A stretch of DNA of 54,681 bases from an uncultured Synergistaceae bacterium (GTDB lineage: Bacteria > Synergistota > Synergistia > Synergistales > Aminiphilaceae), in the NCBI GenBank assembly GCA_937868015.1, contig CALMLW010000071.1, positions 1 to 54,681 on the forward strand, written 5' to 3'. Below the pieces are notes generated by a model. The model saw only the letters and a program-made list of their open reading frames with translations. It did not search any database and was not told the origin of the DNA. Of this stretch, positions 1 through 54,681 are shown piece after piece (position 1 is the first letter of the stretch; the number at the start of each line of letters is the position of its first letter). A program made the position numbers and the translations under genes.

Positions 1-563
1 CGTTCCGGGGGCACCGTATAGGGGGCATGGGGGCCGTACTGGACGGAGATGCGATCCTGGCGGCCGTGCCAAGTACGAAAAAGCTCCTCTTGCTCTTTTA
101 GGCGCCGATCGTTTTCCCCCGGGGAGTCGCCCCATACTATTCCCCGAGAGAGACCGCATCGGAGGCCGCTCTCCAAGGCTCCTCGGGCCACTTCGTCCAT
201 AAAAAAGTACATGTCGCCGAAGCACGTGATTCCCTGGGAGGCCATTTCCGCGATGGCCAACATCGTTCCCCAGTAGACGTGGTCCTCTTTAAGGCGGGCT
301 TCCACGGGCCAGACGGCCTGCTGTAACCACTCCATGAGGGGGCGTTCTTCCCCCAACCCCCGGAGCAACGTCATGGCGGCGTGGGTATGGGCGTTCACCA
401 GGCCAGGAATGAGGGCCCGGCGTCCCCCCCCGCCCACCACCTCGTCATCCCGCCCTTGCCCCGGGGGGAGGATGGCGGCGATGCGCCCCTCGGCCACGAG
501 GACGTCTCCATATACCCCCGAAGGAAGGTCTGCGTCGACCATACAAACGTTTCGAAAAAGCAT
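1..563 (-). CDS. mtaD: 5-methylthioadenosine/S-adenosylhomocysteine deaminase, N-terminal part
   Basis: Amidohydrolase-superfamily enzyme that deaminates MTA or SAH to the inosyl product in the cytoplasm. Only the first 187 codons lie in the window; the gene runs off the left edge. The metal-binding HxH is visible as NAHTHAAMTLLRG (His59, His61), after a short beta-sandwich segment starting MLFRNVCMVDADLPSG. The ATG at 563 is preceded by AAGGGGGTG at good spacing. It is the last visible gene after mtnA and ahcY on the same strand, which fits SAM by-product recycling. SsnA-type or other nucleoside deaminases of the same clan cannot be excluded because the C-terminal half is missing. Confidence 0.82.
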   Translation of the reverse strand, partial: MLFRNVCMVDADLPSGVYGDVLVAEGRIAAILPPGQGRDDEVVGGGGRRALIPGLVNAHTHAAMTLLRGLGEERPLMEWLQQAVWPVEARLKEDHVYWGTMLAIAEMASQGITCFGDMYFFMDEVARGALESGLRCGLSRGIVWGDSPGENDRRLKEQEELFRTWHGRQDRISVQYGPHAPYTVPPE

Positions 564-876
564 GGCCACACCCCCTTTAGTTTTTTTCGTCGACCTCGTT
601 TCCCTTTCGCCCTGGAGGAAGGACCGCCCGAACGAAGCTGTCCGGAGAAGATTTTATTCCGGCGGCGAAGATCCCGTAAGAGGGCGGCGGAACAAAAGTC
701 GAAGGGATGACACTTTCACAGCTCTGCGTCTGAGCTTCTCATCCCGGGGTCGACGGCACGGCAAAGTATCCAGGCCCTTTTGCCTTTCAGTTCCGCAAAA
801 AAATTCTTCGAAAAATGGTTAAAGGGCCGCAGAATCGATATGCCAAATCAATAGAAAGGGATCTCGGTCGACGGCT
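564..876 (-). promoter_or_regulatory. mtaD leader with two hairpins (candidate regulatory RNA)
   Basis: A 313-base gap between ahcY and mtaD with no convincing gene. Read on the minus strand it holds GGCAAA/TTTGCC (784-779 with 765-760). It then holds a nested element in which GGGATGA/TCATCCC (745-739 with 710-704) encloses AGCTC/GAGCT (736-732 with 724-720), leaving a one-sided bulge GTGAAAGTG. I do not recognise the SAM-I, SAM-II, SAH or THF riboswitch cores here. It may be a leader RNA or only chance pairing in GC-rich DNA. Confidence 0.3.
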
Positions 877-2121
877 TTACTCTTTCCAGCTCGACAGGTA
901 GGCTTCCTGTTCGGGGGTCAAGCGCTCCACAGCCAGCCCCAGAGAGGCGAGCTTCGACAGGGCCACCTGGCGGTCCAAGTCGTCGGGGACCCGGTGTACC
1001 CCTGGAGGGAGCTCTGTGTGGCAGAGGTGCAGGACCGAAAGGAGTTGCAACGCAAAACTCATGTCCATGATCTCGATGGGATGTCCATCCCCCGCCGCCA
1101 AGTTGACCAGGCGCCCTTCCGCCAAAAGGTGCAGGCGACGGCCGTCGCGCAGCCCATAGGTCGTAACGTTGGGGCGATAGCTTTCCACGTGCTCGGATCG
1201 GGCCAAGAGGTCGGGCTTGGATATTTCCACATCGAAATGCCCCGCGTTGGCCAGGAGGGCCCCATCTTTCATGACATCAAAGTGTTCCCCCCTCAGGACA
1301 TGAATGTTCCCCGTAACGGTGATGAAGACGTCTCCCTTCCGGGCGGCGTCGATCATGGAGGCGACCCCGTGGCCGTCCATAAGGGCCTCCAGTGCCCTAT
1401 GGGGGTCGGCCTCCACCACCACCACCGAGGCCCCCAGGCCCTGGGCTCGGGCGGCCACTCCCCGGCCGCACCACCCATACCCCACCACCACCACGGTCTT
1501 TCCCGCCACCACCATGTTGGTGGTGCGCATCACCGCGTCCCAGACCGACTGCCCTGTGCCGTAACGGTTGTCGAAGAGATACTTGCTGAAGGCGTCGTTC
1601 ACCGCCAGCATGGGAAATTTGAGAACCCCCTCGAGTTCCATGGCCCGAAGGCGTTTCACCCCGGTGGTGGTCTCTTCGCATCCCCCTCGAATGCGGGGCA
1701 ACAGGTCCGGACGCTCTTCGTGCAATAAGGATACCAGGTCTCCCCCGTCGTCGATGATGATATCGGGATCGAAAGAAATGGCGTCCCGGAGGTACCGACA
1801 ATAGGTCTCCGGGTCCATGCCCCGGTGGCTGTATACGGCAATGCCTTCTTCTACCAGGGCGGCACAGACATCGTCCTGGGTCGAAAGGGGGTTGCTCCCT
1901 GCGGCGGCCACCTCGGCCCCCAGGAGCTTAAGAGTCTTCAAGAGGCACGCCGTTTTCGCCTCCAGGTGAAGACAGACCGTCACTCTCCTCCCCGCCAAAG
2001 GCTTGGAAGGACCGTGCTTCTGGGCAAGATAACGAAGAACGGGCATGGCATCCCAGGCCCAATGGATCTTTTCCTGGCCCCGGGGGGCTTGTTCGGGGTG
2101 GGCAATGCGTGACGCAGTCAT
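877..2121 (-). CDS. ahcY: Adenosylhomocysteinase (S-adenosyl-L-homocysteine hydrolase)
   Basis: NAD-dependent cytoplasmic enzyme that reversibly splits SAH into adenosine and homocysteine, relieving product inhibition of methyltransferases. At 414 aa it matches the shorter form without the insertion found in eukaryotic and many proteobacterial enzymes. Visible signatures are HLEAKTA near residue 52, EETTTGVKRL, NDAFSKYLFDNRYGTGQS, the Rossmann loop GYGWCGRGVA and NAGHFDVEI. The ATG at 2121 follows GGGAGGA at good spacing. mtnA lies 144 bases upstream and mtaD 313 bases downstream on the same strand. Confidence 0.95.
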   Translation of the reverse strand: MTASRIAHPEQAPRGQEKIHWAWDAMPVLRYLAQKHGPSKPLAGRRVTVCLHLEAKTACLLKTLKLLGAEVAAAGSNPLSTQDDVCAALVEEGIAVYSHRGMDPETYCRYLRDAISFDPDIIIDDGGDLVSLLHEERPDLLPRIRGGCEETTTGVKRLRAMELEGVLKFPMLAVNDAFSKYLFDNRYGTGQSVWDAVMRTTNMVVAGKTVVVVGYGWCGRGVAARAQGLGASVVVVEADPHRALEALMDGHGVASMIDAARKGDVFITVTGNIHVLRGEHFDVMKDGALLANAGHFDVEISKPDLLARSEHVESYRPNVTTYGLRDGRRLHLLAEGRLVNLAAGDGHPIEIMDMSFALQLLSVLHLCHTELPPGVHRVPDDLDRQVALSKLASLGLAVERLTPEQEAYLSSWKE

Positions 2122-2265
2122 GTATGCTTCCTCCCTCGTGTTTTAAAGTCCCTATCGACGGGCACATTCTACAGGAGCGCGCCCTTCTCCTCAATAATCG
2201 TCGTCGCAAAAAAGTGCCGCTCTACGATGGACTGGGAAAGCCTCTCTCCCCGGCGGCTTATGAAG

Positions 2266-3315
2266 TCAGGATTCCCAATAGATGTCATCTTCCGGTACGA
2301 AGGGTCTATCTCGGGCCTCTTTTAGGCTTTGATCGAAGGGGGGGTGAAGGACCCCCACTTCGGTGATGAAGGCACTGACCAGATCACCCGGGGTGACGTC
2401 GAAGGCGGGATTCCACACGGAAGCCCCGGGGGCCACCACGATCCCGTCGCCCCATCGGCGCACTTCCTCGTCTTTTCTGATCTCTATGGGAATATCGGCC
2501 CCCGTGGCGGTGTAAAAATCCACCGTGCTCCGAGGCATCGCCACGTAAAAGGGTACCCCATGGTACCGCGCCGCCACCGCCACTCCGTAGGTGCCGATCT
2601 TGTTGGCCACGTCCCCATTGGCCGCTACCCGGTCCGCTCCCACGATCACCGCCGACAGGGGAAACCGGGAAAAAAGGGCGGCGGCCATGCCGTCGCAGAT
2701 GACGGTGACGTCCATCCCCTCTTGGGATAGCTCCCAGGAGGTGAGCCGGGCCCCCTGGAGCACGGGCCGGGTCTCATCGGCAAAAATTTTTAACCGCTTT
2801 CCTTGATCTCGGGCGCTGCGAAGCACCCCCAGGGCGGTACCATGCCCTCCCGTGGCTAAAGCCCCGGCGTTGCAATGCGTCAGCACCATGCCCTCGTCGG
2901 GGAGTAGGGCGGCTCCAAAGGATCCCATGGCCCGGTTGACGGCCCGGTCCTCGCGTTCCAGGCGACACGCCAGCTCTTCCAGGCGCTGGATTCGTTCCTG
3001 GCGCCCCATCCTCTCCCCCATCGCCTCCCACTGATCGCGCATGCGACCCAAGGCCCAGAAGAGGTTTACCGCCGTGGGCCTTGTCCGGGCCAATCGGGCC
3101 ACCACGCGGTCCAGGTCTTCTCCCCGTTTTACCCCCAGGACCACCCCATAGGCCGCCGCCAGGCCTATGGCAGGAGCCCCCCGGAGGGCCAGAGCCTCGA
3201 TGGCGGAGGCCACAGCCTCGGGGTCATCGCAGCGGATCCACTCCACCGAACCCGGAAGACGGCGCTGATCCAATATTTCCAGCCGGTCTTTTTTCCATAC
3301 GAGGGGAACAATCAT
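2266..3315 (-). CDS. mtnA: Methylthioribose-1-phosphate isomerase
   Basis: Converts 5-methylthioribose-1-phosphate to methylthioribulose-1-phosphate in methionine salvage or MTA-shunt pathways. The 349 aa length is normal. Family motifs are GAPAIGLAAAYG, LTHCNAGALATGGHGTALG (catalytic Cys), DETRPVLQGARLTSWEL and GADRVAANGDVANKIGTY. Its ATG overlaps the xseA stop as ATGA, so translation is probably coupled. The related translation factor eIF2B-alpha fold is unlikely given the intact catalytic motifs. MTA arises from polyamine synthesis, and speD lies about 13 kb upstream. Confidence 0.94.
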   Translation of the reverse strand: MIVPLVWKKDRLEILDQRRLPGSVEWIRCDDPEAVASAIEALALRGAPAIGLAAAYGVVLGVKRGEDLDRVVARLARTRPTAVNLFWALGRMRDQWEAMGERMGRQERIQRLEELACRLEREDRAVNRAMGSFGAALLPDEGMVLTHCNAGALATGGHGTALGVLRSARDQGKRLKIFADETRPVLQGARLTSWELSQEGMDVTVICDGMAAALFSRFPLSAVIVGADRVAANGDVANKIGTYGVAVAARYHGVPFYVAMPRSTVDFYTATGADIPIEIRKDEEVRRWGDGIVVAPGASVWNPAFDVTPGDLVSAFITEVGVLHPPFDQSLKEARDRPFVPEDDIYWES

Positions 3316-4553
3316 GGCTTTATCCCTCGCTCAAAGGCCTCGGAGGGGGGAATAGCCCGTTCCACCGCCTCGACTTGTGCCAGAGCCACGGCATCCATGA
3401 AGCGGAGCCTTAGGCGGTCCCCCGGGAACAGCTCCTCTCCTCGGACGAGGGGAGTGCCGTCTTCCCTCTCGCAGAAGGGAAATCCCCTCCTCAAGGGATG
3501 CCAGGGCGAAAGGGCTTCAAGGCGTTCTTCCATGAGATCCAGCGCCTTACCGACTCCATCCAGAGCACTTCCCAGGGCTGCTCCGTGTCGCTGGATCAGG
3601 CGATCCAAGGTCTTTTCTCCTTCTTTTAAGTAACTTCTCACCGCTCGAGACCCCCTCTGCGTCCATTGGTCCATCTGTAAAGAGGCGCGATCATGGGAGC
3701 GGGAAAGGGCCATGTGCCCCCGGCGCGCCAGAGATTCCAGGCGATCCAAGATCTCTTGTCGGTCGGGAAGGAGCTTTTCCACCGCCGCCGAGGGCGTGGG
3801 TGTCGAGGCGTCGGCCACCATGTCGCAGAGGGACAGATCCGTCTGGTGTCCGATCCCGGTCACCAGAGGCACGGGAGAGTGGCGCGCGGCCCGTACCACT
3901 TGCTCGTCGTCGAAGGGGGAAAGGTCTTCCCGGGCTCCCCCTCCGCGTACCAACATAATGGCCTCCACTCCGGGCACATGCCCCGCGCGCCGCAGGGCTC
4001 GAACCAGAGACGCGGGAGCTCCCAACCCCTGGACCAGGGCGGGCACCACAAAAAAACGGCAGGAAGGAAAGCGCTTCCCCCCTACCTTGATGACATCCTG
4101 CACCGCCGCCCCCGTGGGGGAGGTCACTAGCGCCACCACCTCCGGGAAAGGGGGCAAGGGCCTTCTGAGGCGCGGATCCAAAAGCCCCTCACGCTCCAAA
4201 AGGCGACGCAACTCCTCCCGGGCTCGACTCTGGGCCCCCGCCCCCAGGGGGATTAACCGCAAGGCATAAATCTGATAAATTCCCCGGGCTTCGTAGACGG
4301 CGATGCGCCCCTCCACCAGGACGGCATCCCCTACCCGGGGCCAAGATATCTGTCTGAAGGCGTCGCCGCGAAAGAGCACTCCCCCCAGTCGGCTTTCCCC
4401 TTCGGACAATGTAAAGTAAGTATGCCCGCTGGAGTGTCTTTTTATTTCCGACAGCTCCCCACGGACCCAAAGGTGACGCAAGAGGAGGTCTTCGGAAAAC
4501 CTCTGGGAGAGATAGGCTCCCAACTCGCAGACGGAAAGGGACCGGGGCTCCAC
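3312..4553 (-). CDS. xseA: Exodeoxyribonuclease VII large subunit
   Basis: Catalytic subunit of the single-strand-specific exonuclease VII. The 413 aa protein has an N-terminal OB fold (about residues 1-95, with HLWVRGELSEIKRHSSGHTYFTL), the catalytic domain with EVVALVTSPTGAAVQDVI and LVRGGGAREDL, and GIGHQTDLSLCDMVADASTPTPSAA. A helical coiled region follows (about 255-370). The start is GTG, sharing one base with the nusB stop (TAGTG). No xseB small-subunit gene is adjacent in this window, although xseA and xseB are often neighbours. Confidence 0.95.
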   Translation of the reverse strand: MEPRSLSVCELGAYLSQRFSEDLLLRHLWVRGELSEIKRHSSGHTYFTLSEGESRLGGVLFRGDAFRQISWPRVGDAVLVEGRIAVYEARGIYQIYALRLIPLGAGAQSRAREELRRLLEREGLLDPRLRRPLPPFPEVVALVTSPTGAAVQDVIKVGGKRFPSCRFFVVPALVQGLGAPASLVRALRRAGHVPGVEAIMLVRGGGAREDLSPFDDEQVVRAARHSPVPLVTGIGHQTDLSLCDMVADASTPTPSAAVEKLLPDRQEILDRLESLARRGHMALSRSHDRASLQMDQWTQRGSRAVRSYLKEGEKTLDRLIQRHGAALGSALDGVGKALDLMEERLEALSPWHPLRRGFPFCEREDGTPLVRGEELFPGDRLRLRFMDAVALAQVEAVERAIPPSEAFERGIKP

Positions 4554-4993
4554 TAGGGCTCCTCGCCGGAGGGGGATTCCTGGGCCCGCACAATTTTCCC
4601 CAGTACGCCATTCACAAAGCGCCCAGAGTCTTCGGTGCCGTACTGCTTGGCGAGTTCCATGGCCTCGGAGATGGCCACCGCTAGGGGGGTCTTGCGGGCC
4701 ACCACACCTTCAAAGAGGGCCAACCGCACCGCCGCTCGATCCACAGCCACCATACGCTCCGGGCGCCATCCCACCACGTGCGTCCGGATCATCTGGTCAA
4801 TCTCGATCCTATGGTCCCAAGTTCCCTCCAGAAGGTCGCGGGCATACTCTTCCACGCCATCTTCTTCGTCGAAGTCCTGCAGCGCCCACAGCGACGCAGG
4901 AGTTTCTTCGGTGCGGAGGTCCAGCGCGTAGAGCAACTGCAGGGCGATCTCCCTCGATCGCCGCCGGCGCTGGGGTAACACGGCCTGTCCCAA
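4553..4993 (-). CDS. nusB: Transcription antitermination protein NusB
   Basis: All-helical RNA-binding factor that joins NusE/S10 at boxA in rRNA antitermination. The 146 aa length is typical. RRRSREIALQLLYALDL at the N-terminus and the C-terminal AISEAMELAKQYGTEDSGRFVNGVLGKI are classic NusB signatures. Translation probably begins at TTG 4993, which follows GAGGGGGG with a 7-base gap; no ATG lies near the motif. Its stop overlaps the xseA GTG. Confidence 0.94.
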   Translation of the reverse strand: MGQAVLPQRRRRSREIALQLLYALDLRTEETPASLWALQDFDEEDGVEEYARDLLEGTWDHRIEIDQMIRTHVVGWRPERMVAVDRAAVRLALFEGVVARKTPLAVAISEAMELAKQYGTEDSGRFVNGVLGKIVRAQESPSGEEP

Positions 4994-5042
4994 AAACTTA
5001 CCCCCCTCTTACGAGAGGCGAAGCGGCGCCCCTATTTTTAGT

Positions 5043-5558
5043 CTACCGGGGGCGCGGAGCCCCGCCATACCAAAGATCTATCGCCTTCCGACAAAAGATC
5101 TTCCACTTGTCCTGTCCCCGGGGGGTGAGCACCAGCCACGCGACGCCAAAGGCCCCTCCTCCGGCAATCAGGGCACCGAAGGTTCCGTCCCATCCCAGGC
5201 GCCCCACCGCCACCAGAACCCCGGCAGCCACTCCCCACGTCTCGGGGCGCCCCATCCACCGGCGCCAAGAGTGATCTTCCACTTCTCCCTCTTCCGTCCA
5301 GGATACTTCTACGACGCCGAATCCCAAGGGGGCAAGGAAAGCCCGTACATCGTCCCCCACGGCCCTCAGGGCTTCATCGGAGACCCCCCCCTCGCCGTTC
5401 GCGTACCCCAGGCGAACGGCGGCGGTCTGCCGCTCCTTCCAAAAATCTACGGCCCGGACTACGCAGCGCTCTGGGAGCATGCCCTCAAGGAGCTGGCGCA
5501 CCCCTCGGCTCTCGATCCAAAGGTTGCCCCGATCGGTTTGTTGCCACCACAGGAACAT
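5043..5558 (-). CDS. Hypothetical membrane protein next to Asp23
   Basis: A 171 aa protein I do not recognise. The N-terminal half (about 1-100) looks soluble, alternating hydrophobic strands with acidic residues. The C-terminal third has two predicted membrane segments (around WGVAAGVLVAVG and IAGGGAFGVAWLVL) joined by a short loop, followed by a basic tail. The ATG at 5558 follows AAGGGGTG at good spacing; the GTG at 5567 lies inside that ribosome binding site. It lies between asp23 and nusB. By position it could anchor the Asp23 protein at the membrane, as AmaP does in Firmicutes, but no AmaP sequence similarity is evident. Confidence 0.75.
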   Translation of the reverse strand: MFLWWQQTDRGNLWIESRGVRQLLEGMLPERCVVRAVDFWKERQTAAVRLGYANGEGGVSDEALRAVGDDVRAFLAPLGFGVVEVSWTEEGEVEDHSWRRWMGRPETWGVAAGVLVAVGRLGWDGTFGALIAGGGAFGVAWLVLTPRGQDKWKIFCRKAIDLWYGGAPRPR

Positions 5559-5609
5559 CTGCCTCACCCCTTGAGCGGTTTCTGTAAGACGGCAACGGGA
5601 TGGCCCGAT

Positions 5610-6179
5610 CTACACGCCCTCATCGGCTCTGGCGCCAGAAGAAGGGCATCCTTCTTTGCTGATGCTGAGGGTGGGGCCGTCGTCTCCCGAGTTTAGGGTG
5701 CCCGCCGCCGCTCCGTCTCCCACCGTCGCCGCCGGAGCCTCCGCTTCGACGTCGTTGAGGTAGATGCTCTGGACGAAGACGTTCACGGACTTCACTCGAT
5801 ATCCGGTAAACTTTTCAAGATGATTTTTTACCAATTCTTGCACGTCCCACGCCAGATCGGGGATTCGGAGGCCATACTTCACCGCCACATAGGCGTCCAC
5901 AAGGATTTGAGGAGGGGTTTTATCGTCCAGGGAGACGCGCATCCCTCCGCTGGTCTTTCTCCCCAGCCCAAGGGACGCCAGGGGACTGGCTCCGGCGGGA
6001 CGGACGCCCTGGACGCTGCGTAGCGCTTGAGTGGCGAGCTGGAGGATCACATCTTCCGAGATGCGAACCTCTCCCCCTCGGGGCGCGGCGGATTCCTCTT
6101 TCTCCTCAGATTCCGTAAAGTCTTGATCCTCCAAAATCTCCTCTTCGCGCATCTGCAGATCTCGTTCCTTCTCTTCCAT
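5610..6179 (-). CDS. Asp23/Gls24 family envelope-stress protein
   Basis: Asp23-domain protein, a family that forms membrane-associated layers and responds to envelope or alkaline stress in Firmicutes. After a strongly acidic N-terminal stretch (about 1-40), the domain runs from ISEDVILQLATQALRSVQGV through VDAYVAVKYGLRIPDLAWDVQ and YRVKSVNVFVQSIYL. The ATG at 6179 is chosen because AAGGGGGGT lies just upstream; the in-frame ATG at 6221 has no ribosome binding site. The glycine- and alanine-rich C-terminal tail is probably disordered. Co-directional with efp upstream and a small membrane protein downstream. Confidence 0.88.
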   Translation of the reverse strand: MEEKERDLQMREEEILEDQDFTESEEKEESAAPRGGEVRISEDVILQLATQALRSVQGVRPAGASPLASLGLGRKTSGGMRVSLDDKTPPQILVDAYVAVKYGLRIPDLAWDVQELVKNHLEKFTGYRVKSVNVFVQSIYLNDVEAEAPAATVGDGAAAGTLNSGDDGPTLSISKEGCPSSGARADEGV

Positions 6180-6257
6180 GCGGTACAACCCCCTTCTTAT
6201 GTGGGCTTTCCGGTAAACCATGGCGCATCAAAGGGCGCCCGGGCATCCCGGGAGGCG

Positions 6258-6830
6258 TTACTTCTTGGCTCGCTCCAGATAGAGCCCCGTACGGGTGTCC
6301 ACCACCACCACCTCGTCGGGGTTGATGAACATGGGCACGGTGATCGACAATCCCGTCTCCAAGGTGGCCGGCTTCCCTCCGCCGGACACCGTATCCCCTT
6401 TGAATCCAGGCTCCGTCTGCGTCACGCGGAGCTCCACGGATTTAGGAAGTTCGATCTCCATGACCCGACCTTCGTGCATGTCGATCTTCACTTCCAGGTT
6501 TTCCGTGAGGTACGACGCCATGTCCCCCAGGATCTCCGGGGAAAGGGACAGCTGATCATAGCTCTCCAGGTCCATAAAGACAAACAGATCCCCCTCACGA
6601 TAGAGAAACTGGGCGGGTTTCTGGTCAAAGATGATGCGCTCGAAGCGCTCTCCCGACCGGAATGACGTTTCCACGATGGATCCTGTCAAGAGGTTTTTCG
6701 CCTTGGTTTTCACCGTAGCTCCGCCGCGACCCATTTTATGGTGCTGGTAATCAAGAATCTCCCAAATCCCGTCCTGCCATCGGACCTTAAGCCCCACAAA
6801 AAAATCGCTGGTATCGACAATCTGCCCCAT
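6258..6830 (-). CDS. efp: Elongation factor P
   Basis: tRNA-shaped factor that enters the ribosomal E site and rescues stalling at polyproline. The 190 aa protein has three beta-barrel domains: KOW-like N-domain (1-65), OB domain (66-130, with VFMDLESYDQL) and C-terminal OB (131-190, ending in the signature GGGKPATLETGLSITVPMF). The tip of the first domain is KMGRGG, so the residue equivalent to E. coli Lys34 is arginine (Arg35). Thermus EF-P has the same. The start follows GGAGGATGG. Confidence 0.96.
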   Translation of the reverse strand: MGQIVDTSDFFVGLKVRWQDGIWEILDYQHHKMGRGGATVKTKAKNLLTGSIVETSFRSGERFERIIFDQKPAQFLYREGDLFVFMDLESYDQLSLSPEILGDMASYLTENLEVKIDMHEGRVMEIELPKSVELRVTQTEPGFKGDTVSGGGKPATLETGLSITVPMFINPDEVVVVDTRTGLYLERAKK

Positions 6831-6869
6831 AAACTCCCATCCTCCTAAACCGTCGGAATCAACCGATCG

Positions 6870-6875
6870 ATTATA
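6870..6875 (-). promoter_or_regulatory. -10 box of probable efp promoter
   Basis: On the minus strand TATAAT lies about 40 bases upstream of the efp ATG. The best -35 candidate, TGGTCA 18 bases upstream, is weak. This is the likely start of the efp-asp23-nusB-xseA-mtnA-ahcY transcript. The remaining 6880-7064 gap holds no recognisable gene or strong terminator. Confidence 0.5.
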
Positions 6876-7064
6876 GCAGCCCCTCCACCCCTCTGACCAC
6901 CGTCGTACCCCTTACGTCGCAAATTCGCTTTGGCGCGTCGTGGAAAACCGACGATCAGGGGATCAAAAAACCGACCCCGAAGGAGCTTTTGCGGCGGTTC
7001 TACCTAACGATCCCCGCAGACACCGACGGCTCTCCCCCCGCCGTAGCTCAATTATTTGTCCCCC

Positions 7065-8816
7065 TCACGGATTTCTCCGATGGGCGGTGGGGGCGAAAAG
7101 TTCATCGCTTTCCACCGGAGCATTGGGAATGTCCAGGATGTAAGGAATCACGATCATGGCCACCTCGGATTTTTTATGACTCTTGCTCTCCCATCGGAAG
7201 ATCTCCCCCAGAAGGGGAAGATTGCCCAGAACGGGGAAGGAGGTCTTTTGGGTCGACGTCACTTCCTGGAATAGTCCCCCCACCACAAAGGGCTCCCCAT
7301 TTCGGACTCGAACGTTGGTCGTCACCGACCGCGTGCTGGTGGCGGGGGTATCCCCGTTGGAGAAATCCAATGTGCCGGTGGATAGGGTCATCTCCAAGTT
7401 TACCAACCCGTCTCGACCGATCCGGGGGGTGATGTCCATCTTGGGTCCCGCTGTGGCGGTGGAGTATACCGGGTTGTCGTCCTTGTACGAGGAGATATAG
7501 GGCACCGAGGTGGTGAGGTCTATGGTGGCTTTCATGCCGTCCACGGTCACCACCGAGGGGCGGGCCAGATTTTTCCCTTGACCGTCAGTCTGCAGGGCAT
7601 TAAGGCCTGCGTCCAAAAGGCGCAGAGCTCCCTGGGATAGGTCTTCGGGATCGAGGCCGTCCAAGATCTGGCGCTCCGGATCGTACTTAGGGGGCTTATT
7701 GGTGTCCAGGTATCCGATGCTCATGCCCCCCTGGCCATAGGTCACGTACCAGTGCTTGTAGACGTGGGCGATGACGCTCTGGAGCTTGTCTTCGTTCCCG
7801 TGACTCACCTCGAAGATCCGGGCCTGAATCATGACCTGGCGCCCGGGATGATCGATGCGCTCCAAGGTCTGGGCCACCTCGTTCAGGATGTCCTCCCCAG
7901 CGGTGACATAGATCTCCCGGAGTCGAGCATCCACGGTGACCTTATCCACTCGCACCAATCCTTGTAGAAGGGGTACCACGTCCTCCGGTTTGGCATAGGC
8001 GACACGAAACACTCGGGTGCTCTCTTTCCCCAGGGCCCGGGCCAACTGGCCGCTTTTTCCCAGGATCAAGGAGTTCCCCATGTACGCATACTGCACGTCA
8101 TACATGCGCATGAGGTAGGCGAAGGCCTCCCGCATGGGGACGTCTTTCAGGCTCACCGTCACCGCAGCCGAAGGGAAGGAAGGATCGCAGATGATGTTGA
8201 GCCCCAACATCTTTCCCAACATAAAAAAGACTTGTTTTAGGTCTTCTTCTCGTAGCTCTAGCGTCACCGGCTTGTTGCTATAGAGCGGATCTCCGCCCCG
8301 GGCTACCGCTGGGACTCCTGAGGGCGTGGCGGGCCCCACAGTGAGAGGTTTCGTGGCGGGCTTAACCTCCAAAAAGATTTCAAGCTGGTTGGCCGGAGCC
8401 ACTCCCTTAGCCTGGCGCACCCGAAGGGGATGGTTCGTTTCAAAGACAAGGGCCATCCCTCGCTCCTGCTGCTCCATGCGCACCTTTTTCACCAAAGGCA
8501 CGTCGTCGTAGGCCCTTTCCCAAGTCCCGGAAGGGATGGAAAGCTTTGGGAAAAAGAGCTCCACCTCGTCGGGGTCCTCTCGCTGCAACACGGGAAGGGG
8601 TAATGAGGATCCCTTAATGTGACACAGCACCGCTTTATCCCCAAGCTGCTGGATTTCCACCCCCCCCACCACGGGCAACAAGGGGCCTCCTTCCGCCCCC
8701 CAAGCGAAAGCTAGCACCCCTAGGAGTAGGGCCAAGCCCCCTCCGAAGCCCCAGCCCTTCCTCGGGGCCGCCACGCCAGTGCCCCGGGTCGCGCCAACAA
8801 AACGCCGGACAGTCAT
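7065..8816 (-). CDS. pilQ: Type IV pilus secretin PilQ
   Basis: Outer-membrane secretin through which the pilus passes. The 583 aa protein has a signal-peptide-like segment (GGLALLLGVLAFAWGAEG), an AMIN-like domain, an STN/N0 domain (VTLELREEDLKQVFFML), N1-type repeats and a C-terminal secretin domain. That domain has VPYISSYKDDN, FVVGGLFQEV and FPVLGNLPLLGEIFR. The ATG at 8816 overlaps the stop of the upstream gene as ATGA, so the longer reading from 8855 is rejected. A type II secretion GspD is the alternative, but the pilMNOP neighbours favour PilQ. Confidence 0.9.
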   Translation of the reverse strand: MTVRRFVGATRGTGVAAPRKGWGFGGGLALLLGVLAFAWGAEGGPLLPVVGGVEIQQLGDKAVLCHIKGSSLPLPVLQREDPDEVELFFPKLSIPSGTWERAYDDVPLVKKVRMEQQERGMALVFETNHPLRVRQAKGVAPANQLEIFLEVKPATKPLTVGPATPSGVPAVARGGDPLYSNKPVTLELREEDLKQVFFMLGKMLGLNIICDPSFPSAAVTVSLKDVPMREAFAYLMRMYDVQYAYMGNSLILGKSGQLARALGKESTRVFRVAYAKPEDVVPLLQGLVRVDKVTVDARLREIYVTAGEDILNEVAQTLERIDHPGRQVMIQARIFEVSHGNEDKLQSVIAHVYKHWYVTYGQGGMSIGYLDTNKPPKYDPERQILDGLDPEDLSQGALRLLDAGLNALQTDGQGKNLARPSVVTVDGMKATIDLTTSVPYISSYKDDNPVYSTATAGPKMDITPRIGRDGLVNLEMTLSTGTLDFSNGDTPATSTRSVTTNVRVRNGEPFVVGGLFQEVTSTQKTSFPVLGNLPLLGEIFRWESKSHKKSEVAMIVIPYILDIPNAPVESDELFAPTAHRRNP

Positions 8817-9397
8817 CGGGGATCGATGACTATTTCCATGCGCTTGCGCATCCATACGACCACCACCCTGTCTTTCGAGATTTTAAGAATTCGTCCGTGC
8901 CCCTTGTCGAACTTCATCCCTTCCGTCACGATGATGCCCGTTCCTTCCGTCTCGATATCCATCACCGCCGCTCTTCGGTCTTCCAGGATCATGATGGACC
9001 GGACCGTCATGAGAGGTGGTAGGGCCTCCGCCACGGGCACCAGATCGCTGGCGGCGGTCTCCCCTACGTTGGGGCGGTAAGGTTGGCGGTGGGTGGCCTC
9101 CATGATGGTCACCGTGTCCTTGCCCCCCGTGCGCAAAGTCATCACGCCATCGAAGACCCGCAGGAGCTCCTCGACTCTTCCCTGCTCCCCTATGGTGTTC
9201 ACGGGAGGGGCAAACAAGGGAACGGGGTCTTCTAGCTCCACCATCATGTCGTGCCCAGATTTAATCTGCCACGCCGCTCCTGCCAGGAGAAGCAACACCA
9301 AACCATACCGCATTACCTGAGACAGGACGGTATCGCCGCTCCCCAGGCGCCCCCAAAGGGCGTCCAGGGCTTCTCCCCACGTTTCTTGGGCGCTCAT
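8813..9397 (-). CDS. pilP: PilP-like pilus assembly protein
   Basis: A 194 aa protein with one membrane helix near residues 29-44 (MRYGLVLLLLAGAAWQI). It has a linker and a C-terminal beta-rich domain with paired GVMTLRTGGKDTVTIME and ILEDRRAAVMDIETEGTGI, suggesting a homology-region fold like GspC/PilP that contacts the secretin. Assignment rests mainly on position between PilO and PilQ. The stop overlaps the PilQ start and the start overlaps the PilO stop (TGATG); GGGAGGAG precedes it. Confidence 0.7.
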   Translation of the reverse strand: MSAQETWGEALDALWGRLGSGDTVLSQVMRYGLVLLLLAGAAWQIKSGHDMMVELEDPVPLFAPPVNTIGEQGRVEELLRVFDGVMTLRTGGKDTVTIMEATHRQPYRPNVGETAASDLVPVAEALPPLMTVRSIMILEDRRAAVMDIETEGTGIIVTEGMKFDKGHGRILKISKDRVVVVWMRKRMEIVIDPR

Positions 9398-9921
9398 CAG
9401 CTTTCTCCTCCCGCCCGCCGGGGCGACAGACCAATGAGGGTCTCCAGGACGGTATTGGCTTGCACATCTCCCTTTCGATCCATGTTAAAATTGATAGTGC
9501 TCATGCGCACCAAGGAAGAGAGGGCGCGCCACTCCGCCAGGGCGCGCATCACCTTGTAGTAGGGCCCTCGGAACTGAACGGCTACGGAGATCTTCCCCTC
9601 CGGAGAAACTCCGGCAGTAGTCATGCTGATCTTTTCCAATCCCTCTTGGGTTAGCACCTGCTCCACCGCCGACAGAAAGGCCACCTGATCCCCTGGAAAG
9701 CCCACCTGGGACTTTTCCAGCGAAGCCAAGGTTTTTTTGTAGAGCTGGATCAAGGCTGCGTTCGTCTCCGAGGAATGGCGGTACTGCACCTCCTGCCTCT
9801 GAAGCTCCCTCTGCCGATCAATATTTTCTTGGAGCTTCCAACGTAGCACCGTGGTGCCCCCTAGCCCTCCACCTACCGTCAACAGTAGCGCCAATCCCAG
9901 TACTATCCGTTTAGTACCCAT
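9397..9921 (-). CDS. pilO: PilO-like pilus assembly protein
   Basis: A 174 aa bitopic inner-membrane protein: membrane helix at about residues 7-24, a Gln/Glu/Arg-rich coiled coil (about 28-80), then a ferredoxin-like domain with VAVQFRGPYYKVMRALAEWRA, typical of PilO. It is thought to pair with PilN in the periplasm. The ATG at 9921 follows GAGGAGG. It lies 15 bases after the PilN stop. Confidence 0.8.
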   Translation of the reverse strand: MGTKRIVLGLALLLTVGGGLGGTTVLRWKLQENIDRQRELQRQEVQYRHSSETNAALIQLYKKTLASLEKSQVGFPGDQVAFLSAVEQVLTQEGLEKISMTTAGVSPEGKISVAVQFRGPYYKVMRALAEWRALSSLVRMSTINFNMDRKGDVQANTVLETLIGLSPRRAGGES

Positions 9922-9936
9922 GACTTTCCGGCCTCC

Positions 9937-10509
9937 TCAACGGGGTGTGATCAGCGCCGTTAGGTCGCGGAGCTTGCAGGTCATGGTGAATCTCACCGTG
10001 CGCTTTAATCCCTCGCCGCTTTGAGATATCACCGGCACTAAGACTTCGGCTACCACGGCGGCGTTAGCCAGCGCGTTGCTGAATATGACCACATCGCCTT
10101 CGGAAAAACCCAAGCCCGTGAGAGTGGCGGCCCCGGCCACGACATCGACTCGTTCAATCCACACCGTACCGGGTAGAGCCCCTTCCATGGCCCCCAAGAG
10201 CTCCAGGGCGGTTAGCTCCTCCTTGACCAAGTCCCGGGCCCCTTCGTAGAAGGCGATTTCCTGCTGGAGATCCTGGACGGTGCGGGCCAGCTTGCCGTCC
10301 TGGGCTTGCAGTGCCGCGACGCTGCTTTCCAGATCCATCAAAGACAGAGACAGGGCGTGGAGCCGAAAGGCCTGATAGCCCGCCACGCCGCCGCTAGAAA
10401 GCATCATCAAAAGGAGCGCCAGGAAAAAGAGTATCTTGCCTCGGTCCACCGCGTAACGCTTCTGAGTCTGGCGGTACTGAGGAGGGCGCAGGTCAAAACG
10501 GATCGTCAT
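9937..10509 (-). CDS. pilN: PilN-like pilus assembly protein
   Basis: A 190 aa bitopic protein. The short cytoplasmic N-terminus MTIRFDLRPPQYRQTQKR resembles the conserved PilN segment that docks on PilM. It is followed by a membrane helix (about 27-47), a coiled coil (50-95) and a ferredoxin-like domain with WIERVDVVAGAATLTG. The start at 10509 is chosen because it overlaps the PilM stop as ATGA; the in-frame ATG at 10590 lies deep within pilM. Confidence 0.82.
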   Translation of the reverse strand: MTIRFDLRPPQYRQTQKRYAVDRGKILFFLALLLMMLSSGGVAGYQAFRLHALSLSLMDLESSVAALQAQDGKLARTVQDLQQEIAFYEGARDLVKEELTALELLGAMEGALPGTVWIERVDVVAGAATLTGLGFSEGDVVIFSNALANAAVVAEVLVPVISQSGEGLKRTVRFTMTCKLRDLTALITPR

Positions 10510-11447
10510 GGCTCGCCTCCCACCAAAAGCCCCAACGCTCCTTCCCACTCCCCTCCGGAGGGAGGATTGGAAATGCCCCACTGGTCCCACATCGCCACCG
10601 CTTGTACCGCCACGTCGGGCATGATGGAGCGGATTTCTTCGTCAAGGCCGGGTTCCCGGGAAAACTCCCCCCCCAGGAGGACGGTATCGACGGAAAGTTC
10701 CCGGAACTGATTTCGCACGAAGGCCGCCGTGGATCCCGCCTCCCGGCCGATGGTACGCACCATCTCCTCCCGGTCTCCCCCGGCTCCGAAGCCCACCAAA
10801 AGGGTTCGAAAGAGCAAGCCGCTGGAGCGATAGGCCACCATAATCTGAGTGCTTTGCTTCTCCGGGAGCACCAAGAGAGCTCCCGATTTGAAAGAAGGCA
10901 TGGGGCCTAGGAGCGACCGAAAAATACCCACCAGTATGGGTTCTGCCCCCCCCACAGAAAAGCCACCTTTGACGACGATGTCCATCACCGTTTCGACCAT
11001 ACGAAGGCGGGCCGCCGCCACGAGAACTTTCATCTTCTCTGCATCTTCGCCTCCGGGAACCTCCAGGGGGCACACGTCGTACACCGCTTCTCCCGCAGGG
11101 AAAGGGAAGTACTTGTCAAAATCCCACTGTAGCGCATCTCGTGCTTCTTCTGCGCCCATCCTAGGCATGTCCACCACCCGGAGCATAACATCTCGGGCGG
11201 GCAACGAGATGCTGACGGGAACTTTCAGGAACGACCCATCCATCTCCTGCCGAAGTTTTTCCAGCAGAGGCACCGCCCGGTTTGCATCGGGCAACATCCC
11301 CTGTTGCAAAAAGGGATGGGGGGTCGTTACGGCCTTAGCCTGGGTCAGCTTAAAGTGCCCCGTTGTTCCGTCCAGGGCCAAATATCTCAGGCCGTCGCTA
11401 ACCAGGGAAAGGGATGCGCGAGCCGTATTCTTCCGCCACAGCGCCAA
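10506..11447 (-). CDS. pilM: Type IV pilus assembly protein PilM
   Basis: Cytoplasmic actin-like ATPase that binds the PilN tail. The 313 aa protein contains VSISLPARDVMLRVVDMPRMG, EARDALQWDFDKYFPFP and a late nucleotide-binding loop VDTVLLGGEFSREPGLDEEI. The start is TTG at 11447: an in-frame stop lies three codons upstream, and AAGGAAGGTG is correctly spaced. First gene of pilMNOPQ; the pilus motor ATPases, PilC and pilins are not in this window. Confidence 0.85.
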   Translation of the reverse strand: MALWRKNTARASLSLVSDGLRYLALDGTTGHFKLTQAKAVTTPHPFLQQGMLPDANRAVPLLEKLRQEMDGSFLKVPVSISLPARDVMLRVVDMPRMGAEEARDALQWDFDKYFPFPAGEAVYDVCPLEVPGGEDAEKMKVLVAAARLRMVETVMDIVVKGGFSVGGAEPILVGIFRSLLGPMPSFKSGALLVLPEKQSTQIMVAYRSSGLLFRTLLVGFGAGGDREEMVRTIGREAGSTAAFVRNQFRELSVDTVLLGGEFSREPGLDEEIRSIMPDVAVQAVAMWDQWGISNPPSGGEWEGALGLLVGGEP

Positions 11448-11514
11448 AGGCTTTCACCTTCCTTCGGGGGATACGAAGAATTTTACTGCGGGAGGGAGAA
11501 ACCCCCTCGGCTCC

Positions 11515-11543
11515 ATCTTAGCACAGAAAAGAGATCTCACAAA
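11515..11543 (-). promoter_or_regulatory. Probable pilM promoter
   Basis: On the minus strand TTTGTG, 17 bases, then TAAGAT, about 70 bases upstream of the pilM TTG. A GAGGG/CCCTC hairpin follows in the leader. The rest of the 407-base gap up to frr (11544-11777) has no convincing gene; a weak AGCC/GGCT hairpin before TTTTT (about 11647-11675) may be a second terminator. Confidence 0.45.
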
Positions 11544-11777
11544 AAGCACTTTTCCCCCCCGCAGATATGGGGCGATCTGACCAATAAACTGCCAAATTGG
11601 CTTGACGAAAAGCATAGCTCACCCCTCCACCGGGAACCTCGGCGACCTAAAAAGAGCCGCCCGGAAAGGGGCTTCGCAACGCCGTTAGCGGATGAGGCTC
11701 TCTCACGAGGATAAATAGCAACGCCCCCGAGTTTAAATACCCTCCCTGGCGCGCGAAGTCGTGATCTTAGGTATCGC

Positions 11778-11811
11778 AAAAGGGCCTCCGGCAAATACCT
11801 TCCCGAGGCCC
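11778..11811 (-). terminator. Terminator downstream of frr
   Basis: On the minus strand GGGCCTC pairs with GAGGCCC across a 16-base loop, immediately followed by TTTT. It lies 44 bases after the frr stop and would end the rpsB-tsf-pyrH-frr transcript. Confidence 0.6.
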
Positions 11812-11854
11812 CCTTGGGGAAAGACTAGATGGCGCCTCCAGTCACGGAAAGCAC

Positions 11855-12412
11855 CTATTCGTTCATGATTTCTTTTTCTTTTTCTTCTAGAACCGAATCG
11901 ATCTGCTTGATTACCGCATCCGTGGAGTCTTGGAGTTCCTTCTGATACTTGTGTAGAGCGTCTTCCGTGATCTTGGCGTCCTTTTCCATCTTTTTGAAAG
12001 TTTCGTTCCCGTCCCGTCTCAGGTTGCGCACCGCCACCTTGGCCTCTTCGGCGTACTTGCGGACCAACTTGGTCAGGTCCACCCGACGCTCCCGGGTCAG
12101 CTCCGGAAGGCGGAGGCGGATGTTTTCGCCATCGTTTTGCGGAGTGATCCCCAGGGGGGAGGCGAGAAGGGCCTTTTCGATGGCCTTGAGCGCCGCCTTC
12201 TCCCAGGGAGAGATGAGAATCTGTCGAGGCTCGGGCACTTGGACGGTGCCGAGCTGCTTGATAGGGGTCTGAGCCCCATAGTAGTCGACTTTGATGTCTT
12301 CCACCAGGGCGGGATGGGCGCGACCGGTACGAACCCCGAGACACTCGACGCGCAGATGCTCCACGGTCTTTTCCATACGATCTCTGATCTGCTTCAACTC
12401 TTGGGCAGGCAT
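11855..12412 (-). CDS. frr: Ribosome recycling factor
   Basis: Splits post-termination ribosomes together with EF-G. The 185 aa length is normal. The three-helix bundle begins with RDRMEKTVEHLRVECLGVRTGRAHPAL, and the beta domain has VDYYGAQTPIKQLGTVQVPEP. The C-terminal helix is Lys/Glu-rich with ELTRERRVDLTKLV. The ATG follows GGAGAGGAGG and overlaps the 3' end of pyrH by 19 bases. Confidence 0.97.
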   Translation of the reverse strand: MPAQELKQIRDRMEKTVEHLRVECLGVRTGRAHPALVEDIKVDYYGAQTPIKQLGTVQVPEPRQILISPWEKAALKAIEKALLASPLGITPQNDGENIRLRLPELTRERRVDLTKLVRKYAEEAKVAVRNLRRDGNETFKKMEKDAKITEDALHKYQKELQDSTDAVIKQIDSVLEEKEKEIMNE

Positions 12413-13140
12413 GTCGTCTCCTCCTCTCCAGCGTAGACCCTAGTCCCCAGGCACTCGTTTTCCACCAGAAGTCTCCTCAAGTTGCCACAATGCAAGATGT
12501 TGAAGACTACGGTGGGGATGCGGTTTTCCATGCACAGGGAAAACGCCGCCGCGTCCATGACCCCGATGCGACGCCTCAATGCCTCCGCGTAGGTGATGGT
12601 CGAGAAAAAGGCGGCGTCGGGGTGGATCCGAGGGTCCCTCTCATATATACCATCGACCTTCGTAGCTTTCAACAGGCAATCAGCGTGGATCTCCGCCGCT
12701 CGGAGAGCCGCCGCCGTATCGGTGGAAAAGTAGGGAGATCCTGTCCCGGCGGCAAAAATCACCACCCGCCCCTTTTCCAGGTGACGCACCGCCCGGCGGC
12801 GGATGAAAGGCTCCGCTACTTCACGCATCTCGATGGCCGTCTGGACCCGGCACGGCATTCCCGCCCTCTCCAAGGAATCCTGAAAGGCCAGAGCGTTGAT
12901 GACGGTGGCCAACATTCCCATGTTATCCGCCTGGGCCCGTTCAATGCCCTTTGGTGAAGCTTGGGCTCCCCGGAAGATGTTGCCCCCCCCCACCACCATG
13001 GCGATCTCTACCCCGCTTCGAGCCACGTCGGCCACTTCTTCCGCCAGGGCGTCCACAGTGGGAAAGTCCAGTCCAAAGCGTTCTCCCCCCGCCAAGACCT
13101 CTCCCGAAAGTTTGAGCAGCACCCGACGCCACATCCCCAT
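12394..13140 (-). CDS. pyrH: Uridylate kinase
   Basis: Amino-acid-kinase-fold UMP kinase making UDP; hexameric and usually GTP-activated. The 248 aa protein has VLLKLSGEVLAG at the N-terminus, the phosphate loop VVGGGNIFRGA and FAAGTGSPYFSTDTAAALRA. The ATG at 13140 is chosen because GAGGAGGT lies just ahead of it; the in-frame ATG at 13167 would place that ribosome binding site inside the coding region and has none of its own. A strong terminator separates it from tsf, so expression depends on read-through or an internal promoter. Confidence 0.95.
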   Translation of the reverse strand: MGMWRRVLLKLSGEVLAGGERFGLDFPTVDALAEEVADVARSGVEIAMVVGGGNIFRGAQASPKGIERAQADNMGMLATVINALAFQDSLERAGMPCRVQTAIEMREVAEPFIRRRAVRHLEKGRVVIFAAGTGSPYFSTDTAAALRAAEIHADCLLKATKVDGIYERDPRIHPDAAFFSTITYAEALRRRIGVMDAAAFSLCMENRIPTVVFNILHCGNLRRLLVENECLGTRVYAGEEETTCLPKS

Positions 13141-13173
13141 GGGACCTACCTCCTCGTCGTACGCCATTTTTTC

Positions 13174-13207
13174 AAAAAAAAACCGGCGAGGATTTTTCCC
13201 TCGCCGG
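13174..13207 (-). terminator. Strong intrinsic terminator between tsf and pyrH
   Basis: On the minus strand CCGGCGAGG and CCTCGCCGG form a perfect 9-bp stem with a GAAAAAT loop, followed by a run of T. It lies 14 bases after the tsf stop and probably sets a lower level for pyrH-frr than for rpsB-tsf. Confidence 0.9.
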
Positions 13208-13220
13208 AGAAAGACTCAAT

Positions 13221-13814
13221 CTACTGCCCGATGGAATATCGGCTGAAGCGTCGAACGACGATGTTTTCCCCCATTTTGGCGATCTGGTCCACCACGAGGT
13301 CTTTGATCTTCCGGTCGGTGTCGCGGATGTAGGCTTGCTCCAGGAGGCAGCTCTCATCGTAGAATTTCTTCACACGTCCGTCAGCGATCTTGTCCTGGAT
13401 CTGGGGAGGCTTGCCCTCTTCTTCCGCCTGTTTGCGATAAATTTCCCGCTCTCGTTCCACTTCACCGGCGGGCACCTCTTCCGGAGACAGGTAAAGAGGG
13501 TTCGCCGCCGCAATGTGCATGGCGATCTCGTGGCCGAGCTGACGGAACTCGTCGGTGCGAGCCACAAAGTCCGTCTCGCAGTTGAGCTCTACCAGCGTGC
13601 CGATTTTGCCGTTGGTGTGGATGTAGCTGAAAACCATTCCCTGGGAAGCTTCTCGCCCGGCCTTCTTGGCGGCCTTGGCCAAGCCCTTTTCCCGGAGGTA
13701 ATCCACGGCCTTTTCCACATCGTTATGGCACTCTTCCAGGGCTTTTTTGCAATCCAGCACCCCCGCGCCCGTCCGGGCACGGAGTTCTTTGACCATTTCC
13801 ATTTCCCCCGCCAT
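13221..13814 (-). CDS. tsf: Elongation factor Ts
   Basis: Guanine nucleotide exchange factor for EF-Tu. The 197 aa size matches the short form found in many non-proteobacterial lineages. Signatures are VKELRARTGAGVLDCKKALEE and the core GTLVELNCETDFVARTDEF. The start is probably ATG 13814, six bases after the rpsB stop and preceded by GGAGG. In-frame ATGs at 13802 and 13796 are alternatives. Confidence 0.97.
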   Translation of the reverse strand: MAGEMEMVKELRARTGAGVLDCKKALEECHNDVEKAVDYLREKGLAKAAKKAGREASQGMVFSYIHTNGKIGTLVELNCETDFVARTDEFRQLGHEIAMHIAAANPLYLSPEEVPAGEVEREREIYRKQAEEEGKPPQIQDKIADGRVKKFYDESCLLEQAYIRDTDRKIKDLVVDQIAKMGENIVVRRFSRYSIGQ

Positions 13815-13820
13815 GATCTG

Positions 13821-14711
13821 CTAGGCCTCCTTCCAGCCTTTTCGCTCTTCCAAACCCTTTACCGCCAGGGTTTCGCCCTCGTCGCCGTAGGCGTCGTGGA
13901 GCTTTTCCCGCACCTCAATCGCTTCAGGAGTCTCCGCCAAGGGGGCGATCCCGCCGGGAGTCTCCGGAACGCTCACTCCTTCCACTTCTTCTGTAGCAGC
14001 CTTCTCTTTAGCCGTCAGGGGAGCGTCGGAGCCCTGGTTGCCCTCGATGACCGCGTCCGCCATGGCTCCCACCATAAGTTTGATGGCTCGAATGGCGTCA
14101 TCGTTGCCGGGGATGGGGTAATCGATGACCTCGGGGTCGCAGTTCGTGTCTACGATGGCCACCACGGGAATGCCCAACTTACGGGCTTCCATCACGGCGA
14201 TATCCTCCCGCCGGGGGTCCACCACAAAGAGGGCGTCGGGAACGTCTTTCATGTCCCGGATGCCCACGAGATATTTCTCCAGCTTGGATAGTTCCTTGCG
14301 GAGCTCCAGGGCTTCTTTTTTGGGGTAAAGGTCAAGCGTGCCGCTCTCCTGGAGAGACTGGAGTTCAACCATACGGAGCACCCGTCGACGGATGGTCTGG
14401 AAGTTCGTGAGCATACCGCCGAGCCAACGCTGGTTGACGTAGTATCCCCCGCTACGCAGGGCCTCGTCTCGTACGGTCTCCTGGGCTTGACGCTTGGTAC
14501 CGACGAAGAGCACGCTCCCTCCCCCGGACGAGACCTCCCGCAGAAAATCGTAGGCTTTTTCGAGTCCCTTCACGGTCTTTTGGAGGTCGATGATGTAAAC
14601 TCCGTTACGCTCCGTGAATATGAAGGGCTTCATCTTCGGGTTCCAACGCCGGGTCTGGTGCCCGAAGTGCACCCCGCACTCGAGCAACTGCTTCATGGAA
14701 ACAATGGCCAT
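13821..14711 (-). CDS. rpsB: 30S ribosomal protein S2
   Basis: Ribosomal protein of the small-subunit body. Typical motifs are [32 protein letters not shown] and the C-terminal [20 protein letters not shown]. The ATG at 14711 follows GGAGG. At 296 aa it carries a C-terminal extension of about 60 residues, acidic and rich in Pro/Glu and probably disordered, compared with the roughly 240 aa E. coli protein. Confidence 0.97.
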
Positions 14712-14820
14712 TTCTTTTCCTCCTCTCGGTTTTGTCCCTCCGCGGCCATCCACCGCCTCCGGATCCCTTCAGGGCACCGCCGGAGACGTCCCTCCGCGTG
14801 TGAATTGCGGACCAAAAGCG

Positions 14821-14850
14821 ATTGTATCACAAAATATTGTTGACCCGCAA
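14821..14850 (-). promoter_or_regulatory. rpsB promoter
   Basis: On the minus strand TTGCGG (14850-14845), 18 bases, TACAAT (14826-14821). It shares its -35 region with a divergent plus-strand promoter. The leader to the rpsB ATG is about 100 bases and contains two copies of CGCGGAGGGAC or a close variant. Confidence 0.6.
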
Positions 14851-14868
14851 GCGCTCCGTCGCTAAGAT
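14840..14868 (+). promoter_or_regulatory. Promoter of the CsoR-family gene
   Basis: TTGACC (14840-14845), 17 bases, TAAGAT (14863-14868), about 110 bases upstream of the regulator's ATG. It partly overlaps the divergent rpsB promoter. No TACCC/GGGTA dyad of the CsoR type is visible here, so autoregulation through such a site is not evident. Confidence 0.5.
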
Positions 14869-14976
14869 GGTTTGGGATGCCTCCGTCACCGATGGGGGCA
14901 GGGTCGACGGGACGCCTTCCCTTCGCCAAGATCATGGGAAGCCCCCCCGCGCTTTCCCGCCAAAGGAGGCCTGTGT

Positions 14977-15303
14977 ATGGAGCGCACTTCGCGGGTCCAG
15001 GAGATTGATTCCCTGACGCCGGAAAAGAAGGCCATGATTAACCGTCTCCGACGGGTAGAAGGGCAACTCCGGGGAATCCAACGGATGATCGAGGAAAACT
15101 CTCCCTGCGGCCCCATACTGGTCCAACTCTCCGCCGCCCGTCGGGCCATGCACCAGGCGTGCATAGAGGTCTTAAAAGGTCACCTGAAGGGGTGCCTTAC
15201 CCGGGGACAAGCTCCTGACCCTAAGGAGCTGGAGCAATTGATCGGGGCCCTTTTGGAGCTCGCCCCGGCAGGGGACCAGAACCTTTCCGAAAAACATGAA
15301 TGA
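14977..15303 (+). CDS. CsoR/RcnR-family metal- or thiol-sensing repressor
   Basis: Small all-helical DNA-binding repressor (108 aa). The family core is NRLRRVEGQLRGIQRMIEEN. Cys44, His69 and Cys73 occupy the spacing of the Cys-His-Cys copper(I) ligands of CsoR (25 then 4 residues), which argues for a CsoR-like rather than a CstR-like sensor. The ATG at 14977 follows AAAGGAGG. No copper ATPase or chaperone gene is adjacent, so its target is unknown. A dyad resembling this family's operators occurs upstream of the selenoprotein gene at 46289. Confidence 0.88.
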   Translation: MERTSRVQEIDSLTPEKKAMINRLRRVEGQLRGIQRMIEENSPCGPILVQLSAARRAMHQACIEVLKGHLKGCLTRGQAPDPKELEQLIGALLELAPAGDQNLSEKHE

Positions 15304-15444
15304 TGATGGATTCTACCGAAACATCGGCCTCTCCTAGGGAGGGTCTTGAAGCCCTCCGGAAGGGGACCCTTCGGATCGCACAGAAGTCCCGGGGATCTTT
15401 TGAAACCACGGGGGCAGGGGTAGTTTGGAGGAGTTTCGCGAGGT

Positions 15445-15473
15445 AAAAAAACGGGGGGGCTTCAAGCCCCCCC
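15445..15473 (-). terminator. Terminator of the SRP RNA / tRNA-Ser transcript
   Basis: On the minus strand GGGGGGGCTT pairs with AAGCCCCCCC over a two-base turn, followed by GTTTTTTT. It lies 22 bases beyond the SRP RNA 3' end. The 15304-15444 gap after the CsoR-family gene has small hairpins but no gene. Confidence 0.85.
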
Positions 15474-15495
15474 TAGTCATGTCCCTTCACGCATC

Positions 15496-15620
15496 GACCC
15501 CCCGAGGGGATCCCAGCGCCCCCGTGGCACCCAAAGCGATCCGCGTACCGTTGCTTCCTTCCGGACCTAGCGGGGTTGGCGGTTCTTTGCCGCACGGGAC
15601 TGGAAGCCCCTCGGGGGATC
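15496..15620 (-). ncRNA. ffs: Signal recognition particle RNA, small bacterial type
   Basis: Scaffold RNA for Ffh in co-translational membrane targeting. The minus strand carries the highly conserved apical segment GGTCCGGAAGGAAGCA with its GGAA tetraloop, in a long rod. The ends pair: GATCCCCCGAGGGG at the 5' end with CCCCTCGGGGGGTC at the 3' end. At about 125 nt it lacks an Alu domain, like E. coli 4.5S RNA. Its 5' end lies 11 bases after tRNA-Ser(GGA). Confidence 0.93.
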
Positions 15621-15631
15621 GTTGAAAAAAA

Positions 15632-15725
15632 TGGCGGAGAGGGCGGGATTTGAACCCGCGAGGCAGGTTTGAGCCCGCCTACTCGCTCTCCAGGCGAGCG
15701 CCTTCGACCACTCAGCCACCTCTCC
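15632..15725 (-). tRNA. tRNA-Ser (GGA anticodon)
   Basis: 94 nt including an encoded CCA. The acceptor stem GGAGAGG/CCTCTCC, D arm TGGCTGAGTGGTCGAAGGC, anticodon loop with GGA, long class II variable arm and T arm GCGGGTTCAAATCCCGC are all visible. It reads UCC/UCU codons. Confidence 0.96.
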
Positions 15726-15764
15726 GCTACGAGAAACGCCCCGGACGGGCCCTGGAAGTTTAGG

Positions 15765-15859
<95 letters not shown>

Positions 15860-15903
15860 TCGCCGCTTCCCGCCCCTTCAAGGGCGCGACCGAACAAAGG
15901 GCA

Positions 15904-16422
15904 TTATACACGCTCCATCGCTTCCGTCAACCCCCTCGGGCGGCGACTCCGGGCCCGCACCGTGGAGAAAAACTGGTCGATAAGGGCCTGGCACTCCCCC
16001 GATCGAAGGCCCCGGCGAACGAGGCAACGGTGAGGAAGCCTTCCATCCTTCCCGAGGTCGTAAAGGCTTCCCCAGGCGCCGAAGCGGGGGTCGGCGGCCC
16101 CGAAAACAACCCGATCCACCCGGGAGGCGATGAGTGCCCCGGCGCACATGACGCAGGGCTCCAGGGTGACGTAGACCGTGCACCCGTCCAGACGCCACGT
16201 CTGCCGCCGGTCGGCGGCTCGGCGCAGGGCCAGGATTTCTGCGTGGGCGGTGGGATCTTGTGAGGTTTCTCGGGCATTTCGCCCTCGGGATAAGAGCTTC
16301 CCCCCGTAAAAAACCACAGCCCCCACGGGGGGCTCTCCTTCTTCCAGGGCCCTTCGGGCCTCTTCCAGGGCCAGCGCCATGCCCTCTTCGTCCTTGAGTT
16401 CGACCGACGGGAAGCTAGACAT
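15904..16422 (-). CDS. tadA: tRNA-specific adenosine deaminase
   Basis: Zinc enzyme converting wobble A34 to inosine, normally in tRNA-Arg(ACG). The catalytic zinc motifs [10 protein letters not shown] and [13 protein letters not shown] are intact. ATG 16422 overlaps the speD stop by 8 bases; an in-frame TTG at 16443 would add seven residues (179 aa total) and cannot be excluded, as neither has a strong ribosome binding site. The C-terminus is Arg-rich, as is common in the family. The two tRNA-Ser genes follow on the same strand. Confidence 0.93.
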
Positions 16423-17263
16423 GGGGGATGTTGCGCCCCACAAAAATTTCGTACATCTCTCGTTTTAACGCTTGTTTTATCTGTTTTTTCTCCCGGGGTA
16501 AAAGATCTTTTTTCCCCCCTTCGAAGAGATAATTATCTAGATCGAATTCCCTTAAGGCCATTTTTGTATGAAATATATTTTCCTGGTAAACGTTTACGTC
16601 GATCATTTGGTATCGATCTCTTGTTTCGCTAGAGATGTAGTTTTGAATAGAATTTATTTTGTGATCTATAAAAATCTTTTCACCATCCACCGCCCTGGTG
16701 AATCCTCTTACACGGTAGTCGATGATGGCAATGTCGGGGTCAAAGGCGTGGATGAGGTAATTCAGGGCTTTGAGCGGAGAAATGCGGCCGCAGGTCGACA
16801 CGTCCACGTCCGCTCGGAAGGTGCTGACTCCCTTGTGGGGATGGCTCTCAGGGTAGGTGTGGACGGTGATGTGACTCTTGTCCAAGTGGGCCACCACGGC
16901 TTCGGGGAGGGGACCGGGGCTTTCTCCTTCTTGGTCTTCTCCCCCTTCTTGGTCATGGTCGCCTTTTTCCGTCTCTTCCATTTTTTCCTCGGAGATGAGC
17001 ATGGTAACGCTGGCTCCTTGGGGGTCGTAATCTTGGCTGGCGATGTTGAGCACCTGGGCTCCTACGATGTGACTCACCTCCATCAGGATGGAGGTGAGTC
17101 GCTCCGCGTTGTACTCTTCGTCGATGTACGCGATGTAATCGCGACGGTGCTGAGGGGTCTTGGCGTAGCAGATGTCATACATGTTAAAACTTAAGGTCTT
17201 GGTTAGGTTGTTGAAACCATAGAGTTTCATTTTTTTTACCTTTTTCACTGGCTTGATTTCCAA
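16415..17263 (-). CDS. speD: S-adenosylmethionine decarboxylase proenzyme, E. coli SpeD type
   Basis: Pyruvoyl enzyme giving decarboxylated SAM for spermidine synthesis. The protein self-cleaves at Lys129-Ser130 in [51 protein letters not shown] and [20 protein letters not shown] mark the large (class 1A) E. coli-type form. An acidic insert (about residues 94-115) precedes the cleavage site. The start is uncertain: TTG 17263 follows AGGAGG at 11 bases; ATG 17230 follows AAAAGGTA. The 3' third is visibly more AT-rich than its neighbours. No speE is adjacent. Confidence 0.94.
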
Positions 17264-17310
17264 AACCGTCTCATCCTCCTTTCGGCACCCGAACCACCAG
17301 CTCCGGGCCC

Positions 17311-17877
17311 CTAGGGCATCTGGCGCTCGATCACCCGCACCAGGTCTTCCACGGCAGTTTTCCCCAATACCCAGGTCTTGCAGACGTTGTCTTTGTCAAT
17401 CAACACCATGTAAGGGACTTCGTCCACCTTGTACTCCAGCGTGGCGGAGCCGTAGTCGTCAATGCAAGCCACCGTCGCTCCCAGCCCTGCCTTGATGGCA
17501 TCCCAAGAGGCGTCCCCGTATTTGGCCCGCATCTGTCCATCGTCGTAAGCGGGGGCGATGGACAGGATCGAAAGGTCCTCCTCCGAGAACCGGGCGCGCA
17601 GCTCGGGTAGAGCCTTGATTTCGTCCAGGCACTCCGGGCAAGTGGCGCTCCAAAACACCAAAAGGGTCAGGGTCCCCGGGGCGAGGTCCCGGATCCGGGC
17701 CGCCCGCTGCTCTTGAGGGAGGAAAAGGCTGGAATTGGGCAGCTTGTCCCCTACCTTCACCGCCATGCCCACGTAGTCCACCCGCTGCTCCGTGGGACAC
17801 ACCCGTTCTAAGGCCCCGGCCTCACCGCTTGCCCCCAGGGCCCAAAGAAAAACCAAAAGTCTCACCATCCACCGCAC
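17311..17877 (-). CDS. Secreted TlpA/thioredoxin-like thiol-disulfide protein
   Basis: A 188 aa protein with an N-terminal signal peptide ([19 protein letters not shown]) and a redoxin domain. [11 protein letters not shown] opens the domain, [19 protein letters not shown] carries the Cys80-x-x-Cys83 active site, and [13 protein letters not shown] carries the cis-proline loop. It has extra cysteines at 27, about 127 and 156. Probably periplasmic or lipid-free secreted. The start is GTG 17877, with ATG 17868 possible. It ends a three-gene run with two unknown proteins upstream; speD follows after 47 bases. Confidence 0.82.
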
Positions 17878-17925
17878 CGTGCCCCATCCCCTTTCGATTT
17901 TTTTAGCCCCTATACATTGGTGTCG

Positions 17926-18585
17926 CTACCCGTCGCGGCAACAATCGATGAAAGCCTGGACCAATCGGGACAAGCCCTTCTTCGAATTCAACGGCGGGAC
18001 GACATCGCTTCGAAGTCCCACCCCCACGCCCCCCGGCAGGGCCTGGGGGAGGGGAATTCGTCCTTCCCGGCTCCGGGGAGGGAGGGAAGCGCCCTTTTCC
18101 CCTGGGCCCGTGAAGGCCCAAAACATGGACCACAGGGTAAAGGCCTCTTCGATGAGCCGATGGGACATCTCCTCCTGACCCTCGGCCTGGCGCTTGTTGG
18201 CCACTTCGAGGAGGCGCATGGCCGTAGCCAATAGGTGTTTGGAGATGCACCACCCCTCGCCGTAACCCTCGCGCACCACTTGCTTCATGAGATCTCGCCT
18301 TAAGTTTCGAATGTCCGGCAGGGCTTCGACGAAAAAGGGATCTCCGGTGCGGGCGAAGCTACACGCCAGATGCTCCTCAATGGAGATGAGGTTCATCAGG
18401 GCAAAGGAAAGGTCTTCCCCCGAAGAAAGATCGGAAAAACCCTGGGTTCGCAGGGCTTGCTCCAGGCGCTCCTGCCAGATCTTGCCGCCTTCGATCCCCG
18501 AAAGCTCTTCGGAGGCCGGAAGTCCTTCGGAAGGGTGCGGATCCTGTACCGTGGTCGTCATATCTCCTAACCTTTCTGCGTCCAT
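17926..18585 (-). CDS. Conserved-looking helical protein of unknown function
   Basis: A 219 aa soluble protein. The central region (about 55-155) is strongly helical: FALMNLISIEEHLACSFA, IRNLRRDLMKQVV, GWCISKHLLATAMRLLEVAN and AFTLWSMFWAF. The pattern of EEHL, WC, KHLL and FWAF residues has the look of a family core, but I cannot name the family. The C-terminal part (about 165-200) is Pro/Gly-rich. The ATG lies 6 bases after the stop of the upstream membrane-protein gene, so the two are surely co-transcribed. Cys residues in the core, together with its neighbours, hint at thiol or metal chemistry. Confidence 0.78.
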   Translation of the reverse strand: MDAERLGDMTTTVQDPHPSEGLPASEELSGIEGGKIWQERLEQALRTQGFSDLSSGEDLSFALMNLISIEEHLACSFARTGDPFFVEALPDIRNLRRDLMKQVVREGYGEGWCISKHLLATAMRLLEVANKRQAEGQEEMSHRLIEEAFTLWSMFWAFTGPGEKGASLPPRSREGRIPLPQALPGGVGVGLRSDVVPPLNSKKGLSRLVQAFIDCCRDG

Positions 18586-18591
18586 GGTGCG

Positions 18592-19185
18592 TCAGACGCC
18601 TCTCCAGTATCCCACCAAAGCGGGTACCGCACAAACTAAGGCCATGGCCACCGCCGACACCGCCACGGTCTGAAAGGGGAAAAGGGTCCTTCCGAAGGCC
18701 CTCTTCTGGGCCTTGCTCAGCAGGATGGCCACGAAGAGCACCAGGGCGCCGAACCACGCCCAGGCCGCCAGAGGAGAAAAGATCAGAAGAAAAAGAAGCC
18801 GTTGCCAGGTCACCCCGTTGCCAGGAATCATGATCATGTTATTGAAAAACACCATAAGCGCCGTGAAGACCACAGGACGATAGGGGAAACGATAACGGCG
18901 CAGGGCGTAATGCATCCACAGCGCCGCCACTGCCGAAAGCCCCCCCGTCAGCGCCCCCACCACCTCCAATCTCAAACCGAAGTACTTGGCAAGGAGAAGT
19001 CCCACTCCTGCCGTGACAAAACACAGCGGGCAAGAAGCTTCGGCGGCCTTTGCCCCCAGCGCTCCCGCCGCCACCGCCGTCCCCGCACTCCAGGGCACGA
19101 TTCTCCTCATGGATCCTTGCGCTCCCATCTCCTCGAACGAGGCGTCATCTCCCCCCATAGTGAAGGCCTTCACCGCCTTTGTCAT
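18592..19185 (-). CDS. Integral membrane protein with a CPLC motif
   Basis: Up to 197 aa with about five membrane helices. ASCPLCFVTAGVGLLLA places a Cys-Pro-Leu-Cys pair at the mouth of the first helix, a geometry seen in thiol-relay and vitamin K epoxide reductase-like proteins, though the fold is not recognised. The start is uncertain: ATGs at 19185, 19158, 19128 and 19110 are in frame and none has an ideal ribosome binding site; translation from 19110 would begin MRRIVPWSAG. First gene of the cassette with the helical protein and the TlpA-like protein. Confidence 0.75.
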   Translation of the reverse strand: MTKAVKAFTMGGDDASFEEMGAQGSMRRIVPWSAGTAVAAGALGAKAAEASCPLCFVTAGVGLLLAKYFGLRLEVVGALTGGLSAVAALWMHYALRRYRFPYRPVVFTALMVFFNNMIMIPGNGVTWQRLLFLLIFSPLAAWAWFGALVLFVAILLSKAQKRAFGRTLFPFQTVAVSAVAMALVCAVPALVGYWRGV

Positions 19186-19221
19186 CCGCCTACTGGCCTA
19201 ATTTATCCTGAAAGCGCAAGG

Positions 19222-19255
19222 CTAAGACCAGCCTCCCGAGGGGGGCTGGCCTTAG
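19222..19255. repeat. Stable hairpin downstream of the small secreted protein gene
   Basis: CTAAGACCAGCC and GGCTGGCCTTAG pair over 12 positions with one mismatch around a 10-base turn. There is no T tract on either side, so it is a processing or protective hairpin rather than a clear terminator. A further CCCCCG/CGGGGG element lies at about 19271-19281. Confidence 0.5.
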
Positions 19256-19302
19256 GTACTCTCCCTAGCTCCCCGACATTCCCCCGTCGGGGGTATAACA
19301 GA

Positions 19303-19656
19303 TCACTCGAGGTCCGCTGTGGCGTTGGAACCGTCCCAGTGGAGCGTCACCCGGGAGATGTCGCAAAGATTGAGCCCGGTCCACTCCAGGGCGTTGCCGT
19401 CGGTGTCTTCGATGCGCAGATCCCACTGACAATGATCAAAGCCGGAAAACTTGACGGTGACGCTCTCCCCCGACGCCAGAGTGTCCACCCCCAAGATGTC
19501 TTCCTGCCAGTTGTTCTCGCTGGAGGGAGAGCAGTACACCGCATTGATGACCACGCCGGTGTCGTTTACCAACGTAAAATCCTGAGTTCCCGCCCAAGCC
19601 AACCCGGCCCATGCCAATAGGGCCACCAAAACCACTCCACACGCCAACTTCTTCAA
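19303..19656 (-). CDS. Small secreted beta-rich protein
   Basis: A 117 aa protein beginning MKKLACGVVLVALLAWAG, a typical signal peptide, if translation starts at TTG 19656. Here AGGAGG lies 9 bases upstream. The in-frame ATG at 19665 touches that ribosome binding site directly and is therefore unlikely. The mature part (about 95 aa) alternates short strands and turns: FTLVNDTGVVINAVYCSP, WQEDILGVDTLASGESV, WDLRIEDTDGNALEW and LCDISRVTLHWDG, with conserved-looking Trp/Asp/Cys. It belongs to a small secreted family I have no function for. Probably periplasmic. Confidence 0.8.
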   Translation of the reverse strand: MKKLACGVVLVALLAWAGLAWAGTQDFTLVNDTGVVINAVYCSPSSENNWQEDILGVDTLASGESVTVKFSGFDHCQWDLRIEDTDGNALEWTGLNLCDISRVTLHWDGSNATADLE

Positions 19657-19902
19657 CCGCAACATCCTCCTTTTGAGGAAAAAATATGTGACGTCCCGTA
19701 TTATAGCACCCCGGGGCAAAAACGGTGAAGCCCCCCATCGAGATGTCCCCACAGGCCGTCGTTTCCCGGGGGCATAGGAGGCTGACGCGCCTTCGATGGT
19801 CTCTCCGGGCTCCTTCATTTCTATGATTCGCGCCCCCCTAGTCGTGGGTCCCCTCTTCTGGACAAATCGCCCTCGCCTCTTCGGGGGGAGGCGCAAGGTA
19901 GA

Positions 19903-21294
19903 TCAGGGCGAAGGGGAGGCCTCGCGGTGCAACAGGGCCACGGATTCCACGTGCGCCGTCTGAGGGAAGAGATCGAAGGGCGTGACACGAGATAGTTTAT
20001 ATCCCTCTTGGCGCAAAACGCCCACGTCTCGGGCAAGGGTGGCGGGGTTGCAGGACACGTAGACCAGGGTCTTTGAGGCCAGGGCCCCTAGGCGATGCAA
20101 CACCTCTTCTTCGCACCCCGTCCGGGGAGGATCCATCACCACCACGTCGGGGCGCTCTCCGGGGTCTGCCAGATAGGCCTTGACGTCGGCGCACACGGTG
20201 CGGACCTGGCGGAACCCCGCCCTCCCCAAGTTGTGGCGCGAGCTTTCCACCGAGGCCACCCAGGACTCCACCGCCGTCACCTCGCCCCCCAGGCGGGCCA
20301 GAAAGGTCGTCAGGCTTCCCACTCCCGCATAGAGCTCCAAGGTGCGGGAGGGGTTGGCGGCTTTCACCAGATCGGCCACGTGGGAGAAGAGCCCCTCGGC
20401 CTGAGTAGGGTTGACCTGGAAAAAGGAGGTCACGTCATAGGTGTAAGAAAAGTCTCCGAGGCGCTCTGAGAGGAACGACTCTCCCCCCACGATCTCCGTC
20501 GTTCCTCCCCAAATGGTATTGCCCGGGGCTCCGTGGATATGCACCGCCAGGGTATATCGTTTGGCGGCGGATCGCACGACGGGAAGGATTTTTTCCCTAA
20601 GCCAGCGCTCTTGCGGCGATGAGAGGGGAGCCCGCACCACCAACACGCACGCCACGTGATCCGTGCGAATTCCCCCCCGTAACACCAGGTGGCGCAGGTC
20701 TCCGGAGTGTTTTTTTTCGTCGTACCCCGTCAGGGCACCTTTTTCCAGCAGGGGGCGCAGGGAGATAAAAAGGCCTTCCAGGCGAGGGTCGACCACCGGA
20801 CATTGGCGAAGGGGTACGATGCGATGGCTTCCTTCACGGTAGAATCCCAGCCGGAGCCCCCCCGAAGGGTGAAAGACGGCGGGGAAGGCCGCCTTGTTCC
20901 GGTATCCCCAGAGGACAGAGCTTGGACGACAGGCTTCAAACCCTGTCTCGGGAACTCCTCCCCCAAGGCGTGTCAGGGCGTCTTGCACCAGGGCGCCCTT
21001 AAGCTCTGTCTGGAGGATCTCGTCCGCATGCTGGATCTGACACCCTCCGCAGGCGCCAAACCAGGGACACGGGGGAGATACTCGCCTAGGATGGGGCCCT
21101 AAGATTTCCTGGAGATGACCCAAGGCGTACTGGCGCTTGGCTTCTACCACTGCCACTCGGACCCGTTCTCCCGGGAGTCCTTGGGGCACAAAGAGCACGA
21201 AGCCTTCGTCGGTGCGGGCAATCCCCTCTCCTCGGCTGTTAATGCCCGATATAGTTACTTCCGCTGCTTCGCCCCGCGCCAAAGGTTTCCCCAT
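19903..21294 (-). CDS. rlmD: 23S rRNA (uracil-1939-C5)-methyltransferase, RumA/RlmD family
   Basis: SAM-dependent RNA m5U methyltransferase (463 aa). It has an N-terminal TRAM domain (AEVTISGINSRGEGIAR), a 4Fe-4S cluster motif CPWFGACGGCQIQHA, the SAM loop LELYAGVGSLTTFLARLGG and MDPPRTGCEEEVLHRL. The catalytic-nucleophile segment is VYVSCNPATLARD. RlmC or TrmA are possible paralogues; TRAM plus the cluster favour RlmD. ATG 21294 has GAGGGG six bases upstream; in-frame ATGs at 21300, 21312 and 21327 are poorer. Confidence 0.9.
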   Translation of the reverse strand: MGKPLARGEAAEVTISGINSRGEGIARTDEGFVLFVPQGLPGERVRVAVVEAKRQYALGHLQEILGPHPRRVSPPCPWFGACGGCQIQHADEILQTELKGALVQDALTRLGGGVPETGFEACRPSSVLWGYRNKAAFPAVFHPSGGLRLGFYREGSHRIVPLRQCPVVDPRLEGLFISLRPLLEKGALTGYDEKKHSGDLRHLVLRGGIRTDHVACVLVVRAPLSSPQERWLREKILPVVRSAAKRYTLAVHIHGAPGNTIWGGTTEIVGGESFLSERLGDFSYTYDVTSFFQVNPTQAEGLFSHVADLVKAANPSRTLELYAGVGSLTTFLARLGGEVTAVESWVASVESSRHNLGRAGFRQVRTVCADVKAYLADPGERPDVVVMDPPRTGCEEEVLHRLGALASKTLVYVSCNPATLARDVGVLRQEGYKLSRVTPFDLFPQTAHVESVALLHREASPSP

Positions 21295-21479
21295 TCCCAT
21301 CCCTCTTCTCATTATTGGATTAGCCATCCCACACCCCGGAGTCCTGGGCCTCCGTCGGACGATTCTAGCATGGCTCCTCTCTTGTGTGCCGAAGATTTTC
21401 CCATCGTCCCCTCGCGCGGACTCCGACGAGGAGGTTTGAGTCGCCAGAAAGAAGTCAAAGGGGTGGTCTCATGTTACAA

Positions 21480-21600
21480 TCAACTTACACCTCCGGACTT
21501 CGCCCCACGCCCCGCCCTAGGTCCACTCCGAAGGTTTTGTGAAGACGGGGCGAAGAGCCAGGGTGGACCGCAGCCTTCGAGGTCCTATGAAGGACTGCCC
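21480..21600 (+). promoter_or_regulatory. alaE leader with crossing helices (pseudoknot-capable)
   Basis: No gene is seen between rlmD and alaE (21295-21767). A -10-like TACAAT lies near 21474. Downstream, CTTCGCCCC (21498-21506) is the exact complement of GGGGCGAAG (21547-21555), while GGTCCAC (21520-21526) is the exact complement of GTGGACC (21563-21569). The two helices cross, giving either an H-type pseudoknot or two exclusive states. A GTCCT/AGGAC hairpin follows at about 21580-21595. I do not recognise a known riboswitch class. Confidence 0.45.
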
Positions 21601-21767
21601 TCGCGATTTTCAAGCTCCGGCGTCCCGGGGCGTCGAAAGTCCTACCGCCGGGCCTCGAGGCGAAAGAGCGATAGAATCGTGCGCCAGACGAGGGGCATTC
21701 TTTGCGTCCTCAGGAAGCTCTCCCCGAGAGGGCGTTTCACCATACCACTCCAAACGAGGTGAGTTCC

Positions 21768-22217
21768 GTGGCGACAGACGAAGGAGAGAGTTCCAGACAC
21801 CGATTATCTCTCGTGCTGGCGGATATCGTGGCCATGATCATTTTTTCCACCGCCCTCTGCATGGTCATCGAGATCTTCATCGCGGGGCTCTCGTTCTGGC
21901 AATCCGTAAGTGCCCGCGTGGCGGCGATTCCTGTAAATCTCGTCACCGGAAGGCCCTACGGGATCTTCCGGGACAAGCTATTCCAGATCCTCCACATCGA
22001 CAGAGTCAATTCATGGAAATTGATTTTGGGGGATACCTTGGCCTTCGTGGCCTTTCAAGTTCCCCTCTACGTCGTCGTCTTGCTCCTGGCGGAGGCCTCG
22101 TGGCGACAGATCGCCATTTCCTCCGCCTCCATCACGTTGATTTTTTCCCTGGCAGGGCGGCCGTACGGCATGTTCCTCGATTTTTGCCGACGAATCGTCT
22201 CGGGATTTGGGAGTTGA
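21768..22217 (+). CDS. alaE: L-alanine exporter, AlaE family
   Basis: A 149 aa inner-membrane protein with four membrane helices, in two repeats. VLADIVAMIIFSTALCMVIE and VAAIPVNLVTGRPYGIFRD match the E. coli AlaE helix 1-2 motif; LILGDTLAFVAFQVPLYV and SLAGRPYGMFLDFCRRI are the second repeat. The start is GTG 21768 because GAGGTGAG precedes it; the in-frame ATG at 21702 has no ribosome binding site. Alanine export suits an amino-acid fermenter. A bidirectional terminator follows. Confidence 0.85.
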   Translation: MATDEGESSRHRLSLVLADIVAMIIFSTALCMVIEIFIAGLSFWQSVSARVAAIPVNLVTGRPYGIFRDKLFQILHIDRVNSWKLILGDTLAFVAFQVPLYVVVLLLAEASWRQIAISSASITLIFSLAGRPYGMFLDFCRRIVSGFGS

Positions 22218-22230
22218 TCGCCCCCACTCC

Positions 22231-22271
22231 GAGACCGCCTAGGATCCCCAGGCCGTCTGTGGGGCGGTCTC
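22231..22271. repeat. Hairpin after alaE
   Basis: GAGACCGCC (22231-22239) and GGCGGTCTC (22263-22271) are perfect complements. It lies just ahead of the stronger terminator and has no T tract itself. Confidence 0.5.
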
Positions 22272-22275
22272 AGAG

Positions 22276-22324
22276 AAAGCGCAAAGCGCGGAACCGGCAG
22301 AGGGGTCCCGCGCTTTGCGCTTTT
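22276..22324 (+). terminator. Bidirectional terminator between alaE and korC
   Basis: AAAGCGCAAAGCGCGG and CCGCGCTTTGCGCTTT form a perfect 16-bp stem with a 16-base loop, followed by TTTT on the plus strand and by a TTTC run on the minus strand. It serves the convergent alaE and kor transcripts. Confidence 0.9.
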
Positions 22325-22336
22325 AACAAATCCAGA

Positions 22337-22882
22337 CTACTTCACCAAGGCGTACCCTTCGTCAAAGGCCCGGCCGTTCAGCTCCTCCGTTCCCTTGGGT
22401 ACCCGGGCGAGGATGGCTTTACGGATGGATTCGGGCTTCATGATGCCCTTTTTCTCCAACGCCCCGGCGGCGGCCCCCAGGGCTACCATGTTCACCACGA
22501 TCTCTTTCCCGATCTTCTCCCGAGCCGTACGAACGATGGGAAGGTGAAACACATCGGCGTCCACATCGGGGATCTCTTCGATGAAGAAGTCATCGATGAT
22601 TACCACGCTGCCGGGCTTGCTGTCTTTGACGTATTCGTCGCAGGACTTTTGGGTGAGGATCACCTGCAGGTCCAGGGCCGTGGCCTTGGGGTAGTCGATG
22701 GAGCCCTTGGAAATAACTACTTCAGATTTGGATGACCCCCCCCGGGCCTCTGGGCCGTAAGACTGGCTCTGGACCGCCGCCAGCCCTTCGTGTAGTACCG
22801 CCGCTTCTCCCAGGATCACCGCTGCCAAAATGACCCCCTGACCGCCGGACCCTGCCAGACGGATTTCGTAACGATCGCTCAT
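22337..22882 (-). CDS. korC: 2-oxoacid:ferredoxin oxidoreductase, gamma subunit
   Basis: Gamma subunit (181 aa) of a four-subunit oxidoreductase that decarboxylates a 2-oxoacid to acyl-CoA with ferredoxin as acceptor. AGSGGQGVILAAVILGEAA at the start and QSQSYGPEARGGSSKSEVVIS are the family signatures. It is the last gene of korDABC and starts 4 bases after the beta stop. The substrate (2-oxoglutarate or a branched/aryl 2-oxoacid) cannot be told from sequence alone; the symbol follows the 2-oxoglutarate enzymes. Confidence 0.92.
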   Translation of the reverse strand: MSDRYEIRLAGSGGQGVILAAVILGEAAVLHEGLAAVQSQSYGPEARGGSSKSEVVISKGSIDYPKATALDLQVILTQKSCDEYVKDSKPGSVVIIDDFFIEEIPDVDADVFHLPIVRTAREKIGKEIVVNMVALGAAAGALEKKGIMKPESIRKAILARVPKGTEELNGRAFDEGYALVK

Positions 22883-22886
22883 GGCC

Positions 22887-23702
22887 CTACCCCCTCACGC
22901 GCTCACAGAGCTTCCGGTACTCGTCCGTGTACTCAGGAATATCCCGATTAACGAACTCTCCAATGACGATCTTACCCTTCAGATCCTCCGGAGACATGGC
23001 ATCGGCCTTGGCTTTGGGCACACTGGCGTCTTTGAAAAATACGAGGTTATCCACGGGCTGACTGCGCTTGTTTTTACGGCCAAACTGGGTGTGACAGTGG
23101 GTCATCACTTCCACCACAGAAAAGCCCTTATGCTGAATGGCCTTTTTGATGTACTGTTCGGCCATGACGGGCTGGGCAATGGTGGCCCGGGCTACGTAAG
23201 AGGCCCCCGCCCCTTCGGCCAGCTTACAGATGTCAAAGGGAGGCTCAATGGCCCCATAGGGGGCGGTGGTGGCTCGGGCTCCCTGAGGGGTTGTGGGGGA
23301 CGCTTGACCTCCGGTCATGCCGTAGATGTTGTTATTCATGATGATGGCGGTGATGCCGATGTTTCGTCGGCAGGCGTGGATGAAGTGGTTCCCCCCGATG
23401 GCGGAACAGTCCCCGTCGCCCATGACGTCGATGACGGTGAGTTCCGGTTTGGCCATTTTGATCCCCGTGGCGTACGCCAAGGATCGCCCGTGGGTGGTGT
23501 GCACCGTGCAGGCATCGATGTAGCCCGGCATGCGGCTGGAGCAACCTATTCCCGAAGCGATGACCGTTTCTTCGGGTTTTTTCTCCAGATCAACCAGGGC
23601 CCGGAGAAGGGCGTGCAGGATGACGCCGTGACCGCAGCCAGGACACCAGATGTGGGGGAAAAATCGCGTACGGAGCCACTTGGATACTTGTTCGCGGGGC
23701 AT
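22887..23702 (-). CDS. korB: 2-oxoacid:ferredoxin oxidoreductase, beta subunit
   Basis: Thiamine-diphosphate-binding subunit (271 aa). FPHIWCPGCGHGVILHALL holds the first cluster-linked cysteines, GIGCSSRMPGYID another, and VIDVMGDGDCSAIGGNHFIH with IIMNNNIYGMTGGQASPTTP is the GDG-x-NN ThDP/Mg motif. It begins 2 bases after korA ends. Together with alpha it forms the catalytic core. Confidence 0.94.
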   Translation of the reverse strand: MPREQVSKWLRTRFFPHIWCPGCGHGVILHALLRALVDLEKKPEETVIASGIGCSSRMPGYIDACTVHTTHGRSLAYATGIKMAKPELTVIDVMGDGDCSAIGGNHFIHACRRNIGITAIIMNNNIYGMTGGQASPTTPQGARATTAPYGAIEPPFDICKLAEGAGASYVARATIAQPVMAEQYIKKAIQHKGFSVVEVMTHCHTQFGRKNKRSQPVDNLVFFKDASVPKAKADAMSPEDLKGKIVIGEFVNRDIPEYTDEYRKLCERVRG

Positions 23703-23704
23703 AG

Positions 23705-24838
23705 CTACGCCACCTCCTCGATCTTCGCAAGAATGGCGGAAGGCTTGAAAAGTTCCCCATTTACCAGGGACTGCCCCAGGACTCGGGCCCTCCCCGCCAC
23801 GGCCCTCTCCACTTCCAGCACCATCTGGCCACAGTTAAGCTCCGGCACCAGAACGCTATGGGCCTTAGCCGCCAAGGCTCCTACTTCCTTGTCCGGGAAG
23901 GGCCACAGGGTGATGGGGCGGAAGAACCCGGCCTTGATGCCCTTTTCGCGAGCTTGGCGCACCGCCCGCAGGGCGCTTCGGGCAGGAGAACCGTAGGCCA
24001 CCACCAAAACCTTGGCGTCCTCCACGGCCTCCGTTTCGTACTTGACGATATCGTCCCGGAAACGGTCGATCTTGCGCATGAGGCGGAGCATCTTTTTTTC
24101 GATGTCTCCGTGGTTATTCGTGGGGAACCCCCAGTCGTTGTGGGTCAACCCCGTGACGTGCCAGCGGTAACCATCGCCGAAAGACGCCATGGGGGGAATG
24201 TCGTCCGCTTCGTCCGCCTTGTAGGGGACGAAGGCGTCCGGGGTGGCATGGGGACGCTTGCGATCCACCAGCATGTAAGACCCGGGCTCGGGTATCACCA
24301 CTTTTTCTCGCATATGCCCCACCACTTCATCGGACATGATGAGAACGGGCTGGCGGAAGCGTTCGGCCATGTTGAAGGCGTCAATGGCGAGCTCGTAGCA
24401 TTCCTGCACCGAAGAGGGGGCGTAGGCGATGGTACCATGGTCGCCGTGGCTTCCCCACCGAGCTTGCATCACATCCTGTTGGGAGACCATGGTGGGAAGC
24501 CCCGTGGAAGGCCCCCCTCTCATGACATCCACCACCACCAGGGGTATTTCCGCCATGTAGGCCAACCCCAAGTTCTCCTGCTTCAGGGAAAATCCCGGCC
24601 CCGAGGTCCCCGTCATGGCTTTATACCCCGCGATGGAAGCGCCAATAGCGGCGGCGATGCCTCCGATTTCGTCTTCCATCTGGATAAACTTCCCCCCTAA
24701 CTTGGGGAGCTCTTCGGCACAGACCTCGGCTATTTCGGTGGATGGAGTAATGGGATAACCACCAAAAAACCTACAGCCCGCCGCAATGGCTCCCTGGGCC
24801 AGGGCCATGTTTCCCTGCCAGAACTCAATTTGAGGCAT
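23705..24838 (-). CDS. korA: 2-oxoacid:ferredoxin oxidoreductase, alpha subunit
   Basis: Pyrimidine-binding alpha subunit (377 aa). It shows AIAAGCRFFGGYPITPSTEI, MEDEIGGIAAAIGASIAGYK and TGTSGPGFSLKQENLGLAYM near the N-terminus, then the transketolase-C-like domain with VVAYGSPARSALRAVRQA. ATG 24838 is preferred over GTG 24847 because GGAG is too close to the latter. It overlaps the korD 3' end by 14 bases. Confidence 0.94.
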   Translation of the reverse strand: MPQIEFWQGNMALAQGAIAAGCRFFGGYPITPSTEIAEVCAEELPKLGGKFIQMEDEIGGIAAAIGASIAGYKAMTGTSGPGFSLKQENLGLAYMAEIPLVVVDVMRGGPSTGLPTMVSQQDVMQARWGSHGDHGTIAYAPSSVQECYELAIDAFNMAERFRQPVLIMSDEVVGHMREKVVIPEPGSYMLVDRKRPHATPDAFVPYKADEADDIPPMASFGDGYRWHVTGLTHNDWGFPTNNHGDIEKKMLRLMRKIDRFRDDIVKYETEAVEDAKVLVVAYGSPARSALRAVRQAREKGIKAGFFRPITLWPFPDKEVGALAAKAHSVLVPELNCGQMVLEVERAVAGRARVLGQSLVNGELFKPSAILAKIEEVA

Positions 24839-25052
24839 GGGGTTCACGCTCCTTCACCGTGATCGCAAGATCGGGACAGATGTTATCGCACTGACGACAG
24901 CCGATACACTCGGCCACTCGGGGGGCTTCGCACTTGGCCCGGTCGTTCAGCTCCAGAACTTTCTTGGGGCATACGGCGATGCATAGGCCGCACCCCTTGC
25001 ACCAACCCTTGTTAATGAGCACATCAAACACTTTGCTCACGAAACGCACCAT
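24825..25052 (-). CDS. korD: 2-oxoacid:ferredoxin oxidoreductase, delta (ferredoxin) subunit
   Basis: A 75 aa 2[4Fe-4S] ferredoxin subunit with CKGCGLCIAVCP and CIGCRQCDNICP, which carries electrons out of the alpha/beta core. The start is uncertain: ATG 25052 touches AAGGAAGG, so GTG 25040, giving MSKVFDVLINKGW, may be the real one. First gene of korDABC. Confidence 0.92.
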   Translation of the reverse strand: MVRFVSKVFDVLINKGWCKGCGLCIAVCPKKVLELNDRAKCEAPRVAECIGCRQCDNICPDLAITVKEREPHASN

Positions 25053-25317
25053 CCTTCCTTAAAATGGCATAAGCCACCACGATCCTGGAAGACCTGAAGA
25101 TCTCAGGAGGACACCCTTCGGAAGCTATTATGACACCAGCGGCGCAAAATCTCAAGGGGTATTTGCACAATACGCATCAAAGCAATAATTGTGCGAAAAC
25201 TAAGAACTATTTTGTCAATTCCTTCCGGGCGTTCCATTGCGCCCCCCGGCCTCGTCCCTTCCCCCAACGTTTCACTACTCCTGGCTTAGATGTTTTAACC
25301 ACCGTGTGGGGCCGTAT
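25053..25317 (-). promoter_or_regulatory. kor promoter region with a GCACAAT/ATTGTGC dyad
   Basis: AT-rich gap upstream of korD. On the minus strand TTGACA (near 25215) is a perfect -35, but the -10 is unclear (CACAAT at 19 bases). Downstream of it GCACAAT (25165-25171) and ATTGTGC (25188-25194) form a perfect 7-bp dyad with 16 bases between, a likely operator for an unknown regulator. No gene is seen here. Confidence 0.5.
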
Positions 25318-25343
25318 AAAAAGGAGGGGTCTCCCCCTCCTTT
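25318..25343 (-). terminator. Terminator of the amino-acid oxidase operon
   Basis: On the minus strand AAAGGAGGGG pairs with CCCCTCCTTT over a short loop and runs into TTTTTAT. It lies 33 bases after the last oxidase gene. Confidence 0.85.
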
Positions 25344-25375
25344 AGGACTCATTACATCCCTTGCCCAGGGCTTTC

Positions 25376-26527
25376 CTAAACCACCGCTGGCTCGTTTATG
25401 AGCTCCCCGGAGGCAAAACGCCGGTAATGGAGCATGCCAATGGGGAGGTGGGTCTCTCCTTTGAGGATGAGCTCCGCCATGAGAACTCCCGTTTCGGGGG
25501 CGAGCATGAAACCGTGACCGGAAAAGCCCGTAGACAGGAAAAACCCCTTCACCTCGTCCGCTTCTCCCAGGATGGGCTGGCGGTCGGGGGTCATTTCGTA
25601 AAGGCCGGACCACTGGCGCACCAAACGAATGCCCTTCGCCCGGGGCAAAACCTTGGTGATCTTTTGGGCCATGAGTTCGGCAAAGGCCCAGGTGTGACCA
25701 TTCCCAAAGTCCTCGGGATGTCCTTCAGGGCTGCACCCGCCGATGATAGAGCCATGAGGGCGCTGTTGGATGTAAAAGTTTCCCGTAAAGCTCATGAGCA
25801 TGGGGGGACATACGCCGAACTCCACAGGCTCGGTGATGACGATCTCGTGGCGCTCGGAGTAGTTGGGAAGCTCCACTCCCGCCATCTTGGCGATGAACTG
25901 GGCATAGGGCCCCGCAGCGTTGATGACCACCGGAGTGGCGATGTCGCCCTTGGTGGTGGAAACACCCACCACCTTGCCGCCCTCCACCTTGACTCCCGTG
26001 CACTCCGTAAACTTGTGGAAGACCACTCCGAGACGCCTGGCGGCCTCCTGGTAGGCGAAGGTGGTCAAAAAGGGATCGGCGTGGCCATCCCTGTCGTGAA
26101 AGGTGAACCCCACCGCATCTTCGGCAGCGAGCCCCGGGCAAATCTCACAGGCCTCCTTCAGGGACACCACACGGGTTTTGATTCCCATGCTGTTCTGGAG
26201 GGCCATGCTGTGCTTCAGGGTGGCAAACTCGCTGTCTTTGTAGGCCACCATGAGGTAGCCGCACTGGTTTAGCCCTACATCCATGCCCAGTTCGTCGCTG
26301 AGCTGCTCGAAGATTTCCAGGGAAGCGATGCCCAGGCGGCAGTTCATCTCTGTGCCCCACTGGGCCCGGATCCCCGCGCCACAACGCCCCGTGGACCCGT
26401 TCCCCACGGTGTCCTTCTCCAGAACGACCACGTTCCGGGCTCCCATCTTGGCCAGGTTGTAGGCAATGGCGACCCCCTGGATGCCGCCACCGATGACAAC
26501 GTAATCCGCCGTATGGGTCCAGGACAT
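25376..26527 (-). CDS. FAD-dependent amino-acid oxidase, DAO family (HcnC / sarcosine oxidase beta-like)
   Basis: Catalytic flavoprotein of 383 aa. The FAD-binding loop VVIGGGIQGVAIAYNLAKMG, GRCGAGIRAQWG and the C-terminal GLYEMTPDRQPILGE with FFLSTGFSGHGFMLAPETG are DAO-family marks. It resembles the beta subunits of heterotetrameric sarcosine oxidase, archaeal L-proline dehydrogenase and HCN synthase. ATG 26527 has GGAGG nine bases upstream and shares one base with the upstream stop (TGATG). Partners upstream supply NAD(P)/FAD and Fe-S subunits. The substrate is unknown; glycine, sarcosine and proline are candidates. Confidence 0.88.
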   Translation of the reverse strand: MSWTHTADYVVIGGGIQGVAIAYNLAKMGARNVVVLEKDTVGNGSTGRCGAGIRAQWGTEMNCRLGIASLEIFEQLSDELGMDVGLNQCGYLMVAYKDSEFATLKHSMALQNSMGIKTRVVSLKEACEICPGLAAEDAVGFTFHDRDGHADPFLTTFAYQEAARRLGVVFHKFTECTGVKVEGGKVVGVSTTKGDIATPVVINAAGPYAQFIAKMAGVELPNYSERHEIVITEPVEFGVCPPMLMSFTGNFYIQQRPHGSIIGGCSPEGHPEDFGNGHTWAFAELMAQKITKVLPRAKGIRLVRQWSGLYEMTPDRQPILGEADEVKGFFLSTGFSGHGFMLAPETGVLMAELILKGETHLPIGMLHYRRFASGELINEPAVV

Positions 26528-27318
26528 CACTTGTCCCCTCCTTTGGCCAAAGCTCCTAATTTGACGGGTTTTACCGGGGGCCTAATGGTCCCCTGGGGAA
26601 TGAGCGCGTAAGGCGTGCCCGTGATCTTTGACACCTCTCGAAGGATGATCTCCCGGCATCCCCGCCCCTGGCAAGGGCCCATGCCCACGCGGAGAACCCG
26701 CTTAAGCTCGTCGAACGTATCGTATCCTTTGTGAATCCACTCTCGGATTTCTCCCAAGGTGACCTCTTCGCAGCGGCAAATCACCATGTCGTCTTCTTTT
26801 TTCTTCGCCACCCGGCCCACCTTAATGGTTCTCACGTCTTGCACCTTGTCCCGGGGGACCACCACGTGGACCACCAGGGTCCTGTCCTTCCAGGGCTCGG
26901 TGACGTTCACGACCTTGCCCCGGCAAATTTCTTGCCCCGTACGGTTCATGCACGCCACGTCCTCTCCCTTTTCTGGCACTGGGAGGATTTCGTAAGGAAG
27001 CTTCATGAGGGCTTCGTCGGGGCCTCCATAGGTGAGGTCCACCACGAGGCATGCCAGCCCGGGGCACTTGGCCACGCACATGGCGCATCCCGTGCACTTG
27101 CTGTAGTCGATGCGAGGGGTGTCGTTGATGTCGTCAAAGGGGAGCACCGCCCCCGTGGGACAGCTCGTATGACAGGGGTTACATGGGATCCTCTGGGGGC
27201 ATTCGATGATCACTAGACCATTTTTTTTACTTTCCCAAAGATCCTGCGGGGGAAGTACGGCCCCCGGGCGCTCTTCCGTGAGCACACCGCTGTTAAAAAA
27301 TTTCTCTTTGTCGGTCAT
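26527..27318 (-). CDS. Fe-S subunit with 4Fe-4S and BFD-like 2Fe-2S domains
   Basis: A 263 aa electron-transfer subunit. It has two cysteine clusters, CPQRIPCNPCHTSCP and CTGCAMCVAKCP, in the N-terminal half. The C-terminal half has a BFD-type [2Fe-2S] domain with CRCEEVTLGEI and GMGPCQGRGCR, as found fused to the alpha subunit of sarcosine oxidase. Here it is a separate polypeptide. ATG 27318 lies 2 bases after the upstream stop; the in-frame ATG at 27336 is within the previous gene without a ribosome binding site. Confidence 0.85.
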   Translation of the reverse strand: MTDKEKFFNSGVLTEERPGAVLPPQDLWESKKNGLVIIECPQRIPCNPCHTSCPTGAVLPFDDINDTPRIDYSKCTGCAMCVAKCPGLACLVVDLTYGGPDEALMKLPYEILPVPEKGEDVACMNRTGQEICRGKVVNVTEPWKDRTLVVHVVVPRDKVQDVRTIKVGRVAKKKEDDMVICRCEEVTLGEIREWIHKGYDTFDELKRVLRVGMGPCQGRGCREIILREVSKITGTPYALIPQGTIRPPVKPVKLGALAKGGDK

Positions 27319-27320
27319 GG

Positions 27321-28427
27321 CTACGCCCCCCAACATTCGCAGCAGACTTGGCAGAGACCCTCGCGGATCTTCTCGCCCACTTCTCCAGCCCGGAGATCGC
27401 TCAGCCGCTTGTGATACATCGTGGAGCGTTCTTTGAGCACCTCCGGAGTCCCGTAGTTGAGGGCCGCCGCCGCCGCCAATCCCGCTACGCGCCCCTCCAC
27501 CATGGCGGAGGACGCCTCTTCGATGCCCGCCGCATCTCCGGCCACCCAGATATCGGGGTGGGACGTGCGCATGAGGGAGTCGCGTTTGGCCACGTAGCCG
27601 CAGAGCTGCGGGACAAACTTCATCTCACACCCTGCCTGCCAGAGCATCTCGCAGGTGGGGGTGAGCCCCACCGCCAAGCAGATGACGTCACAATCCACCC
27701 GTTGGGGATCCCCCACGGGCTGGAACTTGGAGTCCACTTCCTGGATGACGGCCCCCGTCACCACGTCGGTTCCCAGGGCTTCCTTGATGGTGTGGTTGAG
27801 GAGGATGGGCACTCCCATGCGGCGCACCTTGGCGGCGTGCACCCAGTACCCCCCGATCTTGGACAGGGCCTCCAGGATGGCCACGATCTCCACTCCGGCC
27901 TGCATGAGTTGGTAGCTGACGATGAGGCCGATGTTGCCCGCTCCCACCATGAGCACCCTCTGTCCCGGAGTGACGCCGTAGACGTTCATGAGGGTCTGGA
28001 TGGCCCCCGCGCCGTAGACTCCAGGCAGGTCGTTGTTGTGAAAGGGAATGAGGCGTTCCTGGGCACCGGTGGCCATGACGATCTTCCGGGGACGGATTCG
28101 CACATATTCGTCCTCCCCCACCACATAGGACACCACGCCGTCTTCTTTGTAGTATCCCGTAGCCGTGCAGTTGGAAAGGACTTTAATTTTTCCCTGAGAC
28201 TTGTAGTCCTCCAGCTCCCGGAACAAGAGGTCGGCGATCAGGAGTCCTCGGGTCCCCGCATGCTCCTCCTTGGAGCCAAAGAATTTGTGGGTCTGCTTTA
28301 TGAGCTGCCCTCCGAGCTTGAGGTCGCTGTCCAAAAGCGTCACTTCAGCCCCGAGGGACGCCGCCTCCAAGGCCGCCGAAAGCCCCGCAGGGCCGCCGCC
28401 GATGACCAGAATTTCCGTCTCTCGCAT
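27321..28427 (-). CDS. NAD(P)/FAD-dependent oxidoreductase (HcnB / SoxA-like)
   Basis: A 368 aa pyridine-nucleotide-disulfide-type flavoprotein with two dinucleotide loops, LVIGGGPAGLSAALEAASLG (residues 6-25) and VLMVGAGNIGLIVSYQLMQA. It also shows GAQERLIPFHNNDLPGVYGA and DIWVAGDAAGIEEASSAMVEG. The extreme C-terminus CQVCCECWGA is Cys-rich and could bind a cluster shared with the next subunit. In sarcosine oxidase and HcnB this part is fused to the BFD domain; here the two are separate genes. Confidence 0.87.
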   Translation of the reverse strand: MRETEILVIGGGPAGLSAALEAASLGAEVTLLDSDLKLGGQLIKQTHKFFGSKEEHAGTRGLLIADLLFRELEDYKSQGKIKVLSNCTATGYYKEDGVVSYVVGEDEYVRIRPRKIVMATGAQERLIPFHNNDLPGVYGAGAIQTLMNVYGVTPGQRVLMVGAGNIGLIVSYQLMQAGVEIVAILEALSKIGGYWVHAAKVRRMGVPILLNHTIKEALGTDVVTGAVIQEVDSKFQPVGDPQRVDCDVICLAVGLTPTCEMLWQAGCEMKFVPQLCGYVAKRDSLMRTSHPDIWVAGDAAGIEEASSAMVEGRVAGLAAAAALNYGTPEVLKERSTMYHKRLSDLRAGEVGEKIREGLCQVCCECWGA

Positions 28428-28442
28428 GGTCTTCGATCCTCC

Positions 28443-28763
28443 CTAGGCGCCCACGGGGGGCACGAGGCCCTTTCCGGTCTGGGTTTCCACCCTCATCCCC
28501 TCGGTGAGGGCCGTGACGCAGGTGCGAACGTTGGGGACTCCGTCCACCACCATGAAGCAGGACGAGCACTTACCGATGGCGCAGAAAAAACCTCGGGGAC
28601 GCTTCATTTCGGGAGTTACCCGGTAGATGCGCACGCCGTTGGCGTGGAGCGCCGCCGCGATGGGCTCGCCTTCGAACCCCTCCATCTCCTGGCCGTCGAA
28701 GAAAAATTGCACCTTTCGGCCGCGCTGAAACTCCAGAATCGGGTGTTTCTCGATCAGGTTCAC
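28443..28763 (-). CDS. 2Fe-2S ferredoxin-like subunit (HcnA / SoxX-like)
   Basis: A 106 aa protein with beta-grasp plant-type ferredoxin features. FFFDGQEMEGFEGEPIAAAL is followed by the cluster ligands in GFFCAIGKCSSC and RTC, the spacing of HcnA and the first domain of sarcosine oxidase alpha. GTG 28763 is chosen because AAGGAGG lies 7 bases upstream and the family fold begins just after it; the ATG at 28943 would add 60 low-complexity residues. First gene of the oxidase operon. Confidence 0.85.
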   Translation of the reverse strand: MNLIEKHPILEFQRGRKVQFFFDGQEMEGFEGEPIAAALHANGVRIYRVTPEMKRPRGFFCAIGKCSSCFMVVDGVPNVRTCVTALTEGMRVETQTGKGLVPPVGA

Positions 28764-28933
28764 TGCCACCCCTCCTTGAGATAGAAATGAAGAGTCTTGC
28801 GGAAAAACCGGCGTGAAGAGCTCCGCAGACTCCCCAGGGTTCCCCCGTGCGCCACCGCCGCCCCCTTCGGCATCCCTCCCCATCGTGATCTCCGGTGCCG
28901 CTACACCACGCTCCATTGTCATGTACCATATCA

Positions 28934-28962
28934 GATATACCACGATCGCCGGAGGCTTGCAA
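28934..28962 (-). promoter_or_regulatory. Promoter of the amino-acid oxidase operon, with dyad at -10
   Basis: On the minus strand TTGCAA (28962-28957), 17 bases, TATATC (28939-28934). The -10 box lies within the small dyad ATATC-A-GATAT (28928-28938), a candidate operator. The leader to the first gene is about 170 bases, G-rich, with no known riboswitch core. Confidence 0.55.
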
Positions 28963-28971
28963 CAAGGAAAC

Positions 28972-29622
28972 CTAATTCACGTCGTGTTTTCTCAAATAGG
29001 AGGCTCGAACGCTTTGAGGCGACATCGCATCACCCAGGCGCTTCTCTCCTAAGAGGGCCACTATAGCGGCGCTGATACGAGTTTCTACCCTTCGTACTCC
29101 GGCGGAATCTGTCCAGGGGGCCCAACGGTCTATTCCCTCTCCCACCACGATCTGAGGAGATGGAAGCAAACCCAAAACATTATTTAGTTCAATATCTTCC
29201 ACCATTTGGGGCGAAAGGAGTTCTTCCCCCTCGGAAAGATCGTAGGCCCCTACATAGCTCGCCCCGTGGCGTGCCCAGATCATGGGTACCACCGTGTGGG
29301 TCGCCCCCACAGCGGAAGATGCCAGGGCTTCCAAGGTGCCCACGGGGACCACCGGAAGACCCAGAGCTTCCGCCAGGGCCGTCCCATAGGCCAGTCCCAC
29401 TCGAACCCCTGTGAAATACCCCGGTCCCACCGTCAGGGCAATGGCGTCAAGATCGGCGAGATGGAGCTCCAGGGCCCGCAGCAGCCCTTCCTGTACGACG
29501 GGAAGGAGGGCCCCCTGGCGCCGATCCAGATCTAGGTGGATATCCCCCAACACGGCCCCGTTCCGTACACACCCCACGCTGGTTTTCCGTAGGCAACAAT
29601 CGATCCCGAGAATTACACCCAT
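28972..29622 (-). CDS. tsaB: tRNA threonylcarbamoyladenosine biosynthesis protein TsaB
   Basis: Scaffold partner of TsaD/TsaE in t6A37 synthesis on ANN-decoding tRNAs. The 216 aa ASKHA-fold protein has GVILGIDCCLRKTSVG at the start and ALTVGPGYFTGVRVGLAYGTALAE, the TsaB signature. ATG 29622 is preferred because GGAGGG lies 8 bases upstream; ATG 29631 touches that site. The second half is shorter and divergent, as is usual in TsaB. Confidence 0.9.
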   Translation of the reverse strand: MGVILGIDCCLRKTSVGCVRNGAVLGDIHLDLDRRQGALLPVVQEGLLRALELHLADLDAIALTVGPGYFTGVRVGLAYGTALAEALGLPVVPVGTLEALASSAVGATHTVVPMIWARHGASYVGAYDLSEGEELLSPQMVEDIELNNVLGLLPSPQIVVGEGIDRWAPWTDSAGVRRVETRISAAIVALLGEKRLGDAMSPQSVRASYLRKHDVN

Positions 29623-29929
29623 TTTGCCCATCCCTCCACCATAGGTAGAAAACTTCCGCCGTTTCACCCCAAAAGGCCTCGTCGTCTCCCCCGGAAATTA
29701 TTATCGTAAATTTTGGCTTAGTTTAATAATTCGCCCAATCTCTTGTCTTTCAAGGAGTAAGCTGGGGAGCGCGAAGCTCATGCCTTGAAAAAAGGCTTTT
29801 CCCTAGCTTCCGAAAGGATAGCTTTTCCCCGGAGGGGTCGCAAGGGGGAGTTTTTTTTGCCTCCCCTTCTGGTACAATGTGGTGGTGAAAAAGGGATCGT
29901 AGTCATGACGGGGGGACTGGGGAGTGGCC
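29623..29929. promoter_or_regulatory. Divergent AT-rich promoter region, tsaB / phosphate cotransporter
   Basis: No gene is seen in these 307 bases. AATTATT (29696-29702) and AATAATT (29725-29731) form a perfect dyad in an AT-rich patch. On the minus strand TTGGGC-17-CAAAAT could serve tsaB. On the plus strand TACAAT (29873-29878) follows a T-rich -35 region and could serve the cotransporter. Confidence 0.4.
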
Positions 29930-31552
29930 ATGGACGTGGCTTTGCAGCTTCTTGGCGGCGTGGGACTATTTCTTTACGGCATCAAACTCATGGGGGACGC
30001 GCTACAGTCCTTGGCGGGGGATCGCATGCGCCGCCTGGTGGGATCCCTCACCCGCACCCCCGTGAGGGGAGTGCTCATAGGCACCTTTGTCACCATGCTC
30101 ATTCAAAGCAGCAGCGCCACCACCGTCATGACCGTGAGCTTTGTCCACGTGGGACTCATGACGCTGCAGCAGGCCGTGGGGGTCATCATGGGGGCCAACG
30201 TAGGCACCACCATGACCGCCCAGATCATTGCCTTCAAGCTGAATGCCTATGCCCTGCCCCTCATCGGCATAGGCATGTTTCTGGCCCTCTTCGGGAAATC
30301 AAAGAAGCAACGCTACATCGGTAACGGAATAGTGGGTTTCGGCCTGCTCTTCCTCGGCATGAAGACCATGGAAGACTCCATGTCCTTCCTGCGGGGGCGC
30401 CAGGACCTTTTTCTCTCCTTCAGCTCCAACCCCATGCTCGGGGTGTTGGCGGGAACAGTCGTAACCATGGTGGTGCAATCCAGCGCCGCCACCATCGGGT
30501 TGACCATTGCCATGGCCGCCCAGGGGCTGTTTGGCCTGGACGTGGCCCTTCCCATCGTGCTGGGGGATAACATTGGCACCACCATCACCGCTGTTTTAGC
30601 TTCCTTCGGGTCGAACCGATCCGCCAAGCAGGCGGCGGCGGCTCACGTGATGTTCAACATCATAGGTGTGACGTGGGCCCTCCTCACGTTGCCCCTCTTC
30701 CAATCCATTGTGATGGTCACCGCCAAAGACGTTTCCCATCAGCTCGCCAATGCCCACACCCTCTTCAACATCCTCAACACCTTGTTTTTCCTTCCCTTCA
30801 CCGCCCCCTTTGCCCGACTGATCCAGTGGATACTGCCCTCTTCCGAGAGCGCCACCCCTTCGGGGCCCCGCTTCCTCGATGCCAAACTTCTCAAGGCATC
30901 TCCCGCCGCCGCCGTGGATGCGGTGCGCCAGGAGATTGTCCACATGGGGTCGCTGGCCCAATTGATGTTGAAGGACGTGTTGCAGGCTTTCTTGGAAAAT
31001 GACCACCGCATGATATCTCAGGTCAACGAGACGGAGAAGGCGGTGAACGAGCTCAACCATGCCATCTCCGGCTACGCCTCGGAGCTGTGGCAAGAGGGGC
31101 TTTCCGACGAACTCTCCGTGGCCCTATCCTCTTATGTCAACGGCGTGGGAGACATTGAGCGCATGGGAGATCACGCCCAGAACCTGATTGAGCTCTTCGA
31201 GTACAAGGAAGAACACGGGTTGCAGTTTTCCAAAGAGGGTCGCGAAGAGCTACAAGACATGTTTGCCACGGTGACCCTTGCCGTGAAGTTGTGTCTGGAG
31301 GCCATGGCGGAGGAGAACGTGGCCAAGGCCCGGGAAGTCATCGACCACCTCGAAGAGGAGATCGACCGCAAGGAGAAAACCCTGCGCCGCCAGCACATCA
31401 TCCGCCTGAATCGAGGTATTTGCCAGCCCAGCGCGGGGGTGGTGTTCATCGACATCCTGAGCAACCTGGAGCGCATCGGAGACCATGCCCACAACGTAGC
31501 CTATATCGTCTTCGACATCGCCCGACTCCATCACGACGTGCCTGAAGCTTAA
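29930..31552 (+). CDS. Na+/phosphate cotransporter (NptA/YjbB type) with PhoU-like C-terminus
   Basis: A 540 aa inner-membrane protein. Two inverted Na/Pi repeats carry the hallmark LIQSSSATTVM and VVQSSAATIGL motifs, each followed by GANVGTT or GDNIGTT. About eight membrane helices occupy residues 1-305. The rest is a PhoU-like helical domain with ERMGDHAQNLIEL and ERIGDHAHNVAYI. It imports or exports phosphate using sodium. ATG 29930 has GGGGAG five bases upstream; GTG 29924 is an alternative. It stands alone, followed by a terminator. Confidence 0.92.
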   Translation: MDVALQLLGGVGLFLYGIKLMGDALQSLAGDRMRRLVGSLTRTPVRGVLIGTFVTMLIQSSSATTVMTVSFVHVGLMTLQQAVGVIMGANVGTTMTAQIIAFKLNAYALPLIGIGMFLALFGKSKKQRYIGNGIVGFGLLFLGMKTMEDSMSFLRGRQDLFLSFSSNPMLGVLAGTVVTMVVQSSAATIGLTIAMAAQGLFGLDVALPIVLGDNIGTTITAVLASFGSNRSAKQAAAAHVMFNIIGVTWALLTLPLFQSIVMVTAKDVSHQLANAHTLFNILNTLFFLPFTAPFARLIQWILPSSESATPSGPRFLDAKLLKASPAAAVDAVRQEIVHMGSLAQLMLKDVLQAFLENDHRMISQVNETEKAVNELNHAISGYASELWQEGLSDELSVALSSYVNGVGDIERMGDHAQNLIELFEYKEEHGLQFSKEGREELQDMFATVTLAVKLCLEAMAEENVAKAREVIDHLEEEIDRKEKTLRRQHIIRLNRGICQPSAGVVFIDILSNLERIGDHAHNVAYIVFDIARLHHDVPEA

Positions 31553-31588
31553 TCGCGGGGCACTCATAGGGCTCTATCATTGCCCCAC

Positions 31589-31631
31589 CTCCGGAGCTCC
31601 GCCCCCCAGGCGAGGCTCCGGAGTCGTTTTT
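31589..31631 (+). terminator. Terminator after the phosphate cotransporter
   Basis: CTCCGGAGC (31589-31597) and GCTCCGGAG (31615-31623) pair perfectly, then TCGTTTTT. It lies 37 bases after the stop codon. Confidence 0.85.
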
Positions 31632-31788
31632 CCCACCGCAGCGCTGGCAAAGCTCCCCATGCCGATGGGCACGGGTGATCGGGAAAACGCGATGGGAGGG
31701 ACTCAAAGTTATGATCCATCCAAGACGCCCTCCCTGGGGCGATACGGCGAACCGGAGCCCTTGGGAGATCGCCGAGGCAAGGCCTTGG

Positions 31789-31824
31789 CCCCTCTCCCCC
31801 ACTCCCATGGAAGGGGGAGAGGGG
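31789..31824. repeat. Perfect 12-bp GC-rich hairpin in the gap before bioY
   Basis: CCCCTCTCCCCC and GGGGGAGAGGGG flank a 12-base loop containing CCATGG. The surrounding 31632-31860 has no recognisable gene. It looks like a dispersed REP-like palindrome, but no second copy was noticed in this window. Confidence 0.5.
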
Positions 31825-31861
31825 AGAAAGGGGCCCGAAGGGTGATGGGGCAAGAACACTG

Positions 31862-31913
31862 TGTCAACCTATAAAAAAAAATAGTTGACAAGAATTTACC
31901 CCGGAGCTATGCT
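31862..31913 (+). promoter_or_regulatory. bioY promoter overlapped by a BirA-type operator
   Basis: TTGACA (31885-31890), 17 bases, TATGCT (31908-31913) is a near-consensus promoter. The dyad TGTCAAC-N15-GTTGACA (31862-31868 and 31884-31890) overlaps its -35 box. Half-site form and 15-base spacing match the known BirA operator pattern (TGT-AAC, 14-16 bases, GTT-ACA), so biotin-dependent repression is likely. Confidence 0.8.
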
Positions 31914-31954
31914 CGTCCCTGCGATAAAACTCTCCCGAGGAGGCGCTCATTGTC

Positions 31955-32551
31955 GTGAAAGAAAACCCCCTGGATTTCTCCCCCATCCCCCGGGGACAAA
32001 AGGGCCTTTCTCCCCACCACATGGCCCTGGTGGCCCTTTTTGCCGTCCTCACCGCCGTGGGGGCCTTTATCCGCGTTCCCCTTCCCTTTGTGCCCTTCAC
32101 CTTGCAGTTTTTTTTCTGCGCCCTAGGGGGACTGTTACTGGGATCTCGCCTGGGGTCTTACGCCCAAGTGGTTTACATGGCCATGGGACTCCTGGGGCTG
32201 CCAGTATTTTCCGGCGGAGGGGGGATCCAGTCCCTCCTCCGCCCTTCTTTCGGCTACATCGTGGGATTCGTGGCGGCGGCGTGGGTCATCGGGCGCCTGG
32301 GGGAACGGGAAAAACTCCCCTGGACCTTTTGGAGCGCCACCAGGGCGACCTTGGCCGGGCTTGGGGTACTCTATCTCGTAGGGGTGCCTTGGTTGTGGGC
32401 GGTCTACTCCTGGTATTTGAATGACCCCAAACCCCTATCCTGGGCCGTGACCTATGGATTTCTCATCTTCTTGGGGGGAGATCTCGTCAAAACGGCGTTG
32501 GCCGCCTTCGTGGCCTGCCGCATGGGAGTCCTACGAAAAGGGAGGGGGTGA
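31955..32551 (+). CDS. bioY: Biotin transporter substrate-binding subunit BioY
   Basis: S component of an ECF-type biotin transporter. The 198 aa protein has about six membrane helices. ALFAVLTAVGAFIRVPLPFV, PFTLQFFFCALGGLLLG and YMAMGLLGLPVFSGGGGIQ with PSFGYIVGFVAAAW are BioY signatures. GTG 31955 follows GAGGAGG. No bioMN energy module is nearby; it may use a shared one or act alone. The upstream BirA-like operator supports the assignment. Confidence 0.94.
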   Translation: MKENPLDFSPIPRGQKGLSPHHMALVALFAVLTAVGAFIRVPLPFVPFTLQFFFCALGGLLLGSRLGSYAQVVYMAMGLLGLPVFSGGGGIQSLLRPSFGYIVGFVAAAWVIGRLGEREKLPWTFWSATRATLAGLGVLYLVGVPWLWAVYSWYLNDPKPLSWAVTYGFLIFLGGDLVKTALAAFVACRMGVLRKGRG

Positions 32552-32584
32552 AGGAACCAATCCTCCCACCGCCACCAGGGGTAA

Positions 32585-32622
32585 GAAAAAAACGGTTCCT
32601 CGCCTGCAAAGGCGAGGAACCG
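32585..32622 (-). terminator. Terminator after tRNA-Gly
   Basis: On the minus strand CGGTTCCTCGCC and GGCGAGGAACCG form a 12-bp stem with a six-base loop, followed by TTTTTTT. It lies 8 bases past the tRNA CCA end and is convergent to bioY. Confidence 0.92.
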
Positions 32623-32630
32623 GGATATCC

Positions 32631-32706
32631 TGGAGCGGAAAACGGGACTCGAACCCGCGACCCTCAGCTTGGGAAGCTGATGCTCTACCAACTGAGCTAT
32701 TTCCGC
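32631..32706 (-). tRNA. tRNA-Gly (CCC anticodon)
   Basis: 76 nt with encoded CCA. The acceptor GCGGAAA/TTTCCGC plus discriminator T, D arm AGCTCAGTTGGTAGAGC, anticodon loop TTCCCAA on a CAGC/GCTG stem and T arm GCGGGTTCGAGTCCCGT are visible. It decodes GGG. Confidence 0.96.
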
Positions 32707-32806
32707 CCTGCAACTTGTTGCCCTGCAACGAGTTAAGCGACGCAGAGGGGAGGCGATAACTGCGGTGTCCTCGGGAATGGCCTCGGCCGCACCTCTCGGC
32801 GGAGTG

Positions 32807-32835
32807 AGTGTAGCACGGTGGAAAGTTTTTTGCAA
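32807..32835 (-). promoter_or_regulatory. tRNA-Gly promoter
   Basis: On the minus strand TTGCAA (32835-32830), 17 bases, TACACT (32812-32807), about 100 bases upstream of the tRNA. The rest of the 32707-33068 gap (truD 3' side) shows no gene. Confidence 0.6.
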
Positions 32836-33068
32836 CCCCCCGGGGGCCATGACTCACAAAAGCATCCACTGTGACGACTTCCTACGTCATCAAGAACCTT
32901 TTTCCCGTCGAAGATCTTAGGATCCCGTCGCCTTCGGGGTAAAACGACCGCCCCTCCCGGTCCCGGTCTCCGTGGGGTTTGGGGCCATGCAGAGGAATTT
33001 TTCCCCGATATTCCCCGCGGCAAGTCTCCCCGGTCGGACCTCTTTAGGAAGGGTGGGCCGCCACACAC

Positions 33069-34265
33069 CTACCCCGGCCCGGGACCGTCGGAGGAAGGTC
33101 CCGGGATGGAGTGCTGAAGCGACCGAAGGATAAGGGTGGCGTAACTCCCTGCAGGAAGGAAGAAAGATACCCTCCCCTTGTCGTAGCCCCGATGACGATC
33201 GTCGTCGGAAAGGCCCCATGTCCCCTCCTGGGGCACCACCACGGCGGAACGAGAAAAAGAGGAAAAGTGTGCCCGAAATGACGGGGTGAGGATAAAATCT
33301 TCGGGTTTAAGGCCGTGCCTCTTTAGCACTTCCCCCACCGCCCGGGACCCCTCGTCGTCACTTCGCGAAAGCTCGGAGGACGGCATGGGAATCTCCAGCG
33401 ACCTCCACGCCCCCTCGGTGCCCTTGTGACGGAAGAAGGGGAGCGATGTGACCTTGCCTCGGAGAGACCATAGGGGCTCCGAACTCCGCCGCACCATCAA
33501 GGCTAAAGCTTCGTTCCACAGGGCGCTCTGGAAGGACGACAGATAGAGCCCCCATGTTTCTCGGGAAAGGAGCCCTAAGGCTTCCAAAATACCCCGTTCC
33601 CCCGGATTTGCCAGGCAACACCCCACCATCTCCCGCTCTTCCGGCGTCACCGCCAGGGAGCGCAGGGCCCTCCAGTCTCCCCACATTCGGTCCATGGATC
33701 TCTTCCGACGACGTATCGCTGGCGAGGCCTCGGGGTGATGTGATGTCATGTGGTGGCGCAACGCGCCGGAGAAGTCTTTTCTGACGACGAACTCCGCGAA
33801 GAAGGCGCCGGAGGAGCTCACTCCCCCAAAACGCTGGTCATCAAAATAATTTAACTCACCGTGACGCTCCATCTCTTCCCAGCGCTGGCCCAGAAGCTCC
33901 CCGTGGCCCTTTTCAACCCTTCTCATCACCACATCGAATTTATTCCCCTTGACGTGGCGGGGCCCCATGGGCGTGGGAGCGAACCCCACCGGGGTCACCC
34001 TCACGTTATGTCTTTGAAAAGAGAGGTCAAAGGCGGCCGGAGTGGTGCCGTATTGGACGGTGCAAGCCTGTCGGTCCTTCTTTCCCCCGTAGCGAATTAC
34101 CCCCCAGGGGATCCCCGTGGCCCGGGCGGCGGCCTGGAAGGCGTCCGTCGTGTTCCAGGATCGCTTTTCCAGGGTGTAGAGGCGAAAGGGGCCCGGTTCC
34201 AAATCCCAAACTAGGTCGATGCGCTCCTCCACCCGGAAGTCTTCGGGATGTTCTTTGATGATCAT
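33069..34265 (-). CDS. truD: tRNA pseudouridine(13) synthase TruD
   Basis: A 398 aa pseudouridine synthase. RYGGKKDRQACTVQYGT carries the catalytic aspartate (Asp64), NYFDDQRFG is the second family motif, and FQSALWNEAL is in the TRUD insertion domain (about 155-300). It modifies U13 in tRNA-Glu-type tRNAs. The ATG follows GGAGGAG at good spacing. The C-terminal tail is Pro/Ser/Gly-rich. Downstream of the metal transporter genes on the same strand. Confidence 0.93.
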   Translation of the reverse strand: MIIKEHPEDFRVEERIDLVWDLEPGPFRLYTLEKRSWNTTDAFQAAARATGIPWGVIRYGGKKDRQACTVQYGTTPAAFDLSFQRHNVRVTPVGFAPTPMGPRHVKGNKFDVVMRRVEKGHGELLGQRWEEMERHGELNYFDDQRFGGVSSSGAFFAEFVVRKDFSGALRHHMTSHHPEASPAIRRRKRSMDRMWGDWRALRSLAVTPEEREMVGCCLANPGERGILEALGLLSRETWGLYLSSFQSALWNEALALMVRRSSEPLWSLRGKVTSLPFFRHKGTEGAWRSLEIPMPSSELSRSDDEGSRAVGEVLKRHGLKPEDFILTPSFRAHFSSFSRSAVVVPQEGTWGLSDDDRHRGYDKGRVSFFLPAGSYATLILRSLQHSIPGPSSDGPGPG

Positions 34266-34335
34266 AAAGGGGCTCCTCCTTCAGGGGGCTTTCCCCTGTC
34301 TCCGGTTCCCGTTTTCCCGCCGGGGACCGGGCAAA

Positions 34336-35136
34336 TCAGGGGCGGAAGCGATGCAGGATCAGGGAGAGTATATAGGTGGCGGAAGCCAGCAGGATGATGG
34401 TGGCTCCCGCCGTGATGTTGCAGAGATAGGATATCCCCAATCCCCCCAGGGAAAAGACCAGAGCCATCCCTGTGGCCAGGGCCATCATCCCTTTTAGGGA
34501 TCGGGTAAAGCCCTCGGCGATGTGGGGAGGGATGGTCAAAAGGGCGATCACCAGGATGAGTCCCACCACTCGGATGACCACCACTACCACCAGGGAGATA
34601 AGGATCACCAGGGCCGTATGAAGAAATGATACGGGGATACCCCGGGTACGGGCGAAATCCTCGTCGTACCCCATGGCCAGAAGGTCACGGTAGAAGATCG
34701 ATAAAAAAATGACCGTGATGATCAAGAGGCTCCCCATGAAGACCAAATCTTCCCGCGTTACCGTGAGGATGCTGCCAAAAAGGTAGCTCATGAGATCGGC
34801 TCCATAGCCCGGGGAGAGGTCGACGAAAAGGACCCCCAGGGCCATGCCTGTGGCCCATAGGACGCCGGTCACCGTATCGGCTCGATGGGGAAATCGCAAG
34901 GTGATCCACGCCGCCACGGCCCCGGCGACGCCCGCAAAGCCCAGGGCCCCCACCGTGGGGGAAATGTGGAGCAAAAAGGCGAGCCCCACTCCCCCGTAGG
35001 CCGCGTGGGCGATGCCTCCGGCGATACCCACCATGCGGTGGGCCACCACAAAGGTCCCCAGGATGCCGCAGAGGGCGCTGGCGAAGATGGCGGCCAGGAT
35101 CGCGTGGCGCATAAATTCAAAATCTAGAAAAATCAT
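34336..35136 (-). CDS. znuB: Metal (zinc/manganese) ABC transporter permease
   Basis: ABC-3 family permease (266 aa) with about eight membrane helices. FMRHAILAAIFASALCGILG at the start, VGIAGGIAHAAYGGVGLAFL and DEDFARTRGIPVSFLHTAL (the coupling helix region) are typical of ZnuB/MntB. The ATG overlaps the znuC stop (ATGA). Zinc versus manganese or iron cannot be decided from the sequence. No periplasmic binding protein gene is adjacent. Confidence 0.9.
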   Translation of the reverse strand: MIFLDFEFMRHAILAAIFASALCGILGTFVVAHRMVGIAGGIAHAAYGGVGLAFLLHISPTVGALGFAGVAGAVAAWITLRFPHRADTVTGVLWATGMALGVLFVDLSPGYGADLMSYLFGSILTVTREDLVFMGSLLIITVIFLSIFYRDLLAMGYDEDFARTRGIPVSFLHTALVILISLVVVVVIRVVGLILVIALLTIPPHIAEGFTRSLKGMMALATGMALVFSLGGLGISYLCNITAGATIILLASATYILSLILHRFRP

Positions 35137-35954
35137 GCCCCTCCGTCCCCTCCCGAAGGGCCCCTCCGAGGCGTCTCATGGGAGTTTCTGCCTACCGTTT
35201 CTTCTTCGGCCCTGTGGGGCGCCAGGACTCGATGGGGTACGCCATGGGCCACCAGCTCCACGGGACAACTTCCGTAGGCCCGCTGGATCATTTCGGGTAG
35301 GATCTCTCCCCTGGGGTGATAAAAAACCTGTTCGTTCACACAGGCCACCGCCGTGGCGCAGCTGGTCACCGCCATGATGTCGTGGCTCACCATAACGATG
35401 GTCATGGTGTCGTTAATTTTTTTCAATAATTTATAGAGCCTCTCCTGGATCGCGGCGTCCACGCTGGCTGTGGGTTCGTCCAAAAGGAGCATGGCGGGCT
35501 CGGAGCAGAGGGCTCGAGCGATGAGGGTACGCTGGCGTTGACCGTGGGAAAGGTCTCCCATGCGCAGGTCCCTTGCGGCCCACAGGTCCACCTGTTCCAG
35601 CGCCATCTCCACCCGCGACGCATCCTGGGATGCCGCCTCAGGGCGGATCCCCCGGCGCCCCATGAGGACCACATCTCGTACGGTGACGGGAAAATCTCCG
35701 TGTCTTCCCACGTCTTGGGGGACGTACCCCAAGCGGGATACGGCCTGAGCGGGGGGCATCCCTAACACGCTGAGGGTACCTCGCGATGGAGTCAAAAGTC
35801 CCAGGATAAGCCGCAACAGCGTGCTCTTTCCTCCCCCGTTGGGCCCGAGAAGCACCAAAAACTCCCCAGAGGGCACCGAAAAGGAGACCTCCGAAAGGAC
35901 CGTTCTCTTGCCAAAAGAAAAAGAAACTCCCCGAAGGGCGATATCGATGGTCAT
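35133..35954 (-). CDS. znuC: Metal ABC transporter ATP-binding protein
   Basis: ABC ATPase (273 aa). Walker A LLGPNGGGKSTLLRLILGL, signature MGDLSHGQRQRTLIARAL (SHGQ in place of SGGQ), Walker B AMLLLDEPTASVD and switch VSHDIMAV are intact. A C-terminal tail of about 60 residues, Arg/Glu/Gly-rich, extends beyond the core. ATG 35954 follows GGAGAG; the in-frame ATG at 35990 has no ribosome binding site. First gene of the pair with znuB. Confidence 0.9.
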   Translation of the reverse strand: MTIDIALRGVSFSFGKRTVLSEVSFSVPSGEFLVLLGPNGGGKSTLLRLILGLLTPSRGTLSVLGMPPAQAVSRLGYVPQDVGRHGDFPVTVRDVVLMGRRGIRPEAASQDASRVEMALEQVDLWAARDLRMGDLSHGQRQRTLIARALCSEPAMLLLDEPTASVDAAIQERLYKLLKKINDTMTIVMVSHDIMAVTSCATAVACVNEQVFYHPRGEILPEMIQRAYGSCPVELVAHGVPHRVLAPHRAEEETVGRNSHETPRRGPSGGDGGA

Positions 35955-36330
35955 CCACACTCTCCTTAGGACGACTCCCGGGGGACGCAACGGACCTAGG
36001 ACCGTGGTGAGGGGGGGATTCGAGAAAAGCCCCTCTGCCCGGGGCGCGCAGGAACGAGGCCCAGGACCCCGTCATCCCGGGGAGATGACAAGCCACGAAG
36101 CGCCTCCAGTCTTTAGAAAGGGGTATTTCGTGCGGGATCCGGTCCCGTCTCGATGCAAGATCCGAAGGTTCTCCCGAGAGGCAAAAGCCTTCCGGGGACC
36201 CCTCAGGGTGATAAACCCGGGAAGCATGGTAGTCCCCGCGCCGGGGTTTGGCAAGCCCTTCTTCAAGGGGCGCTCCCTGGGGTGGACTTGAATGGCTCCA
36301 GTACCAGGTCGTCCCCATCTAACCATGCCT
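35955..36330. other. Gap between citX and znuC without a recognised gene
   Basis: 376 bases of GC-rich sequence. Several short self-complementary stretches occur (for example around 36180-36215 and 36225-36250), but no full riboswitch core, promoter of good quality or conserved reading frame is seen. A metal-binding lipoprotein gene, which might be expected here, is absent. Confidence 0.5.
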
Positions 36331-36876
36331 CTAGATCGGTGACTTAGGGGGAGCCTTGCCTCGGGCGTTTCCCCCTTCGGCGCGGCCCATCAGGGCCACT
36401 GCGGCGTCCCTCAGGGAGATCAGCGAATGGGTTCCGGCCCGGGCACAGGCCTTTGCCTCTCCTTCGCAGAGGAAGCATCGTCGGGGCCTTTCCCCCAGGA
36501 GGGCGCGGGACAGAGGCCCCCTAGAAGTATACACATCGATGTCCAGTAGGCGCCCCCAGGGGAGTTCCTCCTCGCAGCGGCCTCCGGCCTTTTTAAGGCT
36601 CCGGGGGGCTTCTCCGGAAAACATCAATAATAGGGCCACTCCGGCGGCGTTTTTCACCCAAGCGACGATCCGGGGAGAGGAGAAGTAAAACGACCCTTTC
36701 CAGTGGAGCCAAGTTCGTTCGATGGTTTCCCGATCCCCCGGCAAGGTCTTAGGGAGGCCGGGGATGTTAAGGGCCATTTGCACGACACAATCTTCGGGGC
36801 CCCGCAGAAGGCCTCTTCGCAAGGTGTCTCGCCCGTCCTTGCCCCTCAAAAGGGCGAGGAGGTCTTTTCGGTACAC
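36331..36876 (-). CDS. citX: CitX-like holo-citrate-lyase acyl-carrier-protein synthase
   Basis: A 181 aa protein of the CitX family, which transfers the phosphoribosyl-dephospho-CoA prosthetic group to the citrate lyase gamma subunit. The C-terminal half has WGRLLDIDVYTSRGPLSRAL and RRCFLCEGEAKACARAGTHS, the diagnostic DID and cysteine/CAR motifs. GTG 36876 is chosen from AAAGGA eight bases upstream and the normal family length; it overlaps the upstream regulator by 31 bases. The citrate lyase subunits citDEF and citG are not in the window. Confidence 0.8.
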   Translation of the reverse strand: MYRKDLLALLRGKDGRDTLRRGLLRGPEDCVVQMALNIPGLPKTLPGDRETIERTWLHWKGSFYFSSPRIVAWVKNAAGVALLLMFSGEAPRSLKKAGGRCEEELPWGRLLDIDVYTSRGPLSRALLGERPRRCFLCEGEAKACARAGTHSLISLRDAAVALMGRAEGGNARGKAPPKSPI

Positions 36877-38228
36877 CAGGGAAGTCCTTTCCACGCCCGG
36901 GCCAGGATAGCTCCCACTCCCAAGAGGTCCGGAGCGGAAGTGCGGCTTACGGCCAGTCGCACCGCCTCCACCGGTCGTCTGGCGGGAGAAAAAAGCTCTC
37001 CCGGAGTAACCAAAACGCCGTGGTGACGAGCCTGGAGCGCCGCTTCGCGCCCGGAGAGGCCCGGAGTGGCGAGCCAGAGAAACACTCCTCCCTGGGGCAT
37101 CTCCAAGGGAATCTGGGGAAAGGCCTGGGCCAGTGAGGCGTGAAGGGTGCCCATCCGATGGGCCATCCTCTTGCGTACGTCCGCCAGCGCAGGGGCCAAC
37201 AGCCCCTGGCGCAGAAAGGCCAGGGTCAAAAGCTGTGACGGAGTGGCGGTGGCTCCGGAAAGGTGCAACTTCGCGTGGAAAAAGGCGCCATGCAGCTCCT
37301 GAGGAACCAGGGCGTACCCCAGGCGCCATCCGGGAAAAAGAAGTTGGCTGAACGATCCCAGATATAGGACGCGCTCGGCCCCGGGAAGGGCTCGAAGGGC
37401 TGGAACGGCAAACTCCCCGTATCTCAGCTCGCCGTAGGCGTCATCCTCCACGATCCAACACCCCCGAGCACTCGCCCGTTGAAGAAGGCGTTCCCTAAGG
37501 GACCGGGGCAAGGTGCGGCCGGTGGGGTTGTGAAAGCTGGGGATGAGATAGAGGGCGTCTTGGGGAGTCATTTTCCCCATGTCATCTTCCCAGTCTTCGG
37601 GGTTTTCCGGCAAGAGGCGCAACTCTTGCCCCTCAAAAGAAACCAAGGGGGGCAAGTGGGGGTAGGTCAGGGTTTCGGTCCAAAGGCGTCGCACCCCTCG
37701 GCGCCCCAGGGCCCCTAGGGCCAAGGCGAGCCCCTCTTGCACCCCCGAGGTGACCAGCACGTCTTGCCATCGGGCCGGGATACCCCTGGTGGCGGCGTGC
37801 CCCACCAGGGCCTGACGAAGGGGGGCGAGTCCCGCCACGGGGGGCATGAGAAGGGCCTTTTCCCCCTCTTGAAGGACGGAGCGCCACAGGGAGCCCAGTT
37901 GCCGCAGGGGAAGGAAATCCGTCGATGGGGTCCCCGAGGCCAAGTCCCATCGCCTTCCCTGGCGAAGGGAAGGGGGGGACGGGGCGTCGCCGCACTGCGC
38001 AAAGGCCCCTCGGCGCCCCTCCTGACGGATAAAGCCCTCACTGGCGAGGAGACCGTAGGCCTCGTTGACCGTGGTGCGACTTATGCCCAGGGAGAGGGCA
38101 AAGGGGCGGGTTCCTGGAAGGCGAAAGCCTTCCTCCAGGGCCCCCGTCTGGATCATGGCCCGGAGATGGTCGGCTATCTGACGGTAGAGCGGTGTGGAAC
38201 TCGTAAAATCCAGGGGGATCTCGATCAC
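36846..38228 (-). CDS. MocR-type regulator (GntR HTH plus aminotransferase-like domain) lacking the PLP lysine
   Basis: A 460 aa fusion. The N-terminal winged helix (about 8-75) has PLYRQIADHLRAMIQTG and GISRTTVNEAYGLLASEGF. The rest is a fold-type-I aminotransferase domain with PSFHNPTGRTLP and VEDDAYGELRYGE. The segment that should read GSFSK reads YLGSFSQLLFPGWRLGY, so the Schiff-base lysine is Gln295 (CAA, plus-strand 37344-37346). GTG 38228 follows AGGAG and begins at the HTH. Divergent from a HAD gene and overlapping citX, so it may control either. Effector binding without a covalent PLP link is possible. Confidence 0.88.
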   Translation of the reverse strand: MIEIPLDFTSSTPLYRQIADHLRAMIQTGALEEGFRLPGTRPFALSLGISRTTVNEAYGLLASEGFIRQEGRRGAFAQCGDAPSPPSLRQGRRWDLASGTPSTDFLPLRQLGSLWRSVLQEGEKALLMPPVAGLAPLRQALVGHAATRGIPARWQDVLVTSGVQEGLALALGALGRRGVRRLWTETLTYPHLPPLVSFEGQELRLLPENPEDWEDDMGKMTPQDALYLIPSFHNPTGRTLPRSLRERLLQRASARGCWIVEDDAYGELRYGEFAVPALRALPGAERVLYLGSFSQLLFPGWRLGYALVPQELHGAFFHAKLHLSGATATPSQLLTLAFLRQGLLAPALADVRKRMAHRMGTLHASLAQAFPQIPLEMPQGGVFLWLATPGLSGREAALQARHHGVLVTPGELFSPARRPVEAVRLAVSRTSAPDLLGVGAILARAWKGLPWCTEKTSSPF

Positions 38229-38344
38229 AGGGTCCCACTCCTCTCGAAGGCTTTCCCCGTCTGCTATACTGGGGCCTTGCTGATCCCCGGCGGGTCCCGA
38301 CTCCCGTCGGCTCCAAATCGCCGCAAGCAAAAGGAGTGGGTGTC

Positions 38345-39160
38345 ATGGATGGCATCGATGGATTGATTTTTGATATTGACGGAGTGCTTTTGGATATTTC
38401 CGATTCATATTTTCCCATGATGCGAGAGGTCCTCCGAAGACTAGCCGAAGGGGTTTCCGCCCCTCTGCGCTCCGGGGAGGAGTTCTCCCGGGACCACCTC
38501 CGCGTAGCTAAAAAGCACCCCGCCTTCAACGACGACTACGACATCCCCTGGGTATTTTTTTCCTTCCGAGAACATGCCCTGCGCCGGGGGGACCCCGCCG
38601 ACGTCCGGGCGTGGGAAGAGGCCCTGAGCCTTTGCCCGCCGGATCCCTCCGAAGCCCTGGTGTGGGTCCAAAACCAATGGGCAGGGAGGCTCTCCCGGGA
38701 CTGGGTGCGCATCCTCTGCGACCGTCTGTACTTCGGAGACGCCTATCGCCGGGTACGCCCCGAAAGCGACTGCACCGGGCTGGGGCCGGGGTTTTGGAGC
38801 GAAGAAAGGGCGTTGATTCACCGCCCGTGGAGATCCCTTCCCCTCCCCAGCGCCATTTACACCGGTCGATCTCGGGGAGAACTCGACCTCGTGTTCGAAA
38901 AATTGGGCTGGGAGGACTTCCCCAGAGGAAACACCGTCACGGCGGACGACGGCATCCTCAAACCCTCTCCAGAGGGGCTCATCTTGATGGCCCAACGACT
39001 GGGGGCGTCTTTTCCGCTCTATTTCGGAGACACGGAAAGCGACCTTCTGGCTCATCGGTCCTTCGGACGAGGGGTCTTCGTCGCCGTGGGGTCGGTACTG
39101 ACGGAGTGGCGTCCTCGCTATCCGAGCGCGGAGGAGGCCCTTCGGGACCTATTTCCGTAG
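38345..39160 (+). CDS. HAD-superfamily phosphatase
   Basis: A 271 aa Rossmannoid hydrolase. Motif I LIFDIDGVLLDIS (nucleophile Asp), motif II AIYTGRSRGEL, motif III lysine in GILKPSPEGLIL and motif IV YFGDTESDLLA are all present. The helical cap (about 25-160) is long. ATG 38345 follows AAGGAG. Resembles the subfamily-IA phosphoglycolate/hypothetical phosphatases; the substrate is unknown. Divergent from the MocR-type gene with a 116-base shared promoter region. A hairpin without a T tract follows its stop. Confidence 0.85.
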   Translation: MDGIDGLIFDIDGVLLDISDSYFPMMREVLRRLAEGVSAPLRSGEEFSRDHLRVAKKHPAFNDDYDIPWVFFSFREHALRRGDPADVRAWEEALSLCPPDPSEALVWVQNQWAGRLSRDWVRILCDRLYFGDAYRRVRPESDCTGLGPGFWSEERALIHRPWRSLPLPSAIYTGRSRGELDLVFEKLGWEDFPRGNTVTADDGILKPSPEGLILMAQRLGASFPLYFGDTESDLLAHRSFGRGVFVAVGSVLTEWRPRYPSAEEALRDLFP

Positions 39161-39194
39161 CCCTGCCGCAGGAGATTCTTGCTCCTCGGCAGGG
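39161..39194. terminator. Hairpin between the convergent HAD and citC genes
   Basis: CCCTGCCG and CGGCAGGG pair, with AGGAG/CTCCT continuing the stem inside. No T tract follows on either strand, so it is at best a weak or factor-assisted terminator for the convergent transcripts. Confidence 0.5.
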
Positions 39195-39270
39195 CCTCGC
39201 CAGGAGGCTCCAGATCCCCTGGCGGCCGAGACATAGTCTTCCGGCGGAGAGGAGCTTGGAGTGCGATGGG

Positions 39271-40353
39271 TCAGTGCCGCCCCGAGGACCGACAGAGCCG
39301 TTCCCAGATGGGGCGGGATTCCCGGTCTCGCAGAAATCGCTCCGTGGAGGGAGGCACCAGCCTCCTCAGGGCCTCCCAGTCTTCTGCCACCCAACTCCGG
39401 CGCACGGAGGATGCGGAAATGGCTCCACCAGAGTCCGTCTTCCGGGGGATCACCGTCACTTCAATGCCCCGGGGAGGTAGGATCTCGAGAAGGGCCTCGT
39501 TGTAGAGGGCGGTGACGGGGCAAAGGGGTTCCGTCCCCACGAAGCGACGGGAAAGACCAAGTTCCCGGCCGAAGAGGTCCGAAAAAAGCACGGAATCGAG
39601 GCGCGCCTGCAGGCGAATTTGCTCGGCGTCGTCCAAGTGCTTTAGAAAGTACGTGGGGAAAGTGGCGGGGGAGATGGAGTACTCTCCTCCTCCCAAAACA
39701 GTGACTCCCGGCAGATCCGCCACGCCTTCCTGGACGAGCTGATACCTCACGGCAAAGGGAAAGGTAGACCGGTCGGTTTCTACCACCACGATAAAAAGCC
39801 TGTCGCACCTTGCCCGGGACTCCTGCACCAGGTAACGATGTCCCAGCGTGAAGGGGTTGGCGTTCATGACGATGGCCCCGTGGACCCCTCTCGAGTCCAC
39901 CCCATTGACGTCAGTTGCGACGATCCGACGGAGGTGTTTCCTGAAGGTCTCCACGTTGGGCTCTCCCATTTCCAGGAGCACCACGTGGGGATCGAAACGA
40001 GCGATGGCCACGAAGCCCAGTTCGGAAAAACGCTCCGCTGAATCGGGTTTCGTGAAGACAAACAGGTGGTGGCGCCCCCGGGAGCGCGCCTCTTCCAGGA
40101 GCCGGGATATCACTGCGGAGGCCAATCCTCCTTCCTGGGCGCGCGGATCCACCGCCACCATGCGGAGCACGACCCCTTCGAGGCTTCCCGTGGCCACCAC
40201 CTCCCCTTCCAAGGTCTCTGCCACCACGGAAAGCTCCGGGGTTCCCTCGAAGACGAGGCCCGACCGCGCCAAAAGAGGCCCCAGGAGTTCCTTTTCCCGG
40301 GGTCCCGGGCGTTCCAAAATCCGAAACTCGAAGGGAGGAAACAAGGGGCTCAT
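39271..40353 (-). CDS. citC: [Citrate (pro-3S)-lyase] ligase
   Basis: A 360 aa enzyme that acetylates the citrate lyase prosthetic group using acetate and ATP. It has an N-terminal GNAT-like domain (about 30-140) with RMVAVDPRAQEGGLASAVIS. The nucleotidyltransferase domain has GAIVMNANPFTLGHRYLVQE (HxGH motif) and a late ISASSVRRS motif. It overlaps the upstream acyl-CoA ligase as ATGA. citDEF are not nearby; citX lies 2.4 kb further downstream. Confidence 0.9.
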   Translation of the reverse strand: MSPLFPPFEFRILERPGPREKELLGPLLARSGLVFEGTPELSVVAETLEGEVVATGSLEGVVLRMVAVDPRAQEGGLASAVISRLLEEARSRGRHHLFVFTKPDSAERFSELGFVAIARFDPHVVLLEMGEPNVETFRKHLRRIVATDVNGVDSRGVHGAIVMNANPFTLGHRYLVQESRARCDRLFIVVVETDRSTFPFAVRYQLVQEGVADLPGVTVLGGGEYSISPATFPTYFLKHLDDAEQIRLQARLDSVLFSDLFGRELGLSRRFVGTEPLCPVTALYNEALLEILPPRGIEVTVIPRKTDSGGAISASSVRRSWVAEDWEALRRLVPPSTERFLRDRESRPIWERLCRSSGRH

Positions 40354-41849
40354 TTCTCCGTGGAAGAGGAACAGCGCCGACGCAGCTCGTGCTTGAGCAC
40401 CTTCCCGATGCTGGACCGAGGGAGCTCGTCCACGAAGGTCCAGGAGCGGGGAATCTTATAATGGGCCATCCGGTCTCGACAAAACGCGGCCAGCTCTCTG
40501 ACGGTGACCGGAGACTCGTGGTTGGGCACCACAAAAGCTTGGACGATCTCTCCGCTCACGGCGTGAGGCACTCCCACCACCGCGCTGTCTCGCACCCCTG
40601 GGTGGGTCCGTAGCACCACTTCCACATCTTGGGGGAAGACGTTAAACCCGCTCACGATGATCAGGTCGCTGACCCTTTCCAAAATCGACAGATAGCCTTC
40701 GGAATCAAAGCGCACCATGTCCCCCGTGTTGAACCATCCGTCATCGAAGCGCTGCGCCGTCAGATCCGGAGCGTCGAAGTAGCCGGAAGCCACCGAAGGC
40801 CCCCGAAGCCACAGGACTCCTTCCTCCTCGGGGGGCAAGACCTTCCCCGTCACGTCGCGCACCTGGGCCTCGTACCCCGGGAGTAAAGATCCCACCGTGC
40901 CCAAGCGCCTTTGGCGTGCTGTGGAATTGATGCTCACCACCGGGGAGGTTTCCGTGAGCCCATAGCCCTCTTGAATCCCCACGCCGAAAATTTCCTGGCA
41001 TCGGCCGTCCAGATGGACGGGGAACCGATCCCCTCCCGATACGGCGAGTTTCACCGAAGGGCACTGGACACCTGCCCGGGCGGCCGCTCCCAGAAGAAGG
41101 GCGATCATGGTGGGGACTCCTACCACCACGCTGACTTCCGCTGCGATGAGGGCATGGAGCGTGTTCTCTGCCGGCATGAAGGAGGGCATGATGACCTGGG
41201 GTAACCCCTCCGCCAGGGGAAGGATGCTGCATACCGTGAAGCCGAAGGCGTGAAAGTTGGGCAGGACGTTGAGGATGGTCTCCCCCTCCTGAAGCCCTTC
41301 GAGGTGATGTATGGTGCCTGCCACGTTGTCCATGACGTTGGCGTGAGTCAGGGGCACGCTTTTGGGCGTTCCCGTCGTGCCGGAAGTAAAAAACAGTACC
41401 GCTATCTCGGGGGTCTCCAGGGGGTGAGGGCGTCCCTGCGCCGTGGAGAGGGGTCCCTCCAGAGAGGAAGAGATCACCTCAGTTACTGCGAGGAGCCCTT
41501 TTTTTACTTCGTCAGAGGTCTCCTGAGGCACGACCACGGCAAAGGGGCGGGCAAATTCCAGAGCCTGAAGGACGGCCTTGGGGCCCGCTAGAGGATTCAG
41601 GGGAGCGACGGTACCCCCCAAACGCCAGGTGGCGACGACCAGGGCGAGAAAAACGGGAGAATTGGGCAAAAGGAGCGCCAATCGCTGCCCCGAAGAAAAC
41701 CCGCTTTGTCTCAGGGCTTTCGTGCACTGATCCACGAGCCCGAGGAACGCTCCCCCGGACCACCACTCCCCGCGCCACCACAGGACCTTGTCTCCCCTCC
41801 GGTGATTACAGCGGTCATCGATGATCTGATCTAAACGACAAAAAGGCAT
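40350..41849 (-). CDS. Acyl-CoA synthetase / AMP-dependent ligase
   Basis: ANL-superfamily ligase (499 aa) activating a carboxylic acid through an acyl-adenylate to its CoA thioester. Signatures are FFTSGTTGTPKSVPLTHAN (A3), EGYGLTETSPVVS (A5), GWFNTGDMVRFDSEGYLSI (A7/A8) and the C-terminal catalytic lysine in SSIGKVLKHEL (A10). ATG 41849 follows AGGAG at 10 bases; GTG 41855 is an alternative. It closely precedes citC. The sequence resembles long- or medium-chain acyl-CoA ligases, but substrate is not fixed by motif. Confidence 0.88.
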   Translation of the reverse strand: MPFCRLDQIIDDRCNHRRGDKVLWWRGEWWSGGAFLGLVDQCTKALRQSGFSSGQRLALLLPNSPVFLALVVATWRLGGTVAPLNPLAGPKAVLQALEFARPFAVVVPQETSDEVKKGLLAVTEVISSSLEGPLSTAQGRPHPLETPEIAVLFFTSGTTGTPKSVPLTHANVMDNVAGTIHHLEGLQEGETILNVLPNFHAFGFTVCSILPLAEGLPQVIMPSFMPAENTLHALIAAEVSVVVGVPTMIALLLGAAARAGVQCPSVKLAVSGGDRFPVHLDGRCQEIFGVGIQEGYGLTETSPVVSINSTARQRRLGTVGSLLPGYEAQVRDVTGKVLPPEEEGVLWLRGPSVASGYFDAPDLTAQRFDDGWFNTGDMVRFDSEGYLSILERVSDLIIVSGFNVFPQDVEVVLRTHPGVRDSAVVGVPHAVSGEIVQAFVVPNHESPVTVRELAAFCRDRMAHYKIPRSWTFVDELPRSSIGKVLKHELRRRCSSSTEK

Positions 41850-41895
41850 TTTCACAAAACTCCTCTCGTGACAAAGGGTCATACGGAGCCCAGGA

Positions 41896-43089
41896 TTACA
41901 GAGTAAGGGCCAAAAAGGCCTCCCAGGCGGACGCCAAATAAAGCAGGTCCTCAGGCACGTCGTACTTCGGATGGTGGAGCCCGTACTCACCTCCGGTGCC
42001 AAGGAGCATGAAACAGGAAGGGGCTTCCAGGGAGTAGAATGCGAAGTCCTCCCCCGCCAAGAGGGGGCGCTCCAGGATGTGAGCCATGTCCTCGCCAAAA
42101 AAGATCGACGCCCGTTCCGTCACTGCGGCGGAAAAATTTGGGTCGTTGATGGATTGAGGGTAGTTACGCCAATAGTTGACGTTGCCTGTGCCGCGAAAGG
42201 CCCGACAGATATCCGGCACGGTGCTCTCCATGAGCTGTTGAATGCGATCCCTCACGGCCGTGTCAAAGGCCCGGGCGGTGCCCCAGAGGTGAGCCCGTTC
42301 GGGGATAATGTTATGGGCTTCGCCGCTTTCTATCTGCCCCACGGAAATGACCACACTGTCCAAGGGGTCGAACTCTCGACTCACCAAATGCTCTAACCCC
42401 AATAGTACGTGGGCGGCAATCATGATGGGATCGATGCCCAGGTGGGGCGTGGCCGCATGGGCCCCCACGCCTTGGATCTCGATGTGAAACTTGTCGGAGA
42501 GGGCTGTAATGGGACCGGGCCTGGTAAAGAATTGGCCATAGGGAAGCCCGGGCCAAAAGTGAATCCCCAGGGCCCAACCAATGTTAAAAGAAGATATGAG
42601 CTTAGCCTCCGTCAGCTTGCGAGCTCCTCCCTTCCCCTCTTCCGCAGGCTGAAAGAGAAAGACCACGGGGCGAGAGAGCGTTTGACGCCGATCGGACAGG
42701 ATTTGAGCGGCCCCCAGGAGGGATGCCATGTGTCCGTCGTGGCCACAGCCGTGCATTATCCCAGGGATACAGGACCCAAAGGGAAGGCCCGTCTCCTCTT
42801 CCATGGCCAAGGCATCCATGTCGGCACGCAACATGAGCGCAGGACTTGACAAATCGCCCCTCAGGACTCCGATCACGGACGTGGGGGTACCAAAACCCCG
42901 GTGCACTTTGATTCCTTTTGTACTCTCCAAGACCTGTGCCACTCGCGTGGCCGTAAGGTTTTCCTCGAAGGCCAGCTCCGGGAACTGGTGAAATTCGCGA
43001 CGCCAAGCGATGATGTCCGACGCCATGCCCTCCGCTTCGTCCAACAATTCCGGCCCTAGGGCCGCAAAATTCTCATCGAAGTCCTTCAT
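41896..43089 (-). CDS. M20-family amidohydrolase (IAA-amino acid / N-acyl-amino acid hydrolase type)
   Basis: A 397 aa dinuclear-metal hydrolase of subfamily M20D. RREFHQFPELAFEE, LRADMDALAMEEETG, GIMHGCGHDGHMASLLGAA (metal Cys/His), FLFQPAEEGKGGARKL and LLAGEDFAFYSLEAPSCFML are the family motifs. It releases free amino acids from N-acylated or amide-linked substrates in the cytoplasm. The ATG follows AAGGA at 8 bases. It lies between the acyl-CoA ligase and the CbiA-like gene on the same strand. Confidence 0.92.
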   Translation of the reverse strand: MKDFDENFAALGPELLDEAEGMASDIIAWRREFHQFPELAFEENLTATRVAQVLESTKGIKVHRGFGTPTSVIGVLRGDLSSPALMLRADMDALAMEEETGLPFGSCIPGIMHGCGHDGHMASLLGAAQILSDRRQTLSRPVVFLFQPAEEGKGGARKLTEAKLISSFNIGWALGIHFWPGLPYGQFFTRPGPITALSDKFHIEIQGVGAHAATPHLGIDPIMIAAHVLLGLEHLVSREFDPLDSVVISVGQIESGEAHNIIPERAHLWGTARAFDTAVRDRIQQLMESTVPDICRAFRGTGNVNYWRNYPQSINDPNFSAAVTERASIFFGEDMAHILERPLLAGEDFAFYSLEAPSCFMLLGTGGEYGLHHPKYDVPEDLLYLASAWEAFLALTL

Positions 43090-43109
43090 CTTCCATGTCC
43101 TTTCTTTCC

Positions 43110-44492
43110 CTATGCGCCGGAAAGCCAGCGCCGAACGCCGTCAATACAGCTCCACAACTCCAGACGCATCTGGGAAATGACCCCTCGCTTTAAACTCCAT
43201 CCGTCGGTGGCAATCTGACCCCGATCCTTGGCGTCCATCACGGCCCACTCCGCCCGTTGGGACGCGGGAGAAGTCAGGGAAAAATGGCGGGGCCAATATC
43301 CCCGGCACCGTTCCCCGCTCCGCATCAGTGGGCCGGTCACCAACCCCTCCAGCTCCACCCGACGCTCCTCATCATAGCCCACCGTCTTTCCGAAACGTCC
43401 CTGACAAGATACCAGGCAAATGCCCCTTCGGGAAGAGGAGGGGGCTTCCACGGTAAGGTGTTCCCCGAGAAGGGCAGAACTTTCTCCTTCGACCAGGAAG
43501 GGCTTGTTTTGCATGGCAATCCTCCCCAGACCCTTGCGAAACCGGGGATCATCCACCATCTGATCCGCCGCCCAAAGGGCCCGGCCGTGCGGCACCCACA
43601 GGGCCCCCAGGTCTGGGGGCATCTCGGAGTCCGGAAGAAATTCGACGATTTGGGCCCCCAGGGACCGGAAGAGGTGGAGGGCCCCGTCCCCTCCCACCGA
43701 CAAGGCGGGGTGGCGTACAACGCCCACTTGGCACGGCTTGTCCAGAGGTTCGCACGGGAAAGGGGCTTCCGGCCACTCCGGCGCCATCTGCCCCATGGCC
43801 TCCACCAAAGGCCATATGATTTGATCCTCCATGTGCCGCACTTGGACCACAGCGGAGCGGAGCGAAGTGATCTTCATGGAGTGAGAATCCGCAGTAAAAA
43901 GAACGTCTTCGCCCGGAATATCTCGGTGAACGTGACTCGGCAAAAAACCCATGCTGATGAGGGGTATCCGGCGCCCCAGCTCTATTTCTAATAGTTGGTA
44001 TTCCCGGGGATTCAGCACCGAAGCGAAGCAGACCCCCATCTGCCGAGACTGGGGGGCTCCCTCGCTGATCTGAGAAAAGACCTGCTCGCAGCGCCGGGCC
44101 GCCAAAACCGCAGACATATCGGCATAGAGGATTGGCATGACGGGGGTTTCCAGTGCCTTCAACACCCGGAGGGACCCCCGGTCTACGGTGACGGTCTCCT
44201 CGTTCGACCCCTTGGCCAACAGAGGGCCTATGATGAGGTTCAGCGCGCCGTCGCTGCTGGCACACTGGAAGATGGCACGCATCACGTCGTCTCCCCCTGC
44301 CAGATAGGGATCCAACACCGTGACGGGCTGACGGCAAAGGAGCTGCAGCATCCGTACCGTCGTCTCGTCGATGCCCGCAACGAAAAGGCGCAGAGCATAC
44401 CCCCTCTCGACCAAGGCCGCTGCAAAAAGCACGGCCAAGGGGATGGATCCGACCTTCCGTTCATCTCCCAAGAACAAGCGATGTCGACGCAA
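43110..44492 (-). CDS. Divergent cobyrinic acid a,c-diamide synthase-like protein, probably non-catalytic
   Basis: A 460 aa protein whose order of segments follows CbiA/CobB. The N-terminal dethiobiotin-synthetase-like half has LIIGPLLAKGSN, TPVMPILYADMSAVLAARRC and GVCFASVLNPREYQLLE. The C-terminal glutamine-amidotransferase-like half has GALWVPHGRALW, MQNKPFLVEGESSALLGEHL and GYWPRHFSLTSP. The P-loop is degenerate (LGDERKVGSIPL, no GKT). The position of the amidotransferase cysteine (normally AECGG) reads VEGES, and the GHEFHYS motif is lost. Start TTG 44492 is inferred from AGGGGAGAG. No other cobalamin gene is near. Family assignment is by motif order, not a search. Confidence 0.55.
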   Translation of the reverse strand: MRRHRLFLGDERKVGSIPLAVLFAAALVERGYALRLFVAGIDETTVRMLQLLCRQPVTVLDPYLAGGDDVMRAIFQCASSDGALNLIIGPLLAKGSNEETVTVDRGSLRVLKALETPVMPILYADMSAVLAARRCEQVFSQISEGAPQSRQMGVCFASVLNPREYQLLEIELGRRIPLISMGFLPSHVHRDIPGEDVLFTADSHSMKITSLRSAVVQVRHMEDQIIWPLVEAMGQMAPEWPEAPFPCEPLDKPCQVGVVRHPALSVGGDGALHLFRSLGAQIVEFLPDSEMPPDLGALWVPHGRALWAADQMVDDPRFRKGLGRIAMQNKPFLVEGESSALLGEHLTVEAPSSSRRGICLVSCQGRFGKTVGYDEERRVELEGLVTGPLMRSGERCRGYWPRHFSLTSPASQRAEWAVMDAKDRGQIATDGWSLKRGVISQMRLELWSCIDGVRRWLSGA

Positions 44493-44582
44493 TGGGCTCT
44501 CCCCTTTGGAGCAAGAATGCTCTATAGTGTAGCATAACCCACAACCTGGCGACGATGGTTCGCACGGAGGAGGAAAAAAAGA

Positions 44583-45887
44583 ATGGCAGCGCCTTGGGTG
44601 GAGATCCGTCGAGTGGCAGATTTTGAGAATCGCGAAGTGACCATCAAGGGGTGGCTTTTCAACAAGCGGAGCTCGGGAAAGATCCACTTTTTGCAGCTCC
44701 GGGACGGCACGGGGTTCATCCAAGGGGTGATGGTAAAGCAGGCGGTCCCCGAAGAGGTCTTTGAATTGGCTAAGACGTTGTGGCTCGAGGCATCCCTTGA
44801 AGTCACTGGCGTGGTGCGGGCCGATGAGCGGGCTCCGTCAGGGTTCGAGCTGACGGTGACGGGTCTTCGGCCAATCCAAAACCCTTCAGAGGAATACCCC
44901 ATCGGGAAAAAAGACCACGGCATCGATTTCCTGATGGACCACCGCCACCTGTGGCTTCGAAGCCGAGGACAGCACGCAGTGATGCGAGTCCGGGACCAGG
45001 TGATCTGGAGCGCCCGGTCCTTCCTCAGGGATCGGGGTTTTCTCCTGGTGGACAGCCCCATATTGACTGGAGCCGTGGGAGAAGGAGCTTCGGGGCTCTT
45101 CGATCTGGACTATTTCGACACGGGAAAGGCCTTTCTCGCCCAGACGGGTCAGCTCTACGCCGAAGCAGCGGCGGCGGCCTATGGCAAGGTGTATTGCTTT
45201 GGCCCCACCTTCCGGGCCGAAAAATCCAAGACCCGGCGCCACCTCACGGAGTTTTGGATGATCGAACCAGAGGTGGCGTTCTACGACCACCACGACAACA
45301 TGAAGCTCCAGGAAGACCTGGTGAGTGCCATCGTCCGGGACGTGTTGGAAAACTGCGTTCCCCAGTTGACGATCCTGGAGAGGGATTTAGAACCCCTCCG
45401 CAAGGTAGTGGCCCCTTTCTACCACATCTCCTACGACGAAGCGGTGGATAAGCTTCGCTCCCTGGGAAGCGATATCCAGCACGGCGAGGATTTCGGCAAC
45501 GACGACGAAACGCTCCTGACCCAACAATACGACAAGCCTCTTTTCGTAGAATGTTACCCAAAAAAGGTCAAGGCGTTTTATATGAAAGAACACCCCGATC
45601 GGAGCGACCTGGTGCTCTGCGACGACCTTTTGGCCCCCGAAGGGTATGGGGAGATCATCGGAGGATCCCAGCGCGAGGACGACCTGGACCGGCTCCTGAC
45701 GCGCATTCGTGAACAAGGGCTACCGGAGGAGTCCTACAGCTGGTATCTGGACCTGCGGCGCTACGGGTCCTTCGTGCACAGCGGTTTTGGCATGGGCGTC
45801 GAACGCGTGGTGGCCTGGATCTGCGGCCTACAGCACATCCGGGAGGCCATTCCCTGGCCCCGGACGATCTATCGCATTCATCCCTAA
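44583..45887 (+). CDS. asnS: Asparaginyl-tRNA synthetase
   Basis: Class IIb aminoacyl-tRNA synthetase (434 aa) charging tRNA-Asn. OB-fold anticodon domain (about 10-100, VTIKGWLFNKRSSGKIHFLQLRDG); motif 2 in CFGPTFRAEKSKTRRHLTEF; motif 3 in FGMGVERVVAWICGLQHIRE. The YFDTGKAFLAQTGQLYAEAA segment fits AsnRS rather than AspRS. The ATG follows GGAGGAGG. Divergent from the CbiA-like gene (90 bases apart) and followed by a strong terminator. Confidence 0.95.
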   Translation: MAAPWVEIRRVADFENREVTIKGWLFNKRSSGKIHFLQLRDGTGFIQGVMVKQAVPEEVFELAKTLWLEASLEVTGVVRADERAPSGFELTVTGLRPIQNPSEEYPIGKKDHGIDFLMDHRHLWLRSRGQHAVMRVRDQVIWSARSFLRDRGFLLVDSPILTGAVGEGASGLFDLDYFDTGKAFLAQTGQLYAEAAAAAYGKVYCFGPTFRAEKSKTRRHLTEFWMIEPEVAFYDHHDNMKLQEDLVSAIVRDVLENCVPQLTILERDLEPLRKVVAPFYHISYDEAVDKLRSLGSDIQHGEDFGNDDETLLTQQYDKPLFVECYPKKVKAFYMKEHPDRSDLVLCDDLLAPEGYGEIIGGSQREDDLDRLLTRIREQGLPEESYSWYLDLRRYGSFVHSGFGMGVERVVAWICGLQHIREAIPWPRTIYRIHP

Positions 45888-45926
45888 AAAAGGCCGCTCC
45901 TCCAGAGGATATCCCTCCGCTGTAAA

Positions 45927-45969
45927 GGGGCCGGAAAGAGGGAAGGCTCTCCCTCTTCCGGCCCCTTTT
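45927..45969 (+). terminator. Terminator after asnS
   Basis: GGGGCCGGAA and TTCCGGCCCC lead a long stem continued by AGAGGGA/TCCCTCT with one bulged base, followed by TTTT. Convergent with the selenoprotein gene, whose stop lies 18 bases further on. Confidence 0.88.
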
Positions 45970-45986
45970 GCCCTAAGGCCCGCCCC

Positions 45987-46289
45987 TTAGGCGCGCTCTA
46001 AAAGGGCGTTTTCCACATAGAGGGTGATCTTCCACAGAAAGCGCGCATGGCCCACGCGCACGGCGCCTCCCTCCGTCCGGAGCTTGGCAGGGACCCAGAT
46101 CTTTACCCCATCCTTGGCCAAAGCCTCGTACCCCTGCGCATCTTCCGGGGCGCCGCCCTCCACGAGGGCGGCGTAGCGAGCCGCTCACCCTCCCCCCACC
46201 CGGCGAACGACCACATACCCCTCCCCGTTCCACTTGTCGCGGATCACCTGGAGAGCCTTGTCGGAGATCTCCAACGAACGCTTTCCCAT
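45987..46289 (-). CDS. HesB/IscA-like selenoprotein with in-frame UGA (Sec35)
   Basis: Read through the UGA at 46187-46185 the gene has 100 codons and ends with TAA at 45989. The first part is MGKRSLEISDKALQVIRDKW then GEGYVVVRRVGGG; after the UGA follow AARYAALVEGG, GYEALAKDGVKIWVPAKL and FLWKITLYVENALLERA. This is the HesB/IscA layout: an SDKAL helix, a strand, one redox residue, a DGVKI-VP strand and a closing strand. The UGA falls where IscA has Cys35. Eleven bases after it a 9-bp perfect stem (46173-46165 with 46159-46151) with loop CGTGG is placed like a bacterial SECIS element. The C-terminal Cys-x-Cys of IscA is absent, so it is probably not a simple cluster carrier. ATG 46289 has GAGAGG upstream. 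HesB-like proteins are a known prokaryotic selenoprotein family. A plain pseudogene is less likely because codons on both sides stay in frame. Confidence 0.82.
46151..46173 (-). promoter_or_regulatory. SECIS-like hairpin downstream of the in-frame UGA
   Basis: On the minus strand CGCCGCCCT-CGTGG-AGGGCGGCG: nine GC-rich pairs and a five-base loop containing GU. It starts 11 bases after the UGA, with the apical loop about 21 bases after it, within the range of known bacterial SECIS elements that bind SelB. It lies inside the coding sequence, as bacterial SECIS elements do. Confidence 0.7.
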
Positions 46290-46321
46290 GGCCCCTCTCC
46301 CCCTTCTCGTACGATAGACCA

Positions 46322-46350
46322 ATTATACCCCTATCGGGTATATTTGGCAA
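46322..46350 (-). promoter_or_regulatory. Promoter of the selenoprotein gene with a CsoR-type dyad operator
   Basis: On the minus strand TTGCCA (46350-46345), 17 bases, perfect TATAAT (46327-46322), 33 bases ahead of the ATG. The perfect dyad TATACCC-N5-GGGTATA (46324-46342) covers the spacer and most of the -10 box. Its AT-flanked C3/G3 arms resemble operators of the CsoR/CstR/RcnR family. The promoter overlaps the last codons of the pseudouridine synthase gene. Confidence 0.75.
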
Positions 46351-47281
46351 CCCTCCGGGGAGCGCCATCCAGAGGACCAAAGAAATGGACAAAATCCTCC
46401 GGCGCCGGGGCCACAAAGGTCCTCCCCGAAAGGCCCTCTAGGGGTGCCGGAAGGGAAGGCAGCCCCAGTTCTCGGGCGTGGAGAAGAGGGCGAGGGGGGG
46501 CGCCCGCTCCGGGAAGGGGAGTGATCACTCCATACTTACGATCTCCCCACACGGGGTACCCCCAGGCGGCGGCGTGGACCCGAGCCTGATGTGGGCGCCC
46601 CGTCTCCAGATCCAGGGCTACCAGAGCCAGGGGGGGCCGACGGATCATGGTACGAAAAATCGTCCGGGAGAAAGCTCCGTCCGGGGCCACGGTCACGGTG
46701 TTCGTGGAGGGGTCTTTGCGCAGGGGGAAGTCCACCGTCGCACCTTCGGGGATTTTTTCATCCCCCGTCCAGAGCACCGCCCAGTAGGTTTTTTCCACTC
46801 GCCCCAGGCGCCACGCCTCTTGCAGGGCGCGAAGACCTACCCCTGACCGGGCCACCAAGAGCACCCCGGAAGTGTTTCGATCCAGGCGGTGTACCGGAGT
46901 CGGACGAAAAGCCCCCCCGCCTTTCTCCCGGGCCCAGGCCCGCGCGGCCACGCTGTCCGGGGCGTCCCGGCCGGGCTGGGTCAATAGCCCTGCGGGCTTA
47001 TTCACGACCCAGAGCTCCGGGGCCTCCCATAGGATTTCCAAGGGTAGGGCCTTTCCTTCTCTCTCGGGAGGAAGACCCGGAGGAAGCCAGGGAGCCGTGA
47101 TTGTTTCTCCGGCGATCACGGGGTCTCCTCCCGCCCTTTTTTTGCCATCCACCCGCACTTCTCCCGTGCGAAGGGCCCGGGCAAGGGCCCCCAGGGGGAT
47201 CTCTGGCCAACGGAGCCTGAGGATCCGGTCCAGCCGCCTCCCTTCATCGTGGGATTCTACGCGGAAGGCGTCTCTTGCCAT
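46331..47281 (-). CDS. RluA-family pseudouridine synthase
   Basis: A 316 aa enzyme isomerising uridine in rRNA or tRNA. The N-terminal S4-like RNA-binding domain (about 5-65) has RLDRILRLRWPEIPLGALA. The catalytic domain has WVVNKPAGLLTQPG, HRLDRNTSGVLLVARS with the catalytic aspartate, and ETGRPHQARVHAAAWGYPVWGD. RluC/RluD are the closest named types, but target uridines cannot be assigned. The start overlaps the 3' end of the YhaM-like gene by 25 bases. Confidence 0.92.
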   Translation of the reverse strand: MARDAFRVESHDEGRRLDRILRLRWPEIPLGALARALRTGEVRVDGKKRAGGDPVIAGETITAPWLPPGLPPEREGKALPLEILWEAPELWVVNKPAGLLTQPGRDAPDSVAARAWAREKGGGAFRPTPVHRLDRNTSGVLLVARSGVGLRALQEAWRLGRVEKTYWAVLWTGDEKIPEGATVDFPLRKDPSTNTVTVAPDGAFSRTIFRTMIRRPPLALVALDLETGRPHQARVHAAAWGYPVWGDRKYGVITPLPGAGAPPRPLLHARELGLPSLPAPLEGLSGRTFVAPAPEDFVHFFGPLDGAPRRVAKYTR

Positions 47282-48291
47282 TTCCAGAATCGCCGCCCTG
47301 TGGCCTGGTGATAATCGCTGATGCCCAAGACATCTCCCATGGATCGCACCGTGTGGTCGTAGACGAAGAGGCGAAAATCCAATTCGTCCGCCGCCGCCAC
47401 CACCAAGGCCTCGGCAGTGGCGGGAAGCACGGGGGATCCGTACTCCTTCGCCCCGTGGTGGCTGAGCAGGATATGTCCCAGGTGGAGCGCCACGGTGGGT
47501 GCCAGGGAGAACTCTTCAGCCAGGCGGGAAAAGGCGGCGTACCCCAGGGCGATGTGATCGTGCACTGATCCCGAGAGGGTGAGCATGGGCATGGGATCCA
47601 GGCCGTAAGCATCGACCTTTCCCAGGTCGTGGAGCAGAGATCCCCCCAGCACCACGGATCGATCCAATGAAAAATCCCGGATGATATAGTCCTCGGCGAT
47701 GGCCAAGGCGCTCGATGCCACGGCCACGGTGTGCTCCAGCAGGCCGTGGACGTAGGCGTGATGGTGAGAGGTGGCAGCAGGGTACGTGGAGAACTTCTCC
47801 CATCTCTCCCCCCGAAAGACGTGCTGTAAAAAGCCCTTCACGGGATCTTCGGCCCGGTCCACGAGTTCCCGAAAGCGCCGCTCCAGGTCGACAAAGGGGA
47901 TAGGAGACTTGCGGACATAGGCATGGGGAGGATTTTTTTCCTGATTAAGGAGATACACTTTGGAAAAAGTGTACTGGGGGCGGCCGTTGTAGGACGACAC
48001 CTTTCCTTGGACTCCCACGGTACATCCGCTGATCCGAGAAAAAAAGGCGTCTTGGGACGGGTCGACCCGCCGGGGCTCCTCTTCCTCGACCCGGCGGTCG
48101 TACCATTCGCTATTGCTCCACACCTTGGCTTCCAGGGTTCCATCCCCATCCATGACGGCGACGTCCCAGTAGGGTTTCTGGTTTTTGTCCAGTTTTTGTG
48201 TGATGGAAGTCGCCACAAACTTTCCCCAGAAGACCCCTCCTTCGGATAGGTCTCGAACCTGTGCGATGGAAAATACTTGCTGATCGGCCAT
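47257..48291 (-). CDS. YhaM-like 3'-5' exoribonuclease (OB fold plus HD domain)
   Basis: A 344 aa protein. The N-terminal OB domain (about 10-115) has KPYWDVAVMDGDGTLEAKVW. The HD metal-dependent phosphohydrolase domain has HHAYVHGLLEHTVAVASSAL, LLHDLGKVDAYGL and LGHILLSHHGAKEYGSPVLP. This combination is that of the Firmicute YhaM exoribonuclease. The ATG follows GGAGGAG. It precedes the pseudouridine synthase with overlap, an RNA-processing pair. Confidence 0.9.
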   Translation of the reverse strand: MADQQVFSIAQVRDLSEGGVFWGKFVATSITQKLDKNQKPYWDVAVMDGDGTLEAKVWSNSEWYDRRVEEEEPRRVDPSQDAFFSRISGCTVGVQGKVSSYNGRPQYTFSKVYLLNQEKNPPHAYVRKSPIPFVDLERRFRELVDRAEDPVKGFLQHVFRGERWEKFSTYPAATSHHHAYVHGLLEHTVAVASSALAIAEDYIIRDFSLDRSVVLGGSLLHDLGKVDAYGLDPMPMLTLSGSVHDHIALGYAAFSRLAEEFSLAPTVALHLGHILLSHHGAKEYGSPVLPATAEALVVAAADELDFRLFVYDHTVRSMGDVLGISDYHQATGRRFWKWQETPSA

Positions 48292-49004
48292 TCACTCCAC
48301 TCCTCCTAAGCCTTTCCCGGAGCAATCCTGGGAAAGAGATTGACGTAGGTCGCGGACCTCTGCGACGGGTAGCGGGCCCATCGCCGTCGGTTCGTCCCCG
48401 GAAATTGCCCTTCGGCGGGAAGAGCTTCCGCGATTCCCGACGGCGGCGATAGGTGCTTCGATGAAGCCCCCTGGGGCCATGCGCCATCGGACCACGACCA
48501 AGGGCACGCAGCCCCCACGGCTCCCTTGCGGCGATCTCTCCGTAACTATGATAACCGGTAATCCACGACCACGCCATGGTAACTCCTGTGGCCAAGGAAA
48601 AAAACGCCCGGGGGAGCAGATTGCCAGGCTGGCCCGGAGCCCTCTCCTCGGGGTTTTCGGCTCCGCCCTTCCGTGGCCTATTTCCCGGCGGTGTTGGATC
48701 CTTTAGGGATGGACGGAGGTTCTTTCACGGCAAGATTGACGGGCGGCACGACGCCCCCGGGGCGGAAGCGGGATCTTCTCCCGAGACGGGGGTTGCCTCA
48801 TGGGGTTTCCCGGCGACGCAAAAATCTCTTGCGGGCCCGGGTATTTTCCCCCGGCAAAAAACTCCGTTGTGCAGCTTTCCGAAGAAACCCTGGGGTAAAA
48901 TTACAGGATCTGGGGCCTCCGCCGCGAGCCACGGGAAGAGGCGACGGAGGACGAGGCAGTGGATATCACGGCAAGAATCGATTCTTCTCCGAGGAGGGTT
49001 TTTG
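48292..49004. other. 713-base region without a confident gene
   Basis: A minus-strand frame 48292-48507 (71 codons from GTG, GGGGG upstream, stop TGA adjoining the YhaM-like ATG) is possible but has unconvincing composition. On the plus strand TAAAAT near 48896 may be a -10 box for the NUDIX gene, with a poor -35. I looked for RNase P, tmRNA and 6S RNA cores and found none. Confidence 0.4.
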
Positions 49005-49439
49005 ATGAAAATTCGCCCCGCCGCGTGGATCACCCGCTCCGACCGGGTACTGATGTTGCGCTACGCCTACCCCGGAGGAACGCTCTTTTCCCTCCCGGGG
49101 GGAGGGCAGGAGGAGGGAGAAAACCTGGAAGACACGTTACGCCGTGAGCTCCGGGAAGAGCTGGCGATGACGGTGGAGGTGGGCCCCCTGATATGGGCGG
49201 GAGAAACATCCCCCATGCACCATCTTCCCGCCACGCTACACATCCTTTTCCGGTGTGCCCCCGGGGAGGCCCCCCCTCGACTTCAACCTCATCACACCAA
49301 GGCCCAAGAGATCCTGTGGGTTCCGCTGGAAGACATTCCTCGGCTTACGCTCTACCCCGCCGTGGGCCCATGGGTGGCGCTCTTTGACACTCAAGGCGCC
49401 GCCTACGCAAGGGTCCTTCCTCCCCGTCCTTGGCTTTAG
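49005..49439 (+). CDS. NUDIX hydrolase
   Basis: A 144 aa nucleoside-diphosphate-linked-moiety hydrolase. The NUDIX box is complete: GGGQEEGENLEDTLRRELRE followed by EL, matching G-x5-E-x7-REUxEE. MKIRPAAWITRSDRVLMLRY forms the first strands. Substrate (oxidised nucleotide, nucleotide sugar or other) is not evident. ATG 49005 follows GAGGAGG at 7 bases; a longer in-frame reading from 48576 lacks support. Confidence 0.9.
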   Translation: MKIRPAAWITRSDRVLMLRYAYPGGTLFSLPGGGQEEGENLEDTLRRELREELAMTVEVGPLIWAGETSPMHHLPATLHILFRCAPGEAPPRLQPHHTKAQEILWVPLEDIPRLTLYPAVGPWVALFDTQGAAYARVLPPRPWL

Positions 49440-49559
49440 AGCGAAACGCCATGACGATCGACGATTTCGCCCAGGGATCACCGAAGGGCCGCCCCTCCGA
49501 GTGCCCGAGGGGCGCGGCGGAGGGGCAAGGGACCCCCTAACGGGAGGGGCTTCGGGAAT

Positions 49560-49964
49560 TCAGGCACAGAAGGAGTGGGAGGTCAGGGGAAAGGAGTCGA
49601 AATGAAACGATCGGCCGTAGGCGATCTTGGCCGCCCACCTTTGCGGAGACCAAGAGGAGTCTTCCTCTTCCTGGAGCGGGTCGCGAGGTTCCAAGGGCAA
49701 TGACTCCCTTCGATCCTCTCCGCCATAAAAATCGCGCGGAGGGGCCCCTAGCCAGGCGAGTACCGATACGCGCCCCCCGGAGATCTTCCGGGACAGAAGG
49801 AGGGCGCTGTCGTAGGAGGCGGAAGACGTCCGAGGCAGAGGGCCTCGAAGGGCCATGCCAAAGGGCATAAAGGGACGATCCTCGAGCGCCTTTCGCGACG
49901 GACGCCGAGACCTGGGCACGACCAGGTCCATATAGCTCGGCCATGCAAGCATCCGGGTGTTCAC
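49560..49964 (-). CDS. Possible hypothetical protein
   Basis: A 134-codon frame with mostly G/C third positions, starting at GTG 49964 behind GGAGGG. It includes SASYDSALLLSRKISGGRVS and WAAKIAYGRSFHFDSFPL, with mixed hydrophobic and charged residues like a soluble protein. No family is recognised. It is the only minus-strand candidate among plus-strand genes, so it may be a chance frame. Confidence 0.35.
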   Translation of the reverse strand: MNTRMLAWPSYMDLVVPRSRRPSRKALEDRPFMPFGMALRGPLPRTSSASYDSALLLSRKISGGRVSVLAWLGAPPRDFYGGEDRRESLPLEPRDPLQEEEDSSWSPQRWAAKIAYGRSFHFDSFPLTSHSFCA

Positions 49965-50395
49965 CGTCGATCCCTCCCCTTGGTCGACCCTTTTCTCCTC
50001 CGAATGGCCCCCTAGGGCCCAAAACCAAAAACGGGGCACACCCCCCGGGAAGCCCCTATCTTTCGGCGCCATAATAGCATAAATCTTTCAAAAAAGCGAA
50101 GCCTTCCCGGGAATATTTTTGCCTTCCCCTGAAACCATCTCTTTTGCCCAGTCCTCGGGCGAGCTTTTTCGGCCTTGAGCCAACGGGAAAAGGTCTTGGC
50201 CAACCTTTTGGGAAATCTCGGCCCGAACCGTCCTTCGACCGTCACAAAAACTTCTTGTAAACCGGACTAGTATGGTATGCTGGAAGGGACGGGAGTGTAC
50301 CGTATCCAAAAGAGGAGCTTCGGGCGCCTCACCCCCGGGAAGGGCGTCGACCCGGATCTCCGAGCTTCAAACATTTTGCAAGGAGGTTTTCTGTC
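49965..50395 (+). promoter_or_regulatory. Long upstream region of the aminotransferase gene
   Basis: 431 bases without a recognised gene. TATGCT near 50276 with TTGTAA 15 bases upstream, or TTCTTG at 18, could be the promoter, leaving a leader of about 110 bases that ends in AAGGAGG. An A/T-rich block at about 50080-50100 may belong to a minus-strand promoter. Confidence 0.35.
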
Positions 50396-51604
50396 ATGAG
50401 CGAGCTTTGGAACACCCTGTTCAGCGATGCGGCCCTGAGCATTCGCCCCTCTCCCATCCGGGAGATGCTGCACATGGTCCGTCGCCCGGGCATGATTTCT
50501 TTTGCCGGAGGCATGCCCGACCCCGAGATCTTCCCGGTGGAGAACTTTGCCGCGTCGGCGGAAATACTCCGCACCCAAGGTAAGGACGTGCTGCAGTACG
50601 GCACCACCGAGGGGTATCCCCCCCTCAAAGAATTCCTGCGCCAGTGGACGGCCCCTCGTATGGGGCGCCAGGTGGAAGACAACGAGATCCTCATCACTGC
50701 CGGATCTTCCCAGGTGGTGGATCTGCTGAGCTCCGCCCTCTTGAACCGAGGAGATTGCGTCATCATCGAGGAACCCACGTTCCTGGGAACCATGCTCAAC
50801 ATGTACAACCACGGAGCTGACTTCATCTGCATCCCCTGCGATGCGGGGGGCATGCGCGTCGACCTGCTTCCGGAAAAGATCGAAGAGGCCCGACGCCAGG
50901 GAAAGAAAATCAAGTTCATCTACACCATCGTCAACTTCCACAACCCCCTGGGATGCACCATGTCCCTGGAACGCCGCAAGGCGCTGTTGGAAGTGGCCCA
51001 CCGCTACCGGATCCCCGTGCTGGAAGACGACCCCTACGGGTATGTCCGATTCGACGGAGAGGATCTCCCCTCCCTGTTCTCGATGGATAAAGAGAACATG
51101 GTGGTTTACGCGGGAAGCTTCTCTAAGATCCTCGCCCCGGGTACCCGAGTGGGGTGGTGCACCGGACCGGCGGAAATCCTGCGCAAGATGGCCATTTTTA
51201 AGCAGGGAGTGGACGTGTGCGCCAGCGTCGTGGCCCAGGCCGTGGTCTACGAGTACTGTCGCCGGGGCCATTTGGACAGTTTCCTCCCCAAGATCATCGC
51301 CCACTACCGAAAAAAACGCGACGACATGGAGGCCGCCTTCCGTCGCCATCTCCCCATGGAAGAAGTCAGCCCCTGGGTCACCCCCGAGGGAGGATTTTTC
51401 TACTGGCTGGAAACGCCCCGTATCGAAGCCCGGCCCCTCTTCGAAAAGGCCATTGAGAGGTGCGTGGCCTTTGTGCTGGGCGAAGCGTTCTATCCTAAGG
51501 GCGGAGGCACTCACAATTTTCGCATGTGCTACACCTTCGCCTCGTCAGAACAGACCGAGGAAGGGTGTAAGCGCCTCGGAGAAGCCATGCGGTCCATGTT
51601 GTAG
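50396..51604 (+). CDS. PLP-dependent aminotransferase, class I (2-aminoadipate aminotransferase-like)
   Basis: A 402 aa fold-type-I enzyme. SFAGGMPDPEIFPVE, LQYGTTEGYPPLKEFL, NFHNPLGCTMSLERR (a variant of NPTG), LEDDPYGYVRFDGEDLP and YAGSFSKILAPGTRVGW with the PLP lysine (Lys244) are all visible. It resembles archaeal/thermophile LysN and aromatic or multi-substrate aminotransferases lacking the GntR domain. It would turn amino acids into 2-oxoacids, feeding an enzyme such as KorABCD. The ATG follows AAGGAGG. Confidence 0.92.
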   Translation: MSELWNTLFSDAALSIRPSPIREMLHMVRRPGMISFAGGMPDPEIFPVENFAASAEILRTQGKDVLQYGTTEGYPPLKEFLRQWTAPRMGRQVEDNEILITAGSSQVVDLLSSALLNRGDCVIIEEPTFLGTMLNMYNHGADFICIPCDAGGMRVDLLPEKIEEARRQGKKIKFIYTIVNFHNPLGCTMSLERRKALLEVAHRYRIPVLEDDPYGYVRFDGEDLPSLFSMDKENMVVYAGSFSKILAPGTRVGWCTGPAEILRKMAIFKQGVDVCASVVAQAVVYEYCRRGHLDSFLPKIIAHYRKKRDDMEAAFRRHLPMEEVSPWVTPEGGFFYWLETPRIEARPLFEKAIERCVAFVLGEAFYPKGGGTHNFRMCYTFASSEQTEEGCKRLGEAMRSML

Positions 51605-51634
51605 GGCCGCCCCAGAAAGGAGAGTCATCTTACC

Positions 51635-53116
51635 GTGAAATCAGTGCCTTGGACGAATCAACGGAGCGGCGAAGCCTGCGCCGTATTGCTCTTCGAGGGG
51701 GAGCTCTGCCACTCCTCCTCCTTGGGTTCCATGGCTTCATCCTTCCAGCGCCAGTGCGAGATGGGAAAATTTTCCGGGAAAAAAGATCAGATGCTGCGAC
51801 TCTTTTTCCCCGACAGCCAGTTCTCCCAGCTTTTCGCTGTGGGCATGGGCCCCCGGGACAAAGCCACACCAGAGACGTGGCGCCGGGCGGCGGCAGAAGC
51901 AGTTAGGGGAGCCCGAAGGGCGGAGGTACGAGAGTTGGTGCTCTTGGCCCCCCAGGCCCAAGAGCCCCTGGTGGCCCAAGCCTTGGCCGAAGGGGCCCTT
52001 TTGGCCAATGACCCGACGCGGACCTACCAGACGGCTAAAAAGGACAAAGAATCCTCCGTAGACTCCCCCGCCGAGAAAAACGGCACCGACCCTCTGGAAA
52101 CGATCCTCCTCGCCGACGGCCACGCGGAAGGGCTGGGGCGGGGGACGGTGTTGGCCGAGAGCCAGATCTTCACCCGCGCCCTCGCCAACGAGCCGGGCAA
52201 CGTGATCAATCCTCAGACTCTGGCGGAGAGGGCCCAGGCTCTGGCCCAGGAGGAAGGGTTGACCTGTGAGGTCTGGGACGAGGCCCAAATCCAGCAAAAG
52301 GGGCTGGAGGCCCTATGGTCCGTGGGCAAGGGGTCAGCCACTCCGCCCCGTCTGATCCACCTGTCCTACGTCCCCAAGGAAGGGAAACCTCGCAAAAAGA
52401 TCGCCCTGGTGGGCAAGGGGCTCACCTTCGACAGCGGGGGACTCTCCCTGAAACCCGCTGACAGCATGCGCACCATGAAAGGGGATAAAAGCGGAGCCTG
52501 CGCCGTCTTGGGCGCCCTACGGGGTATCGCCCGCCTAAAACCAGACATCGAAGTTCACGCCTTCATCGGGGCGGCGGAGAATATGCCCGACGGCAAGTCC
52601 TACCGGCCTGACGACATCCTCCGTACCTACAAGGGAAAGACCATTGAAGTCGATAACACCGACGCCGAGGGACGGATTACCCTGGCGGACACGCTAGCTC
52701 TGGCCTCGGAGATCGCGCCGGACGCCATGGTGGACATCGCCACCCTCACCGGCGCGTGCGGCGTGGCCCTCGGCGACTACACGGCGGGGCTCTTCTCCTC
52801 GGATGATCGCTTGGCGGAAGCCCTTCAGATCGCCAGTCGCGAGACCGGGGAACGGGTCTGGCGCCTGCCGCTGGACGACGAGATGCTCAAGAAGAAGATA
52901 AAGTCCTCTGTGGCGGACCTGCTGAACTCCGGAGGACGCCAGGGGGGAGCCATCACCGCCGCCATGTTCCTGCAAGAGTTTGTGCCCCCCGAGATCTCCT
53001 GGGCCCACATCGACATCGCCGCTGTGGATTTCTACAAAGAGCCCTTCGGGTACTATCCCAAAGGAGCTTCGGGCTTCGGTACGCGGCTTCTGCTCTCCTA
53101 TCTGCTGGCCCAGTAG
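51635..53116 (+). CDS. pepA: Leucyl aminopeptidase, M17 family
   Basis: A 493 aa dinuclear-metal aminopeptidase. The C-terminal catalytic domain has LVGKGLTFDSGGLSLKPADS, MKGDKSGACAVLGAL, the signature NTDAEGRITLADTLALA and IATLTGACGVALGD. The metal-ligand and catalytic Lys/Arg positions are intact. The N-terminal domain (about 1-170) is divergent. GTG 51635 follows GGAGAG. It lies 30 bases after the aminotransferase, so peptide trimming and transamination may share a transcript. Confidence 0.93.
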   Translation: MKSVPWTNQRSGEACAVLLFEGELCHSSSLGSMASSFQRQCEMGKFSGKKDQMLRLFFPDSQFSQLFAVGMGPRDKATPETWRRAAAEAVRGARRAEVRELVLLAPQAQEPLVAQALAEGALLANDPTRTYQTAKKDKESSVDSPAEKNGTDPLETILLADGHAEGLGRGTVLAESQIFTRALANEPGNVINPQTLAERAQALAQEEGLTCEVWDEAQIQQKGLEALWSVGKGSATPPRLIHLSYVPKEGKPRKKIALVGKGLTFDSGGLSLKPADSMRTMKGDKSGACAVLGALRGIARLKPDIEVHAFIGAAENMPDGKSYRPDDILRTYKGKTIEVDNTDAEGRITLADTLALASEIAPDAMVDIATLTGACGVALGDYTAGLFSSDDRLAEALQIASRETGERVWRLPLDDEMLKKKIKSSVADLLNSGGRQGGAITAAMFLQEFVPPEISWAHIDIAAVDFYKEPFGYYPKGASGFGTRLLLSYLLAQ

Positions 53117-53130
53117 GAACCAAAGCTCCC

Positions 53131-54507
53131 ATGGCCGATCCCATCGCCGCCCTGGCCACGGCCCCGGGAGAAGGGGGTATCGCCATCGTCCGCCTCTCTG
53201 GGGATGGCGTTCGCCACATGACTTCCCTGAGATTTTCCCCCGCCGGTCAAACTCCGGCGGGGGAAATCCCCCCGCGCCGCATGGCCTACGGAGCCTTTCT
53301 CGACAAAGAAGGGACCGTGTTGGATCGCATCCTGTGGGTGTGGTTCGCCGCTCCCCGGAGCTACACGGGAGAAGAAGTGGTGGAACTCCATTGCCATGGG
53401 GGGTATCTGGGAGCCCAGCGCCTGCTCTTAGAGGTCCTGGACCTGGGATGTCGTCCCGCCGCTCCGGGGGAGTTCACCCAGCGGGCCTTTCTCAATGGCC
53501 GCCTGGACCTGGCCCAGGCAGAAGGGGTGTTGGGACTCATCCGGGCGCGGAACGACGAGGCGCTTCACGCCGCCCAGCGGGCTTTGGGGGGAGGCTGGGG
53601 ATGGGCTCTCCTTCCCCTCCGAGGAGAGCTTCTGGGAATGGCGGCGACGGTACAAGCTTCTCTGGATTTTCCCGACGAAGACCTCCCTCCTTGGGAACGG
53701 GAAGACTTGGTCGGGCGCCTCAAAAAAATTCGAGAAAGGCTCCAGGAGGCCCAACGTCAGGCCCGATCGGGGGCGTTGCTTTCCACCGGGTGGCGAGTGG
53801 CCCTGGTGGGGCGCCCTAACGTGGGAAAATCCTCCCTGCTCAACGCCCTGTTGCAACAATCCCGAGCCATTGTCACCGCCCTGCCGGGCACCACTCGGGA
53901 CGTGGTGGAAGAGGTGCTATCCTACCGAGGAGTGCCCTTTCGCCTCCTCGATACGGCGGGGATTCGACCCGCCCAGGACCCCGCCGAGCGGGAGGGAGTG
54001 GCCCGGGCCCTTCATGCCGCCGAAGAAGCCGATCTACGCCTTTGGGTACTGGATGCCAGCGAGCCCCTTCTGCCGGAGGATTGGGAACTGGGAAAAAGCC
54101 TCCGAGAGAAGGGACGCCTCCTGGCGGTGCGAAACAAGAGTGACCTTCCCGAACGCTGGGACGAAGGCGCCCTCATCTCCCTCCTAGGCCTCGAAGCACC
54201 GGTGATCACCATCTCCGCCCAACAGGAGCGAGGCATCACGGCCTTGAAAGATCTCCTTTGGCACATGGCCGTGGGGAAAGATTCCTTGGAGGGAGCTCTA
54301 CACGCCTCGGCGAGGCAATGCCAGGAGCTCCGCCAGGCCGAGCTCGCGGTGGCCCGGGCCGAGGAAGCCCTGGACCCCGGATATGGAGAAGACCTCTTGG
54401 CCCAGGGCCTTCAAGAAGCCCTTCAGGCCCTGGATCGTCTCCTGGGCTTCACGTGGGACGACGCCCTGCTGAACGAGATCTTCTCCCGCTTCTGTGTGGG
54501 TAAATAA
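53131..54507 (+). CDS. mnmE: tRNA uridine-5-carboxymethylaminomethyl modification GTPase MnmE
   Basis: A 458 aa GTPase acting with MnmG on wobble uridine 34. The N-terminal folate-binding domain has DPIAALATAPGEGGIAIVRL and EEVVELHCHGG. The G domain has GRPNVGKSSLLNAL (G1), PGTTRD (G2), LLDTAGIR (G3) and NKSDL (G4). The C-terminus ends FCVGK, with the cysteine implicated in modification. The start lies 14 bases after pepA with only a weak ribosome binding site. Confidence 0.96.
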   Translation: MADPIAALATAPGEGGIAIVRLSGDGVRHMTSLRFSPAGQTPAGEIPPRRMAYGAFLDKEGTVLDRILWVWFAAPRSYTGEEVVELHCHGGYLGAQRLLLEVLDLGCRPAAPGEFTQRAFLNGRLDLAQAEGVLGLIRARNDEALHAAQRALGGGWGWALLPLRGELLGMAATVQASLDFPDEDLPPWEREDLVGRLKKIRERLQEAQRQARSGALLSTGWRVALVGRPNVGKSSLLNALLQQSRAIVTALPGTTRDVVEEVLSYRGVPFRLLDTAGIRPAQDPAEREGVARALHAAEEADLRLWVLDASEPLLPEDWELGKSLREKGRLLAVRNKSDLPERWDEGALISLLGLEAPVITISAQQERGITALKDLLWHMAVGKDSLEGALHASARQCQELRQAELAVARAEEALDPGYGEDLLAQGLQEALQALDRLLGFTWDDALLNEIFSRFCVGK

Positions 54508-54681
54508 CCCCATCGCGGACACTCCTCCCGTCGGATAGCAAGAAGCCTCGCCCCCCGCTTTAGTTTTAAGTCCCCTCGCCAGAGGGCCCCGGGCGAGGAG
54601 GCTTGATAGAAGGCTTAGGCCCCAAGGGAGGGCCTCGACCCTTTAGGGGCCATGGGCGATGCCTTGTTTTGGTGACGAAAA
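54508..54681. other. Structured non-coding tail of the window
   Basis: CCTCGCCC (54546-54553) and GGGCGAGG (54591-54598) enclose a smaller CCCTC/GAGGG hairpin, and GGCCCC/GGGGCC flanks a further loop near 54617-54650. No gene or T-rich terminator is seen before the window ends. Confidence 0.4.

Follow-up and report, generated by a model that had tools for sequence, protein, structure and literature searches.

A probable selenoprotein of family NF041239 with a predicted IscA/HesB-type fold in an uncultured Synergistaceae bacterium

Bacteria of the Synergistota (Synergistetes) are described, in the accessible parts of two reviews, as rich in selenoproteins (PMC13188914, PMC9312934). The first of these, from 2026, tabulates selenoprotein families, known as well as predicted; NF041239, with the motif CxxU, appears there as a hypothetical protein from Moorella thermoacetica, and the HesB-like family TIGR01911, with the motif UxGP, has an entry of its own (PMC13188914). 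The Moorella protein is given without a domain in the accessible portion of the 2022 review (PMC9312934), and the HesB-like selenoproteins form a family of their own in the available text of a 2006 paper (PMC1794560). No published statement of an IscA/HesB fold for NF041239 was found in the open-access literature. In the HesB-like selenoproteins of TIGR01911, Sec sits, as we take it, at the first cluster Cys, and Cys 35, 99 and 101 of E. coli IscA are presumably the ligands.

The gene reported here lies in a window of 54,681 nucleotides (the whole stretch of DNA that was analysed, contig CALMLW010000071.1 of assembly GCA_937868015.1). Its product is very probably a cytosolic selenoprotein of 100 residues in the NF041239 family, with a predicted IscA-type fold that puts Sec at the position of the first cluster Cys; the features of the locus are collected in Table 1. 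A preliminary description had proposed a 101-codon frame (stop included) interrupted by a single UGA at codon 35, and exactly this frame was recovered on the minus strand. Its expression signals were also found as described: the near-consensus promoter matches the sigma-70 consensus at 11 of 12 positions, in a region that holds two promoter-like sites against a shuffle mean of 0.1, and the ribosome binding site corresponds to a purine-rich stretch. The gap between the end of the rluA-type gene and the start of the selenoprotein gene, on the same strand, is 41 bases. Around Sec the protein reads VGGGUAAR. The C-terminal CxC of IscA, noted earlier as missing, is indeed absent and the whole protein is free of Cys; the 57 bases past the stop of the gene hold no Cys codon in any frame. 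Elsewhere in the window, a small SRP RNA lies at 15507-15859 on the minus strand, beside two tRNA-Ser genes.

Table 1. Features of the selenoprotein locus, in window coordinates.
Feature	Position	Strand	Remarks
Selenoprotein gene (probable)	46289-45987	minus	ATG...TAA, 100 codons + stop; NF041239 family; predicted HesB/IscA-type fold
In-frame UGA, codon 35	46187-46185	minus	probably read as Sec; aligns with IscA Cys35
SECIS-type hairpin	46173-46151	minus	stem of 10 bp with GUG loop; begins 11 bases 3' of the UGA
Sigma-70-like promoter TTGCCA-17-TATAAT	46350-46322	minus	overlaps the end of the rluA-type gene; consensus match only
Purine-rich, ribosome-binding-site-like stretch	46292..46305	minus	3-16 bases 5' of the ATG; from sequence
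rluA-type pseudouridine synthase gene	46331..47281	minus	directly upstream; named by sequence recognition
HD-domain/OB-fold nuclease-like gene	47257..48291	minus	next upstream of the rluA-type gene; named by sequence recognition
asnS-like gene	44583..45887	plus	convergent with the selenoprotein gene; named by sequence recognition

With C written for U, the window protein scored 42.2 bits against the NCBIfam model NF041239 ('CC/Se motif family (seleno)protein'; cut-off 40), and the alignment covers positions 3-89 of the 91 in the model; in a six-frame scan of the genome the same gene reached 37.2 bits, which is under the cut-off. The gene belongs to an already catalogued selenoprotein family, and what is new is the clue to the fold. 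It shares with the Moorella family the score above the cut-off over nearly the whole model and the Sec residue. However, the accessible part of the review table gives the motif CxxU (PMC13188914), whereas the Synergistales sequences mostly carry G-x-G-Sec and the window protein lacks Cys altogether. The second Cys that belongs to the motif, whether written CC or CxxU, is absent from it; this motif is the label of the family's representative and not a shown rule of the model. The proteins of TIGR01911 are likewise small selenoproteins named for the HesB family, but their motif UxGP is missing here, where U-A-A-R is found, and TIGR01911 was not among the NCBIfam matches of the window protein (E <= 10) or of 32 aligned family rows (E <= 1); NF038090 (IscA_HesB_Se) was matched by two of these 32 rows, with a best E of 0.035. 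The UXX-star selenoprotein family 2 (NF041211) is similar in its motif label GxGU, as given in the accessible part of the review table (PMC13188914), but the NCBIfam search with the window protein (E <= 10) did not return it. A Pfam search with the window protein matched no family. For the window protein, the comparison with protein-family profiles that had been suggested at the outset led to NF041239 and to no TIGR01911 or PF01521 match.

Relatives were collected with the NF041239 model from 180 genomes of the class, which gave 63 matches in 48 genomes, the window gene included; matches above the cut-off occur in seven genomes. The alignment of 32 rows consists of the window protein and 31 of the 63 matches, chosen by hand; all 32 match NF041239, which is partly circular, as the rows were found by this model. 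Invariant over these rows are G32, G34, C35 (U), V43 and G46, and W65 and P67 are nearly so. Exactly one in-frame TGA is present in 56 of the 63 matches and none in the other seven; among the latter, one (L094) has Cys in the aligned column, three (L100, L117 and L121) have Cys there by eye, and three have neither Sec nor Cys. The sequence analyses took in 55 of the 56 UGA rows, one of them (L037) cut by a contig end, and the rows span ten family-level groups. The remaining row (L124) was left out of the codon, folding, Cys and tree analyses; read separately, it has the TGA and CTC at +7. Gly is found at -3 from Sec in 48 and at -1 in 52 of the 55 rows, and 12 have a Cys directly after Sec. 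The homologues do not vary randomly past position 34, as 65-71 further residues follow in the 13 rows that were checked. Position 35, which the preliminary description had proposed to check for Cys or Sec in homologues, shows the recurrent TGA and, in the tandem copy L094, Cys. Judged by this comparison, the UGA at codon 35 is held in most relatives, with a frame that continues into conserved protein sequence.

A further scan, of a set of genome contigs, with the window protein alone as query gave no match; with the post-UGA alignment as query it gave nine loci, all of Synergistota type and Thermovirga among these, and none in the viral contigs scanned. A search of the defence library gave no match either. 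A second, weak match of the window protein in its own genome (C267, E 0.0067) was discarded, since by sequence recognition it resembles a methylguanine-DNA methyltransferase. Several loci deserve a separate remark. In one genome, Sec and Cys copies stand in tandem, with match starts 451 bases apart (G106:C1 2136737-2137451; L018 / L094 / L140). Eight more UGA copies that do not lie beside rluA (L033, L097, L102, L107, L118, L108, L114 and L122) have signal-peptide-like N-termini by eye and are possibly exported selenoproteins of the NF041239 family. In another genome, the rluA-linked copy (L110, in G112) has no TGA, a changed motif and a Cys-rich tail, which is likely a loss of Sec.

The hairpin behind the UGA had been drawn as a stem of 9 bp with a 5-base loop, beginning 11 bases after the UGA, and this structure is contained in the minimum-energy fold, which adds one base pair. 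Taken by itself the hairpin is moderately unusual: against dinucleotide shuffles of 60 nt its z was -1.76 and 11 of 200 shuffles were as good, and on the window none of the Rfam SECIS families scored as high as its gathering threshold. Synonymous-codon shuffles within the gene, which keep both the protein and the codon usage, gave z -1.95 (p 0.043) for the 51-nt stretch of the window gene. Two duplicate sequences were excluded from the folding tests, leaving 53 distinct genes with the window gene among them. Over these the mean z of the 51-nt stretch from the UGA was -0.99; 41 of the 53 lay below 0 and 16 had p < 0.05, p being >= 0.05 in the other 37. The signal is sharper in windows of 10 codons. 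Starting 2-5 codons past the UGA, they gave z -2.5 to -2.9 in the window gene and mean z of -1.63, -1.75, -1.62 and -1.68 at +2 to +5 codons over the 53 genes; at +6 the mean was -1.06, and at all other tested starts along the genes it lay between -0.47 and +0.31.

Codon choice within the hairpin gives a similar picture. Residue +7 is Leu in 51 of the 55 UGA rows and its codon is CTC in 49 of these 51 (CTG in two; four rows have another residue), compared with CTC in 144 of 488 among the other Leu codons of the same genes. For Glu at +9 the codon is GAG in 34 of 35, and the constraint over the hairpin reads CTC-GTN-GAG. By comparison, six different codons serve for the Leu of the conserved FLW, which is present in 27 rows, and the Cys copy L094, beside the Sec copy L018 in G106, has CTG at the hairpin Leu codon. 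As the rows are related by descent, the codon bias is given without reliance on a P value. Comparison of the sequences shows that the hairpin just after the UGA is under selection at the RNA level, which makes it a clear case of a bacterial SECIS that is selected as nucleotide sequence within a coding region.

These data also bear on the reading that the UGA is a sequencing error, that it encodes another amino acid, or that the product ends after 34 residues. An error can produce a lone UGA in a short frame, and the window alone excludes nothing of this kind. However, a lone in-frame TGA recurs in most of the family, the 55 rows from ten family-level groups have a common RNA-level signal after it, and TGA-free copies carry Cys in the same column (aligned in L094; by eye in the other three), so that we regard this reading as extremely improbable.

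A search for selA, selB, selC and selD, proposed in the preliminary description as a check, had a mixed outcome in the window's own assembly (G000; 83.8% complete, 2.44 Mb in 354 contigs). That description had named the lack of selB, selC and selD as grounds for refutation, and by this assembly alone those grounds apply. The selA and selD models found nothing in this incomplete assembly, and no selB was present among the model matches; the four matches of the selB model are, by sequence recognition, IF2, a TypA-like GTPase and two EF-G-like proteins. The 11 matches of the tRNA-Sec model, searched for selC, are all other tRNAs; eight of them were checked as loci, and the three in L010 are two tRNA-Lys and a tRNA-Leu according to ARAGORN. 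The RF01852 match above the gathering score is a tRNA-Leu and not tRNA-Sec. Across the class, the selA model matched in 137 of the 180 genomes (132 above its cut-off) and in 45 of the 48 that hold NF041239, the exceptions being G000, G002 (56% complete) and G007 (80%); the selD model matched in 176 of the 180, in 123 above its cut-off, and G000 is not among them.

The positive part of the outcome is that the assembly holds grdA and grdB, each with UGA at the canonical Sec site: ECFVUTAAG (CxxU) in grdA and TSTUGTCTRCG (UxxC) in grdB, with a frame that runs on to TAA or TAG. These glycine reductase genes stand, together with a thioredoxin-like gene, at L127 (G000:C233). In addition, yedF was detected above its cut-off; it adjoins a cysteine-desulfurase-like gene at L182 (G000:C45 58647-60433), where selA is not adjacent, and in G012 yedF adjoins selA. 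Also in G012, a selB-like gene (by recognition) follows selA, and selD lies ~176 kb away. From this spacing it follows that at least two loci are missing from the G000 assembly, and the need for at least two assembly gaps is the main weak point of the selenoprotein reading. One alternative is a relic: Sec decoding would have been lost, and the gene would be a fresh remnant in which UGA now stops translation. In favour of it are the sel genes that were not found and the absence, from the window protein, of the Cys that the three same-family relatives carry in their C-terminal tails. Nevertheless, grdA and grdB keep their UGA codons with frames open around them, yedF is kept, the hairpin stands out in the window gene itself, and the assembly is incomplete. 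Because G000 holds the UGA-bearing grdA and grdB as well as yedF, an assembly gap is likelier than loss of Sec decoding, and we consider a relic very unlikely.

The fold was approached by structure prediction. AlphaFold2, given the window protein (C for U) and nine relatives, returned a model with pLDDT 89.9 and pTM 0.79. Foldseek against the PDB gave no match at E <= 0.001 for this model; the top match was SufA (2d2a; E 1.2e-3, probability 1.00, TM 0.60), and the best seven were chains of SufA, AQ_1857, IscA and HI1723; the sequences of AQ_1857 and HI1723 match that of E. coli IscA. Ranks 8 to 10 were 9a4q_B, IscA and DsrR (we take 9a4q_B and DsrR to be of HesB/IscA type), and from rank 11 the probability was <= 0.15 in the rows shown. 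A second, less confident model, of a Thermovirga relative with a tail Cys (pLDDT 80.4, pTM 0.68), had IscA/SufA-type chains as its best eight matches, with a best E of 7.8e-5. When the family alignment was run as a sequence profile against the PDB, IscA was not found; it emerged from the fold comparison alone.

Ordinary A-type carriers of the same lineage were sought as a reference. PF01521 was matched at E <= 0.001 in none of the 41 genomes searched (of the 180), G000 included, and the order Synergistales may lack ordinary A-type Fe-S carriers; for this reason E. coli IscA, ErpA and SufA were taken as the comparison set. The profile comparison with these three gave probability 78.7 and E 1.7e-5 and set Sec35 on IscA Cys35, in agreement with the earlier placement of Sec at the first cluster Cys. 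PF01521 itself was matched weakly by seven of the 32 aligned rows at E <= 1, with a best E of 2.2e-5. The window protein is similar to the A-type carriers IscA, SufA and ErpA in its predicted fold and in the place of Cys35, but it differs from them in having no PF01521 match, no C-terminal CxC and ~17% identity; of the three E. coli IscA residues named above, Sec would occupy the first place and the other two are absent. The earlier naming as a HesB-like protein stands on the side of the predicted fold and the profile comparison, and not on that of the TIGR01911 and PF01521 models, which went unmatched. We predict that the window protein is built on an IscA-type scaffold and is, by its own score, not a member of PF01521. 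Sec35, the SECIS-type hairpin and the HesB/IscA-type fold are each supported by separate tests.

The genomic context of the family is stable. In 42 of the 63 NF041239 matches, the window gene included, the gene is preceded on the same strand by an rluA match whose end is no more than ~440 bases away, and an HD-domain nuclease-like gene precedes rluA in 35 of these 42 loci. The other 21 matches comprise the Cys copy, L124, L113 at its contig end and additional copies, and in several of the latter the start resembles, by eye, a signal peptide. For the Cys analysis, the rluA-linked UGA rows number 42; they leave out the TGA-free rluA-linked copy of G112 and include L113 by kinship, as its contig ends before the position of rluA. 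In seven of them Cys directly follows Sec and the tail is free of it, in 33 the tail holds a Cys and Sec is not followed by one, and two have neither, namely the window gene and the truncated L037. Among the 13 other UGA rows, five have Cys after Sec, three have a tail Cys and five have neither. The pattern of a Cys beside Sec or in the tail, never both, gave a Fisher p of 1.3e-6 in the 42 rluA-linked rows and of 0.23 in the 13 others; on the tree it comes down to ~3 independent pairs or changes and is not significant. We take the alternation of the partner Cys as a hint only.

Concerning the role of Sec, one alternative keeps the same selenoprotein and makes Sec a metal or cluster ligand, in an A-type-carrier-like protein that would hold an Fe-S cluster, iron or some other soft metal, or a metalloid. 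The predicted fold and the ligand position match IscA. Cys-rich tails, of which GCGGCTGCH is an example, occur in many relatives, and for one relative with such a tail the weak match to PF01521 reaches the end of the model. The absence of PF01521 matches from the 41 genomes, in which no ordinary A-type carrier was seen, leaves room for a metal or cluster role and is not proof of it. However, one Sec and no Cys give the window protein a single ligand per chain, presence in 48 of the 180 genomes does not fit an essential carrier, and no Fe-S gene was recognised by sequence among the neighbours at 14 loci. We consider this role possible, though rather doubtful.

For the selenoprotein with a redox role, to which we incline slightly, the following course is conceivable. 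SelB bound to the hairpin would bring Sec-tRNA to the UGA, and the resulting protein is predicted to fold like IscA, SufA and HesB, with Sec in place of the first cluster Cys. The reactive selenol, placed in a Gly-x-Gly-Sec turn, would then carry out thiol/selenol redox chemistry. In most relatives it may be resolved by the Cys next to Sec or by the one in the C-terminal tail; in the Cys-free version of the window an outside thiol would have to do this, since the protein has no partner Cys and the redox step is here without a visible resolving residue.

Standard gene calling would split or drop the gene described here. A more far-reaching proposal, which we offer as speculative and rather unlikely, is that NF041239 represents a second, separate lineage of selenoproteins with IscA/HesB fold, whose Sec replaced the cluster Cys, and that in an order with no ordinary A-type carrier seen in the 41 genomes searched it acts as a one-selenol carrier of metal, metalloid or cluster or as a redox switch tied to the rluA operon, with the Cys-free window version working on selenium alone. 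The family has been carried in reviews as a predicted selenoprotein with no assigned function. Its function is made testable by the predicted IscA/HesB fold, the Cys35 ligand position, the stable rluA neighbourhood and the two places of the partner Cys.
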